64,000 bases of DNA from positions 620,001 through 684,000 of the forward strand of contig NZ_PDUW01000002.1 of NCBI RefSeq assembly GCF_003545815.1, given 5' to 3'. The notes under the pieces were generated by a model. It did no database searches. It saw only the letters and a program-made list of their open reading frames with translations, and was not told where the DNA came from. The position numbers and the translations under genes are program-made. Positions 1-64,000 of this stretch are shown piece by piece (position 1 is the first letter of the stretch; each line of letters starts with the position of its first letter). Origin of the DNA: Pusillimonas caeni. GTDB lineage: Bacteria > Pseudomonadota > Gammaproteobacteria > Burkholderiales > Burkholderiaceae_B.

Positions 1-1
1 C

Positions 2-88
2 ATCAAGGGCCTGTCCATGGTCGGCATGGTGGCCGTGCTGGCGAGCATTCTGCTGGTGCAGTGGGCGAGCAGCCGGCGGCTGCCCTGA
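2..88 (+). CDS. C-terminal end of a membrane protein (5' partial)
   Basis: Open reading frame entering from the left edge and ending with TGA at 86-88. The 28 visible residues contain one hydrophobic stretch (MVGMVAVLASILLVQW) followed by a short basic tail (ASSRRLP), as at the last transmembrane helix of an inner-membrane transporter. Too little is present to name the family. It converges on the DUF1428 gene with only 3 bases between the stop codons. Confidence 0.5.
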   Translation: MKGLSMVGMVAVLASILLVQWASSRRLP

Positions 89-91
89 CAG

Positions 92-445
92 TCACTCGTC
101 GAGTATGGGTACGAAACCGCCGAAGATCATGCGCTTTCCGTCGAAACTCATTTGGTCGCCCATTTCCTTCATGCGTGGATCGTTCATCATTTTTTCCTGC
201 ACGGAGCTACGGACTTCCTTGGACGGGTATTCGAACCAGCTGAAGACCACTTTTTCGTCTTCCTTGGCTTGAACGGCGCGGCGGAAATCGGTCAGTTTGC
301 CGTCGGGGACGTCGTCTTCCCAGCACTCGACGACGCGGCTCACGCCGAATTCCTTGAACAGCGGCGCCGCCTTGCGGGCCAGATCCAGATAGGCTTCTTT
401 GTTGGCGGCCGGCACCGCCACGACGAATCCTTCCACGTAATTCAT
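92..445 (-). CDS. DUF1428 family protein (YbaA-like)
   Basis: 117-residue cytosolic protein beginning MNYVEGFVVAVPAANKEAY and ending GGFVPILDE, the pattern of the DUF1428/YbaA family, which has a dimeric alpha-beta barrel fold. The family has no established reaction. The start is chosen at 445 because AAGGAGA lies just upstream and the family normally begins at this Met; longer readings would run into the divergent marR-type gene. The gene is divergent from a MarR regulator across an 83-base region containing a perfect palindrome, so it is probably controlled by that regulator. Confidence 0.85.
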   Translation of the reverse strand: MNYVEGFVVAVPAANKEAYLDLARKAAPLFKEFGVSRVVECWEDDVPDGKLTDFRRAVQAKEDEKVVFSWFEYPSKEVRSSVQEKMMNDPRMKEMGDQMSFDGKRMIFGGFVPILDE

Positions 446-490
446 ATGGGTCTCCTTGTTGGTTGGTGGGCGGGCGCCCTGTATCGTCGC

Positions 491-519
491 TTGACGATTA
501 ACGTTGATATCAACATAAT
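491..519 (+). promoter_or_regulatory. Candidate marR promoter with operator in the spacer
   Basis: TTGACG at 491-496, a 17-base spacer and CATAAT at 514-519 resemble a sigma-70 promoter. The 12-base perfect palindrome GTTGATATCAAC (503-514) fills the spacer, the usual position for an autorepressing MarR dimer. Transcription would begin about 526, almost at the start codon (529), so the mRNA would be nearly leaderless. The site would also cover the promoter of the divergent DUF1428 gene. Confidence 0.55.
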
Positions 520-528
520 AAGATAGCC

Positions 529-972
529 ATGTCAAAGAGAATTTCATTTGATACAACTTTGCAGGTACGAGATACCTGCCTGTGCCTGCATGCCCAGCGC
601 GCGGCGCGGGCGCTGGGCCGTCGCTTCGACGAGGCATTGCGGCCAGTGGGCCTGACGAACGGCCAGTTTTCCTTGTTGATGTCCCTGAACAGGCCGCAGC
701 CGCCGGCCATTGCGCCGGTCGCCCAATTGCTGGCCATGGACCGCACCACATTGACTGCGGCCCTGAAACCGCTGCAGCGCGACGGCCTGGTCGGCATCGA
801 AGCGGACCCCGCCGACCGGCGCAGCCGCCTGTTGAAACTGACCGACAAGGGTCACGCCCTATTGGCCCGGGCCATGCCCATCTGGCGCGAGACGCATGCC
901 GAGATCGAAGCCGGGCTGGGCGAGGTCGATGCCGATGCGCTGCGCGCGGGCCTGGGCGCCCTGGGTTCCTAG
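529..972 (+). CDS. MarR family transcriptional regulator
   Basis: 147 residues with the MarR winged-helix layout: an N-terminal dimer helix, helix-turn-helix around PPAIAPVAQLLAMDRTTLT, and the wing signature DGLVGIEADPADRRSRLLKLT followed by a C-terminal dimerisation helix. MarR proteins are usually local repressors released by small aromatic or electrophilic ligands. The start lies about 3 bases after the predicted transcription start. The gene is divergent from the DUF1428 gene, its likely target. The ligand cannot be inferred. Confidence 0.9.
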   Translation: MSKRISFDTTLQVRDTCLCLHAQRAARALGRRFDEALRPVGLTNGQFSLLMSLNRPQPPAIAPVAQLLAMDRTTLTAALKPLQRDGLVGIEADPADRRSRLLKLTDKGHALLARAMPIWRETHAEIEAGLGEVDADALRAGLGALGS

Positions 973-1018
973 CGCGGCGGCGCGCGCTCTAGCCTTTAAC
1001 TTTCAATGTGGATGGGCG

Positions 1019-1735
1019 CTAGGCCAGGCTGCGCACCTTGGATTCGAGCTCGATCTTCAACCCTTCGGGCAGCGGAAGCCGGCGGGCAAGTTCGTCCAGA
1101 TAGGCTTTTTCCATATAGCTTTGCTCGTCGACGATGAGCAAGCTGGCCAGATACACCTCGGCCGCGGTCTCCGGCGTGGTCGCCAGCGCGGCGATGCCGG
1201 CCGGGTCGACGGGATTGGCCAATTGAGCGTCGAACCAGGAGAGGTCTTCGGGGTGGCTGGTGAGCTTGGCGACTTCCTGATCGAGCAGCTGGCGCTCCTC
1301 GGCGCCGATGTGGCCGTCGGCCTTGGCCGCCGTAATCATGGCCGCCAGGATGATGCGCGAATGCTCTTCCAGCTGGCCCGCGGGCAGGGCAGGAGCTGCA
1401 GACGGAGTGTGAGCAGCGGCCGACACATTCGGCCCTGCGGCGGCGGGCGCGCCGGCGGCCGCCTGGGCGGCGGACTTCTGTTGCCAGTCCTGGTAGGTTT
1501 TGAGCGCCAGCGCTCCGAGCGCCGCGGCGCCGCCATAGGCGGCGAACTTGCCGCCCATTTTTCGGAACTTCTTATTGCCCAGCAGCAGTCCGAGCGCTCC
1601 GCCTGCCAGCGCGCCTCCGCCGAACCCGCCGAGCTTCGAGGCAAGGCCCGCATTTTGATTGGTGGCGGACGTGGCGTCCTGCACCAGTCCCTGGCCGGAT
1701 TGAAGGACTTGCTGCAACAGCTGCTGGATGGACAT
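1019..1735 (-). CDS. DUF533/TerB-like membrane-associated protein
   Basis: 238 residues. The N-terminal part (SIQQLLQQVLQSG) is followed by a Gly/Ala-rich amphipathic or membrane segment at about 40-75 (GGGALAGGALGLLLG), an Ala/Pro linker, then a helical TerB-like domain (IILAAMITAAKADGHIGAEE) in the C-terminal half. This matches the YebE/DUF533 inner-membrane family, whose function is unknown. The chosen start (1735) has GAGG upstream; the reading frame continues further upstream but without a better ribosome site. It is convergent with the marR gene and probably monocistronic. Confidence 0.75.
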   Translation of the reverse strand: MSIQQLLQQVLQSGQGLVQDATSATNQNAGLASKLGGFGGGALAGGALGLLLGNKKFRKMGGKFAAYGGAAALGALALKTYQDWQQKSAAQAAAGAPAAAGPNVSAAAHTPSAAPALPAGQLEEHSRIILAAMITAAKADGHIGAEERQLLDQEVAKLTSHPEDLSWFDAQLANPVDPAGIAALATTPETAAEVYLASLLIVDEQSYMEKAYLDELARRLPLPEGLKIELESKVRSLA

Positions 1736-1866
1736 GTGAAAACCTCGGATAAGAAGCGTTATGGGTCGTGCCGAATCGATTATCGCGCAACAGGCATCTA
1801 TCGCAGACCGCCATCTTGCGGCTTGGTTCCCTTCAGGCCTGGGCGGCGCCGGCCGTTGCCTCGGCA

Positions 1867-2934
1867 TCAATCCAGCATGGTGAAGTAGCCCAGCAGCATC
1901 ACCAGCAGGTAAAGCAAGGGATAAAGCCTGCGCACGCCGGTGTTGAACGCCTGCGCCCGGGCCGCCCCATACCCGGTGTACAGGGCCGCTACCGTGCAGG
2001 AAGCCAGCAGGGCGAAACTGAGCATGATGATGGTGCCGTTGAACAGCACGTCGGAAAGCGTCAGGTAGTGAACGACGGGCAATTCCCGGTCCAGCACGAA
2101 CTTCAGCGCGATGGTTGTCAGGATCAGCGTCACCATGCCGCCGATCCGGGGCGATGCGTAGGAAGACTGGCTGACCACGTTCAACCAGAGCAGGCTCCAG
2201 GACGCCAGGGCGATCACCGTCAGCGGCAGGAATATCTTGTGCACGCCGTCGACGAAATCATGTTCGACCACGATCTGCAGATCGATCCGGGGAAAGCGCT
2301 GCCCGGGCGTGTCGGGGCGAGAGCCGGAGGAGGTGTTCCACGCGATGCTGCGCGGATACCAGTTGCCGTGCAGGACATCGTCGAGCTGCTGCATGTCGTC
2401 GCTGGGGCTGAGGTGCTCGAGTTCGAACCGCATCTGGCGGTCGTCCACGGCGACGCTCGAGATATTCAGTTCGAGACTGAGGCGGCCGAAAGGGAAGTTG
2501 GTCAATTCGCCCTTGAAGCGGGGGGTTCCCGTGAATTTCTGCCGCAGCACCACCGTTCCGTCCGGATGGATCGCCAATGAATGCACGTCGCTGGCCGTCA
2601 GGCCTTTCTCGCCGGTGACGTCGAGAATGGGATGCCATAGGGTCTCCAGATATTTTTCGGCGCGCTGGCCCATCCATATCTGCGGAGCTTGGTCGCGGCC
2701 GGGGCGGCCATGGGCCAGGCGGGCGTCCTTCCAGCGTTGGACGAGCAGGGCGGTGATGTCGTAGGTGCCGGTGCCCAGTTTTATGTCGTTGATGTCTTCC
2801 AGATACAGATAAGTATGGATGACCGTGGGTTCGTTCAGGCTGGGCGGGGCGATGTCCGCCCTGGCAAGGGCCGATCCCACCAGGAATAGAACCAGCGCGA
2901 AGAGATAGTGCGTCAGCCTCATGGGTCGTGTCAT
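1867..2934 (-). CDS. Pentameric ligand-gated ion channel homologue (GLIC/ELIC-type)
   Basis: 355 residues with a signal peptide (about 1-26), a beta-rich extracellular domain and four C-terminal transmembrane helices at about 234-253, 263-282, 292-316 and 336-353. The segment YDITALLVQRWKDARLA (58-74) and FPFGRLSLEL (147-156) correspond to the conserved strand and the Cys-loop region (FPFDxQ) of Cys-loop receptors. The second helix TLILTTIALKFVLDRELP carries the pore-lining pattern and the proline of the M2-M3 loop. Prokaryotic members lack the loop cysteines, as here. The family forms ligand- or proton-gated ion channels in the inner membrane; the ligand here is unknown. GAGGGG precedes the chosen start; a second Met lies four codons in. 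Confidence 0.8.
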   Translation of the reverse strand: MTRPMRLTHYLFALVLFLVGSALARADIAPPSLNEPTVIHTYLYLEDINDIKLGTGTYDITALLVQRWKDARLAHGRPGRDQAPQIWMGQRAEKYLETLWHPILDVTGEKGLTASDVHSLAIHPDGTVVLRQKFTGTPRFKGELTNFPFGRLSLELNISSVAVDDRQMRFELEHLSPSDDMQQLDDVLHGNWYPRSIAWNTSSGSRPDTPGQRFPRIDLQIVVEHDFVDGVHKIFLPLTVIALASWSLLWLNVVSQSSYASPRIGGMVTLILTTIALKFVLDRELPVVHYLTLSDVLFNGTIIMLSFALLASCTVAALYTGYGAARAQAFNTGVRRLYPLLYLLVMLLGYFTMLD

Positions 2935-3110
2935 GGATTCCCCTCGCGTGTTGTTTGGCGAATTGTATGCGAGCCGGCGCTGAGGCGGGGGCTGGTTTTG
3001 CCATGGCAGCGGCATCCTGCGCGCGGAGGGGGCGAGTTATGCGTCAAATGATTAACCACTATAGAAAAATGGTGCTATGCGGAGGGCGGGCGTCTACGTA
3101 CACTGGATCG

Positions 3111-4133
3111 ATGACCTCTGAAAACGATAGTGATTTGCCGTCGCCCGATCGCGTCGAGCGCATAGCGGTGCTCGGCATGGGCTCGGTGGGCGCCAGCTGG
3201 GCGGCGCTGTTTCTGGCCGGCGGGTTGGAGGTGGTGGCGCACGATCCGGCGCCCGGCGCCGAGCAGCGGGCGCGCGATTTCATCCGCCAGGCCTGGCCCG
3301 CCTTGATCGAGCTGGGAAGAACGACGCTGCCCGAGCCGGATTGGGCGCGGCTGCGCTTTGCCGACTCGGCGGCGCGGGCCGCCCGCGAGGCGCAGGTGAT
3401 TCAAGAGAACATTCCCGAAAAGCCCGGGTTGAAGGCGTCGGTGCTGGCCGAGGTCGATGCGGCGGCCGCGCCCCACAAGATCGTGCTGTCGAGCACGGGC
3501 GGTATCCCGCCCACTCGCATGCAGGCGAGCTGCAGGCATCCGGAGCGCCTGGTGGTGATGCATCCCTTCAATCCCGCCCACCTGATCCCGCTGGTCGAGG
3601 TGGTGGGAGGCGAGCATACCTCTCCCGAAGTGGTCCAGTGGGCCATGGAATTTGCGCGGCACCTGGGCAAGCATCCCATCCGGCTTCACACCGAGGCCAG
3701 CGGACACATGACCAACCGCCTGCAGTTCGCCCTGGTGCGCGAAGCGATTGCCTGCCTGGTCGAAGGGGTGGCCAGCGCCCGCGATATCGATGCGGCCGTA
3801 CGCTGGGGCCTCGCGCCGCGCTGGGCCCTGATGGGCGGCCTCATGACCCTGCATCTGGCAGGCGGCCCCGGGGGCATGCGGGGCATACTCGATCACGCGG
3901 GGGCCGCCATACAGCAATGGTGGCAGCCCGCTCCCGAGCCTCGGCTCACGCCCGAGGTGGTCCGGCGGCTGGTCGATGCGGCGCAAGAGGTCTCGGACGG
4001 CCGTCCGGTGGCCGATTGGGTCCGATGGCGCGACCGGTCGCTGGTCGATGTGCTGAATCTGCAACACAAGATGGAATCATCGGCGCCGGGCGCCGCCGGC
4101 GGTGCCAGTGAGAAAAAGGATTTATCTTCATGA
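3111..4133 (+). CDS. 3-hydroxyacyl-CoA dehydrogenase family protein (carnitine dehydrogenase-like)
   Basis: 340-residue NAD-dependent enzyme. An N-terminal Rossmann fold with VLGMGSVGASWAALFL (GxGxxG at 22-27) is followed by the family signature VVMHPFNPAHLIPLVEVV containing the catalytic His, and a C-terminal helical dimerisation domain. Length and order resemble L-carnitine dehydrogenase and short 3-hydroxybutyryl-CoA dehydrogenases; the substrate is not certain. The start at 3111 gives a normal family N-terminus but has no good Shine-Dalgarno; ATG at 3069 would add 14 residues. The next gene overlaps by 4 bases (ATGA), so the two are translationally coupled. Confidence 0.8.
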   Translation: MTSENDSDLPSPDRVERIAVLGMGSVGASWAALFLAGGLEVVAHDPAPGAEQRARDFIRQAWPALIELGRTTLPEPDWARLRFADSAARAAREAQVIQENIPEKPGLKASVLAEVDAAAAPHKIVLSSTGGIPPTRMQASCRHPERLVVMHPFNPAHLIPLVEVVGGEHTSPEVVQWAMEFARHLGKHPIRLHTEASGHMTNRLQFALVREAIACLVEGVASARDIDAAVRWGLAPRWALMGGLMTLHLAGGPGGMRGILDHAGAAIQQWWQPAPEPRLTPEVVRRLVDAAQEVSDGRPVADWVRWRDRSLVDVLNLQHKMESSAPGAAGGASEKKDLSS

Positions 4134-4951
4134 ACGACACTTCAAGCCCTTTGCCCGGCGATTCCTGGCCCATGCCGTTGCCGGCATGCCTGAGCGTGTC
4201 CCGCCGGGGCGCCATCGCCGTCCTGACGCTGAACCGCGCCGCCAAGCGCAATGCGCTCAGCGACGAACTGGTGCTGGGCATGCAGACTTTCTTTTCCAGC
4301 ATTCCCGCCGATGTGCGGGGCGTGGTCATGCATGGCGCCGGAGACGACTTCTGCGCCGGCCTCGACCTGAATGAACTGAAGGAAACCACCACGGCCGAAA
4401 GCTTCGAGACATCGATCATCGGCCAGAGGCTGAACGACACCATCCAGTTCTGCAAAGTGCCGGTCATTGCCGTGCTGCATGGCGCGGTGATCGGCGGCGG
4501 CCTGGAGCTGGCGGCATCCGCCCACATTCGCATCGCCGAGGAGTCGGCCTACTATGCACTGCCCGAGGGCACCCGGGGCATCTTCCTGGGTTCGGGCGGA
4601 TCAGTGCGTCTGCCCCGCCTCATCGGCGCGGCGGCGGTGATGGACATGATGCTGTCGGGACGGGTGTACGAGGCGCAAGAGGCCCATGCGATCCTGCGCC
4701 TGAGCCAGTACCTGGTGGGACCGGGCCAGGGGCTCGAAAAAGGCGTCGAGCTGGCCGGCAGAATCGCGCGCAACGCGCCCCTGGCCAACTTCGCCATCAT
4801 CCAGTCCATCCCGCGCATCATCGAGCAGGATCCGCAGGCGGGCCTGTTCACCGAAATGCTCATGGTCGGCGTGGCGCAAGGAGATGAAGAGGCCAAGACG
4901 CGCCTGCGCGATTTCCTGGAGCGCAAGGCCGACAAGGTGCGGCGCGGCTGA
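4130..4951 (+). CDS. Enoyl-CoA hydratase/isomerase (crotonase) family protein
   Basis: 273 residues with the crotonase fold. The first oxyanion-hole segment is MHGAGDDFCAGLDLNEL and the second is VLHGAVIGGGLELAASAHIRI, followed by PEGTRGIFLGSGGSVRLPRLIG, where the hydratase acid/base residue normally lies. It would hydrate or isomerise an enoyl-CoA next to the dehydrogenase encoded just upstream (4-base overlap; AAAAAGGA supplies the ribosome site). The neighbours suggest a short beta-oxidation-like route on an unknown acyl-CoA. Confidence 0.88.
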   Translation: MNDTSSPLPGDSWPMPLPACLSVSRRGAIAVLTLNRAAKRNALSDELVLGMQTFFSSIPADVRGVVMHGAGDDFCAGLDLNELKETTTAESFETSIIGQRLNDTIQFCKVPVIAVLHGAVIGGGLELAASAHIRIAEESAYYALPEGTRGIFLGSGGSVRLPRLIGAAAVMDMMLSGRVYEAQEAHAILRLSQYLVGPGQGLEKGVELAGRIARNAPLANFAIIQSIPRIIEQDPQAGLFTEMLMVGVAQGDEEAKTRLRDFLERKADKVRRG

Positions 4952-5094
4952 GCGGACGCCGGCGGCGCTGCGCCGGATCGAAAGAGGCGGCGGCTGGGCC
5001 CGCCGAGTGGGCGGCGGGTCGCGGACCGGCCCAGAGGGGCAGCGGCATTGCAACGCAGGCTGAAAGCTGCGCCCCGGGACAGAAGGAGATTTTG

Positions 5095-6267
5095 GTGAGC
5101 GAGAAGACAAAGACGTTCGACGTGAACGAGATGCGCGCCGAGGCGGACGAATTCCGGCGCCACGTGGCGCGCTGGGTGGACGAGCGCCTGGCGCCCCAGG
5201 CGGCGCGGCTGGACGAGGAAGGCGATTTCGGCCATGAACTGTTCCGCGAACTGGGCGGGCTGGGATACTACGGCGCCATGTATCCCGAAAGCGCGGGCGG
5301 CAGCGGCCTAGCCTACCCCTATACCTGCTTCACGGTGCTGTGCGAAGAACTGGCGCGCGGCTCGGTGTCGTTCGCGGCCTCGGTGTGCATGCAGGGCTCC
5401 ACCGCCACGCACACCATCTTCAAATGGGGCGGCGCCGCGCTGCATGAACATTACCTCGGGCCGGCCCTGCGGGGCGAGAAGATCGGCGCTTTCGCCATTA
5501 CGGAGCCCAACTCGGGGTCGGATGCGGCGTCGCTGCGCACGCGCGCCACCGCCTGCGATGGCGGTTACAGGCTGAACGGCTCGAAGATATTCACCACCAA
5601 TGGCACGGTGGCCGACTTCATCACCGTGGTGGCCACCACCGACCCGTCGAAAGGGCTGAAAGGGCTGGATCTGTTCCTGGTGCCTGCCGACTCGCCGGGC
5701 TTTTCGGTGGGCCGCAAGCTGGGCAAATTCTCGGTGCGGGCTTCGGACACGGCCGAACTGGTCTTCGACGACGTCTTCGTACCCCATGATCATCACTTGA
5801 ACGATGGACAGGCCTCCGGCTTCCTGAATGCGTACAAGTCGCTGACGGTGGACCGCGTTTTCACGGCTGCGCTGGCTTTGGGCAACGGGCGGGCCGCCTA
5901 TGACGCCTCCCTGGCGTATGCCAAAGAGCGGTCGCAATTCGGCCAGCCCATCGGCAAGTTCCAGGCGGTGCAGTTCAAGCTGGTCGACATGCTGGCGCGC
6001 CTGGAGCAGGCGCGACTGTACACCTATCATGCGGCCGAGCTGGCGGACCGCGGCGAGCCCATCACGACCGAGGCGGCCTTGTCCAAGATCGTGGCCGGCG
6101 ATGGCTGCAACGAGGTCTGCCAGATGGCCATGTCCCTCTTCGGCGGCTATGGACTGATGAACGAGTACCCGGTGCAGCGCTTCTTGCGCGATGCGTACTT
6201 TCCTTTGGTGGGCGGCGGCACCAGCGACATCATGCGCCTGCTGGTGGCGCGCCAGCTCGGTTTCTGA
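5095..6267 (+). CDS. Acyl-CoA dehydrogenase
   Basis: 390-residue FAD enzyme with the normal three-domain layout: N-terminal helical domain, middle beta domain with FAITEPNSGSDAASLRTRA, and C-terminal helical domain with RSQFGQPIGKFQAVQFKLVD. It would oxidise an acyl-CoA to the enoyl-CoA and feed the adjacent hydratase. The position that carries the catalytic Glu in medium-chain enzymes reads VGGGTSDIMR (about 372-381), without Glu; many bacterial members place the base elsewhere or read GGGT here, so this does not prove inactivity. GTG start preceded by AGAAGGAGA. Lies 143 bases after the hydratase gene. Confidence 0.9.
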   Translation: MSEKTKTFDVNEMRAEADEFRRHVARWVDERLAPQAARLDEEGDFGHELFRELGGLGYYGAMYPESAGGSGLAYPYTCFTVLCEELARGSVSFAASVCMQGSTATHTIFKWGGAALHEHYLGPALRGEKIGAFAITEPNSGSDAASLRTRATACDGGYRLNGSKIFTTNGTVADFITVVATTDPSKGLKGLDLFLVPADSPGFSVGRKLGKFSVRASDTAELVFDDVFVPHDHHLNDGQASGFLNAYKSLTVDRVFTAALALGNGRAAYDASLAYAKERSQFGQPIGKFQAVQFKLVDMLARLEQARLYTYHAAELADRGEPITTEAALSKIVAGDGCNEVCQMAMSLFGGYGLMNEYPVQRFLRDAYFPLVGGGTSDIMRLLVARQLGF

Positions 6268-6288
6268 GGGTAAGTACGGGGTTTCTTA

Positions 6289-6310
6289 AAGTTGTCTTTT
6301 CGTGCAACTT
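6289..6310 (+). promoter_or_regulatory. Inverted repeat upstream of the binding-protein gene
   Basis: AAGTTG (6289-6294) and CAACTT (6305-6310) are perfect inverted arms separated by 10 bases, in an AT-rich 184-base gap between the acyl-CoA dehydrogenase and binding-protein genes. It could be an operator or a small hairpin. No strong sigma-70 promoter was identified around it. Confidence 0.35.
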
Positions 6311-6451
6311 AATGCATATAGTTTAAAAGATCGTTTAACGAGCACGAGAACGATGCTGCCTGTCGCGCCTGCGTCACCTTGCTTCACCCCTGGGCGACAA
6401 GGCCAGCCGCCTATAAATCAAGCCATCCATTGGCCTATTCGGAGACACACA

Positions 6452-7582
6452 ATGAAAAAACAGCTTTTTGCACTGGCTCTCGCCGCGGCGATTCCCTTCT
6501 CGGCGGGCGCCGAGGTAAAGGTGGGCGTCATCACGGGCGCCACCGGGCCGGGCGCCTCGCTGGGCATACCCTACAAGAACACGTTCTCCGTCGTGCCCGA
6601 CACCCTGGGCGGCGAACCGGTGCGCTATGTCATTGTCGACGATGCCACCGACACCACCACGGCGGTCAAGCTGGCCCGCAAGCTGATCGAAGAAGACAAG
6701 GTCGACCTAATCATCGGTTCCAGCAGCGTGCCCGCCGCGATTGCGGTCGCCGAAGTGGCTTCCGAGTTGAAAACACCCCAGATATCGCTCTCGCCCACGC
6801 CCATCAAGGCCCAGGACAACCCCTGGTCGTTCGCCGTGCCGCAGCCCATCAACATCATGATGGGATCGCAGGTGCAGCACATGAAGCAGCACGGCGTCAA
6901 GACGGTCGGCTACCTGGGCTTCTCGGACTCCTGGGGCGAGCTGGTGCTTTCGGGCCTGAAAGCCACCACCAAGGACGCCGGCATCGACATCGTGGCCGAA
7001 GAGCGCTATGGCCGCGTCGACACCAGCGTGTCGGGCCAGGTGCTCAAGCTCATCGCCGCCAAGCCGGACGCCGTCGTCCTGGGCGGTTCCGGCACGCCGG
7101 GCGCGCTGCCGCAGGTCACGCTGCGCGAGCGCGGCTACAAAGGCCCCATCTACCACAATCACGGCGTCATCAATAAAGACTTCCTGCGCGTGGGAGGCAA
7201 GGCGCTCGAAGACGCTTATGCTCCCACCGGGCCGGTCATGGTGGCCGAGCAGCTGCCCGACAGCAACCCCATCAAGAAGGTCGCGCTCGAATTCACCCAG
7301 GCTTACGAAGGCAAATTCGGCCAGGGCACGCGCAACGCTTTCGCGGCCTATTCATGGGACGCCTACCTGCTGGCCGATAACGCGGTCAAGGCCGCCCTCG
7401 AGAAGGCGCAGCCGGGCACGAAGGAATTCCGCGACGCCGTGCGCGAAGCGCTCGAAAACAGCAAAGAAGTCGTCGGCACCCACGGTGTCTACAACATGTC
7501 GCCCACCGACCACACCGGCCTGGACGAGCGTGCCAGCGCCCTGGTTCAGGTCAAGAGCGGCGACTGGAAGCTGGTGGAATAA
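6452..7582 (+). CDS. LivK-type ABC transporter substrate-binding protein
   Basis: 376-residue periplasmic protein. A signal peptide (MKKQLFALALAAAIPFSAGA) is followed by VKVGVITGATGPGASLGIPY, the opening of type I (branched-chain amino-acid-like) binding proteins, and the two-lobed peripla_BP_6 pattern. It should deliver an amino acid or carboxylate to a HAAT-type ABC permease, but no permease or ATPase gene is next to it, so it probably shares a transporter encoded elsewhere. Its position after the acyl-CoA genes suggests it captures the substrate that they degrade. Confidence 0.88.
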   Translation: MKKQLFALALAAAIPFSAGAEVKVGVITGATGPGASLGIPYKNTFSVVPDTLGGEPVRYVIVDDATDTTTAVKLARKLIEEDKVDLIIGSSSVPAAIAVAEVASELKTPQISLSPTPIKAQDNPWSFAVPQPINIMMGSQVQHMKQHGVKTVGYLGFSDSWGELVLSGLKATTKDAGIDIVAEERYGRVDTSVSGQVLKLIAAKPDAVVLGGSGTPGALPQVTLRERGYKGPIYHNHGVINKDFLRVGGKALEDAYAPTGPVMVAEQLPDSNPIKKVALEFTQAYEGKFGQGTRNAFAAYSWDAYLLADNAVKAALEKAQPGTKEFRDAVREALENSKEVVGTHGVYNMSPTDHTGLDERASALVQVKSGDWKLVE

Positions 7583-7615
7583 GCTCGAGGTGCGGCTGCG
7601 GCCGCTTCAGGCCGC

Positions 7616-7655
7616 GGCGGGTTCTTCCGATGCGTCACCGCAGGAAGAACCCGCC
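7616..7655. terminator. Hairpin between convergent genes
   Basis: GGCGGGTTCTTCC (7616-7628) and GGAAGAACCCGCC (7643-7655) form a perfect 13-bp stem with a 14-base loop. The right half lies in the last codons of the leftward gene. There is no T-run on either side, so it may slow or protect transcripts rather than act as a classical intrinsic terminator. Confidence 0.5.
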
Positions 7656-8027
7656 CACTCTGCCGCCCTGGATATTCAGGGTGGCGAGCAAGTCGTCCCC
7701 GCCGTCCTTGAAGCTCAGTTTCCACAACGAGATTTCGTGGCCGCGCTGCCTCATATTGCCCAGGTGCTGCGCGGTATAGCCTTGTTTAAGGCGCGGCCCG
7801 ACAATCCGTGCGACGTCATCGAACTGTTGGGAGGTGATGGCTGCCGCAAAGTCCGGGGTTCCGGGGGCGACGAAAGCGTCGTGATCCTGCTCGGCCACCG
7901 CGGCAAGCAGGCCTTCCAGAGCCTGCCTGTCCTGCGCGTCGCCGGGGCCGGCCGCGTGCGCGACAAGGCCCATTGCGAGCGCCGCCAGAACGAAGAGCTG
8001 AGCCAGCATTCTGTTCAAGTGATTCAT
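7635..8027 (-). CDS. Small secreted protein of unknown function
   Basis: 130 residues with a signal peptide (hydrophobic MLAQLFVLAALAMGLVAHA) and a mature part of about 105 residues. The mature part begins QDRQALEGLLAAVAEQDHDAF and ends GGFFLR, a helix-then-sheet pattern that recalls NTF2-like/DUF3887 domains. I do not recognise it confidently. AGGAGA stands just upstream of the start. It converges with the binding-protein gene and shares the hairpin there. Confidence 0.6.
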   Translation of the reverse strand: MNHLNRMLAQLFVLAALAMGLVAHAAGPGDAQDRQALEGLLAAVAEQDHDAFVAPGTPDFAAAITSQQFDDVARIVGPRLKQGYTAQHLGNMRQRGHEISLWKLSFKDGGDDLLATLNIQGGRVGGFFLR

Positions 8028-8097
8028 GGTCGTCTCCTGTGCAAGTCCGCATTCCAGCAATATACGTTCCATGAATAAGTGACGCTTCCAGGGCGGG

Positions 8098-9108
8098 CTA
8101 GGTAATCCGCGTGCCGCCCGGAACGCTGCGCACGAGCAGGACCAGACCCAGCGACAGGACAAAAATCAGCATCGCCGCCAGGGGCGTCTGCCACGCCGTG
8201 CCGGACGTGGGCATATACAAGCCGGTCCGCTTGCCGAGGTCCAGAAAAATGGGATGCGCCAGATAGATGCCGAAGGTCAGCGGGGCCACGGCCGGCATGC
8301 GCGGCAGGCTGCGCGCGTTCAGAATCAGCTGGAATACGGCCAGCGACATCAGCGGTACGGTCAAGCTGAAGGTGTCGTAGAAATAGACATTCAAGGCGTC
8401 GGCCGACGACAGCACGCTGGCGCCGAGCGCCGTCAGGGCGATGCTGGCGCACAAGACCAGGCCCGGCATGGGCAGGCGCAATTCGCCTTCGAACATCATG
8501 CGTCCGGCCAGGAAATAACCGATGTAGGGCAGGAACCAGGTCAGGAAAAAGCCGTAGCCGTCGGCGTTGAGTTCGCGATGCAGGGTCTGCAGGATGGCCA
8601 GCACGAAGATGGCCACCACCGCGGCCATGCGCTGGCGGTGCGAGCAGCGCTGGTAGACCGCCCGCAGATACGGCGCGAACAGGTACAGGCCCGCCAGCAT
8701 GTACAGATACCAAAGATGGTAGTAGGGCGCGCCGCTGGTGGCCTTGCGCAGCCAGGCGGCTGCGTCCATGGGCACGCCGTCCAGGTGGTACATCAGGGCG
8801 CCCCACAGCAGGTAGAACGCCGACCAGAACACGATGGCGGGCGCAATGCGTACGGCGCGCCTCTGATAGAAATATTTGAACGGCTCGCGCTTGGCGGGGT
8901 TCAGCAGCAGCGCGCCGCTGATCATGACGAAGACCGGCACGCACCAGCGCGAGGCGGCGTCATACAGATTGGCCCATTGCCAATCGGTCGAACCATAGTC
9001 CAGGACGCTGGTCAAGGGAAAGGCCGCGCAATGCAGCAACACGACCGCGAAGGCGGCCATCCAGCGGGCGGCATCGAGTTTGTCGTAGTCGGCTTGCTGT
9101 AGGGGCAT
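8098..9108 (-). CDS. Acyltransferase 3 family membrane protein (OafA/WecH-like)
   Basis: 336 residues with about ten predicted membrane helices. It begins with YDKLDAARWMAAFAVVLLHCAAFP, the classic opening of acyltransferase-3 proteins with the catalytic His in the first helix, and continues with ALYVIRR-like basic loops. The family transfers acetyl or other acyl groups to cell-surface sugars or peptides at the inner membrane. The partner substrate is not evident: no polysaccharide genes are adjacent. AAGG lies just before the start codon. Confidence 0.8.
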   Translation of the reverse strand: MPLQQADYDKLDAARWMAAFAVVLLHCAAFPLTSVLDYGSTDWQWANLYDAASRWCVPVFVMISGALLLNPAKREPFKYFYQRRAVRIAPAIVFWSAFYLLWGALMYHLDGVPMDAAAWLRKATSGAPYYHLWYLYMLAGLYLFAPYLRAVYQRCSHRQRMAAVVAIFVLAILQTLHRELNADGYGFFLTWFLPYIGYFLAGRMMFEGELRLPMPGLVLCASIALTALGASVLSSADALNVYFYDTFSLTVPLMSLAVFQLILNARSLPRMPAVAPLTFGIYLAHPIFLDLGKRTGLYMPTSGTAWQTPLAAMLIFVLSLGLVLLVRSVPGGTRIT

Positions 9109-9252
9109 GGCACCTTTTGAAGAGTAGAGCTGCCATTACCTTAACAGCCGCACCCGCCTTACATTACGTAGAGGCGCGGAAGATGTTGCTGAATATAAAC
9201 ATGCAAGGGCTTGTCGACACTAAAAGGACAGCCGCACCGGCCGGCCAAGACT

Positions 9253-10407
9253 TCAGGCGGGCCAGCCGGGCGGGTCGTCGCGCCCGATGGATTGCGCTTC
9301 GCGGCGAGGCGCGAAGGCGTGGCCCGCCACACGCTGCGCGGGCGCCGCCCATAGCCGCTCCGCGCCGCCCGGAACGGGAAAGGCCCCGGCGGCGCAGCGT
9401 GCGCGGAACAGGGGGTGAGCCAGCGCTTCGGCCTGCCGCAGAACCGGGGTGACGCAGCAATCCAGGGGTTCCAGCCGGGCCAGCCATTCGTCGCGGGTCG
9501 CGCCGGCGAAGCGCTCGGCCACCGTCGAACGTATGGCATGGGAAGCGGCGCTTCCCGGCTTCAGGCCCTGGCTCCAATGCTGGGCGGCGAGTTCGGGCAG
9601 GCCCAGGCCTTCGGCCAGCGTGCGCCAGAATTTGGCTTCCAGTGCGCCGACCGCTACATACAGGCCGTCTGAACATGGATACAGGCCGTAGCAGGGCGCG
9701 CCGCCATTGAGCAGGCCTTGGCCCGGGGGTTCTATCTCGCGCCCGGCATTGGCCGCCGCCAGGGCCAATGGATTGGCGCTCAGGGCCGCATCCGCCAGGG
9801 CCACGTCCAGATGCACGCCGGTGCCATGCACACGCGCATGCAGCAGGGCCGCGACGATGCCGGTGGCGGCTGCTTGGGCGCCCAGTACATCGGACAGCGG
9901 CAGGTTGGGCACGACGGGTACGCCGCCGCTTTGCGCGATGGGGTGCAGCACGCCCGCCAGCGCCAGATAGTTGATGTCGTGGCCGGCATATTGCGCATAG
10001 GGACCGTCCTGTCCATAGCCGCTGATCGAGCACAGCACGAGGCGGGGATTGGCGGCATGCAGCGTCTCCCAGCCCAACCCCAGTCGGCCCAGGGTGCCGG
10101 GCCGGAAGCTCTCGACCAGGGCGTCGGCCTCGGCGGCCAGGGCCAGCAGCCGCCGGCGGTCGGGCTCCTGCTTGAGATCGAGCGTGGCGAAATGCTTGTG
10201 GCGGTTCACCATTTGAAAGGCCAATGAATTGCCGGCGGGCGGGCCCATGTGGCGGGCCGGGTCGCCATGACGCTCTTCGATCTTGAGCACGTCGGCGCCC
10301 AGGTCGGCCAGCTGCTGCGTGGCGAGCGGCCCGGGCAGCAGCCGGGTCAGATCCACTATGCGCAGGCCCGACAGCAGCCCGTCGGGGTGTATGCGTTGGC
10401 TCGTCAT
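9253..10407 (-). CDS. CaiB/BaiF CoA-transferase family III protein
   Basis: 384 residues. GLRIVDLTRLLPGPLATQQLADLGADVLKIE at the N-terminus and the GYGQDGPYAQYAGHDINY region, which contains the catalytic Asp, are characteristic of family III CoA-transferases and alpha-methylacyl-CoA racemases. It would move CoA between carboxylic acids or epimerise a branched acyl-CoA in the cytoplasm. The start at 10407 gives the usual N-terminus. It is the last gene of the leftward cluster that includes an acyl-CoA ligase, and lies 26 bases after the thioesterase gene. Confidence 0.88.
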   Translation of the reverse strand: MTSQRIHPDGLLSGLRIVDLTRLLPGPLATQQLADLGADVLKIEERHGDPARHMGPPAGNSLAFQMVNRHKHFATLDLKQEPDRRRLLALAAEADALVESFRPGTLGRLGLGWETLHAANPRLVLCSISGYGQDGPYAQYAGHDINYLALAGVLHPIAQSGGVPVVPNLPLSDVLGAQAAATGIVAALLHARVHGTGVHLDVALADAALSANPLALAAANAGREIEPPGQGLLNGGAPCYGLYPCSDGLYVAVGALEAKFWRTLAEGLGLPELAAQHWSQGLKPGSAASHAIRSTVAERFAGATRDEWLARLEPLDCCVTPVLRQAEALAHPLFRARCAAGAFPVPGGAERLWAAPAQRVAGHAFAPRREAQSIGRDDPPGWPA

Positions 10408-10433
10408 GATTTCAAGTCGGCAGGCGCACGGGC

Positions 10434-10853
10434 TCAAGCCGCCGCGGGAGCGCCGAAGCAGCCCCGCCCGACCGCGGTCAGGCGTTGTTCTTCATCGTAG
10501 ACGTCGACGTCCACCACGCCCACTGTCTTGCCTGCGCGCCTTACCACGGCCCTGGCGGTGAGCAGGCCGCTCGACGGGCGCAGATAGTCGACGCGGAAAT
10601 TGATGGTGGGCACCGGCGCGCGTGCCCCCATGATGAGGGCGAAGGTGCCGGCCGTGTCGATCAGCGAGGCGACGGCGCCGCCATGGAACTGCGGGCCGCC
10701 GGCTCCGCGCTCCAGCTCCTTGCGCAGGGGCATGGACAGCGCCAGCGCTCCGGCCTGGGCATCTGCTTCGACGCACTGCAGGCCCAGAAAGCGGATGAAG
10801 GGCGATGAGTCGAGCCAGGACTGGATTTCCGTTGCGGTCATGGGGGCGGACAT
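10434..10853 (-). CDS. PaaI-type hotdog thioesterase
   Basis: 139 residues with the single hotdog fold. FHGGAVASLIDTAGTFAL carries the HGGxxxxxxD active-site motif of PaaI/YbgC-like thioesterases, followed by TINFRVDYLRPSSG and a C-terminal strand set. It should hydrolyse a small aromatic or aliphatic acyl-CoA, perhaps to free CoA trapped in the pathway. GGAG lies upstream. Situated between the CoA-transferase and amidohydrolase genes, all on the same strand with small gaps. Confidence 0.88.
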   Translation of the reverse strand: MSAPMTATEIQSWLDSSPFIRFLGLQCVEADAQAGALALSMPLRKELERGAGGPQFHGGAVASLIDTAGTFALIMGARAPVPTINFRVDYLRPSSGLLTARAVVRRAGKTVGVVDVDVYDEEQRLTAVGRGCFGAPAAA

Positions 10854-10884
10854 GGTGTCTCCTGTTCAATCTGTTCAGTGGTGG

Positions 10885-12069
10885 TCAGGCCGCGGCAGGC
10901 GCGGGCAGGGCGGTCTGCACCAGCGATACCCAATAAGCGCAGCCCAGCGGCATGATGGCATCGTTGAAATCGTAGCCGGGGTTGTGCACCATGCAGCCGC
11001 CCTGCTGCCCCGTGCCATTGCCCAGCCAGACATAGGCGCCCGGGCAGGCCTGCAGCATGAAGGCGAAGTCTTCGGCGGCCATCAAGGCCTGGGCGCGGGT
11101 CAGCACATGCTCGGCGCCCACCAGGCGGGTGGCGGCTTCGCGGGCCACGCCGGCCTCGCGCTCGGTGTTGATCGTGGGCGGATAGCGGCGGTCGTAGCTG
11201 AGCTCGACCTCGACCCGATGGGCGTGGGCGATGCCTTCGCAGATGCGGCGCACTTCGGTTTCGACCGCGTCGCGGACGGATGCGGAGAAAGCCCGCACCG
11301 TGCCCGAAAGGCGGGCCTCGTCGGGCAGCACATTGTGGGTGTCGCCGGCATGGAAGGTGGTGATGGAGACGACGGCGGAGTCCAGCGGGCTGATGCGCCG
11401 GCTGACGATGTCCTGCAGCGCGCAGACCAGGGCCGAGCCGGCCAGGACGGCGTCGGTGGCCTCGTGGGGAAAAGCGGCGTGCCCGCCCTTGGCGCGGATG
11501 CGGATGTCGAGCAGATCGAACGAGGCCATCATGGGCCCGGGCATGACGCCGAACGTGCCGGCGGGTATGCCCGGGATGTTGTGCATGCCGTACACGGCCT
11601 GCATGGGAAAGCGTTCGAAAAGGCCTTCCTGCACCATCAGGCGCCCGCCGCCTTCGCCCTCTTCGGCAGGTTGGAAGATGAAGTAGACGGTGCCGTCGAA
11701 ATCGCGATGCCGCGCCAGATAGCGCGCGGCGCCCAGCAGCATGGTGGTGTGGCCGTCGTGGCCGCAGGCGTGCATCTTGCCGGGCACGCGCGAGCGATGG
11801 GTGAAGGTATTGGCTTCATGGATGGGCAGGGCGTCCATGTCGGCGCGCAGGCCGATGGCGCGCTGGCTGTTGCCGGCGCGCAGCACGCCGACCACGCCCG
11901 TGCGGGCGATGCCTTCATGGACCTCGATGCCGAGCGCCTCGAGTTCGGCCGCCACGATGGCCGCGGTGCGCGTCTCTTCGAAGGCGGTCTCGGGATGGGC
12001 GTGCAGGTCGTGGCGCATGCGTATCAGGTCGTCCTGAAAGCCCTCGATGACGTCCAAGGGCGTGCTCAT
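10885..12069 (-). CDS. M20 family amidohydrolase (hippurate hydrolase-like)
   Basis: 394 residues with intact M20D metal motifs: GLRADMDALPI, HACGHDGHTTMLLGAA and FQPAEEGEGGG, followed by the dimerisation domain and C-terminal TRAQALMAAEDFAFMLQ. The family hydrolyses N-acyl amino acids, indole-acetyl-amino acids or hippurate in the cytoplasm. Its start overlaps the stop of the upstream VOC gene by 4 bases. Unlike the second M20-type gene in this window (25940-27289), all ligand residues are present, so this copy should be active. Confidence 0.92.
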   Translation of the reverse strand: MSTPLDVIEGFQDDLIRMRHDLHAHPETAFEETRTAAIVAAELEALGIEVHEGIARTGVVGVLRAGNSQRAIGLRADMDALPIHEANTFTHRSRVPGKMHACGHDGHTTMLLGAARYLARHRDFDGTVYFIFQPAEEGEGGGRLMVQEGLFERFPMQAVYGMHNIPGIPAGTFGVMPGPMMASFDLLDIRIRAKGGHAAFPHEATDAVLAGSALVCALQDIVSRRISPLDSAVVSITTFHAGDTHNVLPDEARLSGTVRAFSASVRDAVETEVRRICEGIAHAHRVEVELSYDRRYPPTINTEREAGVAREAATRLVGAEHVLTRAQALMAAEDFAFMLQACPGAYVWLGNGTGQQGGCMVHNPGYDFNDAIMPLGCAYWVSLVQTALPAPAAA

Positions 12070-12926
12070 ACGCCGAGTTCCACGAATTCGATGAGATTGC
12101 CGCAGGCGGCGTCGGGGCCGACCAGGATGCGTTCGCCCGCGTCCTCGTGCGCGACCTGGTTGCGGGCAAGCAGCCCGCGCAGATCCGCCAGTGAACGCAC
12201 GGCGACGCGGTAGCCGGCAAACCGGGCGTCGGCGCCCTGTGCGGGCGTGATGCCATAGCGTTCGGCAAAGGCCTGCGGGTCATACACCACCAGGTCGGTC
12301 GCGCCGGGCGACACGGCTTGGCCGCCGTCGGCGTCCCGGCGCGCTTCCCGGCCGAACAGCTTGGCGAAATAGCCGATGGTGGCGGCCGGGTCGGATGATA
12401 CGGCCAGGCAGGCCAGCATGTGCTGCGCGCCGTTGGGATGTTCGAGCCAGTCTTCGCGCAGATAGAGCTCGACATTGTGGTACTGGCAGACGTTGAAAGC
12501 CAGGGGAGCGGGGATGGGCAGCAGCACGTCGAACTCCGGCCAGACCGAGCCTTCGCCGGGTATCGCCCATTCCCTGCGGATATGGGCCGGCGGAGCAAAG
12601 GGATAGCCGCGCTCGGTGAGGCGGGCATGGGTGGCGGCGACGTCCCGGCTCATCATGACCATGGACTTGATGCCTTGCCGGCCCGAAAGAATAGGGCGCA
12701 TGGCGTCGGGCAGGCGGCTCGCGTCGCGCACGGCCATCAGCTCGATGAAGTTGGCGGCGCCGGGCGTGCGGGGCCGCATGGGGATGAGGCGGTTGACGAT
12801 GCCCATCGACGTAATGTCCGAGAGCGGAGTAGGCCTGAAGCCCAATCTTGCGTAGGCCTGGGCGGCGGCGTCCAGGTCTTGCACATAGGTCAGAAGATGG
12901 TCCAGTTCGTCGATGTCTTGGCTCAT
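12066..12926 (-). CDS. VOC (glyoxalase-like) family protein
   Basis: 286 residues. The opening IDELDHLLTYVQDLDAAAQAY and the later HNVELYLREDWLEHPNGAQHM are typical of two-module vicinal-oxygen-chelate proteins, with possible metal ligands His and Glu. The exact reaction, perhaps a dioxygenase, isomerase or lyase step, cannot be read from the sequence. Both its start (overlap with the ligase stop at 12923-12926) and its stop (12066-12069) overlap neighbours as ATGA, so it is translationally coupled within the cluster. Confidence 0.8.
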   Translation of the reverse strand: MSQDIDELDHLLTYVQDLDAAAQAYARLGFRPTPLSDITSMGIVNRLIPMRPRTPGAANFIELMAVRDASRLPDAMRPILSGRQGIKSMVMMSRDVAATHARLTERGYPFAPPAHIRREWAIPGEGSVWPEFDVLLPIPAPLAFNVCQYHNVELYLREDWLEHPNGAQHMLACLAVSSDPAATIGYFAKLFGREARRDADGGQAVSPGATDLVVYDPQAFAERYGITPAQGADARFAGYRVAVRSLADLRGLLARNQVAHEDAGERILVGPDAACGNLIEFVELGV

Positions 12927-14737
12927 GAAGAGGCTCCTTTGGCAGCGCCCCGGCGGGCCTGCACTTCGTAATGGAAGGGAAAGCGGGACAGCGCTTCGAC
13001 CACGCCGTCCTCGGCTTGCGCATCGGTCTCGACGCGCACCAGCGTGCCGTGGCGCGGGTCGGCAAGAACCGTCACATGGGCGTGGGCGGCCGGCAACGCC
13101 TCGTCCAGCAAGGCCTGCAACGTACGCTGCGCGGCATCGCGGCGCAGGGCGGTCTTGTCGACCTTGCCCACGCCGGTCAGAGGCAGGGCGGGCAGAATGG
13201 CGAGTTCCTTGGGAATGGCGGCGCGTTCCGGAATCCGGGCGCACAGGTCCAGCAGTTCTGCTTCGGTGCAGGCTGCGCCCGGCTTGAGCTGCACATAGGC
13301 GATGGGAAGCTCGCCGGCATACGCGTCGGGCTTGCCGACGGCGGCGGCCAGCGCCACGGCCGGATGCCGGTACAGGGCGCTTTCTATCATGGCCGGATCC
13401 AGCCCGTGGCCGCCGCGCTTGATGAGGTCTTTGGCGCGGCCGGTGATCCATACATAGCCTTCGGCGTCGATGCGGCCCAGATCGCCGCTGTCCAGCCAGC
13501 CGTCCTTGAAAAAAGGCTGCCTGTCCGCGCCCAGGCCGAGATAGCCGGTAAAGACGCTCGGCCCCTTGATGGCCAGCACGCCGATCTCGTCGGGCGCGCA
13601 ATCGCCGGTTTCGCGGCCGTCCACGTCGACGCGCACGGCCTTGACCCGGCAATAGGGCAGGGCCACGCCGACCGAGCCGCCGCGCCGTTCCCCGTCGACC
13701 GGCATGGCGGTGACCGCCAAAGTGGCCTCGGTCAGGCCCCAGGGCTCGGTCAGGGGGACGTTGAAGTGCTCGACCAGCCGGTCGCCGATGGCCACGGGCA
13801 GCGCAGCCGCGCCATTGGTCAGCAGCCGCAGCGCAGGCACCTCGGAGCGCGCCGGCATGTTCAGCGCCAGCCGGCCCATGATGGTGGGCGGCGCGGTCAG
13901 CACGCTGATTTCCTCGCGTCGAACCAGTCGCCAGATCTCGTCCACCGTGCCGGGGCCTCGATAGCCCGCCGTGCCGGCGATGACGACACGGGCGCCGCAG
14001 GCCAAAGGATACAAGGCGCTGGCCAGCAGGCCGCCGACATGGAACATGGGCATGGCCGCCAGCACCCGGTCCTGCGGGCCATAGCGGTAGGCGTAGGCCG
14101 AGAACAGGGCGGTGACCGCCAGCTGGGCCGCGCTGAGGGGCACCAGCTTGGGCAGGCCGGTGGTGCCGCCGGTATGGAACAGCCCCGCCATGTCTTCATC
14201 GCGTTGGGGCAGCCGCGCCAGCGGCTTGCCCCGGATCAGCTCGGCAGGCTTGACGATGCGGGGCGGGCGCCGGCAATGCGCAAGCACGGCGTCCAGCTTG
14301 TCCAGTACGAGATCGCCTTCCGCGACCAGCAGCCTGGCGTCGATCGCATCCAGCAGCGCGGCGATTTCAGGGGCGTTCAGGTAGCTGTTGACGGGCGCGG
14401 CCACACCGATCGCCTGGGCCGCCAGCACGGCAATCAGCGTCTCGGGCCCGTTTGGTGTCAGGAAGGCGACGCGGTCGGATGGCCCTACGCCCGCTTCGGC
14501 AAGGCGGGCGGCGGCCTGGAGCACTTGCTCCGCCAGCGCCGCATAGCTGATGTCTTGCGGAGCATCCGCCAGCCGGCCGTCGGGCAGGAAACGCATCGCA
14601 GTGGCTTCGGGTTCTTGTGCGGCGACGTGCAGCACGAGATTGGGCAGATCGCCCGCGGGCAGGCGCTCGCGCCAGGGGATGCGTGCGAACGCCTCGGCGT
14701 CGGCGGCGCTGGCGAATGGGGCGGATACATCGATCAT
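12923..14737 (-). CDS. Acyl-CoA synthetase (AMP-forming)
   Basis: 604-residue adenylating enzyme. Recognisable core motifs are FHTGGTTGLPK (187-197, ATP loop), TEPWGLTE, DGWLDSGDLG, GRAKDLIKRGG and the catalytic-lysine region GVGKVDKTAL. It activates a carboxylic acid to acyl-AMP and then acyl-CoA. A further stretch of about 70 residues after the last core motif extends it beyond the usual 500-550 length. The gene lies 4 bases after the dehydrogenase and overlaps the VOC gene, so it is the likely entry step of this pathway. The substrate is unknown. Confidence 0.92.
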   Translation of the reverse strand: MIDVSAPFASAADAEAFARIPWRERLPAGDLPNLVLHVAAQEPEATAMRFLPDGRLADAPQDISYAALAEQVLQAAARLAEAGVGPSDRVAFLTPNGPETLIAVLAAQAIGVAAPVNSYLNAPEIAALLDAIDARLLVAEGDLVLDKLDAVLAHCRRPPRIVKPAELIRGKPLARLPQRDEDMAGLFHTGGTTGLPKLVPLSAAQLAVTALFSAYAYRYGPQDRVLAAMPMFHVGGLLASALYPLACGARVVIAGTAGYRGPGTVDEIWRLVRREEISVLTAPPTIMGRLALNMPARSEVPALRLLTNGAAALPVAIGDRLVEHFNVPLTEPWGLTEATLAVTAMPVDGERRGGSVGVALPYCRVKAVRVDVDGRETGDCAPDEIGVLAIKGPSVFTGYLGLGADRQPFFKDGWLDSGDLGRIDAEGYVWITGRAKDLIKRGGHGLDPAMIESALYRHPAVALAAAVGKPDAYAGELPIAYVQLKPGAACTEAELLDLCARIPERAAIPKELAILPALPLTGVGKVDKTALRRDAAQRTLQALLDEALPAAHAHVTVLADPRHGTLVRVETDAQAEDGVVEALSRFPFHYEVQARRGAAKGASS

Positions 14738-14741
14738 GGTT

Positions 14742-15749
14742 TTACGGCTTGACGATGATTTTTCCGAAGAAGGCGCGCTTCTCGAAATCGTCGTAGGCGG
14801 CGATCGCGCCGGACAGCGGAGCGACCCGGTCCAGCGCCGGCGCAAGGCGGCCCTCGGCCACCATGGACACCAGGCTTTGCTGGTCTTCCATGGTCCAGCC
14901 CGTGGAGCCGATGATGGTCATTTCAGAGGTGAAGAGATAGGGAATGTCCGACACGGCCTTGTAGCCGCCCGTGCCGCCGCAGCACAGCAGTCGGCCGAAG
15001 CGCTTGACGCAGCGCATGGACGGCAGCCAGGTGTCGCCCGCGGTGAAGTTGACCACCACGTCCACGCCGCCGCCGCGCAACAGCGAGCCGGTTTTTTCGC
15101 GTATGTAGGCGTCGAAGGCGGTTTGCGAATAATCGATGGTTTCGTCGGCGCCCAAGGCTTGCAGCTTGCGGCATTTTTCGTCATCGCCGGCGGCGGCGAT
15201 GACGTGCAGGCCGGCCGCTTTGGCCAGCAGCACGCAGGCATTGCCCACGCCGCCGGAGGCGCCCAGGACGAGGATGCGCTCGCCGGCCTGGATCCGGCCG
15301 CGGGTGTGCAGCATGCGGTGCGCTGTGCCGTATGCGCAGGGCAGGGCGGCCGCGTCCTCGTCGCTGACGTTGTCCGGCAGGCGCATGAGCTGGCTGGCGC
15401 GCACGACGCAGTATTCGGCCATGGCGCCGTTGCGGTTTTCGCCCAGCATGTCGAAGCGGCCGTTTTCCCAGTCGACGTGATGCGGCAGGGGCAGCACGCG
15501 CTCGCCCACCTCCCAGCCGGTGACGCCCTCGCCCAGCTCCGCGATCTCGCCGGCGCAGTCCGAGCCGGTGATGCCGGGCAATTGCACTTTGATGCCGGGC
15601 ATGCCCCGGCGCGAAAACAGGTCGGCGTGATTGATGCTGGAGGCCCGCACGCGGATCTTGACCCAGCCGGGCGGCACTTCGGGCTCCGGAACGTCGCCGT
15701 ATTGCATGACGGAAAGATCGCCGTGTTCTTCGAAATAAAGTGCTTTCAA
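14742..15749 (-). CDS. Zinc-type alcohol dehydrogenase / quinone oxidoreductase family protein
   Basis: 335 residues of the medium-chain dehydrogenase superfamily: an N-terminal GroES-like domain (KIRVRASSINHADLFSRRGMPG) and a Rossmann domain with VLGASGGVGNACVLLAKAAG. I read the start as TTG at 15749, giving MKALYFEEHGDLSVM, the normal family opening, with AAGGAG about 8 bases upstream; no ATG fits. NAD(P) is the likely cofactor. It is the first gene of the leftward cluster and faces the ABC transporter genes across a 167-base control region. Confidence 0.88.
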   Translation of the reverse strand: MKALYFEEHGDLSVMQYGDVPEPEVPPGWVKIRVRASSINHADLFSRRGMPGIKVQLPGITGSDCAGEIAELGEGVTGWEVGERVLPLPHHVDWENGRFDMLGENRNGAMAEYCVVRASQLMRLPDNVSDEDAAALPCAYGTAHRMLHTRGRIQAGERILVLGASGGVGNACVLLAKAAGLHVIAAAGDDEKCRKLQALGADETIDYSQTAFDAYIREKTGSLLRGGGVDVVVNFTAGDTWLPSMRCVKRFGRLLCCGGTGGYKAVSDIPYLFTSEMTIIGSTGWTMEDQQSLVSMVAEGRLAPALDRVAPLSGAIAAYDDFEKRAFFGKIIVKP

Positions 15750-15804
15750 CGCCTCGCTCCTTGGTGATTTGCTTATGGGCAAACAAAAGAAAATAGTTCT
15801 TGAT

Positions 15805-15817
15805 CCACAGATTGTGG
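15805..15817. promoter_or_regulatory. Palindromic operator candidate in the divergent control region
   Basis: CCACAGATTGTGG has perfect 5-base arms and sits just before TATAGT (15821-15826), a plausible -10 element for the rightward transporter operon. A second imperfect dyad, GTTG...CAAC, follows. The IclR gene at the end of that operon is the obvious candidate regulator. Both halves are inference. Confidence 0.35.
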
Positions 15818-15916
15818 TTGTATAGTATCCAACATGTTGCCTATAGTGCAATGAAAATCCGAGCAGAACAAGTTGTTTCCGTCGACTTCGAGACGCATTC
15901 ACCAGGAGACAAATCC

Positions 15917-16894
15917 ATGCGCACATTTGCCAGAATCATTGCAGTTGCCGCCTTGGCGGGCAGCGCCCTGCTGCCGGCGCACGCCAGGGACTACAAGGTC
16001 GCCATTGCCGGCTGGGGGCCGCATCCCACGCTCGACGAAACCATTGCCGGCTTCAAGGAAGGGCTGGCTGAAGAAGGGTTTCGGCAGGGGGAGAATCTGG
16101 AATTCGAGGAAAGCAACGTCAATTTCGACCGATCGCTCATTCCGCAGATGCTCAACAAGCTGGCCAGCGGCAATCCCGATTTGATGGCCACGATCGCCAC
16201 GCCGGTGTCGCTCACCGCCATCCAGCAACTGCGATCGCGCACCTTCCCCATCGTGTTCACGCCCATTGCCGATCCGGTGCACGCGGGCATGGTTTCCGGC
16301 TGGGAGAAGGGCGAGAAACTGCTGACGGGTTCTTCTGTCGCGGTGGACTACGATGCCTTGCTGACTTTCTTCAAGAAGGTCGTGCCGGATCTCAAGCGCC
16401 TGGGCGTGCTGTACGACACCGGCGACGACAGCTCTTCGGCAGCGCTGGAGGGCATCCAGGCCGTGGCGAAGATCCACGGCGTGACACTGGTGCAGATCGG
16501 CGTGGACAATCCCTCTGAGCTGCCGCAGCGCGTGCAGTCGGCGCGCGGCCGAGTCGACGCCTTGTATCCCGTTGCCTCGGGCCGCATCCAGCAAGGGTCG
16601 GCGGCCATCGCATCCACCGCCGAACGCGCCCGCCTGCCGGTCCTGACTTCGGTGCCGCAGATGGTCGAACAGCATCAGGCGCTGGCCGCCCTGGCGGTCT
16701 CGTTCAGACAGTCCGGCCAGGCCGCGGGCCGCATCGCGGGCCGCCTGCTCAAGGGCGAGGAGGCCGAAAACATCCCGGCCTGGAAGCCCACGCCCGAAGA
16801 GCACCATCCCATGATCAGCGAGGTCAGGCTCAAGGCGCTGGGCCTGACGCTGCCCGACGGCCTGAAGGATTGCAATTGCCTGGTGGGCGAGTGA
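15917..16894 (+). CDS. ABC transporter substrate-binding protein (TrpX/ABC_sub_bind type)
   Basis: 325 residues: signal peptide MRTFARIIAVAALAGSALLPAHA, then YKVAIAGWGPHPTLDETIAGF and FPIVFTPIADPVHAGMVSG, the pattern of the ABC_sub_bind (DUF534) family, whose best known relatives bind aromatic amino acids. It is followed without a gap by its ATPase (1-base overlap) and permease, so the complete importer is encoded here. CAGGAGAC supplies the ribosome site. The ligand is likely the substrate of the divergent catabolic cluster. Confidence 0.88.
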   Translation: MRTFARIIAVAALAGSALLPAHARDYKVAIAGWGPHPTLDETIAGFKEGLAEEGFRQGENLEFEESNVNFDRSLIPQMLNKLASGNPDLMATIATPVSLTAIQQLRSRTFPIVFTPIADPVHAGMVSGWEKGEKLLTGSSVAVDYDALLTFFKKVVPDLKRLGVLYDTGDDSSSAALEGIQAVAKIHGVTLVQIGVDNPSELPQRVQSARGRVDALYPVASGRIQQGSAAIASTAERARLPVLTSVPQMVEQHQALAALAVSFRQSGQAAGRIAGRLLKGEEAENIPAWKPTPEEHHPMISEVRLKALGLTLPDGLKDCNCLVGE

Positions 16895-17682
16895 TGGCGC
16901 AGCCCATGATCACGCTCGAAGGCCTGCGCAAGACCTTCAACGCCGGCACGCCCGACGCCAAGCTTGCCACGCGGGACGTGTCGCTAGAGGTGCAGCCGGG
17001 CGAATTCGTGGCCATCATCGGCGGCAACGGGGCGGGCAAGAGCACGCTGCTCAACCTCATCGGCGGCGCACTTTCTCCCGACCAGGGCCGCGTCGAGATC
17101 GCGGGGACCGACGTCACGAACCAGCCCGAGCACGTGCGCGCCCGCCAGGTGGCCCGTGTGTTTCAGGACCCCATGATCGGCACCGCGCCCATGCTCACGG
17201 TGGAAGAAAATCTGGTACTGGCCGAACTGCGCGCGCGGGGCCGGGGCTGGAGGGCGGCGCTGACCGCCTCCCGGCGCGAGCGCTTTCGGGCCGACCTCGC
17301 CGAACTGGGCCTTGGGCTGGAAGACCGCCTTACCGCGCGGGCGGGCTTGCTCTCCGGCGGGCAGCGCCAGGCCCTGGCGCTGGTGATGGCCACGCTCGAG
17401 GCGCCCGATGTGCTGCTGCTGGACGAGCACACGGCCGCGCTGGACCCGCGCACTTCGGCCACCGTCATGCAGGCCACGCAGCGCCTGGTGGCTGCGCGCC
17501 GCCTTACCACCATGATGGTGACCCACAATATGGAGCACGCCCTGCAGTATGGAAGCCGCATCGTGATGATGGCCGACGGCGGCGTGCGCGCCGACCTGTC
17601 CTCGCAGGACAAGGCGGGCCTGGGCGTGGCCGACCTGGTGCAGCGTTTTCATATTGCCGACGACCGGATGATGCTGAGTTGA
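16894..17682 (+). CDS. ABC transporter ATP-binding protein
   Basis: 262 residues. Walker A is IIGGNGAGKSTLL, the signature LSGGQRQALALVMATLE and Walker B DVLLLDEHTAAL are all intact, and the H-loop follows in MMVTHNMEHAL. It energises import by the adjacent permease at the cytoplasmic side of the membrane. The start overlaps the stop of the binding-protein gene (TGATG); the permease starts 3 bases after its stop. Confidence 0.95.
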   Translation: MAQPMITLEGLRKTFNAGTPDAKLATRDVSLEVQPGEFVAIIGGNGAGKSTLLNLIGGALSPDQGRVEIAGTDVTNQPEHVRARQVARVFQDPMIGTAPMLTVEENLVLAELRARGRGWRAALTASRRERFRADLAELGLGLEDRLTARAGLLSGGQRQALALVMATLEAPDVLLLDEHTAALDPRTSATVMQATQRLVAARRLTTMMVTHNMEHALQYGSRIVMMADGGVRADLSSQDKAGLGVADLVQRFHIADDRMMLS

Positions 17683-17685
17683 GCC

Positions 17686-18588
17686 ATGACAGATATTTTG
17701 TATAGCTTCTGGCACCTGGTGCCGGTGACGCTGGTCCAGAGCCTCATGTATGCCACCGTTGCGTTCGGCATCATGATTCCCTTTCGCATTCTTTCCTTGC
17801 CCGACCTGACCTGCGAAGGCAGCCTGCCCCTGGGCGGCTGCCTGACCGCCGCACTGCTGGCGACGGGCTTCAATCCCTACGGGGCCACGCTGCTGGCCGT
17901 CCTCGCCGGAGCATTGGCGGGCGCCACGACCGCATGGCTGCATCTGCGCTTCCGCATCCATTCGCTGCTGGCCGGCATACTGGTGTTCACCATGCTGTGG
18001 AGCGTGAACCTGCGCGTGCTGGGCAAGCCCAACGCGCCTCTGCCCGGCGAGGCCAATGTGTTCGACGCCTTGTCGCCTGGGATTCTCATGTCGGATTGGC
18101 TGCAAGTGGGGCTGTTGGGGGCGCTCGCGGTGGCCGGCACGCTGGCCCTGATCTGGCTGTTCCGCACCGAGATCGGTCTGTCGATGCGCTGCGTGGGCGT
18201 CAACGAAAGGCTGGCGCCCGCGCTGGCGATACGGTCGGCGGTGTACATCGTGGGCGGCTTCGCGCTGGCCAACGCCATCGTCGCCTTCGGCGGCGCGCTG
18301 CTGGTGCAGCAGCAAGGCTACGCCGACGTCACCATGGGCTTCGGCGTCCTGATCAACGGCCTGGCCGCCCTGATCGTGGGCGAGGCCATCGTCGGACGGC
18401 ACACGGTGGTCAGGCAGATGTGCGCGCCCCTGGTGGGCGCCATCGTGTACTACCAACTGGTGTCGCTGGGACTGGCCACCGGCCTGCACCCCTCCGACCT
18501 CAAGTTCCTCACCGGCTTGTTCGTCATCGCCACCCTGGCCCTGCCCCGTCTGCTGCGGCGCGGCGAGGGCAGTGCGCTGGGCTTGTGA
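17686..18588 (+). CDS. ABC transporter permease
   Basis: 300-residue polytopic membrane protein with about eight helices of the BPD_transp_2 (LivH/RbsC) superfamily. PFRILSLPDLTCEGSLPLGG near the N-terminus and GLSMRCVGVNERLAPALAI, the cytoplasmic coupling region, are typical. It forms the channel with the ATPase and binding protein encoded upstream. The racemase gene begins within its stop codon (TGATG). Confidence 0.92.
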   Translation: MTDILYSFWHLVPVTLVQSLMYATVAFGIMIPFRILSLPDLTCEGSLPLGGCLTAALLATGFNPYGATLLAVLAGALAGATTAWLHLRFRIHSLLAGILVFTMLWSVNLRVLGKPNAPLPGEANVFDALSPGILMSDWLQVGLLGALAVAGTLALIWLFRTEIGLSMRCVGVNERLAPALAIRSAVYIVGGFALANAIVAFGGALLVQQQGYADVTMGFGVLINGLAALIVGEAIVGRHTVVRQMCAPLVGAIVYYQLVSLGLATGLHPSDLKFLTGLFVIATLALPRLLRRGEGSALGL

Positions 18589-19346
18589 TGAGTGCGGGCC
18601 AACCGGTTGTCCCCATGCGCCGCATCGGGCTGGTGGGCGGCATGAGCTGGGAGTCCAGCGCCTTGTACTACCGCCTGCTCAACCAGGCGGTGCAGCGCGA
18701 ACTGGGCGGCCATCACAACGCCGTCAGCATCATGGTGACGCTGGATTTCCAGGTGCTGGTCGATGCGGCGGGGCGGGGCGACTGGAACGAGGTGGCGGGC
18801 CATGTCGGCGGCGCCGCGAACCAGCTGGAGCGGGCGGGCGCCGACTTCATGCTGCTGACCGCCAATACGGCCCACCAGGTGTTCGACGCCTTGCCAGGCT
18901 ACACCCGTCTTCCCGCCCTGCACATCGGCGCGCCCACGGCGCGCGCGCTAAAGAGCGCCGGCCATGCGCGAGTGGGCATCGTAGGCACCCGCCACGTCAC
19001 CGAGTCTTCCTTCTACGCGGACTGGATGAGCCGGCACGCGGGCATCGAGGTCGTGCCGCCCGAGGCCGCGGACAGGCAGTGGCTGGACGCGGTAATCTTC
19101 GACGAACTGGCCAGGGGCCGCGTCCATGCCGAGTCGCGCACGGCCTTGCTGGCCATGCTTGATAGAATGCGGCTGGCCGGGCTGGATGCCGTCATCGTGG
19201 CGTGCACCGAGCTGCCGCTGCTGCTGGCGGCGGAAGGCCCGGCGCCGGCCCTGCCGTGCTTCGATACGGTGGCCTTGCACGTCGCCATGGCGGTGGACGT
19301 TGCGTTGGGGCGTGCGCACATTGCTTGCGGGGAGGATGCTTCGTAA
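18588..19346 (+). CDS. Aspartate/glutamate racemase family protein
   Basis: 252 residues. RRIGLVGGMSWESSALYYRLLN is the conserved N-terminus of YgeA-type Asp/Glu racemases. The two catalytic thiols are expected in the segments MLLTANTAHQ and VIVACTELPLLL: the second Cys is present, but the first reads Thr-Ala-Asn-Thr. The family normally has Asn/Thr followed by Cys here in many members, and Thr in YgeA-like ones that act on L-homoserine or use one thiol. It may therefore have altered specificity. Co-transcribed with the ABC importer. Confidence 0.88.
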   Translation: MSAGQPVVPMRRIGLVGGMSWESSALYYRLLNQAVQRELGGHHNAVSIMVTLDFQVLVDAAGRGDWNEVAGHVGGAANQLERAGADFMLLTANTAHQVFDALPGYTRLPALHIGAPTARALKSAGHARVGIVGTRHVTESSFYADWMSRHAGIEVVPPEAADRQWLDAVIFDELARGRVHAESRTALLAMLDRMRLAGLDAVIVACTELPLLLAAEGPAPALPCFDTVALHVAMAVDVALGRAHIACGEDAS

Positions 19347-19372
19347 GCTGGACAATTTAGGGAGTGGGTGGA

Positions 19373-20263
19373 ATGGCTGATGACAATGCGCTGGCAGCGC
19401 CGGCCGAGGCAGGCGACGTCAAGGAAAAAAAGGGAATTCAGTCGGTCGAGGTCGGCGTGCGCGTCATCGATGCCCTGGCAGGCGCGCCGCGACAACTTCC
19501 CCTGCGTGAAATCGGCCGCCTGGCGGGTATTTCCGCCAGCCAGGCGCACCGCTACCTGACCAGCTTCCAGAAAAGCGGCGTCGTCGTCCAGGACGCCGCC
19601 ACCGGCCATTACGGCCTGGGCACCCGCGCCTTGCGGTGGGGCGTGGCGGCCATGAGCCAGACCGACCTGTTCACCCTCTCGTCCGAGGCGCTGGACCGCA
19701 TCTGCGAACAGTTCGACATGACCGGCCTGCTGTGCGTCTGGGGCGAATACGGCCCCACCTGTGTGCGGCTCAAGCGCAGTACCTTCCTGACCGGAACCGA
19801 CCTTGGCCTGGGCTCGGTCTTTCCCTTGATTTCATCCGCGTCGGGCATGGTGTTCCTGGCCCACCTGCCGCGCGCCATCACCGAGCCGTTGATCAAGACC
19901 GAGCGCGAGCGCGCCCGCAAGCGGGGCGAGCCGCCGGTCGACATGGCGGCCATCAAGCAGCGCTGCGAATTCATCCGGCGCGAGGGCTATTCGCTCGGGC
20001 TGGGGCACTACGTCAGCAATATTTCGGCCATGGCGGCCCCCATCCTGGACTACCAGGGCAATGTATCGGCCGTGCTCACCTTGATCTTCAGGGACGATCC
20101 GGGTGTCAGCGATCCGCCCGACCGGGCGGCCAGAATTGCCGTGCTGCTGGAGGAAACGCAGGGCGTCTCGCGCTCGGTCGGCTGGAAGCCGACGCTCGAA
20201 GCGGATGCAGCGGGCGAATCGGCTCCGCCGCGGCGCACCAGGCGGCGGGCCGCGGTCAACTGA
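19373..20263 (+). CDS. IclR family transcriptional regulator
   Basis: 296 residues: N-terminal winged helix-turn-helix (LPLREIGRLAGISASQAHRYL, about residues 38-60), then an IclR effector-binding GAF-like domain. ATG at 19373 has GGGAG 8 bases upstream; a GTG nine bases earlier is in frame. Last gene of the rightward transporter-racemase set, so it probably controls that operon and perhaps the divergent catabolic cluster. Its stop overlaps the end of the convergent PLP enzyme gene by 8 bases. Confidence 0.9.
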   Translation: MADDNALAAPAEAGDVKEKKGIQSVEVGVRVIDALAGAPRQLPLREIGRLAGISASQAHRYLTSFQKSGVVVQDAATGHYGLGTRALRWGVAAMSQTDLFTLSSEALDRICEQFDMTGLLCVWGEYGPTCVRLKRSTFLTGTDLGLGSVFPLISSASGMVFLAHLPRAITEPLIKTERERARKRGEPPVDMAAIKQRCEFIRREGYSLGLGHYVSNISAMAAPILDYQGNVSAVLTLIFRDDPGVSDPPDRAARIAVLLEETQGVSRSVGWKPTLEADAAGESAPPRRTRRRAAVN

Positions 20264-21449
20264 GCGCCGGTTCGGCGGCGTGCACGTAGGCATCCAGCGC
20301 CGACGATAGATCGCGCCATAGGCACTCGGGGTCCTCCAGGCCGGCATGCAGGCGCAGCAGGGGGCCTCGGGCCTGCCATGGAGCGGTCGTGCGCAACGGC
20401 GCATCGACCGGCAGGGCCAGGCTTTCGTAGCCGCCCCAAGAAAGGCCTATGCCGAAAAGCTGCAGACTGTCGAAAGCCCGGGCCAGAGCGTGTTCCTGCT
20501 CGGCCATGGGCTTGAGCACCACGCCGAACAGGCCGCTCGCGCCTTTGAAATCGCGCTTCCAGCAGGCATGGCCCGCCGCCTCGGGCAGGGCGGGGTGCAA
20601 CACTTGGCTGACGGCGGGATGGCACTGCAGGCGCTGCGCCAGCAAGAGGGCGGTTTCCTGATGGCGCTGCAGGCGGACCGACAAGGTGCGCAAGCCGCGC
20701 AGGGCCAGGTAGAGGTCGTCGGGCCCGGCGGTCTGGCCGAAGTCGTGGGCGCCGGCCTGCAGGGTGGGCCAGGCCCGCGCATTGGCGGTGGCCGCACCCA
20801 GTATGGCGTCGGAATGGCCCACCAGATATTTGGTGGCGGCATGGATGGACACGTCCACGCCGTGCTCGAAAGGCTTGAAATACAGCGGCGTGGCCCAGGT
20901 GTTGTCCATCATGACAATCGCCCCCTGCCTGTGGGCCGCCGCCGCGATGGCTGGAATGTCGCCGACCTCGAAAGTCTGGGAGCCCGGCGACTCCACATAC
21001 ACCACACGGGTATTGGCGCGCAGGCGCGAAGCGATGTCGGCGCCTTCGAGCGGCGCAAAGAAAGTCACTTCCACACCCAGGCGCGCCAGGGTGGCGCAGG
21101 CGAAGGTCCGAGTGGGGCCATAGACGTTGTCCGTCATCAGCACGTGATCGCCGGGCGCTAGAAAGGCCAGCAGCGCGTGCGTGCAGGCGGCCAGCCCGGA
21201 GGGAAAGACGATGGCCCCGTGCGCATTCTCCAGTTCGGCCAGCATGTCGGCGAAGGCGCGGGTCGTGGGCGTGCCGAAGCGGGCGTAGTGGCCATAGGGG
21301 TTGCCGCCGCTTCGGCTGCGCCGCCAGTCGTCGTAGGAGTCGACCAGCAGCGTCGAGGCGCGGCAGGCCGGCGTATTGACCAGGCCGCCGAAGCCGGCCG
21401 GCGCGCGGCCCGCGTGAATCAGAAGGGTGTCGTCGTGGGAAGTGCTCAT
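20256..21449 (-). CDS. PLP-dependent Cys/Met metabolism enzyme (cystathionine beta-lyase-like)
   Basis: 397 residues of the trans-sulfuration family. PSGLAACTHALLAFLAPGDHVL, the aspartate region IVMMDNTWATPLYFKP and the Schiff-base lysine in SIHAATKYLVGHSD are all present. Members cleave or exchange the side chain of cystathionine, cysteine or methionine; this one is nearest cystathionine beta-lyase by pattern. An in-frame ATG at 21458 would add 3 residues. Divergent from an Lrp-type regulator, its likely controller. Confidence 0.88.
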   Translation of the reverse strand: MSTSHDDTLLIHAGRAPAGFGGLVNTPACRASTLLVDSYDDWRRSRSGGNPYGHYARFGTPTTRAFADMLAELENAHGAIVFPSGLAACTHALLAFLAPGDHVLMTDNVYGPTRTFACATLARLGVEVTFFAPLEGADIASRLRANTRVVYVESPGSQTFEVGDIPAIAAAAHRQGAIVMMDNTWATPLYFKPFEHGVDVSIHAATKYLVGHSDAILGAATANARAWPTLQAGAHDFGQTAGPDDLYLALRGLRTLSVRLQRHQETALLLAQRLQCHPAVSQVLHPALPEAAGHACWKRDFKGASGLFGVVLKPMAEQEHALARAFDSLQLFGIGLSWGGYESLALPVDAPLRTTAPWQARGPLLRLHAGLEDPECLWRDLSSALDAYVHAAEPALS

Positions 21450-21546
21450 GAGAAACATGATAGGCCGCGAACCACGAAGTTTTATTGCTATTTTTGGCTG
21501 AGTGACGCGATAATAGGAAATTATTTTTCTTGTTTACGTCATTTTT

Positions 21547-21561
21547 GGAAAATATATTTCC
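21547..21561. promoter_or_regulatory. AT-rich dyad, possible Lrp-type site
   Basis: GGAAAATATATTTCC is a near-perfect 15-base palindrome, the length of typical Lrp/AsnC half-sites. It lies just before the lrp-like gene, in the AT-rich intergenic region shared with the divergent PLP enzyme. Autoregulation is plausible but untested. Confidence 0.4.
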
Positions 21562-21577
21562 AACCATGCGCCACCCC

Positions 21578-22042
21578 ATGGACAAACTCGACCGCCTCGT
21601 CCTCGAGCAGCTTCAGGCAGATTGCTCCCTGCCCATCAACGACCTGGCCGAGCGCGTGGGCTTGAGTCCTACAGCCTGCTGGCGGAGGGTGCAGAAGCTT
21701 GAAGAGCGCGGCGTCATCCGGGCTCGCGTCGCGCTGCTGGACGGCGCCCGCCTGAACGTGGGCGTGACGGTATTCGTAGCGGTGCGCACCAGCCGGCACG
21801 ACGCCCGCTGGCTCGAGCAGTTTCACGCGGCGGTGGCCACCATCCCCGAGGTGGTCGAGCTGTACCGCATGTCGGGCGACACCGACTACCTGATGCGGGT
21901 GGTGGTGCCCGACGTCGCCGCCTACGACCAGGTCTACAAGCGCCTCATCCGCATGGCCGAACTGGCCGACGTCAGCTCCAGCTTCGCCATGGAGCAGATC
22001 AAGTACACCACGGCGCTGCCGCTGGATTATCTGCCCGAGTGA
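21578..22042 (+). CDS. Lrp/AsnC family transcriptional regulator
   Basis: 154 residues from MDKLDRLVLEQLQADCSLPI, the usual Lrp opening; helix-turn-helix in LAERVGLSPTACWRRVQKLEERG, followed by the RAM effector-binding domain (VPDVAAYDQVYKRLIRM). An upstream ATG at 21566 would add four residues; neither has a clear Shine-Dalgarno sequence. Divergent from the trans-sulfuration-family gene, whose amino-acid product is a plausible effector. Confidence 0.9.
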   Translation: MDKLDRLVLEQLQADCSLPINDLAERVGLSPTACWRRVQKLEERGVIRARVALLDGARLNVGVTVFVAVRTSRHDARWLEQFHAAVATIPEVVELYRMSGDTDYLMRVVVPDVAAYDQVYKRLIRMAELADVSSSFAMEQIKYTTALPLDYLPE

Positions 22043-22061
22043 ACGGCGCAATCGTCTCCGT

Positions 22062-23006
22062 CTACAAGTCGAGCGTCAATTCACTTGTCAGCGAGCCCGA
22101 GCAACATATCATCATCGTGGTATTCGCCTCTTTCTCGTCCTGGCTCAATACAAGGTCGCGATGATCGGGGATGCCGGCCAGTACCGGCGTTTCGCACATG
22201 CCGCAGACGCCTTGCTGGCAGGATGAAGGCACATCCACGCCGGCCAGTCTGAGTGCATCGAGTATGGTCTGCCCTTGAGGCACGGAAATGCTGCGATCGC
22301 TGCGGGCCAGGCGTACGGTATAGCCGCCTTCGGTGGCAAGCGCCTGCGTCGTGGCGAAGTACTCCAGGTGCACGCGCGCCGGAGCGATGGCCGAGCAGGC
22401 TTCTTGGTACGCTTCGAGCATGGGCCCCGGGCCGCAGCAATAGAAATGGCTGTCGTCGGGCGCGCAGGCGACCATGCGTGGAATATCCAAATGCCTGCCG
22501 CCCGATTCGTCGTCGAAATGCAAGTGTACGCGATCCGCCCATTTCGGGGTGTCGATCAGGTCGAGCAGGGCGGCGGCATTCCGGCTGCGCGCGCCATAGT
22601 ACAGCGTCCATGGCAGTCCCAGCCGATCAAGCCGCTGAATCATGCACCAAAGCGGCGTGATGCCGATGCCGCCGGCAATGAACACGCTATGAGAGGCTTG
22701 CTCGTCCAGCCGGAAATCATTTTTCGGCGGACTGATGGACATCACGCTGCCGACCCGCGCGAACTCATGCATCCATCGGGAGCCTCCCCGGCTTTTGGCG
22801 TCTTTCTGTATGCCCACCACATAGCGGTGCCGCTCGCTCGAGTCATTGAGCAGAGAATAGCTTCGGCAAAGGCCGCCGGGCATGTGTATGTCTATATGAG
22901 CCCCGGGCTCGAAGGGCGCCATGGCCGCGCCATCGAGCGTCCGCAATTCGAATAGCAGCACGCCCTCGGCGGTGTAGGTGATGGAATGGATGCGAGCGTG
23001 GAGCAT
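22062..23006 (-). CDS. PDR/VanB-type oxygenase reductase subunit
   Basis: 314 residues: an N-terminal FMN/FAD-binding ferredoxin-reductase barrel (RSYSLLNDSSE), an NAD-binding domain (FIAGGIGITPLWCMI, YYCCGPGPM-type motif) and a C-terminal plant-type [2Fe-2S] ferredoxin domain, SSCQQGVCGMCETPVLAG plus the last Cys in MICCSGS. This is the single-protein electron donor of phthalate/vanillate-type Rieske oxygenases. It is the last gene of the leftward aromatic operon and should reduce the oxygenase encoded at 27300-28526. Confidence 0.92.
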   Translation of the reverse strand: MLHARIHSITYTAEGVLLFELRTLDGAAMAPFEPGAHIDIHMPGGLCRSYSLLNDSSERHRYVVGIQKDAKSRGGSRWMHEFARVGSVMSISPPKNDFRLDEQASHSVFIAGGIGITPLWCMIQRLDRLGLPWTLYYGARSRNAAALLDLIDTPKWADRVHLHFDDESGGRHLDIPRMVACAPDDSHFYCCGPGPMLEAYQEACSAIAPARVHLEYFATTQALATEGGYTVRLARSDRSISVPQGQTILDALRLAGVDVPSSCQQGVCGMCETPVLAGIPDHRDLVLSQDEKEANTTMMICCSGSLTSELTLDL

Positions 23007-23041
23007 GTTTCTATCTGTATGCAGCGGGTGGGCGTCGGCCG

Positions 23042-24211
23042 TTACTGGGTTCCAACGGGATTCTTGACCGCCTTCATGGCGTCGAACTCCACGTTGTAGA
23101 GCTGGCCATCCACTTTCTCCACCTTTCTGAGATAGACGTTCTGGATGATGTCGCGGGTTTCGGCGTCTATTGTCACCGGCCCCCGCGGGCTTTCGAACTG
23201 CACGCCTTTCATGGCGGCAAGCAGCGCATCGCCGCCTTTGGCGCCTCCGGCCCTCTTGAAGGCTTCGTAGATCACGTGCATGCCGTCATAGCCCGCAATG
23301 GACATGAAGTTGGGCCGGTTTCCGCCATTTGCCTTGCCGTACGCTTCGACGAACTGTTTGTTGACCTCGGTGGGGTGGGCGGCCGAATAATGGTGGGAGG
23401 TGACGATCCCCAGCGCCACGTCGCCCATGTCGTTGAGGATATCGTCGCCCACCATGTCTCCCGTGCCGATCAGCTTGATGCCCGCTTTGCCGAGCCCCCG
23501 GTCGTTGAATTCCTTCATGACGGCCAGCCCCGAAGATTCCGCGACGAACACGAACAATGCGTCGGGAGCCTGGTTGCGCACCCGCTGCAATGCCGGGCCG
23601 AAGTCGGGATTGCTCATCGGAACGCGCAATGATTCGACCACTTCTCCGCCCGCTCCAGAAAAATACTTCTTGAAGGCGGCTTCGGTATCATGTCCAGGTC
23701 CGTAATCCGTCACGAGGGTCATGACCCTCTTGACTCCATTGGCGGGAGCCCATTTGGCAATGCCCATCGCTACCTGCGGCATGGTGAAGCTGGAGCGGAC
23801 GATATAAGGCGATGCGTCGATCACACGGGACGTCGCGGCCACCATGACAACCATGGGGGTCTTTGACTGGGTCGCAATGGGGGCCGCTGCCAATGCCAAG
23901 GGAGTCAATCCGAAACCAGCCAGCACATCGACCTTTTCGTTGACCACCAGCTCCTGCGCAAGCCGCTTGGTCGATTCGGGCGCCGCGACGTCGTCCTTGA
24001 CGATGAGCTGGACCTTCTTTCCATTGATCGTATCGCCATGCAGCGCCATATAGAGCCGTGCGCCCGCTGTCACTTGCTGGCCGCTGGGGCCGAAATGACC
24101 TGTCATCGGCAATATGAGCCCTATCTTGAGCGTATCGCCCGCAAACGCAGTGGCCGCCGCCGTGGCGGCGATCAGGAGCCCCGCGGCGCGTATGAATAGT
24201 CTTGTTCTCAT
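23042..24211 (-). CDS. LivK-type ABC transporter substrate-binding protein
   Basis: 389 residues with a signal peptide (MRTRLFIRAAGLLIAATAAATAFA) and the peripla_BP_6 opening LKIGLILPMTGHFGPSGQQV. Within an aromatic catabolic operon it most likely binds an aromatic acid or ester rather than an amino acid; related binding proteins for benzoate-type compounds are known. No permease or ATPase is adjacent. AGGAGAG lies 10 or so bases upstream of the chosen start. Confidence 0.88.
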   Translation of the reverse strand: MRTRLFIRAAGLLIAATAAATAFAGDTLKIGLILPMTGHFGPSGQQVTAGARLYMALHGDTINGKKVQLIVKDDVAAPESTKRLAQELVVNEKVDVLAGFGLTPLALAAAPIATQSKTPMVVMVAATSRVIDASPYIVRSSFTMPQVAMGIAKWAPANGVKRVMTLVTDYGPGHDTEAAFKKYFSGAGGEVVESLRVPMSNPDFGPALQRVRNQAPDALFVFVAESSGLAVMKEFNDRGLGKAGIKLIGTGDMVGDDILNDMGDVALGIVTSHHYSAAHPTEVNKQFVEAYGKANGGNRPNFMSIAGYDGMHVIYEAFKRAGGAKGGDALLAAMKGVQFESPRGPVTIDAETRDIIQNVYLRKVEKVDGQLYNVEFDAMKAVKNPVGTQ

Positions 24212-24285
24212 GTTGTCTCTCTCTCCTGCGATCGTATGTCGCATGTTGTCGTATTCAAAGGGAGCCGCTTGCTTGTCCGGCCTCT

Positions 24286-25803
24286 TTACCGATTTGCTGC
24301 CTGCTTGCTGCGAGGGATTTCCAGTCCGGCATCTTCAAAGAACCGGTCCAGGAAATCCAGCGGCTCGCGTCGCCACCCGACCGCGGGCCGAATCGTGTCT
24401 CCGAATTCGAGATAGTTGTCCTGCTCTGCCCGATAAGGGTCCCATCGCGGTAATCCGGCAGCATTCGGATCGCCATCGGCGGCGAATGCGGCCCAGGCTT
24501 TCATCATGGCTTGGGAATGGGCGATGTCGACGTCGTCGAAAACGGCTTGTTCCCCGGGATAGCGGGCGGCCAGGTTCCCAAATACGTAATGCACCTCCTG
24601 GCCGTGGTGAGGGCCATCGTCGCGATGCGCGCGACGCCGGGTGAATACATACCGCCATGTGCGCGGCTCTAGGGCGGCCATCGACTGGGCCAGAAGCCGG
24701 GCCCCGTAGTCGAATTGAGTGTCGCCGAACAGCTGCGCGACACGTTGACGGACCTGGCTGTTCTCTTTGGCAGGGTACAGTTCGAGTGCGTGCGTGGCGG
24801 AGGCGCGGGGAAAGTTGGCGTGGACCAGAGCCAAATATTGCTCGACGGTGTCGATCGGCCAGGGCGCGGTGGCCTCGGTGCCTTCGTCGGCGTTGGTTCC
24901 GACGATGATGGGCATGGGGCGCAGGCGGCCGCTCTTGAAGACAGGCCGTTCGTCTTCAGGAATGATCCAGCCGTCGCGGATCGGCCTCAACACGCGCGGG
25001 GTGGTAAGGCCTCGTACTTTGGGCGCCAGTAGTGAAGTGCGGGCCAGAACTTCAGCGCCGGTCAGGGCACGAAGCGCATCAATGTCGTGGCCTAGCACGA
25101 TACCCGCGGCTTCGGCCTCCTGCAGTGAAACCAGGGGCCGCGCGGCGCCCGGGCTTTCCAGTATGGCTCTCTCGAAAAGGCGTTCGCCCATCGGAGATGC
25201 AAGCAGCAGCGAGATCGAGGCCGACCCGGCGGACACGCCGAAGGCGGTGACGCGCTCGGGATCGCCGCCGAATGCGGCGATATTTTCTTTGACCCATTGC
25301 AGGGCAAGAATCTGGTCGAGCAAGCCGTAGTTGCCCGACGATGCGTGGGACGATTCCAGCGTAAGCTTAGGATGGGCCAGAAAGCCGAACAGGCCGACGC
25401 GGTAATTGATGGTGACGACGACCACGCCTTGCCGGGCCAGGGCTGTGCCGTCCAGGCGCTCTTCGGACCCGCTGCCGGATACATAGCTGCCTCCGTGTAT
25501 CCACACCATGACGGGCGCCTTGCTCGCCTCGCGCGGACTCCAGATATTAAGGTAAAGACAATCTTCGCTTTGCCGCGGCGCGCGCGAGCCCACCTCCAGG
25601 GTCTGGGGACAGTCCGGCGCGAAGGCGGTGGCGGGGCGGATCCCCGGCCAGGGCCGCACAGGCGCCGGGGGCCGCCACCGAAGCGGGCCGACCGGAGGCT
25701 GGGCATACGGTATCCCCTTGAAGACCCGGATGGCGTCGTCCGCCATGGCGCCTGATACGATGCCGGCCGCGGTATGAATTTCAAGTTCAGATGCGTGATT
25801 CAA
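24286..25803 (-). CDS. Type B carboxylesterase
   Basis: 505 residues of the carboxylesterase/cholinesterase family with SEDCLYLNIW, the oxyanion segment WIHGGSY and the nucleophile motif FGVSAGSAS (Ser191; family usually GESAG). The charge-relay acid is in GTNADEGTEA and the His later in VHYVFGN. I chose a TTG start at 25803 because GGAGAC precedes it and no in-frame ATG lies before the family motif; ATG at residue 20 would cut the first strands. No signal peptide, so cytosolic. It probably releases an aromatic acid from an ester for the Rieske oxygenase of the same operon. Confidence 0.85.
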   Translation of the reverse strand: MNHASELEIHTAAGIVSGAMADDAIRVFKGIPYAQPPVGPLRWRPPAPVRPWPGIRPATAFAPDCPQTLEVGSRAPRQSEDCLYLNIWSPREASKAPVMVWIHGGSYVSGSGSEERLDGTALARQGVVVVTINYRVGLFGFLAHPKLTLESSHASSGNYGLLDQILALQWVKENIAAFGGDPERVTAFGVSAGSASISLLLASPMGERLFERAILESPGAARPLVSLQEAEAAGIVLGHDIDALRALTGAEVLARTSLLAPKVRGLTTPRVLRPIRDGWIIPEDERPVFKSGRLRPMPIIVGTNADEGTEATAPWPIDTVEQYLALVHANFPRASATHALELYPAKENSQVRQRVAQLFGDTQFDYGARLLAQSMAALEPRTWRYVFTRRRAHRDDGPHHGQEVHYVFGNLAARYPGEQAVFDDVDIAHSQAMMKAWAAFAADGDPNAAGLPRWDPYRAEQDNYLEFGDTIRPAVGWRREPLDFLDRFFEDAGLEIPRSKQAANR

Positions 25804-25939
25804 TTTTGTCTCCGTGCTGCATGCCGATGGTCGTGCTGCGATGCCGGCCGTTCTTGAAGCCAATCTAATGGACAGGGGCGCTGCTGGACAGAGTCCCGCG
25901 ATGCTAGCTGATATATCGAAATGCTATAGAGCGGCCGGA

Positions 25940-27289
25940 TCATCTTTTTTGCTCGCCCTGTCTTGCCAGTCCCACTTCGTCCAGGCTGCGCGTGCAGGTG
26001 TCGATCATGGTCCGCAACAGCACCGATGCCAGCTTCAGCATGGCGCTGCTGCTGGCGCGCCCCATTGTGTGGTCGCCATTGGGAAGAACTTCGGGAGGCA
26101 GCCCGATGCGCGCCGTGGGGATGCCGTGACGCCGCAGGATGACCGCTTCCGTCTGTCCGCTGGTATTGGTCATCGGCTGGTGCGGCCTGTGCTCTTCGGC
26201 GGTCCATGCGCGTACGCACGATTCGATGATCCAGTTGTCGGGCGAGGTCGGGGGGCCTGTCACCGCGGCGATCAGCTCGCAATCCATGTCGAGGTCTTCG
26301 TCGTCCAGTTCCCGCCCGATCCGGCCCAGCGCCTCGCACAGTTCCCTCCATACCTGCATGGGGCGGGCGCGCGGACTGATCCGCACGTCGACATAAATAT
26401 CGCAGGCCGCGGGCGTGAAGGCCGGCTTGTTCGGCCAGCCTCCCTGGATGGCTCCGATGACTCCTTGTGGCCACACTTCTCCGCCGGCATGGCGGTCGGA
26501 GTACTGATCGAGCCATTTTTCAAGCAGGGGGATTACCCTGGCGGCATGCAGTATCGGGTTATGGCCGGGTACCAGATGTTTTCTGCCCGCATAGCTCTGA
26601 ACGCCATGTATGCGGATCCGAAACCAGCACAAGCCCGTTTCTTCGCTCTGCACGGTGAAGCCGGGTTTCGTGACGATGGCGAAATCGGCATGGACGCCCT
26701 GTTGCAGCATGTACTCGCAGCCGACTCCAAGCCCGATGTTGCGGCGGTCCAGCGAGGGGCGGCCATTTGTCGGCGCTCCTCCGGCGCCGAAGCCCAGCAT
26801 AATCCTGCCGGTCAAAGGCACGTCCGCCTTCTTGATGGCGCGCGCCGCTGCGATCGCCGCCACGATGTGGGCTTTGGAGTTGTTGGCGCCAAGGCCGATG
26901 ACCGTGTCTCCGTCGACCCTGGCGACAGGGCGGTGTTCGGCGGGCAGCTCGGGCCCCACCCAGGGAACTTCCTCGTCCGGCACGCCGGAGGTTGCGCTGT
27001 CGAGCGGCGCGAAGATCAGTACCGATGGTCCGCCCCGGTCACCGAGACGTCCTACGACATTGGCGGACCGCTCATCGAATGGTTGTAGCTGTGCCTCAAG
27101 GCCGGCTTCCCGCATGACGGAGGCGAAGTATTCGGCTGCAGCCTTCTCTTCTCCGGTTGGACTGGGAATGTCCACGGCGTCGGCCAGTGTGCGCAGCATC
27201 CATGCTTCGTCCAATTGGTCCAGGGCGCGCGCCAGGCATTCACCGCGTGCGGCTTCGCTTAGAGTTTCCGGGTTTGTGCCGATATGCAT
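25940..27289 (-). CDS. M20-fold protein with degenerate metal site
   Basis: 449 residues with the overall ArgE/DapE/CPG2-like order (catalytic domain, dimerisation domain at about 210-330, catalytic C-terminal part), but the conserved metal motifs are altered. The usual GHxD is FAPLD (His replaced by Pro95), the bridging Asp of GAxDMKG is Asn137 in GANNSKAH, the Glu-Glu pair is FGAGGAP, and the later Glu/Asp before Pro is VTKP. Some C-terminal polar residues (NGDHTMG) remain. It may be a binding or scaffold pseudoenzyme or use another chemistry. Lies 10 bases after the Rieske oxygenase gene. Confidence 0.75.
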   Translation of the reverse strand: MHIGTNPETLSEAARGECLARALDQLDEAWMLRTLADAVDIPSPTGEEKAAAEYFASVMREAGLEAQLQPFDERSANVVGRLGDRGGPSVLIFAPLDSATSGVPDEEVPWVGPELPAEHRPVARVDGDTVIGLGANNSKAHIVAAIAAARAIKKADVPLTGRIMLGFGAGGAPTNGRPSLDRRNIGLGVGCEYMLQQGVHADFAIVTKPGFTVQSEETGLCWFRIRIHGVQSYAGRKHLVPGHNPILHAARVIPLLEKWLDQYSDRHAGGEVWPQGVIGAIQGGWPNKPAFTPAACDIYVDVRISPRARPMQVWRELCEALGRIGRELDDEDLDMDCELIAAVTGPPTSPDNWIIESCVRAWTAEEHRPHQPMTNTSGQTEAVILRRHGIPTARIGLPPEVLPNGDHTMGRASSSAMLKLASVLLRTMIDTCTRSLDEVGLARQGEQKR

Positions 27290-27299
27290 GGCCGCCTCG

Positions 27300-28526
27300 C
27301 TAGGCTTCCGCTGCCAGGGGCCGAAAGAAGTTGCCCGATCCCACCTCTTGCGTCGCCTCGGCGCCGAACGTGACGCCGATCGGGTCGCCGCCGTCCTGGA
27401 CCAGTCGTATCTGCTTTCGCATCAGCCGGCGCAGGACAGCAATGCCCTGGTCGGAGGTGGCGAGATGCTCTTCGCTGTGCAGCGTGATGGGACCTTGCCC
27501 GCATTGCGCTTCCCAATCACTGGGCCACTCCTGGCGCTCTTCGGCGCTCATGTCTATCCAGCGCTTGGGCCGTCCCTGCTCGGTGTACATCTGCCGCGGT
27601 CTCGTGACGTAGGGATCGGAGTCGGCGGGAATGCGCATCACGTGAAACCTGCGGTGATGGGTGTCGTCCACGGGCACCACCCACCCCATGGTGGTGGAGG
27701 GGCCGGCCAGCAGATGCACGTCGGGAGTGCTGATGATGTTGGGGAAGATCGCCGGCGACCGGCGGTCGAGCTCACGCCCGTCCGGCAGTCTGCGGTGCGC
27801 GGTATAGCGCACGCCCAGCTCGGTTAGTTCGTAGCTGACCTCCGGCATGACGGCCATTTCCTTTGCGAACTGGGCGCTTGTGAACGTTGAATGCAATACC
27901 TGTACATGGAAGGGGTCCAAGGTATTTTCCCAGTCTTGGAGCCAGTTCCATGGAATGATCTTGATCGAGTCGTCGCCGCCGACGCTGAAGCTGGAGTCGG
28001 TGGCGAAAAGCTTTTCTTCGCCCGGAAGGTCTTCGAAAATATCCCAGCGCGGCAGGTCGGGCATTTTCTCCGGCGGACCCATATAGGCGAACACCAGTCC
28101 ATAACGCTCTTGCACCGGATACCAGGGCTGGCGGACCTTGTCCTTGTGGCGGCCGCGTTCGGGTTCGCATGGCTGGTCGATGCAGCGGCCCTGCACGTCG
28201 AACTGCCAGCCGTGATAGCAGCACCGGATTCCGTCGTCATCCACCTTGCCATAGAACAGCGACGTACCGCGATGAGCGCAGCGTGGCGTCAGCAGACCGG
28301 GTCTCCCCCTGCCGTCCCGGAAAATGATGAGGTCTTCGCCCAGGATGCGGACGTTCTGAGGGCGAGTGGTGACGCCGTCCGAGACGGCCACGGGATGCCA
28401 ATAGCGTCGCAGATACTCGCCGCATGGCGTGCCGGGCCCCACCTCGGTCAATTCGGCATCATGGGTCTGTACGGGCCGTCCATAAGCGCAACCGTTAAGG
28501 TCGAGTCTGGTTGCTGGCAAAGTCAT
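27300..28526 (-). CDS. Rieske ring-hydroxylating oxygenase, large subunit
   Basis: 408 residues. The Rieske centre is C83-x-H85 and C102-x2-H105 (PRCAHRG and RCCYHGWQF). The mononuclear iron facial triad is expected around H207 and H212 in NTLDPFHVQVLH. Domain order and the VGPGTPCGEYLRRYWHPVA opening match phthalate 4,5-dioxygenase, phenoxybenzoate dioxygenase and demethylase-type enzymes that use a PDR-type reductase, as is encoded at the other end of this operon. The position next to ligAB implies its product is protocatechuate, so possible substrates are 3- or 4-phenoxybenzoate, a methoxybenzoate or similar. Substrate cannot be read from sequence. Confidence 0.9.
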   Translation of the reverse strand: MTLPATRLDLNGCAYGRPVQTHDAELTEVGPGTPCGEYLRRYWHPVAVSDGVTTRPQNVRILGEDLIIFRDGRGRPGLLTPRCAHRGTSLFYGKVDDDGIRCCYHGWQFDVQGRCIDQPCEPERGRHKDKVRQPWYPVQERYGLVFAYMGPPEKMPDLPRWDIFEDLPGEEKLFATDSSFSVGGDDSIKIIPWNWLQDWENTLDPFHVQVLHSTFTSAQFAKEMAVMPEVSYELTELGVRYTAHRRLPDGRELDRRSPAIFPNIISTPDVHLLAGPSTTMGWVVPVDDTHHRRFHVMRIPADSDPYVTRPRQMYTEQGRPKRWIDMSAEERQEWPSDWEAQCGQGPITLHSEEHLATSDQGIAVLRRLMRKQIRLVQDGGDPIGVTFGAEATQEVGSGNFFRPLAAEA

Positions 28527-28622
28527 GCAAATTCTCCATCCACAATGAGTACAGTCTGAAAGCCCGCGACCGAAGAGGCATGGGCGTAAGGCTTTCAGGA
28601 AAAAAATCAATCGCTGGGCGTG

Positions 28623-29465
<843 letters not shown>

Positions 29466-29858
29466 TCATTTTCCTTTCGGTTGGCATAGGGAGGCGTGAG
29501 GGGAGCGGCCGCCGTCCAGCATCATTTGCTGGAATTCCTGGGCGCTTACTCCGCACATGCTGGCCGCGATCTGCTGAAAAGACTGGCCGTCCACAGCGGC
29601 GAGCTTGCTGAGAAAATAGATATTGCCCCCCAGTTCGAGCAGCCGGTTGTAATCGCGATCGAGCACGGCTTGGCGCTGTTCGGCGCTGAGGTCGTACCGC
29701 TCCAGATAGGCCCGTTCGTCCTCTGTGAAGGCCTTGCGGTTTTCTTCGGATTGAAGCGTCATGCACCACGTGTTCAGTCGGTAGCCCAGGCGCGATTGCG
29801 TCGCGTCGAAGACCGTCGTGCCGGGAATGCTTCGCAAGGCGTCTCTCAATATTGTCAT
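29466..29858 (-). CDS. ligA: Protocatechuate 4,5-dioxygenase, alpha subunit
   Basis: 130 residues of the LigA family, with YRLNTWCMTLQSEENRKAF and ERYDLSAEQRQAVLDRDYNRLLELGGN. LigA is a helical subunit that caps the LigB active site. First gene of the leftward operon and head-to-head with the LysR gene. The next steps (ligC, ligI, ligJ, ligK) are not in this window, so they must be encoded elsewhere. Confidence 0.93.
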   Translation of the reverse strand: MTILRDALRSIPGTTVFDATQSRLGYRLNTWCMTLQSEENRKAFTEDERAYLERYDLSAEQRQAVLDRDYNRLLELGGNIYFLSKLAAVDGQSFQQIAASMCGVSAQEFQQMMLDGGRSPHASLCQPKGK

Positions 29859-30050
29859 GGGCGTTGTCGGGGAAGAAATTGAAGGCCGAATGCGTTAAGC
29901 TGCATTGTGTTTCCCGGCCTTTTCAGTGCTGGCGTCCCGTGGGATGGCGATGGGCTCATTGTCAGCGGCGTCGAGTGCTCGGGCAAGATTCGCTGAGATC
30001 TAGCAGATATAAAATTACCGAATAGCTACAGGAGGCGGATCCGAAAGGCC
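29859..30050. promoter_or_regulatory. Divergent control region between ligA and lysR-type gene
   Basis: 192 bases shared by both genes. It holds the imperfect dyad ATCT-AGC-AGAT at 29998-30008 (T-N11-A-like context) close to the LysR start, as expected for an autorepressing LysR site. No unambiguous -35/-10 pair was found. Confidence 0.4.
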
Positions 30051-31052
30051 ATGGACTTCAAACAGCTTCAGTATTTTCTGTGCGTCGTGGACCAGGGAAG
30101 CTTCACCAAGGCGTCGCGGCTCCTGGACGTGGCCCAGCCGGCCCTCAGTCGGCAGGTGCGGCTCCTCGAGGTCGAACTCAAGCAGAATTTGTTGATTCGC
30201 ACCGGACGGGGAGTGGTCGCCACCGAGGCAGGCAGACTTCTGACGGACCACGGCCGGCGCATCATGCACCAGATCGAAACGGCGCGTGAAGAGCTCGGAA
30301 AGCTGCGCGGCACTGTCGGGGGCCATGTCGATGTCGGTATTCCCACCAGCTTGTCGAAGCTGCTCGCCGTGCGTCTTATTTCCGAGGTGCGCGAACGGCT
30401 GCCCGGTGCGGCGTTGTCGATCAGCGACGGCCTTTCGGTACCCATGCACGAATCCATATTGAGCGGCCGGCTCGACATGGCGCTGCTGTACAAACCGCAA
30501 TCTTCCCCCGACCTGGATACGGTCACTGTCATGAAAGAGGAGCTGTATCTGGTTTGCGGGGCGTCCAGTCCCAGTGACGCCTCTCCCATCAGCCTGAAAG
30601 AGGTGGCGGACCTGCCGCTCGTCATTCCGCGGCGTCCGCACGAGATCCGGAACATCGTCGAAACGAAAATGGCGTCCCTAGGCTGCAAACCGCAGGTGAT
30701 GATCGAAGTCGACGGCGTCCCAGCCATACTGGACATCCTGGCGGACGGGCCAGGGTATGCCGTTCTGCCGCTGTATGCCGTGGCGATTTATTCAAAGTCC
30801 GGCGTCTACCGCTTCCGGCGCATCGTCGATCCCTGTCTGGGAAGCAGGCTGGTCCTGGCGACTTCGTCCAGGCGCCCCCGTACCTCCACCCAGGAGGCGG
30901 TCTTCAATCTCGTGCTGGAAATCTGCAGCGAGGTATTGATTCCCGCCATCAACCGCGAAGTCGCTCTATTACTGGCACAGCAGCCAGCGGCCATGAATAC
31001 GCCGCCAACGCTTGCTTATGCCGCAGCCGGAGGGGGCCGCCTCGATCAATAA
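30051..31052 (+). CDS. LysR family transcriptional regulator
   Basis: 333 residues: N-terminal helix-turn-helix (FTKASRLLDVAQPALSRQVRLLE, about 18-40) and a LysR substrate-binding domain with DMALLYKP. The family senses a pathway intermediate and activates a divergent catabolic operon; here the ligA operon is the likely target and protocatechuate or a precursor a likely inducer. ATG with GGAGG about 20 bases up and GAAAGG immediately upstream. Its stop overlaps the end of the convergent ppk2 gene by 7 bases. Confidence 0.92.
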   Translation: MDFKQLQYFLCVVDQGSFTKASRLLDVAQPALSRQVRLLEVELKQNLLIRTGRGVVATEAGRLLTDHGRRIMHQIETAREELGKLRGTVGGHVDVGIPTSLSKLLAVRLISEVRERLPGAALSISDGLSVPMHESILSGRLDMALLYKPQSSPDLDTVTVMKEELYLVCGASSPSDASPISLKEVADLPLVIPRRPHEIRNIVETKMASLGCKPQVMIEVDGVPAILDILADGPGYAVLPLYAVAIYSKSGVYRFRRIVDPCLGSRLVLATSSRRPRTSTQEAVFNLVLEICSEVLIPAINREVALLLAQQPAAMNTPPTLAYAAAGGGRLDQ

Positions 31053-31981
31053 ACCGCCGGCACATACATGTCGGCGGGCACCGGGTGGCGGAAGTAGTCG
31101 GGGTTGTATTCGCGCTGGGGCAAGGTGATTTCCGGATGCTCCAGGTCGCCGTAGGGAATCCGGTCCAGCAGATGGCGGATGCAGTTCAGTCGCGCGCGCT
31201 TCTTGTCGACCCCGTCGACGATCCACCAGCGCGCCTCGGGTATATGGGTGCGTTCCAGCATGATTTCCTTGGCCTTGGTGTAGTGCTCCCAGCGGCGGCG
31301 CGACTCCAGGTCCATGGGGCTGAGCTTCCATTGCTTCAGGGGGTCGCGGATGCGCATCATGAAGCGGGTGTGCTGCTCTTCGTCGGTGATGGAGAACCAG
31401 TATTTCAACAGGATGATGCCCGAGCGCACCAGCATCTTCTCGAACTCGGGTACCGAGCGGAAGAACTCCTCGTATTCCTCGTCGGTGCAAAAGCCCATGA
31501 CCTTCTCGACGCCGGCGCGGTTGTACCAGCTGCGATCGAACAGCACGATTTCGCCGCCTGCCGGCAGATGGGACACGTAGCGCTGAAAATACCATTGCGT
31601 GCGTTCGCGCTCGCTGGGCGCGGGCAGGGCGGCCACGCGGCAGATGCGCGGATTGAGCCGCTGGGTGATCCGCTTGATGGCGCCGCCCTTGCCGGCGGCA
31701 TCCCGGCCTTCGAACAGCACCACGATCTTGAGCTTATGGGCCTGCACCCAGTCCTGCAGCTTGACCAGCTCGCGCTGCAGCCGGAACAGCTCGCGGAAAT
31801 AGAATCGCCGGTCCAGGCGGCCTTCGGGGGTGGGGCCCTGGGGCGGCACCTCCAGCAGCAACTCGTCGAGCCGCTCGTCGTCCAGCTCCATTTCCAGTTC
31901 TTCGTCGAAACTGTCGAGCAATTCGGCTTCGGCGCGCTGGGCCGGCGAAATGGACGGCGGGAGAGGGCGGGTGTCGGTCAT
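31046..31981 (-). CDS. ppk2: Polyphosphate kinase 2
   Basis: 311 residues. Walker A FEGRDAAGKGGAIKRITQRL and Walker B VLFDRSWYNRAGVE are the PPK2 signatures; a lid module and WWIVDGVDKKRARLN follow. These cytosolic enzymes transfer phosphate between polyphosphate and nucleoside di- or monophosphates. An acidic N-terminal extension of about 50 residues precedes the catalytic core. No clear Shine-Dalgarno was found before the chosen ATG (31981); a TTG 14 codons upstream is less likely. Confidence 0.92.
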   Translation of the reverse strand: MTDTRPLPPSISPAQRAEAELLDSFDEELEMELDDERLDELLLEVPPQGPTPEGRLDRRFYFRELFRLQRELVKLQDWVQAHKLKIVVLFEGRDAAGKGGAIKRITQRLNPRICRVAALPAPSERERTQWYFQRYVSHLPAGGEIVLFDRSWYNRAGVEKVMGFCTDEEYEEFFRSVPEFEKMLVRSGIILLKYWFSITDEEQHTRFMMRIRDPLKQWKLSPMDLESRRRWEHYTKAKEIMLERTHIPEARWWIVDGVDKKRARLNCIRHLLDRIPYGDLEHPEITLPQREYNPDYFRHPVPADMYVPAVY

Positions 31982-32245
31982 GGCGAACGCGCAGAAGTGG
32001 GCGATGCCGCCAGTTTGCCTCAAGGATCTGGCGATTTCATGACAGGAGTGAACAGAACTCGTGGGCGAGTCCGCGTCCGGAGGGGAATCCGGAAAAAATT
32101 TCTACGACGCGTCTTCGGCTAGCCGCTCGCCGTGCGGCGCGCATGCCGGCGACGCGTACCCGGCGGGCATCGGGGTTGCTGGTTCCCGGCTTCAATATTT
32201 CGCGCCGCAGGGCGGCGCTTTGACAGCCTTGATACGGAGATTGCT

Positions 32246-32587
32246 ATGCCACATGAACAATTCCAGTCATGCATCGATGCGTGCAACGCCTGCGCCACGG
32301 CATGCGACCATTGCGCGGCTTCCTGTCTGAATGAACAGGACGTCAAAAGCATGGCGCGCTGCATTGAACTCGACATGGACTGCGCCCAGATCTGCCGGCT
32401 TGCGGCCGGCTATATGTCCAGGGGCAGCCGGTTTGCCGCGTCCCTGTGCCGGCTATGCGCGGAGGTCTGCGAGGCCTGCGCGCAGGAATGCGCCCGGCAT
32501 CAGATGGAGCATTGCCAGCGTTGCGCCGAAGCGTGCCGCCGATGCGCCGAGGAATGCCGGCGCATGGCGCAGTCGGCCAGCGCCTGA
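32246..32587 (+). CDS. Cysteine-rich four-helix-bundle copper-storage-like protein (Csp/DUF326)
   Basis: 113 residues with 19 Cys by my count, mostly in CxxC or CxxxC spacing along four predicted helices (DACNACATACDHCAASC; CRLCAEVCEACAQECARHQ). This is the pattern of cytosolic Csp copper-storage proteins, which bind many Cu(I) ions inside a helical bundle. No signal peptide is present. ACGGAGA lies 7 bases upstream. No copper-efflux genes are adjacent. Confidence 0.85.
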   Translation: MPHEQFQSCIDACNACATACDHCAASCLNEQDVKSMARCIELDMDCAQICRLAAGYMSRGSRFAASLCRLCAEVCEACAQECARHQMEHCQRCAEACRRCAEECRRMAQSASA

Positions 32588-32628
32588 TCGCCGCCTGCGC
32601 GCAGGCGCAGGTGTTCGACCGTCAGGCT

Positions 32629-33087
32629 TCAGTAGGGCACCTGCTTGCCGAACTGCACGGGCAGCCCCACTTTGGCGCCGGGCAGCGCCGCCTTGAGCGC
32701 GCGCAGGGCGTCGACCGCCTGGGCGAAATCGGCATACTTGGCCACCGTGATGCCGGTCGGTTCGAAGTGCTGCACCGACACGGGCCGGGGCTGGGTTTGC
32801 TGAATCACCGCCTGGACGTCGGCGGGCGCTTCGGACACGACCACCTCATTGCGGCTGCTGCCGACCATCCCCTGGGCGTTGAGCAAGAATGTGTCCTGGC
32901 TGCCGGAGTACTGGGGCGGAATGACCCTGATGCGGCTTTTGCCGATTTCATATGTGGGCAGCGTGCCCCATTTGGCGATTTCCGCTTCGGTGAGCACCTG
33001 CCCCGGGGTCAGGGCGAAGCTCGCCGAGCTGGCCAGTGCCAGCGACATGCCGAGCAGTCCGACGTAGCGGCGAAAACTGTTTTTCAT
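32629..33087 (-). CDS. Secreted protease chaperone/inhibitor-like protein (ORF2-like), copy A
   Basis: 152 residues with a signal peptide (LGMSLALASSASFA). The C-terminal part reads as strand-helix-strand-strand-helix-strand (VVVSEAPADVQAVIQQ; GITVAKYADFAQAVDALRAL; KVGLPVQF), the order of I9-type subtilase propeptides. Length and position directly downstream of a kexin-like protease match the ORF2 chaperone of Aeromonas sobria serine protease. By eye about 80% identical to copy B (35123-35581), without gaps. Assignment to the ORF2 family is an inference from context and pattern. Confidence 0.65.
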   Translation of the reverse strand: MKNSFRRYVGLLGMSLALASSASFALTPGQVLTEAEIAKWGTLPTYEIGKSRIRVIPPQYSGSQDTFLLNAQGMVGSSRNEVVVSEAPADVQAVIQQTQPRPVSVQHFEPTGITVAKYADFAQAVDALRALKAALPGAKVGLPVQFGKQVPY

Positions 33088-33120
33088 GTTTCGGATTCCT
33101 GGAACGGTGGATGGCACGGC

Positions 33121-35112
33121 TTACTGCGCAATGATGCGCGCTTCGACCAGCAAATGAAAGTCCCGGTCGCTGCCGTCATCGTTTTTCGAGGGGCAGGGCG
33201 TGGACAAGCGTTCCCGGCGCTCGCCATTGATGCGCTCGACCACGGTGATCCGGGTGTCGGGATTCGACGCAATGGCGAAGAACTCCCAGTCTCCCTGCGC
33301 GGATTCTCCGTAGAAAGCGTAGCTTGCCAGCGTATAGTTTTCAAACTGGTTCCAGCCGTTCGCCTTGAAATGGTCATTGGGCAGCTTGAGCAGGGAAACG
33401 GAGCCCGAAGGCGATTTTGCAGCAATGCCCAGTGAACCCAAGCAAACGTTCTCGCCCGACAGGCGTACCTGAAGCTGGTCCACCGTTTGAGCGTCCCACT
33501 TGAACTTGCCCAGGGACGTTACCTGTTGGTAGGGAAAGGCGCCGATGCGGACGTGTGCGTCGCCGGTATCGTCCTGCGGGTCGTCCAGCTCGTTCAGCTG
33601 CCAATAGGCGGCTTCCCGAAAGTCTGGAATCTGTACGTCCGTCGAACGGCTCAAGTCTGGATTCTTCTTGTACTCCAGCGCCAAAGCCACCGCTTTTTCT
33701 GCGTCGGGAACGCCGAAGCCGTACCAGTTGGAATACTCATAGCCCGCGGCGTTCTTGAGCCAGCCCAGGTCCATGGGGAAGGCCTTCGCCCCGTCGACGA
33801 TGTCGGCGGCGCCGCCCATCCGGTCGGTGGGCTGGTTGTCGGCCAGGTTCACCAAGGCGCCAAAGGGCTTGTCGCCGCCCACGGGGATGTGGTGGATATA
33901 GTCGGCGTCCACTTTGCGGGCCGAGGCGCGCAGAATGTCACGCATGTCGCGCCAGGTAAGGTCCGGGTTGGCGCTGAGCACCAGGGCCGCCACGCCCGAG
34001 ATGGTGGGAGTGGCCGACGAGGTGCCGTTCATGTAGGTATAGTCGCAGTCGGCGTTGTCGGGCTGGCCGTTGCGTTCGGTCTGGCCACGCAGAAAGGGCG
34101 TGCGCGCGCCGGTATTGCTGTAGCCGAGGATGCAGCCGCGCAGATCCGTGGCGAAAATCGTCGGGCCGTCGTCGCCGTAGCCGACGCCTTCGCCATAATT
34201 GCCGTCGCTGCCGTACTCGCCGCCCATGCCGGTGATCCACACCACCGAGCCGGCGCTGCTGTAGCTGCTGGCGCTGCCCTTGGCGTTCAAGGCGGCAACC
34301 GTGATGATGTTGGGTTCCAGTGTGGTGGGATCGTTGACCGGATTGGTGCAATCGAAATAGGCGGCGGACTCCTTGCCGCACAAGCCGGGGTCGAACGAAT
34401 TGCCCGCCGCCTTGACGAAGATGGCGCCCTTGCCGTCGCGCAGCTTCTTCAGGCCCCTTGCCGCCGTTACGTTGCCGTAGCCGATGTCGGATTCATAGGG
34501 CAGCGCCCCCGTGTCGCCGCCATACGATGCGTTGAATACGTGGGCTTTGCTCGACCAAGGCGCTCCGCCGTAGGCCGCGAATATCTGGTCCACGCCGCTC
34601 AGATAATTGGCCCCGCCGAGCGTGGCCGACGGCGCAACGCCCATGACGCCCTTTTCGTTCTGAGCGGCTGCGATGATGCCGGCGACGACCGTGCCGTGGG
34701 GCGCCGAACTCGAATTGGACAGATCGGGATAGGGATCGTTGGTTTCAGTCAGGAAATTCCAGGACATGCTGAAGTCGGCGTTGGGAAGCAGATCTTCATT
34801 ATTAAGATCGGTGCCCGAGTCCAGCACCAGCACGTTCACGCCCTGGCCCTTGTAGCCTTGCCTATGCACCGGCTCTACGTTCAGGTCCAGTCCGCCACCG
34901 AAGGTCTCCGGGAAGTCCTTGAAATAGCTGTCTTCGTAGTTCAAGGCCCACTGGAACGTGTACAGCGGCTCGGTCTCGCCCGTCTTGCAGGCGTAGGCGC
35001 CGGTTTCCGCGCAGGCGACGGGCTTGTCGTTGTCAGAACCGCTGTTGCCGCAGGCGGCAAGCAGCACGGCGGCTAGCGGAAGCAGGCCGAAACGCATGGT
35101 TTTTACGTTCAA
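33121..35112 (-). CDS. S8 subtilisin/kexin-like lipoprotein protease, copy A
   Basis: 663 residues. A lipobox (LLAAC, Cys21) directs lipidation. The catalytic triad is D98 (VLVLDSG), H139 (APHGTVVAGI) and S365 (NGTSSATP), with oxyanion N238 (AAGN). The region from about 520 to the end resembles a proprotein-convertase P-domain. No N-terminal I9 propeptide is visible between the lipobox and the catalytic domain, so folding may depend on the partner encoded 33 bases downstream. Preceded by 10 bases from the previous partner gene, so all four genes appear to form one operon. Confidence 0.88.
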   Translation of the reverse strand: MNVKTMRFGLLPLAAVLLAACGNSGSDNDKPVACAETGAYACKTGETEPLYTFQWALNYEDSYFKDFPETFGGGLDLNVEPVHRQGYKGQGVNVLVLDSGTDLNNEDLLPNADFSMSWNFLTETNDPYPDLSNSSSAPHGTVVAGIIAAAQNEKGVMGVAPSATLGGANYLSGVDQIFAAYGGAPWSSKAHVFNASYGGDTGALPYESDIGYGNVTAARGLKKLRDGKGAIFVKAAGNSFDPGLCGKESAAYFDCTNPVNDPTTLEPNIITVAALNAKGSASSYSSAGSVVWITGMGGEYGSDGNYGEGVGYGDDGPTIFATDLRGCILGYSNTGARTPFLRGQTERNGQPDNADCDYTYMNGTSSATPTISGVAALVLSANPDLTWRDMRDILRASARKVDADYIHHIPVGGDKPFGALVNLADNQPTDRMGGAADIVDGAKAFPMDLGWLKNAAGYEYSNWYGFGVPDAEKAVALALEYKKNPDLSRSTDVQIPDFREAAYWQLNELDDPQDDTGDAHVRIGAFPYQQVTSLGKFKWDAQTVDQLQVRLSGENVCLGSLGIAAKSPSGSVSLLKLPNDHFKANGWNQFENYTLASYAFYGESAQGDWEFFAIASNPDTRITVVERINGERRERLSTPCPSKNDDGSDRDFHLLVEARIIAQ

Positions 35113-35122
35113 TTTACCGCCC

Positions 35123-35581
35123 TCAATAGGGTACTTGCTTGCTGAACTGCACGGGAAGGCTCACTTTGGCGCCGGGCAGGGCCGCCTTGAGCGCGCGCAG
35201 CGCGTCGACCGCCTGGCCGAAGTCGGCATACTTCGCCACCGTGATGCCGGTCGGCGCAAAATGCTGTATCGACACGGGCCGCGGCTGCGTTTGTTGAATC
35301 ACTGCCTGGACATCGGCGGGCGCTTCGGAAACGGCCACCTCGTTGCGGCTGCTGCCGACCACGCCTTGCGCATTCAGCAGCAGGGTGTCCTGGCTGCCGG
35401 AGTACTGGGGCGGGACGACGCGAACGCGGCTGGAGCCGATCTTGTATTCGGCCAAGGCGCCCCATTCGGCAATCTCGGTCTTGGTGAGTTTTTGTCCCGG
35501 TGTCAGAGCCAAGGCCGCACTGCTGGCAAGAGCCAGCGACATGCCAAGCAGTCCGAGAGAGCAAAGAAAGTTTTTTGTCAT
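35123..35581 (-). CDS. Secreted protease chaperone/inhibitor-like protein (ORF2-like), copy B
   Basis: 152 residues, same layout as copy A: signal peptide (GLLGMSLALASSAALA), LTPGQKLTKTEIAEWGAL, then the I9-like strand-helix pattern and the C-terminal LPVQFSKQVPY. Both copies end QVPY. It follows protease copy B by 31 bases and precedes protease copy A by 10. The most different segments between copies are the first nine residues of the signal peptide, as expected if the mature protein is under selection. Confidence 0.65.
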   Translation of the reverse strand: MTKNFLCSLGLLGMSLALASSAALALTPGQKLTKTEIAEWGALAEYKIGSSRVRVVPPQYSGSQDTLLLNAQGVVGSSRNEVAVSEAPADVQAVIQQTQPRPVSIQHFAPTGITVAKYADFGQAVDALRALKAALPGAKVSLPVQFSKQVPY

Positions 35582-35612
35582 GTTTTAGATTCCTGGACGG
35601 ATGATGGCACGG

Positions 35613-37601
35613 TTACTGCGCGATGATGCGCGTTTCGGCAAGCAGCCTGAAGCCGTCCGCATCGGCCGACGGGCAAGGCGCTGATTTAACGAGTTCATAT
35701 TTCCCGTCTATGAGCTTGTACACATAGATTGGGATGTCGGGATTGCCCGCGACGGCGAAGATTTCCCAGTCGCCTTGCGCCGGCTCGCCGTAGAAGGCGA
35801 AGCTGCCCAGCGCATAGTCGGCAAACTCGTTGAGGCCGTCCACCTTGAAATGGTCATTGGGCAGCTTGAGCAGGGACACCGTGCCCGAGGGCGACTTGGC
35901 GGCGATGCCCAGGGAACCCAGGCAGACGTTGTCGCCCGACAGGCGGACCTGTAGCTGGTCCACGGTCTGGGCCCCTCCTTTGAATGTGCCCAACGACGTC
36001 ACCCGCTTGTAGGGAAACGCTCCGCTGCGTACGTTTGCGTCGCCGAGGTCTTCGTAGTCTTCCTCGTCTTCCGGCGGGTGGTTCTCATGCCAGTAGGCCA
36101 GAGGGCTGAACTCGGGTATGAGCACATCGCCGGAACGGCTCAGGCTGGGGTTTTTCTTGTATTCGAGCGCCAGAGCCACGGCTTTCTCCGTGTCGGGCAC
36201 GCCAAAACCGTACCAGTTGGAGTGTTCGTGGCCGGCGCTGTTCTTTTGCCAGCCCAGGTCCATGGGAATGGCCGTGGCGCCGTCATGGATGTCGGCCGGG
36301 CCGCCGACGGTTTCGGTGGGCACGTTGGTGTTCAGGTCCATCAGGCCCCCGAACGGCATTTCGCCGCCTACCGGGATGTGATGAATGTAGTCGGCATCCA
36401 CTTTGCGGGCCGAGGCGAGCAGGATGTCGCGCATGTCGCGCCAGGTAAGGTCCGGATTGGCGCTGAGCACCAGGGCGACGACGCCCGAGATGGTGGGGGT
36501 GGCCGCCGACGTGCCGTTCATGTAGGTGTAGTCGCAGTCGGCGTTGTCGGGCTTGCCGTCGCGTTCGGTCTGGCCGCGCTGGAAGGGCGTGTTCGCATCC
36601 GTTTTGCTGTAGCCGTGTATGCAGCCGCGTATGTCGGTGCTGAAGATGGTGGGACCGTCGGTGCCGTCCTCTCCGGCGCCTTCGCCGTACGTGCCCTCGC
36701 TGCCGTATTCGCCGCCCATGCCGGTGATCCACACCACCGAGCCGGCGCTGCTGTAGCTGCTGGCGCTGCCCTTGGCGTTCAGGGCCGCCACGGTGATGAT
36801 GTTGGACTCCAGAGTGCCGGTGTCGTTCGCCGGGTTGGTGCAGTCGTAGTAGGGCGCCGTTTGGCCGCAGGCGCCGTGTTCGAACGAATTTCCGGCCGCC
36901 TTGATGAACAGCGCGCCTTTGCCGTCGCGCAGTTTCTTCAGGCCTCGCAGGGCGGCGGTATCGCCGGGCTCGAGTTCGGATTCATACGAGGCGGCTTCGG
37001 TATCGCCGCCATAGGAGGCATTGAAAACATGGGCCTTGCTCGACCAGGAGGCGCCCCCGTACGCGGCGGCGGCCTGATCCTGCCCGTCGAGGAAATTTGC
37101 GCCGCCCAGGTTCGCCAGGGGTGCAATGCCCATGACCCCTTTTTCGTTCTGCGCCGCGGCGATGATGCCGGCGACGACCGTGCCGTGAGGGGCGTCGTCC
37201 GGGTCGGACAGGTCGGGATAGGGATCGTCCGTCTTGGTGATGAAATTCCAGGACATGCTGAAGTCGGCATTGGGCGCCAGGTCTTCGTTGTGCAGGTCGG
37301 TGCCCGAGTCGAGCACCAGCACGTTGACCCCCTGGCCCTTGTAGCCCTGCTTATGCACGGGCTCTACGTTCAGATCCATCCCGCCGCTGAAGGTGTCCGG
37401 GAAAGCCTTGAAGTAGCTGTCTTCATAATTCTGGGCCCACTGGAAGGTATACAGCGGCTCGGTCGCGCCTGTCTTGCAGGCATAGGCGCCGGTTTCCACG
37501 CAGGCTACGGGCTTGTCTCCGTCCGAACCACTGCCGCCGCATGCGGCAAGCAGCGTGGCGATCAGGGGAAGCAGGCCAAAACGCATTGTTTTTATATTCA
37601 T
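35613..37601 (-). CDS. S8 subtilisin/kexin-like lipoprotein protease, copy B
   Basis: 662 residues, closely similar to copy A along the whole length. Lipobox Cys21, Asp98, His139 and the GTSAATP serine motif are conserved, as is the C-terminal P-domain-like region. Differences concentrate between about 200 and 320 and in the last 150 residues, the parts that would affect substrate reach. First gene of the four-gene operon; a TATAAT-like -10 lies about 93 bases upstream. Likely anchored in the outer membrane or periplasm and acting outside the cytoplasm. Confidence 0.88.
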   Translation of the reverse strand: MNIKTMRFGLLPLIATLLAACGGSGSDGDKPVACVETGAYACKTGATEPLYTFQWAQNYEDSYFKAFPDTFSGGMDLNVEPVHKQGYKGQGVNVLVLDSGTDLHNEDLAPNADFSMSWNFITKTDDPYPDLSDPDDAPHGTVVAGIIAAAQNEKGVMGIAPLANLGGANFLDGQDQAAAAYGGASWSSKAHVFNASYGGDTEAASYESELEPGDTAALRGLKKLRDGKGALFIKAAGNSFEHGACGQTAPYYDCTNPANDTGTLESNIITVAALNAKGSASSYSSAGSVVWITGMGGEYGSEGTYGEGAGEDGTDGPTIFSTDIRGCIHGYSKTDANTPFQRGQTERDGKPDNADCDYTYMNGTSAATPTISGVVALVLSANPDLTWRDMRDILLASARKVDADYIHHIPVGGEMPFGGLMDLNTNVPTETVGGPADIHDGATAIPMDLGWQKNSAGHEHSNWYGFGVPDTEKAVALALEYKKNPSLSRSGDVLIPEFSPLAYWHENHPPEDEEDYEDLGDANVRSGAFPYKRVTSLGTFKGGAQTVDQLQVRLSGDNVCLGSLGIAAKSPSGTVSLLKLPNDHFKVDGLNEFADYALGSFAFYGEPAQGDWEIFAVAGNPDIPIYVYKLIDGKYELVKSAPCPSADADGFRLLAETRIIAQ

Positions 37602-37693
37602 GAGTCGTTGACGGTGAGATTGTCAGGCCATGGCGGACGCGCATGGATGCTTGTCGCTTCCGGTCAGGCTGCCCCCGAAGCTTTCAGCGGACG

Positions 37694-37699
37694 ATTATA
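37694..37699 (-). promoter_or_regulatory. TATAAT -10 candidate for the protease operon
   Basis: On the minus strand the sequence TATAAT stands in an AT-rich 60-base stretch 93 bases before the protease copy B start. A -35 hexamer at proper spacing was not found (TTGATT is 14 bases away), so support is partial. Confidence 0.35.
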
Positions 37700-37838
37700 A
37701 AAGCAAGAAAAAGAATCAATAAGAAATAATAATTTTGTTGGAAATTCGCAAATCCGCGCGATGGAGCCGCGCCCGGGTACGCGGGGTGCTGGTCTCGAGT
37801 GTCAATATCGACTTCGCAATAGAGGCAGGTGAAACGAA

Positions 37839-38099
37839 ATGAACACTCCAGATCCCAACGCCAAGGCGCCCCGACCCTCCGGAAAGGCAGATGCATCGAG
37901 CAAGCCGTCGATGGATTCGCCTCCTCGCCGGCAGAGCGCGGAACGCGCCTCTTTTGATCGCGGTACCGCGGCGGCCTCCCAGGATGCCGCCGTGGGGCAA
38001 CGGCCGGGAAACCGCGACCACGCTGCGACGCAAGCCGAAGGCACGGCGGACACACCGAGCGTGGAACACAGCAAGCACACGCCGCCGGTTTCGCGCTAG
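37839..38099 (+). CDS. Small Pro/Ser-rich hypothetical protein
   Basis: 86 residues, predicted disordered, rich in Pro, Ser, Ala and charged residues (MNTPDPNAKAPRPSGKADA). No domain or signal is visible. GAGGCAGG lies upstream and the codon use resembles neighbouring genes, which is weak support. It is divergent from the protease operon. It may be a real small protein or a chance frame in GC-rich DNA. Confidence 0.4.
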   Translation: MNTPDPNAKAPRPSGKADASSKPSMDSPPRRQSAERASFDRGTAAASQDAAVGQRPGNRDHAATQAEGTADTPSVEHSKHTPPVSR

Positions 38100-38111
38100 G
38101 GCCTGTTGACG

Positions 38112-39011
38112 CTAAAGCGCCTGACGCTGCCACAGCTGCTCGAGCAGCTTGCACGTTGCCGGCTTCAGCACCCGCCGCTGTGCGAATACGGAAGGCAGGC
38201 CCGGCAAGGTGTCGGCCACTGTCCGCCAGCGTAAGCGGGCGTCGGACACCTGATCCAGGCAAGTCCGGGTGCGATGCCAGGCCAGGTCTGTGGGAAGCCT
38301 GAGCCATGCCGTCCATATCGCATTGCGAACCAGCAGCCTGCGGCGCAGGATGCTGTCGCGCGCCTGCGACGGCCAGTGATGCACTTGTAGAGCAGGCGCA
38401 TACGCGATCTGGTGGCCCGCGTCGAGAATGTCCATCGCAAGAAGGCTTTCTTCCCCGCCGATGAAAAAAGCTTTCCAGTATCCGCCTGCTTCGAGATAGG
38501 CGCTGGTTCTCATGACGCAGGCGCCCGCCATGAATCCGGCCAGTGTCGGGCCGACGCCCGCAATGCGTTCCAGTGGGCTCGCCGCCATGGCGCTGCAGGT
38601 CGGATCCTCGCGGCATTCAGGACCCACTGCAATGCGGGCGTTCAGTACGGCGATGCGCGGATGCCTCTCGAACAGGTCGGCCGCCGCATCCAGTGCGCCG
38701 GGCGCCCACCAGGTGTCGTCGTCGCTGAAGGCGACATAGGGCGTGCGTGCCCGCTCCACGCCCAGATTGCGGCCGGCGGCGCCCAGGTTCGATGGCGCCC
38801 GCAGCAGTTCCACCTGAGGGAAATCGTGGCGAACACAATGTGCGGTATCGTCTCTGCTGCCGTTGTCCACGACGATGACGGCGGGCCGGTCCGGCAGCGC
38901 CGTGAGTTTGGCCAGGCTGCGCTGCAGCTCCTGCCTGCGGTTGTAGGTCAGCACGACGATGGTCACCCGGCCGTCCTGCGCGCCAGCGCGACCGGCAAGC
39001 CCTTCCTTCAC
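38112..39011 (-). CDS. Glycosyltransferase family 2 protein
   Basis: 299 residues: GT-A fold with VTIVVLTYNRRQELQRSLAKL, VDNGSRDDT and the metal-binding FSDDDTWW. A soluble enzyme that transfers a sugar from a nucleotide donor. The GTG start overlaps the stop of the PIG-L gene (39008-39011), with GGAG upstream, so the two are translationally coupled. Coupling a transferase with a deacetylase suggests that a sugar is transferred and then N-deacetylated, but the acceptor is unknown. Confidence 0.88.
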   Translation of the reverse strand: MKEGLAGRAGAQDGRVTIVVLTYNRRQELQRSLAKLTALPDRPAVIVVDNGSRDDTAHCVRHDFPQVELLRAPSNLGAAGRNLGVERARTPYVAFSDDDTWWAPGALDAAADLFERHPRIAVLNARIAVGPECREDPTCSAMAASPLERIAGVGPTLAGFMAGACVMRTSAYLEAGGYWKAFFIGGEESLLAMDILDAGHQIAYAPALQVHHWPSQARDSILRRRLLVRNAIWTAWLRLPTDLAWHRTRTCLDQVSDARLRWRTVADTLPGLPSVFAQRRVLKPATCKLLEQLWQRQAL

Positions 39012-39724
39012 AAGAACTCCATTTCACACTGAATGCGCCAGTAGCGTTCGGGATGCTGCAATATGGGCCCGGCATCTTCGTGCCCGAGGCCGCGGAACTG
39101 GCTTTGATATGCCTCGACCGCGTGCGATTTATCGCCGCCCGTTCCGTTCAGGCTCAGCGCGGCGGTTACCACGCCGCGGTCGGCCAGTTCGTCGATGCGC
39201 CCCTGCACTCGCTGCGCCGTCTTGTTGTAAGGAATATCTTCATAGGCGAACCAGCGGATGCCGGGAAAGTGCGGGCATATCGTGAACGCCGCGTTCGAGA
39301 GTTGAATATGGTCTTCGTGAAACAGGCCCAGCGGGAAGATCGCCGTGGCAGGCTGAATGCGGGCGATGGTGATCATCAACGTATCGGCAAGCAGGTCTGC
39401 GCCGTGCAGTGCGGTCTGCGCGTACTGGCTGTCCAGAAAATCGAGCTCCACGCCCTGCGCCTGCAAGGCGGCCAGGGCCTTGCGGTTCTCGTCCGCCCGG
39501 CATCGCATGGCCTCGCGCGCGCTCGAGAACCCGCAGCGGCGATCCCAATCCGTCTGCATGTCGGAATTTTTGGGCAGGCCGGTATAAACCGTCACGACGG
39601 TGCTGCCGGGCACCGCCGCCACCAGTCGGCCGCAACTGAACACGGCGTCGTCATAGTGCGGGGACAGCACCAGCAACGGGCTCATTGTCGCGACAAGATC
39701 GATATGGGGGGTCGGGCGAGTCAT
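39008..39724 (-). CDS. PIG-L/LmbE family deacetylase
   Basis: 238 residues. The metal-binding PHYDDAVFSCG (PHxDD) and GLFHEDHIQLS (HxxH) motifs of zinc N-acetylglucosaminyl deacetylases are present. Family members deacetylate N-acetylamino sugars. It sits directly before, and overlaps, the family 2 glycosyltransferase gene, so the pair probably builds or trims one glycan. Confidence 0.88.
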   Translation of the reverse strand: MTRPTPHIDLVATMSPLLVLSPHYDDAVFSCGRLVAAVPGSTVVTVYTGLPKNSDMQTDWDRRCGFSSAREAMRCRADENRKALAALQAQGVELDFLDSQYAQTALHGADLLADTLMITIARIQPATAIFPLGLFHEDHIQLSNAAFTICPHFPGIRWFAYEDIPYNKTAQRVQGRIDELADRGVVTAALSLNGTGGDKSHAVEAYQSQFRGLGHEDAGPILQHPERYWRIQCEMEFL

Positions 39725-39892
39725 GGCTGCGATGAAAGCAACCCATGTGCCAAGCAGGCCGGGATCCGCCTGTATCGGCGTATAAGGCTCCGTCTCATGA
39801 GCGTTGTATCAAACGGATGCAAACTTTATGAGCATGCCGGTGCGAAGGTCTTATTCTTGATGGGTTCGTTCAAGAAAAATGAGGTTTGCACA

Positions 39893-40528
39893 ATGAAACG
39901 ACGTATGGTCTTGATTGCTTCGCTGCTCGTCGGTAGCGCGCTCGTGTTCACCGCCCAGGCGGCGCCTCCCGAAGGTAAAGGGCCCGGCCAGAACGCCGGA
40001 CAGCCGGGCAAGGGCGACGGCGGCAATCCGGGAAAAGGCAACGGCAACAACCCGGGCAAGGGGAGCGGCAGCAACCCCGGCAAGGGCAACGGCAGCAACT
40101 CGGGCAAGCAGAATCAGGAAGTACTGCGGGCGGGTGGTTCCGATCAGCGCGACGAGGGCCGCCGATACGATGACAGGGGCCGGTACTACGATTATTTTGA
40201 TGACCACAGAGACCGGCACGGCCGCTATCGTGGCGGCGATGCCTACGGCGACCTCGTGTATGCCGGCATTACCGCGGCACTGGCAAGAGAATATGCCCTC
40301 GATTACGGCTTTGGCGGCTATTCCTCATTGCCGCCCGGCATCCGGAAAAATCTGGCCAGGGGCAAGCCCTTGCCTCCCGGCATCGCCAAGAAGGTCGTGC
40401 CGGGGCCGTTGCTGGGCCGTCTGCCCCGATATCCGGGCTACGAATGGCGCGTCGCGGGTACCGACCTGATCCTGATTGCCGCGGCCACAATGGTCGTTGC
40501 CGATATCCTTTATGACGTCTTTGACTGA
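39893..40528 (+). CDS. CigR-like secreted protein with GKG repeats
   Basis: 211 residues. A signal peptide (MVLIASLLVGSALVFTAQA) is followed by a Gly/Asn/Lys/Pro repeat region (residues about 37-75), a charged YDDRGRYYDYFDDHRDRHG stretch, then PPGIRKNLARGKPLPPGIAKK and GYEWRVAGTDLILIAAATMVV. This C-terminal pattern is that of the CigR family, described in Salmonella as an anti-virulence factor. A promoter region of 168 bases precedes it, and a strong hairpin follows the stop codon. Confidence 0.75.
   Translation: MKRRMVLIASLLVGSALVFTAQAAPPEGKGPGQNAGQPGKGDGGNPGKGNGNNPGKGSGSNPGKGNGSNSGKQNQEVLRAGGSDQRDEGRRYDDRGRYYDYFDDHRDRHGRYRGGDAYGDLVYAGITAALAREYALDYGFGGYSSLPPGIRKNLARGKPLPPGIAKKVVPGPLLGRLPRYPGYEWRVAGTDLILIAAATMVVADILYDVFD
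40001..40111 (+). repeat. 24-bp coding tandem repeat in the CigR-like gene
   Basis: About four and a half units of 24 bases encode the octapeptide x-PGKG-x-G-x (units start at 40001, 40025, 40049, 40073 and 40097). The repeats are imperfect and keep the frame, so copy-number change by slippage would alter the linker length without breaking the protein. Confidence 0.75.
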
Positions 40529-40534
40529 AACTGT

Positions 40535-40565
40535 GACGATACCCGGCCGCCGGCCGGGTATCGTC
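40535..40565 (+). terminator. Hairpin after the CigR-like gene
   Basis: GACGATACCCGG (40535-40546) pairs perfectly with CCGGGTATCGTC (40554-40565), a 12-bp stem starting 6 bases after the stop codon. No T-run follows, so it may be a rho-assisted terminator or stabilising hairpin. Confidence 0.5.
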
Positions 40566-40601
40566 CGGCGCGGCCTCGATGCTTCGAGGCTTGAGCCGGA
40601 G

Positions 40602-41243
40602 TCAAGCAGGGGCGGAAGTATCGGAGACCACCAGCGGCATTCTCTCGGCATTGGCTTTTCTTGCCGCCCCGTATTCCATGATGCGGGCTATTTCATCGGC
40701 CGCCTCTTCGCCGTATCGTGATGCGATGAGATACAGGGCGGTATCGATGCAAAGCGTCACGCCGCCGCCGGTAATGACCGACTTGTTGTCCACCAGCAGG
40801 GCTTCTGTGGCGCTTACCTGGGGATAGCGCTGTTTCAGCTCCTCCATGACGGAGGGCTCCGGCGGTATCACGAGATTCTTGGTGGTGGCCGCCATGCCGT
40901 CGAGTACGCCGGCCGCGGCAAGAATCATGGCTCCCGTACATACCGAGCAAATCGTGGCGCCGGGCGCCCAGCGGCGAATGAAATCGATGACTTGCGGGTC
41001 GCTTGCCGCCTCTTTCCAGCCGGGGCCGCCGGGTACCAGCAAGACGTCCATATCTTCGATGTCGCCAAAGCTGACGTCGGGCATTACTTTTAGCCCATTG
41101 GACAACTCTACTAAGACATTCGGCGTAGGCGCGGCCGTACGGTACGAGAGTTCGGGGACTACTCGCCTTCCCATGGAAAATACGCCCAAAGGCGCAAGAT
41201 CTATCGGCTCAATGCCAGGATACAGCAAAAAAGTCAGTTGCAT
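40602..41243 (-). CDS. DJ-1/PfpI family protein
   Basis: 213 residues with the class I glutamine-amidotransferase-like fold. The nucleophile elbow is CSVCTGAMILAAAG, with a Glu upstream in the expected place. The family includes isonitrile hydratases, glyoxalase III-type proteins and AraC-fused sensors; this one has no DNA-binding domain. Reaction unknown. It is divergent from the cupin gene. Confidence 0.85.
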   Translation of the reverse strand: MQLTFLLYPGIEPIDLAPLGVFSMGRRVVPELSYRTAAPTPNVLVELSNGLKVMPDVSFGDIEDMDVLLVPGGPGWKEAASDPQVIDFIRRWAPGATICSVCTGAMILAAAGVLDGMAATTKNLVIPPEPSVMEELKQRYPQVSATEALLVDNKSVITGGGVTLCIDTALYLIASRYGEEAADEIARIMEYGAARKANAERMPLVVSDTSAPA

Positions 41244-41368
41244 TTCATTCCCCGTTCAGGATGGCTTCGCTGCGAATAGGCATAATCCCTTACTTGCCTG
41301 TTGGACAACATAATCCTACTATTTGCCTGACAGGCGATCAATAGGGTTATCACCGTCAAGGAGGAACC

Positions 41369-41836
41369 ATGAGTACTCAAGCAAGCGAGCATTTCCAAGA
41401 GCGTCTGCAGGGCAAGCTGGAGCCCACCCAGAACGGGTCGGTGTATGTCAAGCCGCAAGACATGGAGTGGCGGCCCTCTCAGTTCGAGGGGGTCCAGATC
41501 AAAGTGCTGTACGAAAACAAGGAAGCGGGCGAGATGACCTGCCTGCTGAAATGGGCTCCGGGCACCACTCTGCCGTTCCACAAGCACCCCGAGATCGAAC
41601 AGAGCTGGGTGATAGAAGGGTCGTTTTCGGATCACGACGGAATCTGCCGCGCGGGCGAATACGTCTATCGCGTTCCCGGCTCCATGCACGAAACCCATAG
41701 CGCAGAAGGGTGCACCATTCTCGCCATCTACCGCAAGCCCAATATTTTCAGAAACAGCGCCGGATACGACGTCGAAGACAAGAAGCAGATCAAGACCGAT
41801 CGTCAGCCTTCGACCTTCTCTCCCGCCGCTTCATAG
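41369..41836 (+). CDS. Cupin domain protein (ChrR-like)
   Basis: 155 residues with one cupin barrel. The metal ligands appear in PFHKHPEIEQSWVIEG (His-x-His...Glu) and in GSMHETHS. Such proteins bind a divalent metal and act as dioxygenases, isomerases or anti-sigma-like sensors. A strong AAGGAGG ribosome site precedes it. It lies before an MFS transporter gene on the same strand, which suggests a shared small-molecule role. Confidence 0.85.
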   Translation: MSTQASEHFQERLQGKLEPTQNGSVYVKPQDMEWRPSQFEGVQIKVLYENKEAGEMTCLLKWAPGTTLPFHKHPEIEQSWVIEGSFSDHDGICRAGEYVYRVPGSMHETHSAEGCTILAIYRKPNIFRNSAGYDVEDKKQIKTDRQPSTFSPAAS

Positions 41837-41958
41837 ACCCTGCGCAGTAGTTTCCGTAATCATTTTTACCGTTTTATGAGTAATAGAAGTCCGGCTGCAA
41901 TGCGCCCCATCATGCAGCGCATGGTGGATCTTCCCCGCGAGCACTATATGGAGCGGAA

Positions 41959-43320
41959 ATGGCTACTCATCCTGCAAAAAATGGTACCGAAAAAAAGACG
42001 TCCATACGAACGGTGGCTACTGCAAGCGCCATTGGTACAACGATTGAATGGTACGACTTCCTCATCTACGCCACAGCGGCATCGCTGGTTCTGAATACGC
42101 TGTTCTTTCCTACCCACGACCCCCTGGTCGGCAAGCTGCTTTCAATCGGCACCATCGGGGTCGGTTTTTTCGCGCGCCCGCTGGGCGCCATCATCTGCAG
42201 CCACTATGGCGATCGGCTGGGACGCCGGTCGATGCTCATTCTGACCCTTTCGAGCATGGGCATCGCCACCATGCTGATCGGCCTGCTTCCCACCTACGAA
42301 ACCATCGGCATTGCGGCGCCTATACTGCTGGTCGTCTGCAGGCTGGTCCAGGGCCTTGCCGTGGGCGGCGAGTGGGGCGGGGCGGTCCTGATGGTGACCG
42401 AGCACGCGCCCGCGAACAAGCGGGGCTTTTACGGCAGCATCGTGCAAATCGGCTTTCCCCTGGGCATGGCCCTGGGCACCGCATCGTTCTTTGCCCTGGC
42501 CTACCTCAGCGACGAGCAGTTCATGGCATGGGGCTGGCGCGTTCCCTTCCTGGCCAGCGCCGTCCTGGTCGTGGTCGGGACGTTCATCCGCCTGCACATC
42601 GATGAAACGCCGGAGTTCAAGCGCAGTGCCAGCGAAGGCAAGCTGGTTCGCTTTCCGGTCATCGACGCCATAAGGCGCCATCCCAAAGACCTGCTCATCG
42701 GCCTGGGGGCGCGCATCACCGAAATCTCATGGATCTACGTCATCACCATTTTCGGCCTCAGCTACGCTGTCACCGACCTGGGCATCTCGCGCAGCCTCGT
42801 GCTGGGAGCGATCGCTCTGGGGGCGGCCGTGGAGCTCATCACGATTCCGCTTTTCGGGGCGATTTCCGATCGGATGGGCCGCCGCCCGGTGTACATGCTT
42901 GGCTGCGTCGCGGCAATCGCCCTGGCGTTCCCCATTTTCTGGGGAATCGAAACCCGTAATCCCGTTACCGTGATCCTGTCGTTCGTGATCGGGATGTCGG
43001 TGGGCCACGGCATCATGTACGGCGTGCAGGCCAGCTTTCTCAGCGAGATGTTTCCCAGCAACCTGCGCTACAGCGGGGCGTCGCTGGGCTACCAGATGGC
43101 GGCGCCCATAGGCGGCGGCCTGGTTCCGGTGGCGGCCGCGGCGCTCGTAGGCATGACCGCGGGGGGAACCTGGACGGTTTCCTTGTTGATGATCGCTATT
43201 GCGGCGGTGACCATGTTGGCCGTCTATTACGCAAAGGAAACGGCGCCGGCCGTCGTATCGGGCAAGAATGCCTACCCGGCGAAGGACAAGGCCATGCCGA
43301 TGATGAAGGCGACCGATTAA
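41959..43320 (+). CDS. MFS transporter, metabolite:H+ symporter family
   Basis: 453 residues, twelve membrane helices. The family marks are TIEWYDFLIYATAASLVLN in helix 1, GFFARPLGAIICSHYGDRLGRRS in the first cytoplasmic loop, and GGEWGGAVLMVTEHAP, which are typical of ProP/ShiA-type symporters for osmolytes, shikimate or aromatic acids. ATG at 41959 has GGAG 5 bases upstream. Followed by an intrinsic terminator. The ligand is not identifiable. Confidence 0.92.
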   Translation: MATHPAKNGTEKKTSIRTVATASAIGTTIEWYDFLIYATAASLVLNTLFFPTHDPLVGKLLSIGTIGVGFFARPLGAIICSHYGDRLGRRSMLILTLSSMGIATMLIGLLPTYETIGIAAPILLVVCRLVQGLAVGGEWGGAVLMVTEHAPANKRGFYGSIVQIGFPLGMALGTASFFALAYLSDEQFMAWGWRVPFLASAVLVVVGTFIRLHIDETPEFKRSASEGKLVRFPVIDAIRRHPKDLLIGLGARITEISWIYVITIFGLSYAVTDLGISRSLVLGAIALGAAVELITIPLFGAISDRMGRRPVYMLGCVAAIALAFPIFWGIETRNPVTVILSFVIGMSVGHGIMYGVQASFLSEMFPSNLRYSGASLGYQMAAPIGGGLVPVAAAALVGMTAGGTWTVSLLMIAIAAVTMLAVYYAKETAPAVVSGKNAYPAKDKAMPMMKATD

Positions 43321-43341
43321 TTGCAGGCGTTTTCCAGCAAG

Positions 43342-43381
43342 GCGCTGAACAAGCCCGCGCGGCTTTGTTCAGCGCTTTTTT
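43342..43381 (+). terminator. Intrinsic terminator after the MFS gene
   Basis: GCGCTGAACAAGCC (43342-43355) pairs with GGCTTTGTTCAGCGC (43361-43375; one bulged T) around a CGCGC loop, followed by six T residues. The T-run overlaps the stop codon (43380-43382) of the leftward XRE-cupin gene. Confidence 0.85.
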
Positions 43382-44018
43382 AGGCGAGGTTGTCGCGCGA
43401 GCTTTCGGGCGAATACATCACCACCAGCGCCGTGGCCTCGCCGGACAGGCTGTGCCCGCGGTGAGGCATGCGCGAATCGAAGTGGATGGCGTCGCCTGCT
43501 TCGAGCACGTATTTTTCCATGCCCACCTGCCATTCGATGCGCCCCGTCAGGACGTACAGAAACTCTTCCCCGTCGTGCTGGAAAAAAGTGAACTTGTCGA
43601 CTTCGGCGGGAAATGAAAACAGGAAGGGCTGTACCGCATGCGCTTCGGTGGCGTCGCTCAGAGCGAAATAGTCATAGCCGAATGCGCTGCCTCCCAGAAC
43701 CGTGGGCCGCTTTTCACTGTGACGCACTACGCTCACGCCTTTGCGCGCGGCGCGCGCGGTCGGTGACAGAAAGCTGGATATGTCGGTATCGAGGGCTGCG
43801 GCCAGGCGCGAAAGCGTCGCGATGGGAGGCACTTTTTTGCCGTTCTCGATACGGGATAGATAGCCCTTGTCGAAGCCTGCCTTGGCTGCCAGGCCTTCCA
43901 GCGTCAGCCCCTGTGCCAGCCGATGTTCGCGCAGACGCCGGCCCAGTTCGTTCGGAAGCCTGGAGTTTGCGTCGGCGTGCGCTTGTTCGATCGGTTCATT
44001 GACACTGTGGTTGTCCAT
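43380..44018 (-). CDS. XRE-cupin transcriptional regulator
   Basis: 212 residues: helix-turn-helix of the XRE family (LGRRLREHRLAQGLTLEGLAAKAGFDKGYLSRIE, split by normal turns) and a C-terminal cupin effector domain with the EEFLYVLTGRIEW and DAIHFDSRMPHRG segments. Such proteins sense small metabolites and repress neighbouring transporters. It converges on the MFS gene, a plausible target, and its stop codon overlaps that gene's terminator. Confidence 0.92.
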   Translation of the reverse strand: MDNHSVNEPIEQAHADANSRLPNELGRRLREHRLAQGLTLEGLAAKAGFDKGYLSRIENGKKVPPIATLSRLAAALDTDISSFLSPTARAARKGVSVVRHSEKRPTVLGGSAFGYDYFALSDATEAHAVQPFLFSFPAEVDKFTFFQHDGEEFLYVLTGRIEWQVGMEKYVLEAGDAIHFDSRMPHRGHSLSGEATALVVMYSPESSRDNLA

Positions 44019-44075
44019 GGGCCGATTTTACCCCGATCATGGGCCGCCGGACGCGGCGGCCCATGGCCTGGAGCG

Positions 44076-44729
44076 TCAGGAAGGCACGGCTTCGCGAACG
44101 CCGCTGCGTGCCAGGAGTTCCTGGCAGGTCATCACGTGAGCCGTCGAGAAGGCCAGTATGGCCAAGGTGGCCTGGTGCACCTGCTGGGCGGACATGGCGC
44201 CGTAACCCATGTCGGGGTAGTCGAAAGTCCCGGTTGCGTCAGAGAGAAACACCACTTTATAGTTGTGGAACATGGCGTCGCGCGCCGTGGCGTGGCAGCA
44301 GTTCTCGGTGGTGGTGCCCGTGATGATCACGGTCTCGATGCCCCATTCGCGCAGAATCAGGTCCAGGTCGGTTGCGAAGAAAGCGCTGTAGCGATGCTTC
44401 TTGATGACGTGCTCTCCCGGCCGGGGCGCCAGGGGCTTGTAGATGTCGCCGCCCTCGGTCTCATCCACCAGCGCACTGCGGTCCGCGATGGGCGGATACA
44501 GGTCGTCGTACAGGCCCATGTCGCAGCCGTCGCGGCGATGCACGTGGGCGGTGTATACCACCCGCATGCCCTGCTCGCGGCAGGCCTGCAAGGTTTCGGC
44601 AAGGCGCGGCACCATGTCTTGCGCTTGCTGCGACAGCAGCGGCGCGCCCGGCGCTACGAAGTCATTCTGCATGTCGACCACGATGACCGCGGTTTTCTTG
44701 GGGTCGATTGTGTCGCATTGGTATGGCAT
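44076..44729 (-). CDS. Isochorismatase-like cysteine hydrolase
   Basis: 217 residues with the catalytic Asp in VVDMQNDFV, the Lys in IKKHRYSAF and the Cys in TENCCHATARDA. This set is found in N-carbamoylsarcosine amidase, biuret and peroxyureidoacrylate hydrolases and nicotinamidases, so an amide or carbamoyl substrate is likely. CC instead of one Cys is seen before His in some members. GGGAGA lies before the start codon. Divergent from the AraC gene. Confidence 0.88.
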   Translation of the reverse strand: MPYQCDTIDPKKTAVIVVDMQNDFVAPGAPLLSQQAQDMVPRLAETLQACREQGMRVVYTAHVHRRDGCDMGLYDDLYPPIADRSALVDETEGGDIYKPLAPRPGEHVIKKHRYSAFFATDLDLILREWGIETVIITGTTTENCCHATARDAMFHNYKVVFLSDATGTFDYPDMGYGAMSAQQVHQATLAILAFSTAHVMTCQELLARSGVREAVPS

Positions 44730-44879
44730 GGTTGTCTCCCGGAGTTGGTTCAAGAAGCGGCAAAGTCCGCCCGCATGCGCCTACTCTAGTACGGGGCGCT
44801 TTGATACGATTGTCTTGAACCGCCAACCGTTTTGCTGCGTGCGCCATCTTCATCTTCCGCCCGTCTCAAGGAGTACGGC

Positions 44880-45833
44880 ATGAATGCTTACGACGTTGTC
44901 AATCCCGGCGATGGTTTTGAACGCTGGCACCATGCGACCTGCCGCAATTATTCGCATACCGAGGCGCGGCCGATGGCCGAGCCCGGCTTCAGCGCCAGCG
45001 TTGCCGTGCATCGGTTCGGACAATTGGCCATCAGCCGGAACTCCTCGCGTGTACCGGGCGCCGGCCACCTGCGCGTCACTCGGGGGCCGGCGGACATTCG
45101 CCGCGACCTGCGCGACGACATCTTCCTATGGGTCGGCTGCGGCGGCACGATCTTTTTCGAGCAGGAAGGGCGCGCCATCACCCTGCAGGCCGGCGATCTC
45201 ATGCTGATGGACCAGGCGCGGCCATTCACGCTGGCCTTCGGCCAGACCTCGGCATACACCATTGTGATCGTCTCGCGTGAGCTGATGCAGTCCCACCTTG
45301 CCGGAGTCGACGACATGGTCGCGCGCCGCATCGACGGGCGTTCCCCTCTGGCCCGGCTGGGCGCCGCCCTGGCCGAGGAATGCATGGCGTTAAGCGCCTC
45401 GGGCGAGCCGGCCTCGCCTCTCGCCCGGATCGATACGGCGGCGCTCGATATCTGGAGCAGCGCCATCGACTCGGCTCTGGCTTGCCCCGACGCCAGAACC
45501 GAACGTCGCAGCCAGCGCCTGGCGCAGGTCAAGGCCTTCCTGTCCCGCCGCCTGGACGACGCGGGCCTGGATGTGGAGTGCATCGCCCGCGAAACCTATA
45601 TGTCCAGCCGCACCCTGCTGCGCCTGTTCGCTTCGGAAGGCACCACGCCCATGCGCTGGCTGTGGGCGGAAAGGCTGCGCGCCAGCCGCCAGGCGCTCGA
45701 GCAAGGAAGGTTCGCGCGTGTCACCGATGCGGCGCTGGCCTTCGGCTTCAAGGATCTTTCCCACTTCAGCCGCGCATTCAAAACAGCGTACGGCCATAGT
45801 CCTCAGCAGATACTGAAGTCGCGCGCCTCGTAG
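44880..45833 (+). CDS. AraC family transcriptional regulator
   Basis: 317 residues. An N-terminal cupin-like effector half ends at about 190; a double helix-turn-helix follows (IARETYMSSRTLLRLFASEG and DAALAFGFKDLSHFSRAFK). Divergent from the isochorismatase-like gene, which it likely activates. AAGGAG supplies the ribosome site. Confidence 0.92.
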   Translation: MNAYDVVNPGDGFERWHHATCRNYSHTEARPMAEPGFSASVAVHRFGQLAISRNSSRVPGAGHLRVTRGPADIRRDLRDDIFLWVGCGGTIFFEQEGRAITLQAGDLMLMDQARPFTLAFGQTSAYTIVIVSRELMQSHLAGVDDMVARRIDGRSPLARLGAALAEECMALSASGEPASPLARIDTAALDIWSSAIDSALACPDARTERRSQRLAQVKAFLSRRLDDAGLDVECIARETYMSSRTLLRLFASEGTTPMRWLWAERLRASRQALEQGRFARVTDAALAFGFKDLSHFSRAFKTAYGHSPQQILKSRAS

Positions 45834-45952
45834 GCGCCGGCGCACGCACATATTTTGAATCCAGTTGTTCCAGGCAGGGGAATCCGCCCCGGGTGCCGAA
45901 GCGCCTTGTGTATCATGCCTGCACGGTTACGATCCGGGAGACGAGGAAGCGT

Positions 45953-47908
45953 ATGGCGACTGTATTCAAACCAATGATGACGGGGCTGGCGGCAGCGGTC
46001 CTGGCGTGGAACGGCGCGGCCTTGGCGGCCCAGGACGGCGACCGCATCACCTCTTTCATTCTTTCGTCCGGCGGGCTGGCGCAGATCGAGCGCCACGTGC
46101 GCGCCACGGACCGATCGTCCATCAAACTGCCCGTGCCGCTGGAGCAAGTGGACGACGTCCTGAAAAGCCTCGTCGTACACGACCCGGGCGGCCAGGCCAC
46201 CAGCATCGTGCTGGACGGCGAGGCCCCTGTGCAGGAAGCCTTTTCCCGACTGCCTTTCGGCCCCGAAGCGCTTTCCTCGCCGGCCGCGCTGGCAGCGGCG
46301 CTGCCGGGCATGCAGGTGCGCGCCTCTTCGGGAGGCCGCACGGTGCAGGGCCGGGTGCTGGGCGTCGAGCCTCCGCGAGACGACGACCCCGGCGCCTTGC
46401 TGTCGGTGATGACGCAGGAAAACCAGGTGCATGCCCTGCGGCTGGGCGCCGATACGGTGTTGGAACTCATGGATGATTCCCTGCCGCGGCGCCTGCAGGC
46501 GGCGCTTCAGGCCAGCGGCCAGCGCCAGGCGGACACGATGCGCACCTTGGATGTCGCCCTGTCCGGCACGGGCGAGCGCGATGTCATGTTCACATACGTG
46601 GTGGCTGCGCCGGTGTGGAAAAGCGCCTACCGGCTGTCGGCGGAAAAGGACGGCAAGGCCAGGCTGCAGGCCTGGGCGGTGCTCGAGAACGCCAGCGGCC
46701 AGGATTGGGATGCGGTCAAGGTCACCCTGGTGTCCGGCGCACCCGTCACACTGTCGCAAAGACTGTATCAACGCTATTGGCATACCCGCCCCGAATTGCC
46801 GGTGGCGGTCGGTGCGGTGGAAGCGCCGCGCGCCGACACCTCGGCCATGATGGAAATGGCCGAGGCGCCCATGGCTAAGGCGGCCGCCCCGGTGCTGCAA
46901 TCGTTTGCGGCAGGCCGGGCCGCCATGCCGGCGCCGGCGCCCCAGGCGCCGTCCATGGCCGGCGAAGGGCAGACCAGCGTGCGCTACGAGCTACCCGAAC
47001 CCATATCGGTGGCTGCCGGACAGACGGCCTCCGTGCCGTTCATCGACACCCGGGTGCAGGCCGAACAGGTCTCTGTGTTCCAGCCCGAACGGGGCGGGCT
47101 TCATCCGGTGGCGGCGGTATGGCTCAAGAACAGCACGCAGGCCAGCCTGCCCCCGGGCATTCTTACCGTGTACGACGGCCAGGCGGGCCACGTGGGCGAT
47201 GCCCAGCTCACGTCCATCCCGGTCGGAGAAAGCCGCTTCGTCTATTTCGCGGAAGACGGCAAGGTCGAAGTCCGCAGCGAGCAGCATCCCCAAGAGCGCC
47301 TGTCGGAGCTCAGCATCAGCCAAGGCGTGCTGCGCGCGCAGCGGCTGCTGCGCCGCGAAACCGTCTACACCGTCAAGGGCGCCGCCGATGCGCCTCGCAC
47401 CGTGATCATCGAGCATCCACGCGCACAGGGCTGGAAATTCGAGTCCGATCAATTGGCGGGCGAAACCGCCACTCGCTACCGGCTCAGGGTCGAAGTGCCC
47501 GCGCAGGGCAGCGCCACGGTGCGCGCCGTGATGTCGCGCCAAGACCGGCAGACCATTGCGCTGATGGAGACGGACGAGCAGGTCCTGGCCGCCTGGAGCG
47601 CCAATGCCGCCGATGATCGCACGCGCCGGGATCTGCAGCGTCTGGCCGATCTGCGGCGCGAACTGGCCGATGCCCAGCGGCAAGAGCAGGCGCTCGACGA
47701 GCAACTGGACGATGCGGCGCAGAACCAGGCGCGCGTGCGCGACAACCTGGCTGCCGTGCCGGACGACAGCGCCTTGGGCCAGCGCTATCTGGCCGCCCTC
47801 GAAAAAGAAGAGGACCGCATCGACACCCTGCGCCAGCGCAGGCAAGCGGCGAGGCAGGAAACCGCCAACCGGCGCGAGGCGCTGGAAGAGGGCCTGTCGG
47901 CCCGCTGA
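45953..47908 (+). CDS. DUF4139 domain-containing exported protein
   Basis: 651 residues. A signal peptide (MTGLAAAVLAWNGAALA) is followed by beta-rich repeats, YVVAAPVWKSAYRLSAEKDGK and LPPGILTVYD typical of the DUF4139/mucoidy-inhibitor MuiA family, and a long C-terminal coiled coil rich in Arg, Gln and Glu (RRDLQRLADLRRELADAQRQ, about 560-650). Function of the family is unresolved. GAGGAAG lies 5 bases before the start. Confidence 0.8.
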   Translation: MATVFKPMMTGLAAAVLAWNGAALAAQDGDRITSFILSSGGLAQIERHVRATDRSSIKLPVPLEQVDDVLKSLVVHDPGGQATSIVLDGEAPVQEAFSRLPFGPEALSSPAALAAALPGMQVRASSGGRTVQGRVLGVEPPRDDDPGALLSVMTQENQVHALRLGADTVLELMDDSLPRRLQAALQASGQRQADTMRTLDVALSGTGERDVMFTYVVAAPVWKSAYRLSAEKDGKARLQAWAVLENASGQDWDAVKVTLVSGAPVTLSQRLYQRYWHTRPELPVAVGAVEAPRADTSAMMEMAEAPMAKAAAPVLQSFAAGRAAMPAPAPQAPSMAGEGQTSVRYELPEPISVAAGQTASVPFIDTRVQAEQVSVFQPERGGLHPVAAVWLKNSTQASLPPGILTVYDGQAGHVGDAQLTSIPVGESRFVYFAEDGKVEVRSEQHPQERLSELSISQGVLRAQRLLRRETVYTVKGAADAPRTVIIEHPRAQGWKFESDQLAGETATRYRLRVEVPAQGSATVRAVMSRQDRQTIALMETDEQVLAAWSANAADDRTRRDLQRLADLRRELADAQRQEQALDEQLDDAAQNQARVRDNLAAVPDDSALGQRYLAALEKEEDRIDTLRQRRQAARQETANRREALEEGLSAR

Positions 47909-48038
47909 GCGAAGAACGCCGCCGGCTCAATGCTCTTTTGAGGGCTGGCCTGCCCCGGCAGCATCATGTCCGCCGGGGTAGCCCGCTCGGGTTCAGGAGC
48001 GTTATCATCAGAACTCCGACTCGAGCAAGGTAAACGCC

Positions 48039-49484
48039 ATGAGCAGCCCCGCTTATCCCGACACGCAGCTTCTGATCGCAAACGAATGGGTGGGCGCCGC
48101 GGGCGGCAAGACCATCGAGGTGCGAAACCCCGCCACCGGCCAGGTCATCGGCGCCGTCGCCCATGCGGGCATTGCCGATCTGGATCGCGCCCTGGCCGCG
48201 GCGCAAAGCGGCTTTGAAGTCTGGCGCGACGCCTCGGTGTACGAGAGAGCGGCCGTGATGCGCCGCGCCGCCGCGCTGCTGCGCGAGCGCGCCGACGACA
48301 CTGCCCGCCTGCTCACACAAGAAAATGGCAAGCCCCTGGCCGAGGCCAGGGGAGAAGTGAACGCCGGCGCCGACATCATCGACTGGTTCGCCGACGAGGG
48401 CCGCCGCGTCTACGGCCGCATCGTGCCGGGTCGCAACGTGGCCGCCCAGCAATGGGTGCTCAAGGAGCCGGTCGGGCCGGTGGCCGCCTTCACGCCATGG
48501 AACTTTCCCGTCAACCAGATCGTGCGCAAACTGGGCGCGGCCCTGGCGACAGGCTGCTCCTTTCTGTGCAAGGCGCCGGAAGAAACCCCCGCCTCTCCGG
48601 CCGCGCTGCTGCGCTGCTTCGTCGATGCAGGCATTCCGCCCGGGGTCGTAGGGCTGGTCTTCGGCGACCCGGCCGAGATTTCCGGCTATCTGATTCCGCA
48701 TCCGGTAATCCGCAAAGTCACGTTCACCGGCTCCACGGCGGTGGGCAAGCAGCTGGCTGCCCTGGCGGGGCAGCATATGAAGCGCGTCACCATGGAATTG
48801 GGCGGCCACGCCCCTGTCATCGTCGCCGAAGACGCCGACCTCGAATTGGCCGCCAAGATCGCCGCCGCTTCCAAGTTCCGCAACGCCGGGCAGGTATGCA
48901 TTTCGCCCACCCGCTTCCTCGTCCATCGCCGCGTGGCGGACGAGTTCACGAATGCGCTCGCCCAGTATGCTCAGTCGCTCAAGCTGGGCGACGGCCTGGC
49001 CCAGGACACGACACTGGGGCCTCTCGCCAATCCGCGGCGCGTCACCGCCATGGAGAAAATGGTGGCCGATGCGCGCCAGCGCGGTGCGCGCGTCCTGACA
49101 GGCGGCGAACGGGTGGGCGAGGCGGGCAACTTCTTTGCGCCCACCATCATCAGCGACCTGACGATGGAATCCGCCTTGTTCAACGAAGAGCCCTTCGGCC
49201 CCATCGCCGGCGTCCGTACTTTCGACCAGCTCGAAGAAGCCATCGCAGAGGCCAATCGCCTGCCCTACGGCCTGGCGGCCTATGCCTTTACGCGTTCGTT
49301 CAAGAATGTGCAGCTGCTGTCGAACCGGGTCGAGACCGGCATGCTGTGGATCAACCAGCCCGCCACGCCCTCGGCCGAGCTGCCCTTCGGCGGCGTCAAG
49401 GATTCCGGCTACGGCACCGAAGGCGGTCCCGAGGCGCTCGAGGCCTATCTCAATACCAAGGCGGTGTCGGTGGTGGGGGCGTAA
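48039..49484 (+). CDS. NAD(P)-dependent aldehyde dehydrogenase (succinate-semialdehyde-type)
   Basis: 481 residues of the ALDH superfamily, with NAD-binding [17 protein letters not shown], the glutamate general base in [11 protein letters not shown] and the catalytic Cys in [14 protein letters not shown]. The length and [22 protein letters not shown] match succinate-semialdehyde or related semialdehyde dehydrogenases. It would oxidise an aldehyde to an acid. The exact substrate is open. Convergent with the MATE gene. Confidence 0.88.
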
Positions 49485-49517
49485 GCGCTTTACGCGCTCC
49501 CTGGGCTTCGTTCCAGT

Positions 49518-50855
49518 TCAGGCGTTGCTGCCGGCAAGCGGCCGATATATGGTCGGCCGCAATGCCAGTGCCAGCCCCGCTCCGCGCAAGCCGTTGAATA
49601 TCAGGAATGACAGCCACAGGCCGTGGTTGCCCCAAAGCGGCAGCAGCGCCAGCGACAGGGCCAGAAAGGCCGCCGAGCACCCCAGCATGATGAACATCAG
49701 CGGCCGTGTGCGCGTCGCGCCTATGAATACGCCGTCGTAAAGATAGGCGGGCATGGACACCAAGGGGGCCAGCACTGCCCAGACCAGATAGCGCCGGGCC
49801 AGCTCTCCGATGTCCTGCTGGTCGGTAAGCAGGCCGATCAAATTCACCCCGGCAAGGCTGTACACCAGCATGTAAAGCAGCGAACCGATCAACCCCCACA
49901 CCATGCAAACGCGAATGACGCGCGCCAGCCGGTTTGCGTTGCGCTGGCCCACCGCGGCGCCGCTCAGGGTTTCGGCGGCATGCGCGAACCCGTCCAGCCC
50001 ATACGAGGTAAAGCTGAGGAAATTCAGCAAGATGGCGTTGGCCGCGAGCAGGGCGTCTCCCTGCTTGGCGCCGAGGTGCGTGAACCAGGCAAACGTGGCC
50101 AATAGACAGGCGGTGCGAACGAAGATGTGGCCGTTGATCTGGATCAGCCGGCGCAGCGCGGCGGGTTCGATGACCTCGGCCCAGCGTATCGCACTCAGCT
50201 GGACGCGGTAAGTGCGCCACAGCAGCACAGCGCCAACCGTCATGCCGCTGAGATCGGCCAGGGCGGTGGCGCGGCCGATTCCGCTTACGCCCCAGTCCAG
50301 GCCGTATACGAAAACCAGGACGGCGGCGAGGTTCACGATATTGATGAGGATCTGAATGGCCAGGGCGACACGCACTCGCTGGCAGCCCAGCAGCCAGCCC
50401 AGGATGACGTAGTTGGTCAGCGTGAACGGAGCCGACCAGATCCGGCCGTAAGCATAAAGACGCGCCTGTTCGGCCGCCTCGCTGGAGGCGCCCAGCAGCG
50501 CAAGTCCACCGTTGACGAGCGGACGCTGCAGCAGGAGGATCAGCAAGCCGATAGCCGTGGCGATGAGCACGCCGCGCCCCACCGTCAGCACGATGGACTC
50601 GGCCTTGCCCGCGCCGAAGTACTGCGCCACCACGCCGGTGGTGCCCATGCGCAGGAAACCGAAGACCCAGAAAAGCAGATTGAAGAACAGGCTGCCCAAG
50701 GCCACGCCCGCCAGATGGTGGGCGCCCGGCAAATGGCCCGCGACCGCCGTGTCCACTGCCGACATCAGCGGTTGGGTCAGGTTGGCCAGAATGATGGGAA
50801 TGGCCAGATACAACACCTTGCGGTAGCTGACGAGTGCGGGCGAAATGGAGGTCAT
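49518..50855 (-). CDS. MATE family efflux transporter
   Basis: 445 residues with about twelve membrane helices. The N-terminus IILANLTQPLMSAVDTAVAGHL and the later GVVAQYFGAGKAE are those of DinF-type MATE exporters, which use a Na+ or H+ gradient to expel cationic toxins. Convergent with the aldehyde dehydrogenase gene; the start (50855) faces the small membrane-protein gene across 192 bases. Confidence 0.9.
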   Translation of the reverse strand: MTSISPALVSYRKVLYLAIPIILANLTQPLMSAVDTAVAGHLPGAHHLAGVALGSLFFNLLFWVFGFLRMGTTGVVAQYFGAGKAESIVLTVGRGVLIATAIGLLILLLQRPLVNGGLALLGASSEAAEQARLYAYGRIWSAPFTLTNYVILGWLLGCQRVRVALAIQILINIVNLAAVLVFVYGLDWGVSGIGRATALADLSGMTVGAVLLWRTYRVQLSAIRWAEVIEPAALRRLIQINGHIFVRTACLLATFAWFTHLGAKQGDALLAANAILLNFLSFTSYGLDGFAHAAETLSGAAVGQRNANRLARVIRVCMVWGLIGSLLYMLVYSLAGVNLIGLLTDQQDIGELARRYLVWAVLAPLVSMPAYLYDGVFIGATRTRPLMFIMLGCSAAFLALSLALLPLWGNHGLWLSFLIFNGLRGAGLALALRPTIYRPLAGSNA

Positions 50856-51047
50856 GAAGTAAGGGAGGCGGTACGGGAAAGCGCTCTCTATTGTGCCTGA
50901 GGTGGTCGAGCCTTGCGTCGCTTGGGCACACGGAATAGGCCTTCAAGCTAAAAATCTTGACGCCTTCTTCGATCAAAACTAAATTTCTGCCATGCTCGAT
51001 GCAAACCACGGCGGCGGGCGCCACCTGCCGTAACCGCACGTCCGACC

Positions 51048-51545
51048 ATGACTGATTCCCAGATTCTGATTCTGCTTGCCTTGACGCTTTTCGCCGTCTA
51101 CAGGCAGTCGGTCCGCCACGAGGTTGTCGGCCGTACGCGTTTCAAATTGGCCATCATCTACGCTGTCGTGGGCGTTGTCGCGGGCGGATTCTATCTGCCG
51201 CCCGACGCGCTGTCGTGGCTGACGCTGGGTCTTAGCATACTGGCCAGCGTCGTCGTCGGTGTGGTGCGTGGAAGGCTGACGAGGCTCTACCTGGAACCCG
51301 ACGGCCGCCTATACAGCCAGGGCACGGCGCTGACCATTTCGCTCTTTCTATTGCTGGTGATCGGCAAGTTCTCATTCGGCGCATGGCAGTACGTCCATCA
51401 CGCCCACCCGCATGGCGGTTTTGGCGAAGTTCTGCTGATGATCGCGGCCATGGTGGCCATGCAGGCCCAGATCGTCTGGCGGCGCGCCCAGGCGCTTATG
51501 GAAGGCGATGTGGCCCGACGAACCGCTACGGAAGCAGCCTCTTGA
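51048..51545 (+). CDS. Small polytopic membrane protein of unknown function
   Basis: 165 residues with four or five helices: LILLALTLFAVYRQS, LAIIYAVVGVVAGGFYL, LTLGLSILASVVVGVV, and two later ones. It resembles DUF1453/CcdC-type small membrane proteins but I am not sure. Its stop codon overlaps the likely TTG start of the methyltransferase gene. Confidence 0.6.
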   Translation: MTDSQILILLALTLFAVYRQSVRHEVVGRTRFKLAIIYAVVGVVAGGFYLPPDALSWLTLGLSILASVVVGVVRGRLTRLYLEPDGRLYSQGTALTISLFLLLVIGKFSFGAWQYVHHAHPHGGFGEVLLMIAAMVAMQAQIVWRRAQALMEGDVARRTATEAAS

Positions 51546-52303
51546 CGTCCATCGATCCGCGCCCGGCACGCAACTGGTTTGAGCAAGGCGGCGGCGACTA
51601 TGCCCGATTCCGGCCGGAGTACCCTTCCGAACTGGCCGACTTTCTCGCTTCGATGGCCCCCGACTTGCGTCTGGCCGTCGATGTCGGATGCGGCAACGGA
51701 CAGTTGACCCGTTCTCTCGCTTCATGCTTTGACCGAGTCGTAGGCCTGGACCCCAGCGCCGATCAGATCGCAAACGCCATCCCGAACGAGCGCATCACTT
51801 ATCAGTGCGCTCCCGCTGAAAAACTGCCGATGCCTGACCATAGCGCAAGCCTGATCACTGCGGCTCAAGCGGCGCATTGGTTCGATCTGCACGCCTTTTA
51901 CCAAGAGGTCCGGCGCGTCGGTATTGCCGGGGGCGTGCTTGCCTTGATCAGCTACGGCGTCCTGAGGCTGGAGCCCGATCTCGAGTGTCGTTTCCAGAGG
52001 TTCTACTGGGAAGAGATTGCTTCCTATTGGCCTGCGCAACGCAAACTCGTCGACGAAGGCTACGCAACCATGGACTTCCCCTTTGAAGAGTTCGAGGCGC
52101 CTTCAATGGAAATCCGCCTTGAATGGGACTCGAGTGAATTCCTCGGCTACCTTCTTACCTGGTCGGCGGTTCAACACGCCAGGGAAGCGGGGCGAATGGA
52201 TGTGCTGAACCGATTTGCTGAAGACATTTCGGAGCTCTGGGGCGACGAACACCGCAGGCGGTCTGTTGCCTGGCCTATCAATATAAGAGTCGGCAGGTTG
52301 TGA
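51542..52303 (+). CDS. Class I SAM-dependent methyltransferase
   Basis: 253 residues. The Rossmann-type motif I is VDVGCGNGQLTRSLA, motif II is VVGLDPSADQI and motif III-like is AAQAAHWFD. I chose a TTG start at 51542 (LTSIDPRPARNWF, overlapping the upstream stop); no ATG lies before the SAM motif. The substrate is unknown; the ARNWFEQGG opening is common in small-molecule methyltransferases related to Trm112-independent UbiE/BioC types. Confidence 0.8.
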   Translation: MTSIDPRPARNWFEQGGGDYARFRPEYPSELADFLASMAPDLRLAVDVGCGNGQLTRSLASCFDRVVGLDPSADQIANAIPNERITYQCAPAEKLPMPDHSASLITAAQAAHWFDLHAFYQEVRRVGIAGGVLALISYGVLRLEPDLECRFQRFYWEEIASYWPAQRKLVDEGYATMDFPFEEFEAPSMEIRLEWDSSEFLGYLLTWSAVQHAREAGRMDVLNRFAEDISELWGDEHRRRSVAWPINIRVGRL

Positions 52304-52419
52304 GCGGCCTATAGGCCACCACTCTGGCCTTCCTGACCTCGCGCTCGCATACGCCGCGAACGACCTGATCGCACGCCTATCCATCGGCGTGCCTGAGCCG
52401 GCATGATTTCTTCAGTCTC

Positions 52420-52442
52420 GAAATGTTATGTTATAACATAAC
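52420..52442. promoter_or_regulatory. Zur box-like operator upstream of the TonB receptor operon
   Basis: The sequence GAAATGTTAT-GT-TATAACAT-AAC matches the proteobacterial Zur consensus (GAAATGTTATANTATAACATTTC) at 18 of the first 20 fixed positions. It contains the perfect 18-base palindrome GTTATGTTATAACATAAC (52425-52442), 27 bases before the receptor start. If bound by Zur, the operon would be switched off when zinc is plentiful. No zur gene is in the window. Confidence 0.7.
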
Positions 52443-52469
52443 GTTTTCAAGGGATCGGAGAAGTTCAAC

Positions 52470-54617
52470 ATGAAAGTGCAAGCGGCCAGGTCGTATCGAA
52501 GGCGGAGTATCGGCATAGAGAAGCGGACGGGGTTGGCGGCTGCTGCGTTCTGCCTTGCTTGCAGCGTTCAAGCCGCCGAGGGCGGCGGGGACGTGAATGA
52601 CACTGTCTTGGCTTCAGCGCCGGGCTCGCCCGCCGCCGACACTGACCACGGCCAATCGGTCAAGCTGAGCCCGATCGTGGTGACGGCGACGCGCAATGTC
52701 CAGCCTCGCGACGAAGTGCCGTCTTCGATGGAGGTGGTCGAAGGCGAGGTCCTGGAAGAGACCGTGGGCAATACTTTCCTCGACCAGCTCAAGAAAAACG
52801 CCAGCGTGGACGTCATCCAGTATCCGAACGGACTGGCGGGTGTCGGCCTGCGCGGCATGCGGCCGAACTTCGAGTTCACCATCAATCCACGGACCTTGAT
52901 ACTGATAGACGGTAGGCCGTCCGGCTCCACCAGCTTCACCACGCTGTCGCCGGAAAGCATAGAGCGCGTCGAAGTGTTGAAAGGGCCGGCGTCGTCGCTG
53001 TACGGCGCGTCGGCTATGGGCGGCGTAGTCAACATCATCACGCGCCGCTCCACCGGCCCCATAGGCGGCAGCGTCAGCCTGGGCTACGGCTCGTTCGATA
53101 CGCGCCAGGCCGATGTGGCGCTGGGCGGCTCTTTGTCCGACAGGACGGACTTCGACCTGGCCGTCGGCTATGTGAATCAGAACGGCGAGTTCCGCACCGG
53201 CGGAGGCGACACGCGGCCCAACAGCGATTTCCGCCGCATATCGGGCAAGGCGCGATTGGGCAGCGACCTGACCGATATGGTAAGGGTGGACGTCACGCTG
53301 GACTGGGCGGACCTGAACAACAATGCGCCCGGCCCGCTCAGCTACGATCCGCCCAACGCATCGGCCAATGAAACCAGCCGTGTCGGGGGCGATGTCAGGT
53401 TGACGCTGACCCCGCGGGACCACGAGGTGACGGCGGTGGCCTATGCCTCGCGGGAGAACTACAACTACATCACCGTGCCGGCGCAGGCGCCGCGCTACCG
53501 ATCCAGCCGCACCGAGTCGAGCTACATGGGCCTGCAGTTGCAGGACGTCTGGAGCCTGAGCGACAGCATGACGCTGACCTACGGCGTGGACTGGCAGCGT
53601 GTCGAGGCCGACCGTTTCTCCTTCGACGCCGCGGGCGAGAGCCTGGCGCCCTACAGCCCCAACGAGCGGCGCGACAGCCGAGGAATCTTTACCGAATGGG
53701 GCAGCAAGTGGCTGGACGATCGTCTGATCGTCACGCTGGGCGGCAGGCTGGACTGGATCGATGCCAGCACGCGCACCACGCCGTACAAGGACACCTTCAC
53801 TCCGGGCTCGTCAAGCTTCACCAGTTTCAATCCGCGCGGCGGGGTGGTCTACAAATTGACGGACAGCTGGCGCGTCCATGGCTCGGCCGGTACGGCCTTC
53901 GCTCCGCCGCAAGGCAATGAACTGGCCGGCGAGAACGTGGAGTATGCGGGCGCCCAGCGGCGTGTCAGCGTCGGCAACGCCGGCCTGAGTCCCGAGCGCA
54001 ACAAAAGCTGGGATCTGGGCGTGGGCTATGCCGACGACTACCTGGATGCCGACCTGACCTACTTCAATGCCCGCATCCGCGACCGCATCCGCTCGGTCAT
54101 CGTCAGCGAAACGCCGACGGAGCGCATCAGCAGCTACGAGAATGCCGACGATTCCCGCATGCGCGGCATCGAGGCCAGGCTGGCGCTGGATGCGGGACGG
54201 CTGTTCGGCCTGCCCGCCAGCCGGGTCGGCCTGTCGGGCAGCCTGACACGGTTGATACAGGCGGAGGATTTCGATGCCGGCGGCGCTGTGCCGATACGCA
54301 ACGTGGCCAAGTGGAAAGGCAATGTGTCGCTGACGGTCAGCGACGGCCAGGCATGGTGGGCGACGCTGACGGCGCGCCACGTGGACGTGCGCTACGACAA
54401 CGACAACAGCCAGGGACGCATCTATACCGGCGGGCGGGGCGGAGTGTTCGAGAACGAACCCTTTACCGTGGTGGATTTCAGCGCCCGCTGGAAGATCACG
54501 CGCCATGACACGCTGCGCTTCGACGTCTCCAACCTGTTCGACCGCGACTACTACGAAAAGGCCGACTACACCATGCCGGGCCGCGCCTTCTACCTGCGCT
54601 ACACGAGGGCTTTGTAA
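52470..54617 (+). CDS. TonB-dependent receptor (outer membrane)
   Basis: 715 residues. Signal peptide about 1-36; TonB box LSPIVVTA (67-74); plug domain with the usual VEVLKGPASSLYGASAMGGVVNI; then a 22-strand barrel. It ends YLRYTRAL rather than in Phe. It resembles colicin-I/HmuR-like receptors for metal chelates. It is the first gene of a four-gene operon with MotA/TolQ-like, DUF2149 and CobN-like proteins, and lies just after a Zur box, so a zinc, cobalt or haem-like chelate is its probable ligand. GGAG precedes the ATG. Confidence 0.92.
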   Translation: MKVQAARSYRRRSIGIEKRTGLAAAAFCLACSVQAAEGGGDVNDTVLASAPGSPAADTDHGQSVKLSPIVVTATRNVQPRDEVPSSMEVVEGEVLEETVGNTFLDQLKKNASVDVIQYPNGLAGVGLRGMRPNFEFTINPRTLILIDGRPSGSTSFTTLSPESIERVEVLKGPASSLYGASAMGGVVNIITRRSTGPIGGSVSLGYGSFDTRQADVALGGSLSDRTDFDLAVGYVNQNGEFRTGGGDTRPNSDFRRISGKARLGSDLTDMVRVDVTLDWADLNNNAPGPLSYDPPNASANETSRVGGDVRLTLTPRDHEVTAVAYASRENYNYITVPAQAPRYRSSRTESSYMGLQLQDVWSLSDSMTLTYGVDWQRVEADRFSFDAAGESLAPYSPNERRDSRGIFTEWGSKWLDDRLIVTLGGRLDWIDASTRTTPYKDTFTPGSSSFTSFNPRGGVVYKLTDSWRVHGSAGTAFAPPQGNELAGENVEYAGAQRRVSVGNAGLSPERNKSWDLGVGYADDYLDADLTYFNARIRDRIRSVIVSETPTERISSYENADDSRMRGIEARLALDAGRLFGLPASRVGLSGSLTRLIQAEDFDAGGAVPIRNVAKWKGNVSLTVSDGQAWWATLTARHVDVRYDNDNSQGRIYTGGRGGVFENEPFTVVDFSARWKITRHDTLRFDVSNLFDRDYYEKADYTMPGRAFYLRYTRAL

Positions 54618-54619
54618 CC

Positions 54620-55174
54620 ATGGCATTGAAACTGATACTGGAGCAGGTCTCCCAATGGTTGTTTCAACCGGTGCTGGCATTGCTGGTGGCCCTGGTGATA
54701 TGGACGCTGGTGGCACTGGGCATGTTTCTGCGCAGCCTGGCCGGTCGCCGGCGCGGGCAAAGGCCGGCGGTGAGCCGGTTCGCCCGATTGATCGACGCGG
54801 CGGCGGCCGACACGGCGCCCGATGCCGACATCCGCATTGAGCGCGTACTGGCCCAGGCCGAGCACAGCAGCTTGCGCAGCCTGAACACCGTGCGCTTCGC
54901 CGTGCGCGCCGGCCCTTCGCTGGGCCTGATGGGCACGCTGATCCCCATGGCGGCCGCATTGAGCGGGCTGGCGCGCGGCGACTTGCCGGCTTTGGCCGAG
55001 CATATGGTGGTGGCCTTCTCGGCCACCATCGTCGGCATTGCCATCGGCGTCGTGATGCACGTGATCGCGATGGTGCGCGAGGGATGGCAACGCCAGGATC
55101 TCGACGACATCCGCCTGCATGCCGAGCGCGCGCTGCGGGCCCAGGAGGCCGGCGCGCCGAAGGCGGCCGCATGA
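54620..55174 (+). CDS. MotA/TolQ/ExbB proton-channel family protein
   Basis: 184 residues with three predicted helices at about 12-37, 96-118 and 127-150. GPSLGLMGTLIPMAAAL and AFSATIVGIAIGVVMHVIA are the conserved pore segments of TolQ/ExbB. It would convert the proton-motive force into movement of a TonB-like or other partner. It begins 2 bases after the receptor stop and overlaps the DUF2149 gene by 4 bases. The equivalent protein in Bacteroides Hmu systems is HmuT-like. Confidence 0.85.
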   Translation: MALKLILEQVSQWLFQPVLALLVALVIWTLVALGMFLRSLAGRRRGQRPAVSRFARLIDAAAADTAPDADIRIERVLAQAEHSSLRSLNTVRFAVRAGPSLGLMGTLIPMAAALSGLARGDLPALAEHMVVAFSATIVGIAIGVVMHVIAMVREGWQRQDLDDIRLHAERALRAQEAGAPKAAA

Positions 55175-55527
55175 AATCGCGCCTGCGCTTTACCCGGTCT
55201 CGACTGGACATCAGTCGCCACGACGACCCATTGGCCGGCGTTGCCAATCTCTTCGATGCCAGCCTGGCTTTCATCGTGGCGATGGCGCTGGCGCTGTTTT
55301 CCGTGCTGGGTTCGACCGATATGCTCAGCGCCGACGCCAGCTGGACACTGACACGCACGACTGCCGACGGCGAGCTGGAAGTCGTCAGCAAGGAGCAGCA
55401 GCAGATCAAGGTCGAGCGCGTATCCGACCGCAAGCTGTCGGGGCAGGGCGAGCGGCTGGGCACGGCCTACCGCCTGCAGGGCGGCCAGGTCGTGTACGTG
55501 CCCGAACAAGAAGGCGAGAAACCCTGA
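55171..55527 (+). CDS. DUF2149 family protein
   Basis: 118 residues. DPLAGVANLFDASLAFIVAMALALFS (about 23-48) is the signature and single membrane helix of DUF2149, a family that goes with TolQ-like and CobN-like genes, as a possible ExbD-type partner. The remaining part is a periplasmic domain of about 70 residues rich in charged residues. ATGA overlap with the upstream gene and a 1-base gap to the CobN-like gene show tight coupling. Confidence 0.85.
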   Translation: MKSRLRFTRSRLDISRHDDPLAGVANLFDASLAFIVAMALALFSVLGSTDMLSADASWTLTRTTADGELEVVSKEQQQIKVERVSDRKLSGQGERLGTAYRLQGGQVVYVPEQEGEKP

Positions 55528-55528
55528 T

Positions 55529-58500
55529 ATGGATCGACATATGAGCGCCCATGGCTTGAACGTGCGGGACCGTACGCGGCTCCGGTGCCGCCTGCCGGAT
55601 TGGCGCACGGGCATAAGGCTGTGCGTGATGTGCCTGCTATGGCCCTTATGCTTCTGGCCCGCGGGGGCGGATGCGGCCCAGGGGTCTCGCCCGCGCATCG
55701 CCGTCATTTCCATAGAGCTGGCGCAGCAGCCCACCTTGATGCGCGAGGCGGCGGCGCGCCAGGCGCCCGCCATGCGGATCGACCTGTTCGGGCTGGGGGG
55801 CGGGCATCTGCCCACGCTGGAAGGCGTCGAGCTGGAAGGCTACGATCTCATCGTCGTCGAAGGCATAGGCCCTCGATTGGCCTCGTACCGTCCGCGCCTG
55901 GATGAAGCAGCGCGGCATACGAAAGTGCTGGTGCTGAACGGACATGAATGGGTGCGCGGCAATGTGGAGCCCGCTTCGGTGCCCGACGCCATCAAGTACT
56001 GGCGCAACGCCACGGCCGACAACTACACGCATCTGTTCGACTATCTGGGCGCGCGCCTGCTGGGTCTGGAGCGGCCCGTTGCCGCGCCGGTCGAATACGC
56101 CGAGCATGCTTATTACCATCCTGGCCATGCCGGGGGCTTTGCCGACCTGCAGGCCTATCTGGACTGGATGGGACAACGCCACGCCGATGCTGCCGAACGC
56201 CCGCGCGTGGGCATCGTGTTCTACCGCAGCCTGGCGCTGGCGGACAACACTGCCGTAATCGATGCGTTGATCGAGGAAACCGAGAGCCAGGGCGGGCTGC
56301 CCGTGGCGCTGTGGCGCAGCGGCAGCCGCGACTCGCTGCGCGGCCTGCATGACCGGGACGGCCGGCCGGCGGTCGACGTCCTGATCCTGTGCGCCAGCCA
56401 GATCGACTACGCTGACCATCGCGCCGGCGTGGCGGAGGCCAAAGCGCTTGGCGTGGCCGTGCTGAACTGCACGACGGACTACTCCCGCACGCCGGAGCAA
56501 TGGCGCGCCGATCCGGGCGGCTTCGCACCCGACCGCAGCGGCCAGCTGGCCATGAGCGAGGCCAGCGGCATCGTGGAACCTATGATGGTCGGCGCCAACG
56601 TGGCGCATGGCGACGGTGCGGTCCGGCACCAGGCGCTGCCCGAACAGGTGGCCTGGCGCGTGGAGCGGGCCATGTCCTGGGCGCGCCTGCATCGCATGGC
56701 CAATGCCGACAAGCGCCTGGTGATCGCCTATCACAGCGAGGCGGCCGACCGCGCCGACGTCGGCAGCGACCCGGACACCTATCTGGACGCCCAGGCCAGC
56801 CTGGCGGCGCTGCTGCGCCGGCTCAGGGACGAAGGCTATGACGTAGGCAAAAGCCCCTTGCCCGATGCGCAGGAGCTGGCGCGACGCATGGCGCGCGACG
56901 GCGCCAATGTCAGCGCGGGGATGTGGGGCGCCGCGGATCATCGGGGCGCCGACGACGCGCAGGCGGCCAACGCGCAGGTCGAGCTGGACCGGCGCCTGAA
57001 AGAGGGCGGCGCCGTGGCCATACCCCAGGCGCAGTACCTGGAGTGGTATGCGCAATTGCCGAAGGCGCTGCGCGAGCAGACCGAGGCGCGCTGGGGGCCG
57101 CCCCCGGGCAGGCTGATGGTCCACGTCGACCAGGATGGCGCTCGTTCCATCGTCATCCCCTTGCTGCGCTTCGGCAAGGTGGCGCTGGCCCCGCATCCGG
57201 TCTGGGGCTATCTGCAGGATGCGTCCGCCTTGTCATCCACGGGCGCCTTGCCGCCGCATCACCAGTACATCGCGTTCTATCTTTGGATGGCGCGGGGCTG
57301 GCAGGCCGACGCCTACCTGCCTGTCTTCACTCAACTTTCACTGATGCCGGGCAAGCAGCAGGGGCCCGCGCGCGACGATTGGGTAGGAATTTTGATAGGC
57401 GCGCTGCCCCATATACAGCCCACCCCATTGCAGGCCAACGGCGGCATCGGCAACAAGCGGCGCGCCAATGCCGTGACACTGGGTTTCATGCCGCCGCTGA
57501 GGCGGGGCGGCCTGCCGCCGGCGCTGGCGGGGCTGCGGGATGATTTGGCCTTGGCGTCGGATGGGACGACGTCCAGCGCGGACCGGGAGGCCGCCCGGCA
57601 GGCCGTGCGTAAAGCCGCCTCGGCCCACGAGCGGGAACTGGGCGTCGACCCCGCATCGGCGCGGTGGCCCGAGCTGGAAGCTGCGCTTGGCGATTATCTC
57701 GACGAGGTGGCCGACGCCGTCATGCCGGTGGGCGGACACGTGCTGGGCCGGGCGCCTGACGAGGACACGACCGTCGGCATGGTGCATGCCATGCTGGCGG
57801 GCGACGGCCACGATGCGCCGGATGAAGACACCGTGCGTGCGGTGTTGCGGGGCGATGCCGCCGGGGTGGAGTCCGGCCAGTTGGCGCGCATTCGCGACTA
57901 TGCGGCCCGCGTCGCCGCCGCGCCCCGCGAAATGGACGCCGTGCTGCAAGCTTTGTCGGGCGGGTACATCGAACCGGGGCCCATGGCGGACGCGGTGCGC
58001 AATCCCGACGCCCTGCCGCCGGGACGCAATCCCTATACGCTGGCCACGCGCAGCCTGCCGACGCGCGAATCCTGGGAGATCGGCGCCCGCCTCGCCGACG
58101 AGTTGATCGATGCCTACCGGCAAGAGCACGGCGGCACGCCGCGCAAGGTCGCCTTCGTACTGTGGTCGGGCGAATCCACACAGAACGAGGCCGCGATGGA
58201 AGCCCAGATACTGCGCCTTCTGGGCGCTCGCCCGGTCTGGAACCCGCGCGGCGAAGTCGTCGACGTGGCGCTGGACGACCGCGCGACCCTTGGGCGGCCG
58301 CGAGTCGATGTGCTGGTGACGACCTCGGGCACCTATCGCGATCATTTCCGCGACAAGATCGCCATGCTGGCCAAGGCGGCGAGGCTGGCCGCGCAGGCGC
58401 GCGAAGACGACAACCCCGTCTATCTGCACAGCCAGGCGCAAGCCAGGCGACTGCGCGCCGGCGGCGTGGACGCCGATATCGCCGAGCAACGTTCTGTGCG

Positions 58501-59485
58501 GCGGGTCTACTCGACCGCGCCGGGCGCCTATTCGCCTTCGACACAGTTCGCCATCCGTGCGGGTGCGGAATGGGACGATGCCCGTCTATCGAAGCTATAC
58601 ACGGACAGGCTGGGCCACGCCTACGGCGAAAACGAAGACGGCGCGGCCGACGCCGAGGGCTTCGTCGATCAGTTGTCTTCCGTCGAAGCGGCCGTTTTCA
58701 GCCGCAGTTCAAATACCTATGGCCTGCTGGACACCAGCATGCCGGCCGCCTACCTCGGCGGCATCGGCATGGCGGTGCGCGAGCATACCGGGCGCCAGGT
58801 GAGCAACTACGTGGCCGACCTGAAAGCTTCGCCGACCGGCCAGGCGCACCTGGAACCCCTTGCCCGCAGCTTCGGGCGGGAATTGCAGTCGCGCTACTTC
58901 AATCCAGAGTGGATACGAGCCATGCAGGAAAGCGGCTACAACGGCGCGCGCTACATGGCCGACCTGCCTGCGCACATGCTGCTGTGGGACGTCACGACGC
59001 CGGCACTCGTCGCCGACGCCGACTGGGCCGAGGTCAAGGCGGTCTATGTGGATGACAAATACGGCATGGACATGGACGCCTACTTCGAGCAGCACAATCC
59101 GCATGCGCGCCAGCATCTGCTCGAAACGCTGCTGGACGCCGTCGAACGCGGCGCCTGGCAGGCGAACGAGGCCGATCGCGAACAACTGGAGCAGGCGCTG
59201 GCCCAAAGCGTGGAGCGGCACGGGTCGGATTGCGCATTGCCTTCGTGCAGGGCAGCGGAGCTTGTGAAGATGGAGCAGCCCGCCCCGGCCGCAGCACCTG
59301 CCGTGGCGGCGCCGAGCGCCACGGCGGGTGCCGCCGAGCCATCGCCTTCGGCGGCAAACGTGGAAGGCTATGTGCTGGAGCCGCGTGCCGCCGCAGCGGT
59401 TCAGCCAGTGCAACGAGGGCTTTGGCTGTGGCTGCTGGTGGCGGCGTTGTTGATGGCGGGCTGGTTGCGTCGGCCTCGCTGGTAG
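55529..59485 (+). CDS. CobN-like chelatase-family protein, exported and membrane-anchored
   Basis: 1318 residues of the CobN/BchH superfamily. The N-terminus has a signal sequence (hydrophobic 29-46, cleavage after about residue 50) and the C-terminus, after an Ala/Pro-rich linker, has one membrane helix (WLWLLVAALLMAGW, about 1298-1312) and a basic end. True cytosolic CobN has neither. The arrangement agrees with HmuS-type proteins, for which haem de-chelation has been proposed in Bacteroides. No cobS/cobT or cobalamin genes are nearby. It starts 1 base after the DUF2149 gene. Probable role: removes or inserts a metal in a periplasmic chelate. Confidence 0.88.
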   Translation: MDRHMSAHGLNVRDRTRLRCRLPDWRTGIRLCVMCLLWPLCFWPAGADAAQGSRPRIAVISIELAQQPTLMREAAARQAPAMRIDLFGLGGGHLPTLEGVELEGYDLIVVEGIGPRLASYRPRLDEAARHTKVLVLNGHEWVRGNVEPASVPDAIKYWRNATADNYTHLFDYLGARLLGLERPVAAPVEYAEHAYYHPGHAGGFADLQAYLDWMGQRHADAAERPRVGIVFYRSLALADNTAVIDALIEETESQGGLPVALWRSGSRDSLRGLHDRDGRPAVDVLILCASQIDYADHRAGVAEAKALGVAVLNCTTDYSRTPEQWRADPGGFAPDRSGQLAMSEASGIVEPMMVGANVAHGDGAVRHQALPEQVAWRVERAMSWARLHRMANADKRLVIAYHSEAADRADVGSDPDTYLDAQASLAALLRRLRDEGYDVGKSPLPDAQELARRMARDGANVSAGMWGAADHRGADDAQAANAQVELDRRLKEGGAVAIPQAQYLEWYAQLPKALREQTEARWGPPPGRLMVHVDQDGARSIVIPLLRFGKVALAPHPVWGYLQDASALSSTGALPPHHQYIAFYLWMARGWQADAYLPVFTQLSLMPGKQQGPARDDWVGILIGALPHIQPTPLQANGGIGNKRRANAVTLGFMPPLRRGGLPPALAGLRDDLALASDGTTSSADREAARQAVRKAASAHERELGVDPASARWPELEAALGDYLDEVADAVMPVGGHVLGRAPDEDTTVGMVHAMLAGDGHDAPDEDTVRAVLRGDAAGVESGQLARIRDYAARVAAAPREMDAVLQALSGGYIEPGPMADAVRNPDALPPGRNPYTLATRSLPTRESWEIGARLADELIDAYRQEHGGTPRKVAFVLWSGESTQNEAAMEAQILRLLGARPVWNPRGEVVDVALDDRATLGRPRVDVLVTTSGTYRDHFRDKIAMLAKAARLAAQAREDDNPVYLHSQAQARRLRAGGVDADIAEQRSVRRVYSTAPGAYSPSTQFAIRAGAEWDDARLSKLYTDRLGHAYGENEDGAADAEGFVDQLSSVEAAVFSRSSNTYGLLDTSMPAAYLGGIGMAVREHTGRQVSNYVADLKASPTGQAHLEPLARSFGRELQSRYFNPEWIRAMQESGYNGARYMADLPAHMLLWDVTTPALVADADWAEVKAVYVDDKYGMDMDAYFEQHNPHARQHLLETLLDAVERGAWQANEADREQLEQALAQSVERHGSDCALPSCRAAELVKMEQPAPAAAPAVAAPSATAGAAEPSPSAANVEGYVLEPRAAAAVQPVQRGLWLWLLVAALLMAGWLRRPRW

Positions 59486-59593
59486 GCTGCGCTCTGGTCC
59501 GGCGCGGCTGGATCCGTGGTGGCTGGGCGCAATCGTAGAATGGGCAAAGAGGCGTACTGAACGGTCGAAAGACAGGGCGAGGCAATTGCTAGA

Positions 59594-61246
59594 ATGGCAA
59601 CCATTGCCGAACCGACTCTCTTATCAATGGCCAACATCAATCCGACGGAGGCATCCAAGTCGTTTTTCCGCATCGACCTACGATGTCTCATCCTGTGCTT
59701 GTGTCTGTTCTTCGTATTTCTGGCACTGGCCAACAGCCTTCATGCCGCATACAAGGTGCAGCATGGCCTGCTGCTCAGGCATAGCTTCGACACGAACCGC
59801 GCCTATGCTGAGAAGCTTGCGCACGCGACGGATTCCTTCCTTGAATCATCCGCCCAGGCACTGCAGGCCGCCGCGTTGGACATTACTGAAACTCGGCTCG
59901 ATCCTGCCGCCATACAAAATGAGTTCGACCAGCTTGCCAGTATTACCGATGCCTTCGACGCAATCATTGCCGTCGACCTATCGGGCAAGATCATCGCCGC
60001 CAAACCAAGAAGCGCTTTCTTGAACGCCTTTCTGGAGGCGCCACAAGCGAGAGAGCTGCTCAACGCGAAAGAAGCCACGGCGATAAGCGGCGCTTTCAAA
60101 GGGCCGAGCGGCCGCTGGATGAGTATCGTCGCGCAGCCGATTTTCTCGCCGGATGGCGGCTATGCGGGGTTTATAGGCGGCACGGTGCTCTTGCAAAGCG
60201 GCAGTGCATTGCAAAGCGCTCTGACCAGGTTGCACTATCAGGAGGGCGCTTACTTCTACATCGTGGATGCAGAGAGAAGGATTGTCTATCATCCGACACA
60301 AGATCTCATTGGCTCCCGGTCGGAAGACATAGAATCCGCGCCGGTAGTGCCGCTTGGCGGAAGGGCAACACAATACCTGAGCGGCGTCGAGTCCGATGGC
60401 CAGCTCATCAGCTACGCGCCGATACCGTTCGCGGACTGGGGCGTCGTAGCCCAACGGCCGATCAAGCTGGCGTTATCCAACATTGGTGAACTGTTTTGGC
60501 GGACTTTTTATTATTCATTGCCGATATTCATCATCAGCTTGCTGGCCATCTGGTGGCTGTCGCGACTCATTGCGAATCCTTTGCGCCAGTTGGCCGAGGT
60601 TGCGGCCAATTTGGACAATCGCGCCAACTTCTTGCGCATCCGTTTTATCAAAGGCTGGTACCTCGAAGCGGCCATGATTCGGGAAGGCCTGATGCAGAGT
60701 TTTTCGGCGATCGGCAACCGGATGCGCAAACTCCACCGTGAAGGAACAACGGATCCGCTTACCGGTGTCGTCAACCGCAGAGGCCTGGAAACGGCCATTG
60801 AGGAACTGATGGAGACGGCGCGGGATGTGGCCGTAGTGATGATAGACGTCGATCACTTCAAAGCGGTCAATGACAAATTTGGCCATGCCGTTGGCGATGA
60901 AGTTCTGAAGGCCATTACCGGCTTGATTATGGCCGAAGCACGGAACGAAGACGTAGTAGCACGCATGGGCGGTGAAGAATTCGTCGCCTTATTACCTGAA
61001 ACGGGACTCGAGTCGGCAAGGCATTTTGCGGAACGACTGCGATCCACCATAGAGCAGGCTCGCTTTGACGTCGTCGGAAATGTGACCATTTCTCTCGGCG
61101 TCGCTTGTTATCCTGCGCATGGAGACGACCTTCGCGGCGCGCTGGCTATGGCAGATGCTGCGCTTTACCGGGCAAAGGCGGTCGGGCGCAATCGCGTGTT
61201 TCACGCCGCGGCGGTCGGCACCGATGACCGCTCCGCGCGGTCATGA
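59594..61246 (+). CDS. Cache-GGDEF diguanylate cyclase
   Basis: 550 residues. Helix 1 (31-50) and helix 2 (about 308-329) flank a periplasmic dCache-type sensor domain; a linker and a GGDEF domain follow with ARMGGEEF (active-site GGEEF) and an RxxD inhibitory site (RNED) five residues earlier. It should make c-di-GMP in response to a periplasmic ligand. Base composition is visibly lower in GC than the preceding operon. Overlaps the convergent DUF3396-like gene by 6 bases at its end. Confidence 0.92.
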   Translation: MATIAEPTLLSMANINPTEASKSFFRIDLRCLILCLCLFFVFLALANSLHAAYKVQHGLLLRHSFDTNRAYAEKLAHATDSFLESSAQALQAAALDITETRLDPAAIQNEFDQLASITDAFDAIIAVDLSGKIIAAKPRSAFLNAFLEAPQARELLNAKEATAISGAFKGPSGRWMSIVAQPIFSPDGGYAGFIGGTVLLQSGSALQSALTRLHYQEGAYFYIVDAERRIVYHPTQDLIGSRSEDIESAPVVPLGGRATQYLSGVESDGQLISYAPIPFADWGVVAQRPIKLALSNIGELFWRTFYYSLPIFIISLLAIWWLSRLIANPLRQLAEVAANLDNRANFLRIRFIKGWYLEAAMIREGLMQSFSAIGNRMRKLHREGTTDPLTGVVNRRGLETAIEELMETARDVAVVMIDVDHFKAVNDKFGHAVGDEVLKAITGLIMAEARNEDVVARMGGEEFVALLPETGLESARHFAERLRSTIEQARFDVVGNVTISLGVACYPAHGDDLRGALAMADAALYRAKAVGRNRVFHAAAVGTDDRSARS

Positions 61247-62248
61247 ATAGAATCGGCGCGCCCACCGGAGGCTCTCGTCCCAAGCCATCTCGCCGAAGAC
61301 CGGTCCGAATGATCGATAGGGTTCCGATTGGCCGATGCTCTCCATGTCTTCGTCCTTCACATGGAAATCATGTGGCCGCAGCCGTCGTCCCAGCGCGTGA
61401 TAGAGTTGAATATCGTGCGCGCCGTCAGCACCGGTTTCGCCAGTGACAGGTCGCGGCCCCAACTGGAAGATCACGCCATGCGGCGATTCATCGACCGTAA
61501 TTGCTGTGGGCAGGCCGTCGATTATTGCTTTTGCTCCACCTAGCCATGTGAGGAACGGCTCGCCGACCCCGGTCAGCCAGTTGATGCCGCCGATCCAGTA
61601 ATGATTGGGCTCCGTGTTGGGCCATTCGTCCGGAAAAGAATTGCGCGACGTCGCTGCAGCGAGATCGAGCGCCGGGTATTTTTCCGCAATGGGCGGTAAC
61701 TCGTTGGCATCATAGGTTTCGCGCAGCGAGAGGCCATAACCGGCCATTAAGCTGTAATACGGAATTTTTTGCAAGGCGGCCTTGACGCGCTCGATGTCAA
61801 GGCGTCCGGCCCGCCAGTCTTGAAGCGGAATGCAGGCGTCGAGAGTGGTGGCACCCCCATAGACGAAATAGCGGAATGAGCAGGGCTTGCCGCCGGCCAT
61901 CTCGCCGTCTTCGCGCCGGTCGATGAAATAGAACCCGGTCCAGATGCCGTGTTCGACATCGGAATAGACGGATTTCATATGTCTGAACGGTGTCCAGTCG
62001 CCGGGTCTGATTTTGTTGCCGCGGCGTGCCTTTGCCCCCGGCTTGTCCCACATGCGGATCCGATCGCAATGGTCCCGGAGAATCGGCGCGAAGCAGGCGA
62101 AGAGCTCCTCGAAGGCTTCGGTGTTGGTGTAAGGGTGTGCCTCTCGATAGGGAAAATAAGCGCAGAGGCGGAAGCAGGGAGCTACGGCGTCACCCAGCGT
62201 CCATGGTGGCGTGCCGTGTCCTTTGAAGATCGGATCGTTCTCCCACAT
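61241..62248 (-). CDS. Possible DUF3396 (type VI immunity-like) protein
   Basis: 335 residues with no signal peptide. The opening DAVAPCFRLCAYFPYREAHPY and internal SFRYFVYGGATTLDACIPLQD and WIGGINWLTGVGEPFLTWLGG resemble the DUF3396 family, annotated as type VI secretion immunity proteins. I recall the family but cannot confirm it by alignment. No vgrG, paar or effector gene is adjacent. The gene has lower GC than its left-hand neighbours. AGGAA lies just before the start. Confidence 0.5.
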   Translation of the reverse strand: MWENDPIFKGHGTPPWTLGDAVAPCFRLCAYFPYREAHPYTNTEAFEELFACFAPILRDHCDRIRMWDKPGAKARRGNKIRPGDWTPFRHMKSVYSDVEHGIWTGFYFIDRREDGEMAGGKPCSFRYFVYGGATTLDACIPLQDWRAGRLDIERVKAALQKIPYYSLMAGYGLSLRETYDANELPPIAEKYPALDLAAATSRNSFPDEWPNTEPNHYWIGGINWLTGVGEPFLTWLGGAKAIIDGLPTAITVDESPHGVIFQLGPRPVTGETGADGAHDIQLYHALGRRLRPHDFHVKDEDMESIGQSEPYRSFGPVFGEMAWDESLRWARRFYS

Positions 62249-62391
62249 TATTCCTGCTCTATCACGAGAGTTCGTTTGCGTAACGTCGCCTGATAAGGCC
62301 CCTGATAAATCGAAATTTGAAGCTCTGGCTCTTGCAGCATATCAAAATCCGAAGAGCCCGGGTGGCGCCTTTGAAGGCCATCGGCTTGCGG

Positions 62392-63195
62392 CTAGGCAGA
62401 CTGACGTTGTGCAAACTCCGATGGTGATTGGCCAAACTGTTTCTTGAATGCCGTTGTATAGGCACTGTGGCTGTCATAACCGCTGTTCAATGCAACCTGA
62501 GTGATCGGTGCGCCTTGCATCAGTTGAGCAAGCGACGACATCAGGCGCAGCTGCTGGCGCCATTTGCCGAACGTCATGCCCGTGCTTTTGAGGAATCTGC
62601 GGTGAAAGGTTTTTTCGCCAATAGCTAATGTCGATGCCCAGTCTCCGGCTGTTGCATCGCGGCTTGGATCACCCATCAGGATGTGGCAGACATTTTGTAT
62701 CTGTGCGTCCTGCGGCCAGGGCAGGTGAAATGGCAAAGGGGGTGGAGTACCGAGTTCTTCGAGCAGCAGCTCGCCCAACAAATGTGTACGGCGAGAGAGC
62801 GGTGCCGTGTAGTCCGTGCACGTCAACTCAGTAATGACCTCCCTGAGCAGCCCGGATACTTGCACGACGCAGTCCGTGGTGGGCAGCTTCGCGCAGATGT
62901 CCTGGCGAATAAATAGGCCGTGCGCCTGCAAGGTAACCGGGACGATCAGGCGATGAGCAACCGCCGGACGCAGCCATACGGCAGAGGTGGGTGGAACCAG
63001 CCATTGTCCGGTTTCCGCCTCAACGCGTAGCAGTCCCCGACTCGCGTAGATCAGATGGCCGTGTTGATGTTGGTGCATGGGTACGACATGCCCCTGCGGA
63101 TAGTGCATGGCTACGCCCGTGACGGGCGGCTTCGATGCCGTCGCTGCATCTGGCTCGCATGGTTTAGCAGGCTGGACAGTGGATGAAACGTCCAT
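62392..63195 (-). CDS. AraC family transcriptional regulator with cupin sensor
   Basis: 267 residues. An N-terminal cupin (VVPMHQHQHGHLIYASRG) is followed by a double helix-turn-helix (TLAIGEKTFHRRFLKSTGMTF and VALNSGYDSHSAYTTAFKKQFG). The closest pattern is the short AraC regulators such as NimR/RipA that control efflux or metal genes. The divergent gene is leuA, but the AT-rich region between (63196-63306) also carries an inverted repeat that could be its own operator. Confidence 0.9.
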   Translation of the reverse strand: MDVSSTVQPAKPCEPDAATASKPPVTGVAMHYPQGHVVPMHQHQHGHLIYASRGLLRVEAETGQWLVPPTSAVWLRPAVAHRLIVPVTLQAHGLFIRQDICAKLPTTDCVVQVSGLLREVITELTCTDYTAPLSRRTHLLGELLLEELGTPPPLPFHLPWPQDAQIQNVCHILMGDPSRDATAGDWASTLAIGEKTFHRRFLKSTGMTFGKWRQQLRLMSSLAQLMQGAPITQVALNSGYDSHSAYTTAFKKQFGQSPSEFAQRQSA

Positions 63196-63229
63196 ATTTA
63201 TTGGTTCTGTCTAAAAAGATAAAGAGAAA

Positions 63230-63251
63230 GTCTATTTTTATGTAGATAGAC
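63230..63251. promoter_or_regulatory. Inverted repeat upstream of the AraC-type gene
   Basis: GTCTAT (63230-63235) and ATAGAC (63246-63251) form perfect arms separated by 10 bases, in a strongly AT-rich stretch 35-56 bases from the AraC start. A further GTCTA lies nearby. It could be the binding site of that regulator. Confidence 0.35.
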
Positions 63252-63306
63252 AAAACAAGCAAACCTAATATGACAAAGAAATTCTCAATCAGGACTCATT
63301 CGTCTT

Positions 63307-63408
63307 ATGCCGCCGTTGGTTCGCCTTTCGTGCCTGCTACGACTACTGGCCTTTGGTCGGGGTCGGTACGCACTTGCTCGCGTCATGACCCATCCTGATT
63401 CCCCCTGA
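63307..63408 (+). CDS. leuL: Leucine-rich leader peptide upstream of leuA
   Basis: 33 codons from ATG at 63307 to TGA at 63406, translating MPPLVRLSCLLRLLAFGRGR followed by a short tail. Leu occurs at codons 4, 7, 10, 11, 13, 14 and 23; two use the rarer CTA codon. A peptide of this kind just ahead of leuA is the classical sensor of charged leucyl-tRNA. It has only a weak AGGA about 12 bases upstream. It is too short for normal gene tracks. Confidence 0.65.
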   Translation: MPPLVRLSCLLRLLAFGRGRYALARVMTHPDSP

Positions 63409-63466
63409 CCCCGACCACAGTCAGCTTTCCTTGAGCCAGGGGAGTCAGGTGTTATTGACCCCCTGG
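63354..63466 (+). promoter_or_regulatory. Attenuator-like mutually exclusive hairpins controlling leuA
   Basis: Arm 1 TGGTCGGGGTC (63354-63364) pairs with arm 2 GACCCCGACCA (63407-63417), 11 bp perfect. Arm 3 (63436-63447) pairs with arm 4 TGACCCCCTGG (63456-63466), 11 bp with one bulged A, and arm 4 contains half of the leuA Shine-Dalgarno (GGAG 63465-63468). Arm 2 bases 63404-63412 can alternatively pair with arm 3 (63440-63449; 9 bp, one bulge). Stalling at the leader Leu codons would cover arm 1, favour 2:3 and free the leuA ribosome site. There is no U-run, so control is probably of translation. Confidence 0.6.
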
Positions 63467-63475
63467 AGTATTGCT

Positions 63476-64000
63476 ATGCTGACTGACCCTTCTCGAAAAT
63501 ACCGTCCATTCCCGCCCGTCGATCTGGCGGACCGCCAATGGCCGTCGCGCACCTTGACGCAAGCCCCCGCCTGGCTGTCCACCGATTTGCGTGATGGCAA
63601 TCAAGCCTTGTTCGAGCCGATGAACCGCGAGCGCAAGCTGCGTTTGTTTCACGAACTGGTACGTATCGGTTTCAAGGAAATTGAGGTGGGGTTTCCGTCG
63701 GCGTCACGTACCGACTTCGACATCGTGCGTCATTTGATTGACGATGATCAGATTCCCGCAGATGTGACGCCCATGGTCATTACACAGTTGCGCGAAGATT
63801 TGATCGAGGAAACCGTACGTAGCGTAGCCGGTGCCCGGCGCGTGATTGTGCATTTCTACAATGCCATCGCACCTGCTTGGCGGGAAATCGTTTTCCAAAT
63901 GAGCGTGCCGCAGATCATCGAGATGGTTGAGCATCACATCGCTTTGTTCAAGCGGCTGACGGCAGCTCACCCGCAAACGCAATGGGTGCTTCAGTACTCT
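63476..64000 (+). CDS. leuA: 2-isopropylmalate synthase (3' partial)
   Basis: The first 175 codons run off the right edge. LSTDLRDGNQALFEPMNRERK and IEVGFPSASRTDFDIVRHLI are the metal- and substrate-binding segments of alpha-isopropylmalate synthase of the type found in many proteobacteria. The enzyme condenses 2-oxoisovalerate with acetyl-CoA, the first committed step of leucine synthesis in the cytosol. GGAG lies 7 bases before the ATG but is partly paired in the leader hairpin. Confidence 0.93.
   Translation, partial: MLTDPSRKYRPFPPVDLADRQWPSRTLTQAPAWLSTDLRDGNQALFEPMNRERKLRLFHELVRIGFKEIEVGFPSASRTDFDIVRHLIDDDQIPADVTPMVITQLREDLIEETVRSVAGARRVIVHFYNAIAPAWREIVFQMSVPQIIEMVEHHIALFKRLTAAHPQTQWVLQYS

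Follow-up and report, generated by a model that had tools for sequence, protein, structure and literature searches.

The locus analysed here raises the question of how a leucine-rich leader peptide might govern leuA, the gene for 2-isopropylmalate synthase that follows it. The window, by which we mean the whole 64,000-nucleotide stretch of Pusillimonas caeni DNA that was analysed, breaks off inside leuA, and the features that bear on the question lie near its end (Table 1). On the evidence set out below we think it probable, though well short of assured, that the leader works as a ribosome-operated translational switch, in which a conserved pseudoknot would keep leuA ON in leucine shortage and a competing fold, made of helix P5 and hairpin 3:4, would turn it OFF when leucine is plentiful.

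Table 1. Features of the leuA leader and its surroundings (window positions; leaders of the first type are the window's own kind, group A, and those of the second type are group C).
Feature	Position	Strand	Basis
Divergent AraC-family regulator	62392..63195	-	Next to leuA at 23 of 24 close loci (all but L015)
Possible promoter region: GTAGATRGAC box + TAATAT	63242..63271	+	Box conserved
Leader peptide ORF, 33 codons (MPPLVRLSCLLRLLAFGRGRYALARVMTHPDSP) + TGA	63307..63408	+	ORF call; Leu-rich counterparts in relatives
Conserved Leu codon (CTG), exactly 6 nt before helix 1	63346..63348	+	Leu in 25 of 25 first-type and 27 of 27 second-type leaders
Arm 1 (5' strand of helix S1 in the pseudoknot); codes for GRG as well	63354..63364	+	Pairs with 63407-63417
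Small hairpin P1a in loop L1 (63368-63371 with 63380-63383)	63368..63383	+	Summed stability over relatives
Element 2a, 5' strand of pseudoknot helix S2	63394..63404	+	Pairs with 63439-63449; covariation
Element 2b, 3' strand of S1	63407..63417	+	Overlaps leader stop 63406-63408
P5, 5' strand; pairs with leuA start region	63418..63425	+	MFE; permutation test
Small hairpin P3 between 2b and arm 3 (63424-63427 with 63433-63436); overlaps P5	63424..63436	+	Summed stability
Sequestering hairpin 3:4 (63436-63442 and 63444-63448 with 63455-63466)	63436..63466	+	MFE; summed stability
Arm 3, 3' strand of S2 or 5' strand of sequestering hairpin 3:4	63439..63449	+	Pairing comparison
leuA Shine-Dalgarno, GGAG	63465..63468	+	Sequence
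leuA (2-isopropylmalate synthase, PRK03739 type)	63476..64000	+	Runs on past window end
P5, 3' strand: G of leuA start codon and bases after it	63478..63485	+	Inverted repeat; MFE; permutation test

The leader peptide itself is much as a preliminary description of this DNA had it, a Leu-rich reading frame of 33 residues (63307-63408) with seven Leu, six of which fall within the first 14 residues. Among 151 genomes of the same family, which we take to be Alcaligenaceae, we counted 19 leuA copies, the window's included, that are 78-100% identical to the window's over the first 174 residues, and five named loci (L034-L038), whose leuA is 73-85% identical, bring the close copies to 24 in all. The RNA arms described below are present in 22 of these 24, and by reading they were not found in L036 and L037. 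A Leu-rich leader passed the ORF filter in 21 of the 22 arm-bearing close loci, counting the window; the L020 leader is Leu-poor, with two Leu in the 12 codons before S1. At one locus (L014, G008:C2:462738-463259) the arm set of the leader is intact, but the leuA open frame extends for only 200 aa, and this leuA may be broken. The window genome (4.4 Mb) also holds a second leuA, again of the PRK03739 type, that is preceded by a different Leu-rich leader. This second copy (L167, G000:C2:11001-12300) lies on the minus strand, and its own leader, which ends in LLLPIGCRA, stands about 160 nt upstream; leaders with GCRA, GCRT or GRRR ends occur at 14 of the loci L039-L113.

The preliminary description had reported two exact hairpins in the leader. 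The first, 1:2, is indeed exact, with 11 pairs (63354-63364 with 63407-63417), while 3:4 contains a bulged A (63443) and a G-U pair. Within the loop of hairpin 1:2, the segment CCTGATTCCCC (63394-63404) pairs with arm 3 (63439-63449) in the window and in 21 relatives. The two helices, S1 (the 1:2 pairing) and S2 (2a with arm 3), have no base in common and cross, and so amount to an H-type pseudoknot. Taken jointly over 22 sequences, they show standard pairs in 96.5% of 484 cells, and sliding the partner by 1-3 columns brings pairing down to 32-62%. Eight pairs have changed on both sides (shuffled mean 3.0, 0 of 500 shuffles), and the pair-type count is not above that of shuffles (15 vs 15.5 in the same 22 sequences). 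S2 alone is paired in 98.3% of 242 cells, with eight double-change cells (1.4 in shuffles, 0 of 500); the number of S2 pairs with a double change is two, not beyond shuffles (168 of 500), and within the first group these S2 changes all fall in one clade, the L011 type. Since relatedness can inflate counts of this kind, we mapped the changes on the leuA tree by parsimony (25 tips), which gave seven double changes (five in S1 and two in S2), 13 single changes that keep the pair and seven that break it, four of these last at the S2 end pair. The preliminary description had proposed looking for compensatory changes in relatives, and they are there: the leader is conserved, and S1 and S2 change in a compensating manner.

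All 22 aligned rows place 2b directly after 2a with no gap, so that S2 and the S1 core are 2 nt apart, as coaxial pseudoknot helices would need; L140, which is not among the 22 aligned rows, has one extra base at the junction. Comparison across relatives thus supports S1 and S2 as predicted structures, and the knot would presumably form inside the cell. The small hairpins P1a and P3 are stabler than shuffles when summed over 25 relatives (0 of 400 shuffled sets for each); taken on their own in the window, they fall short of significance (z -0.59 and z -0.92, respectively). When pseudoknots are charged a crude penalty, 10 of 22 sequences have the knot as their lower-energy state and 12 the nested fold, the window among the latter with a margin of 11.7 kcal/mol. 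The distance from 2a to the S1 core was preset by the search pattern in this energy balance, and the adjacency figure given above was taken from the aligned rows instead.

Two other origins for these patterns were considered and rejected. A chance fold is ruled out by the S1/S2 covariation and by the folding of 63307-63500, which is better than that of 200 of 200 shuffles (z -3.76). Conservation of the peptide does not explain the conserved DNA either, as arm 3 lies outside the leader yet covaries with 2a, and the L011-type leaders, L019 and L020 change residues with most pairs kept.

A looser version of the pseudoknot occurs ahead of leuA in a second group of 27 loci, whose founders are contigs of Curvibacter, Acidovorax, Paracidovorax, Roseateles and Hydrogenophaga. 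Two models were used in the wider searches: R1, in which S1 only was modelled, and R2, for the second type, with S1 and P3 only. R1 matched in 27 of 200 genomes of the window's family (two, L142 and L143, judged false by reading), in 4 of 150 genomes in the G280 family (two, L148 and L149, also judged false by reading) and in 5 of 399 genomes of the order. R2 matched in 16 of 250 genomes in the G280 family and 4 of 67 in the G361 family; class-wide it matched in 0 of 274, an empty answer that, from such a scan, shows nothing. Because S2 is absent from both models, the newly found loci test this helix independently. Cognate duplexes of 2a with arm 3 are stronger than mismatched ones in the first type (-21.2 vs -18.6 kcal/mol, n = 25, mostly R1 founders) and again in the second (-13.4 vs -11.7 kcal/mol, n = 27, of which seven are R2 founders), in each case with 0 of 5000 permutations reaching the difference. 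S2 is only short at the four G361-family loci; L144-L147 have a short helix and L166 a weak one, and L159 is weak in the duplex test, where its arm 3 is probably misassigned and counts against the result.

The samples behind these and the following figures differ somewhat. Four near copies (L013, L130, L131 and L133) were left out of the stability tests of P1a, P3 and 3:4 and of the duplex, Leu-codon, energy-balance, P5 and leuA-opening tests, and were retained in the ribosome masks, the tree parsimony and the stop-position counts; L013 was retained also in the covariation counts for S1 + S2, for S2 alone and for the alternative 2:3 pairing. L041 and L051 were left out of the second-type group. 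Other omissions were L116 (ribosome masks, energy balance and leuA opening), L140 and L141 (energy balance), L018 (P5 test, no hexamer recognised), L007, L012 and L014 (ribosome masks, no Shine-Dalgarno recognised), and L146 and L154 (arm 4 analysis of the second group, no leuA start recognised). The tree parsimony left out L116, L140, L141 and a locus that had no tip on the tree.

What might such a knot have to do with the peptide encoded across it? The codon 6 nt 5' of S1 (codon -3) is Leu in 52 of 52 leaders, CTG in all 25 of the first type and, among the 27 of the second type, CTA in 25 and CTG in two, and Leu is invariant at no other of the 15 leader positions counted. The spacing originally noted in the window is therefore upheld, its last Leu codon (63346-63348) standing 6 nt before the conserved core of arm 1, which begins at 63355. 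In the 12 codons before S1, CTA accounts for 54 of 113 Leu codons in the first type and 82 of 125 in the second (48-66%), whereas it accounts for 3 of 1179 (0.3%) in the leuA coding sequence of 28 loci and for 8 of 244 in four genes of the window. The fixed Leu codon and the CTA enrichment, both read from codon comparison, are strong evidence for a translated leader that would sense leucyl-tRNA, as had been suspected from the window.

The other end of the leader is constrained as well. The stop codon lies in or just past the 2a-2b block in 29 of 29 first-type leaders, at a distance from the first 2a base of 12 nt in 19, of 2 nt in four and of 24 nt, just past 2b, in six. In the window the TGA (63406-63408) overlaps arm 2, again in keeping with what was first described, and for a ribosome at this stop P5 would start about at the leading edge; a ribosome at the six late stops would overlap P5. 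Programmed frameshifting at the Leu codon was also considered, and rejected by reading, as a CTG or CTA 6 nt before the knot cannot be the YYZ of an X-XXY-YYZ site.

Turning to leuA itself, hairpin 3:4 had been said to cover part of its ribosome site, and it does reach into the GGAG (63465-63468), covering the GG. This hairpin is stabler than shuffles when summed over 25 relatives (1 of 400), although its segment has z >0 in seven of the 25 (L006, L015, L017, L021, L136, L140 and L141). The six-pair core of P5, which joins the RNA just past 2b to the leuA start, has all its pairs in 16 of 24 sequences, five in two and four or fewer in six (4 of 10000 permutations). Comparison in close relatives thus supports 3:4 and P5 as putative structures. 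P5 overlaps P3, which leaves two folds, S1 + S2 + P3 vs P5 + 3:4. Opening the leuA start in the window would take 20.2 kcal/mol in the OFF fold vs 4.8 in the ON fold, and over 24 sequences a mean of 11.2 vs 6.0, being easier in ON in 20 and harder in one; the ON state in this calculation is the RNA with the knotted part left out, and the figures presuppose the knot. The difference was reached by the shuffled-upstream control in 0 of 40 cases, and the OFF fold is accordingly computed, in this model, to close the leuA start. With simple ribosome masks, the region from -18 to +3 is more open with the ribosome stalled in 17 of 25 sequences and less open in four, while the Shine-Dalgarno alone shows no consistent difference under the masks (more open when stalled in 9 of 25 and with the ribosome at the stop in 11). 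Control at the start of translation, as first proposed, is favoured by the computed opening energies, and the mask calculation adds no consistent Shine-Dalgarno effect to it.

In the mechanism that we favour, the leader ORF would sense charged leucyl-tRNA through its Leu codons, a large share of which are the rare CTA, and arm 3 would be contested by the two folds. In the ON fold, S1 and S2 with the small hairpins in both loops would tie up arm 3 and leave the leuA ribosome site open; in the OFF fold, 3:4 (63436-63448 with 63455-63466) within P5 (63418-63425 with 63478-63485) would close both the Shine-Dalgarno and the start codon. Under leucine shortage, a ribosome would stall on the Leu codons, the last of which ends 6 nt ahead of S1; the knot would stay and leuA would be translated. 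When leucine is plentiful, the ribosome would pass S1 to the stop at 63406-63408 and cover 2a and 2b, and the RNA from about 63418 would then be free to fold into P5 and 3:4, shutting leuA.

We infer both the ribosome positions and the assignment of each fold to a leucine state, the latter from the geometry of frameshift stimulators. Most frameshift-stimulating structures start 6-9 nt past the shift site, at the site of mRNA unwinding (PMC5009743). A ribosome holding the Leu codon in its A site would have the base of S1 6 nt ahead, about where a pseudoknot meets the unwinding site, and by analogy S1 would probably be left intact; it is on this ground that we take the knot to be the state of leucine shortage, with leuA ON, and P5 with 3:4 to be that of plenty, with leuA OFF. 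The geometry in the preliminary description may therefore have another meaning, in that a stalled ribosome probably leaves helix 1 in place and does not mask it.

The best of the other explanations is classical attenuator logic applied to translation, in which the stalled ribosome masks arm 1 so that arm 2 pairs with arm 3, and 1:2 and 3:4 form otherwise, the pseudoknot being irrelevant. The hairpins 1:2 and 3:4 can indeed coexist, both being part of the window MFE, and with the footprint sizes usual for ribosomes an intrusion of about 5 nt into arm 1 is possible. However, the pairing required is not the one that relatives keep. A 2:3 pairing that excludes both hairpins had been claimed, with no coordinates given, but its candidate (63404-63412 with 63441-63449) is only 73.7% paired in 22 sequences, with covariation within that of shuffles, and is thus not conserved. 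The 2:3 helix that is conserved, by contrast, has no base that overlaps 1:2; the conserved partner of arm 3 (63394-63404) excludes 3:4 and not 1:2, so the supposed set of three mutually exclusive pairings is not supported, and the gapless junction of 2a and 2b in every aligned row (22 of 22) also speaks against this logic. We regard it as unlikely, if still worth keeping in mind, and hold to the pseudoknot switch.

It seems to us quite improbable that control is exerted on transcription, through a Rho-dependent or terminator-like state with the pseudoknot as terminator or antiterminator. In favour of it, leuA in the second group starts 52-133 nt past arm 3, with runs of 4-6 T between them in 14 of 25 loci, arm 4 is not conserved (mean z -0.16, 25 loci), and the leader stop lies upstream of 2a in 15 of the 20 loci examined; the output of this group may differ from that of the first and might be transcriptional. 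Shewanella leuA, moreover, is predicted to use transcription attenuation of the terminator type (PMC2659441). In the window leader, on the other hand, a terminator scan found no terminator-like site, whether in 3:4 or after it, which disposes of an intrinsic terminator at 3:4 and agrees with the lack of a U-run noted at the outset; the sole site that the scan returned (63179-63195) is upstream of the leader. In addition, 3:4 and P5 between them take in bases of the Shine-Dalgarno and start codon, and P5 shows covariation in close relatives. One second-type leader, that of L146 (G447), is followed by sequence with no recognisable leuA start, and the leuA there looks truncated or fused.

How does the proposed translational switch compare with systems already described? 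The actinobacterial LEU element likewise has a leader ORF with Leu codons and a conserved pseudoknot before leuA, together with a base stem that connects the run of Leu codons with the Shine-Dalgarno of leuA (PMC1262725; Seliverstov et al., 2005). This stem is absent from the window, where the MFE pairs the Leu codon region within the leader and not with GGAG, and where the run holds no CTCC; in the window the knot comes after the Leu codons and the start would be closed by 3:4 and P5. Because the base stem is absent, we do not file the window element as a LEU element. That the knot binds a small molecule or a protein in the manner of a riboswitch, with the leader peptide secondary, we consider very improbable indeed: the compact knot with hairpins in both loops would suit such a role, and the authors of the LEU element argued for a regulatory protein (PMC1262725), but the conserved letters are by reading mostly in helices or codons, and the fixed Leu codon with the CTA enrichment points to translation as the sensor.

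Rfam 15 holds no credible match to the window element (best 14.4 bits, E 1.4, gathering 45), and it gave no match at E <=0.5 over the element in the 14 element-bearing loci among 18 loci scanned. An element of this kind in beta-proteobacteria is not described among the literature matches listed, which comprise titles and the beginnings of abstracts, with subscription journals thinly covered. Nearest in kind are the predicted actinobacterial LEU element and the repZ-type pseudoknots.

Textbook amino-acid attenuation works with nested hairpins and a terminator, and the E. coli leuL attenuator places a leader peptide with Leu codons and competing RNA folds before leuA. The window has such a leader and competing folds in common with it. 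However, in place of the leuL-type protector and antiterminator, which share bases, the window has a pseudoknot; unlike attenuators of the leu/trp type, it has no terminator hairpin with a U-run between leader start and leuA, and its S2 has arm 3 in common with 3:4 and no base in common with S1. In repZ/repBA of IncI and IncL/M plasmids, a pseudoknot tied to translation of a leader peptide turns on the downstream start, with the response set by an antisense RNA and the knot permitted by leader termination, whereas here amino-acid starvation would be the trigger and leader termination would break the knot. In erm-type translational attenuation, ribosome stalling in a leader ORF also frees a downstream ribosome site, but the trigger is an antibiotic and the structures are nested hairpins, not a knot.

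If our reading is correct, a leader peptide would be read through a conserved pseudoknot onto a translation start in beta-proteobacteria, a second case of different construction next to the actinobacterial LEU element, which is itself unexplained. Because the Leu codon keeps an exact 6-nt distance, it becomes testable whether the knot tunes the sensitivity of the ribosome to tRNA charging. A bolder proposal, which we offer as speculation and think improbable, is that the knot is the mechanical part of the sensor, with the invariant CTG or CTA setting the knot at the unwinding site of the ribosome and acting as a checkpoint at which tRNA charging and opening force together decide leuA translation, and that this knot and the actinobacterial LEU element are one ancient device carried along with PRK03739-type leuA. 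The PRK03739 cut-off was passed by one of 14 control genomes, which we take to be that of Corynebacterium glutamicum, one of five candidates.

Upstream of the leader, a GTAGATRGAC box is found in 10 of the 12 loci looked at, and with the TAATAT that accompanies it in the window it may mark a promoter region; a consensus scan found no promoter. The box speaks, if only indirectly, against a transcription start downstream of 63354, which the preliminary description had named as refuting its proposal. The AraC regulator gene is kept in L036 and L037, in which the leader is absent. Adjoining this gene in the window, 61241-62248 on the minus strand encodes a TsiV-domain protein (so named after Pfam, type VI immunity for VRR-NUC). 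One relative has a sub-threshold match to the Guanidine-I riboswitch downstream of its leuA start (L005:3376-3486; 53.1 bits, gathering 63, E 1.3e-6). Finally, just past the window and downstream of leuA (L003:4540-7000), an AAA ATPase and a subtilase match IetA and IetS of PADLOC, and this pair is a candidate anti-phage defence system.
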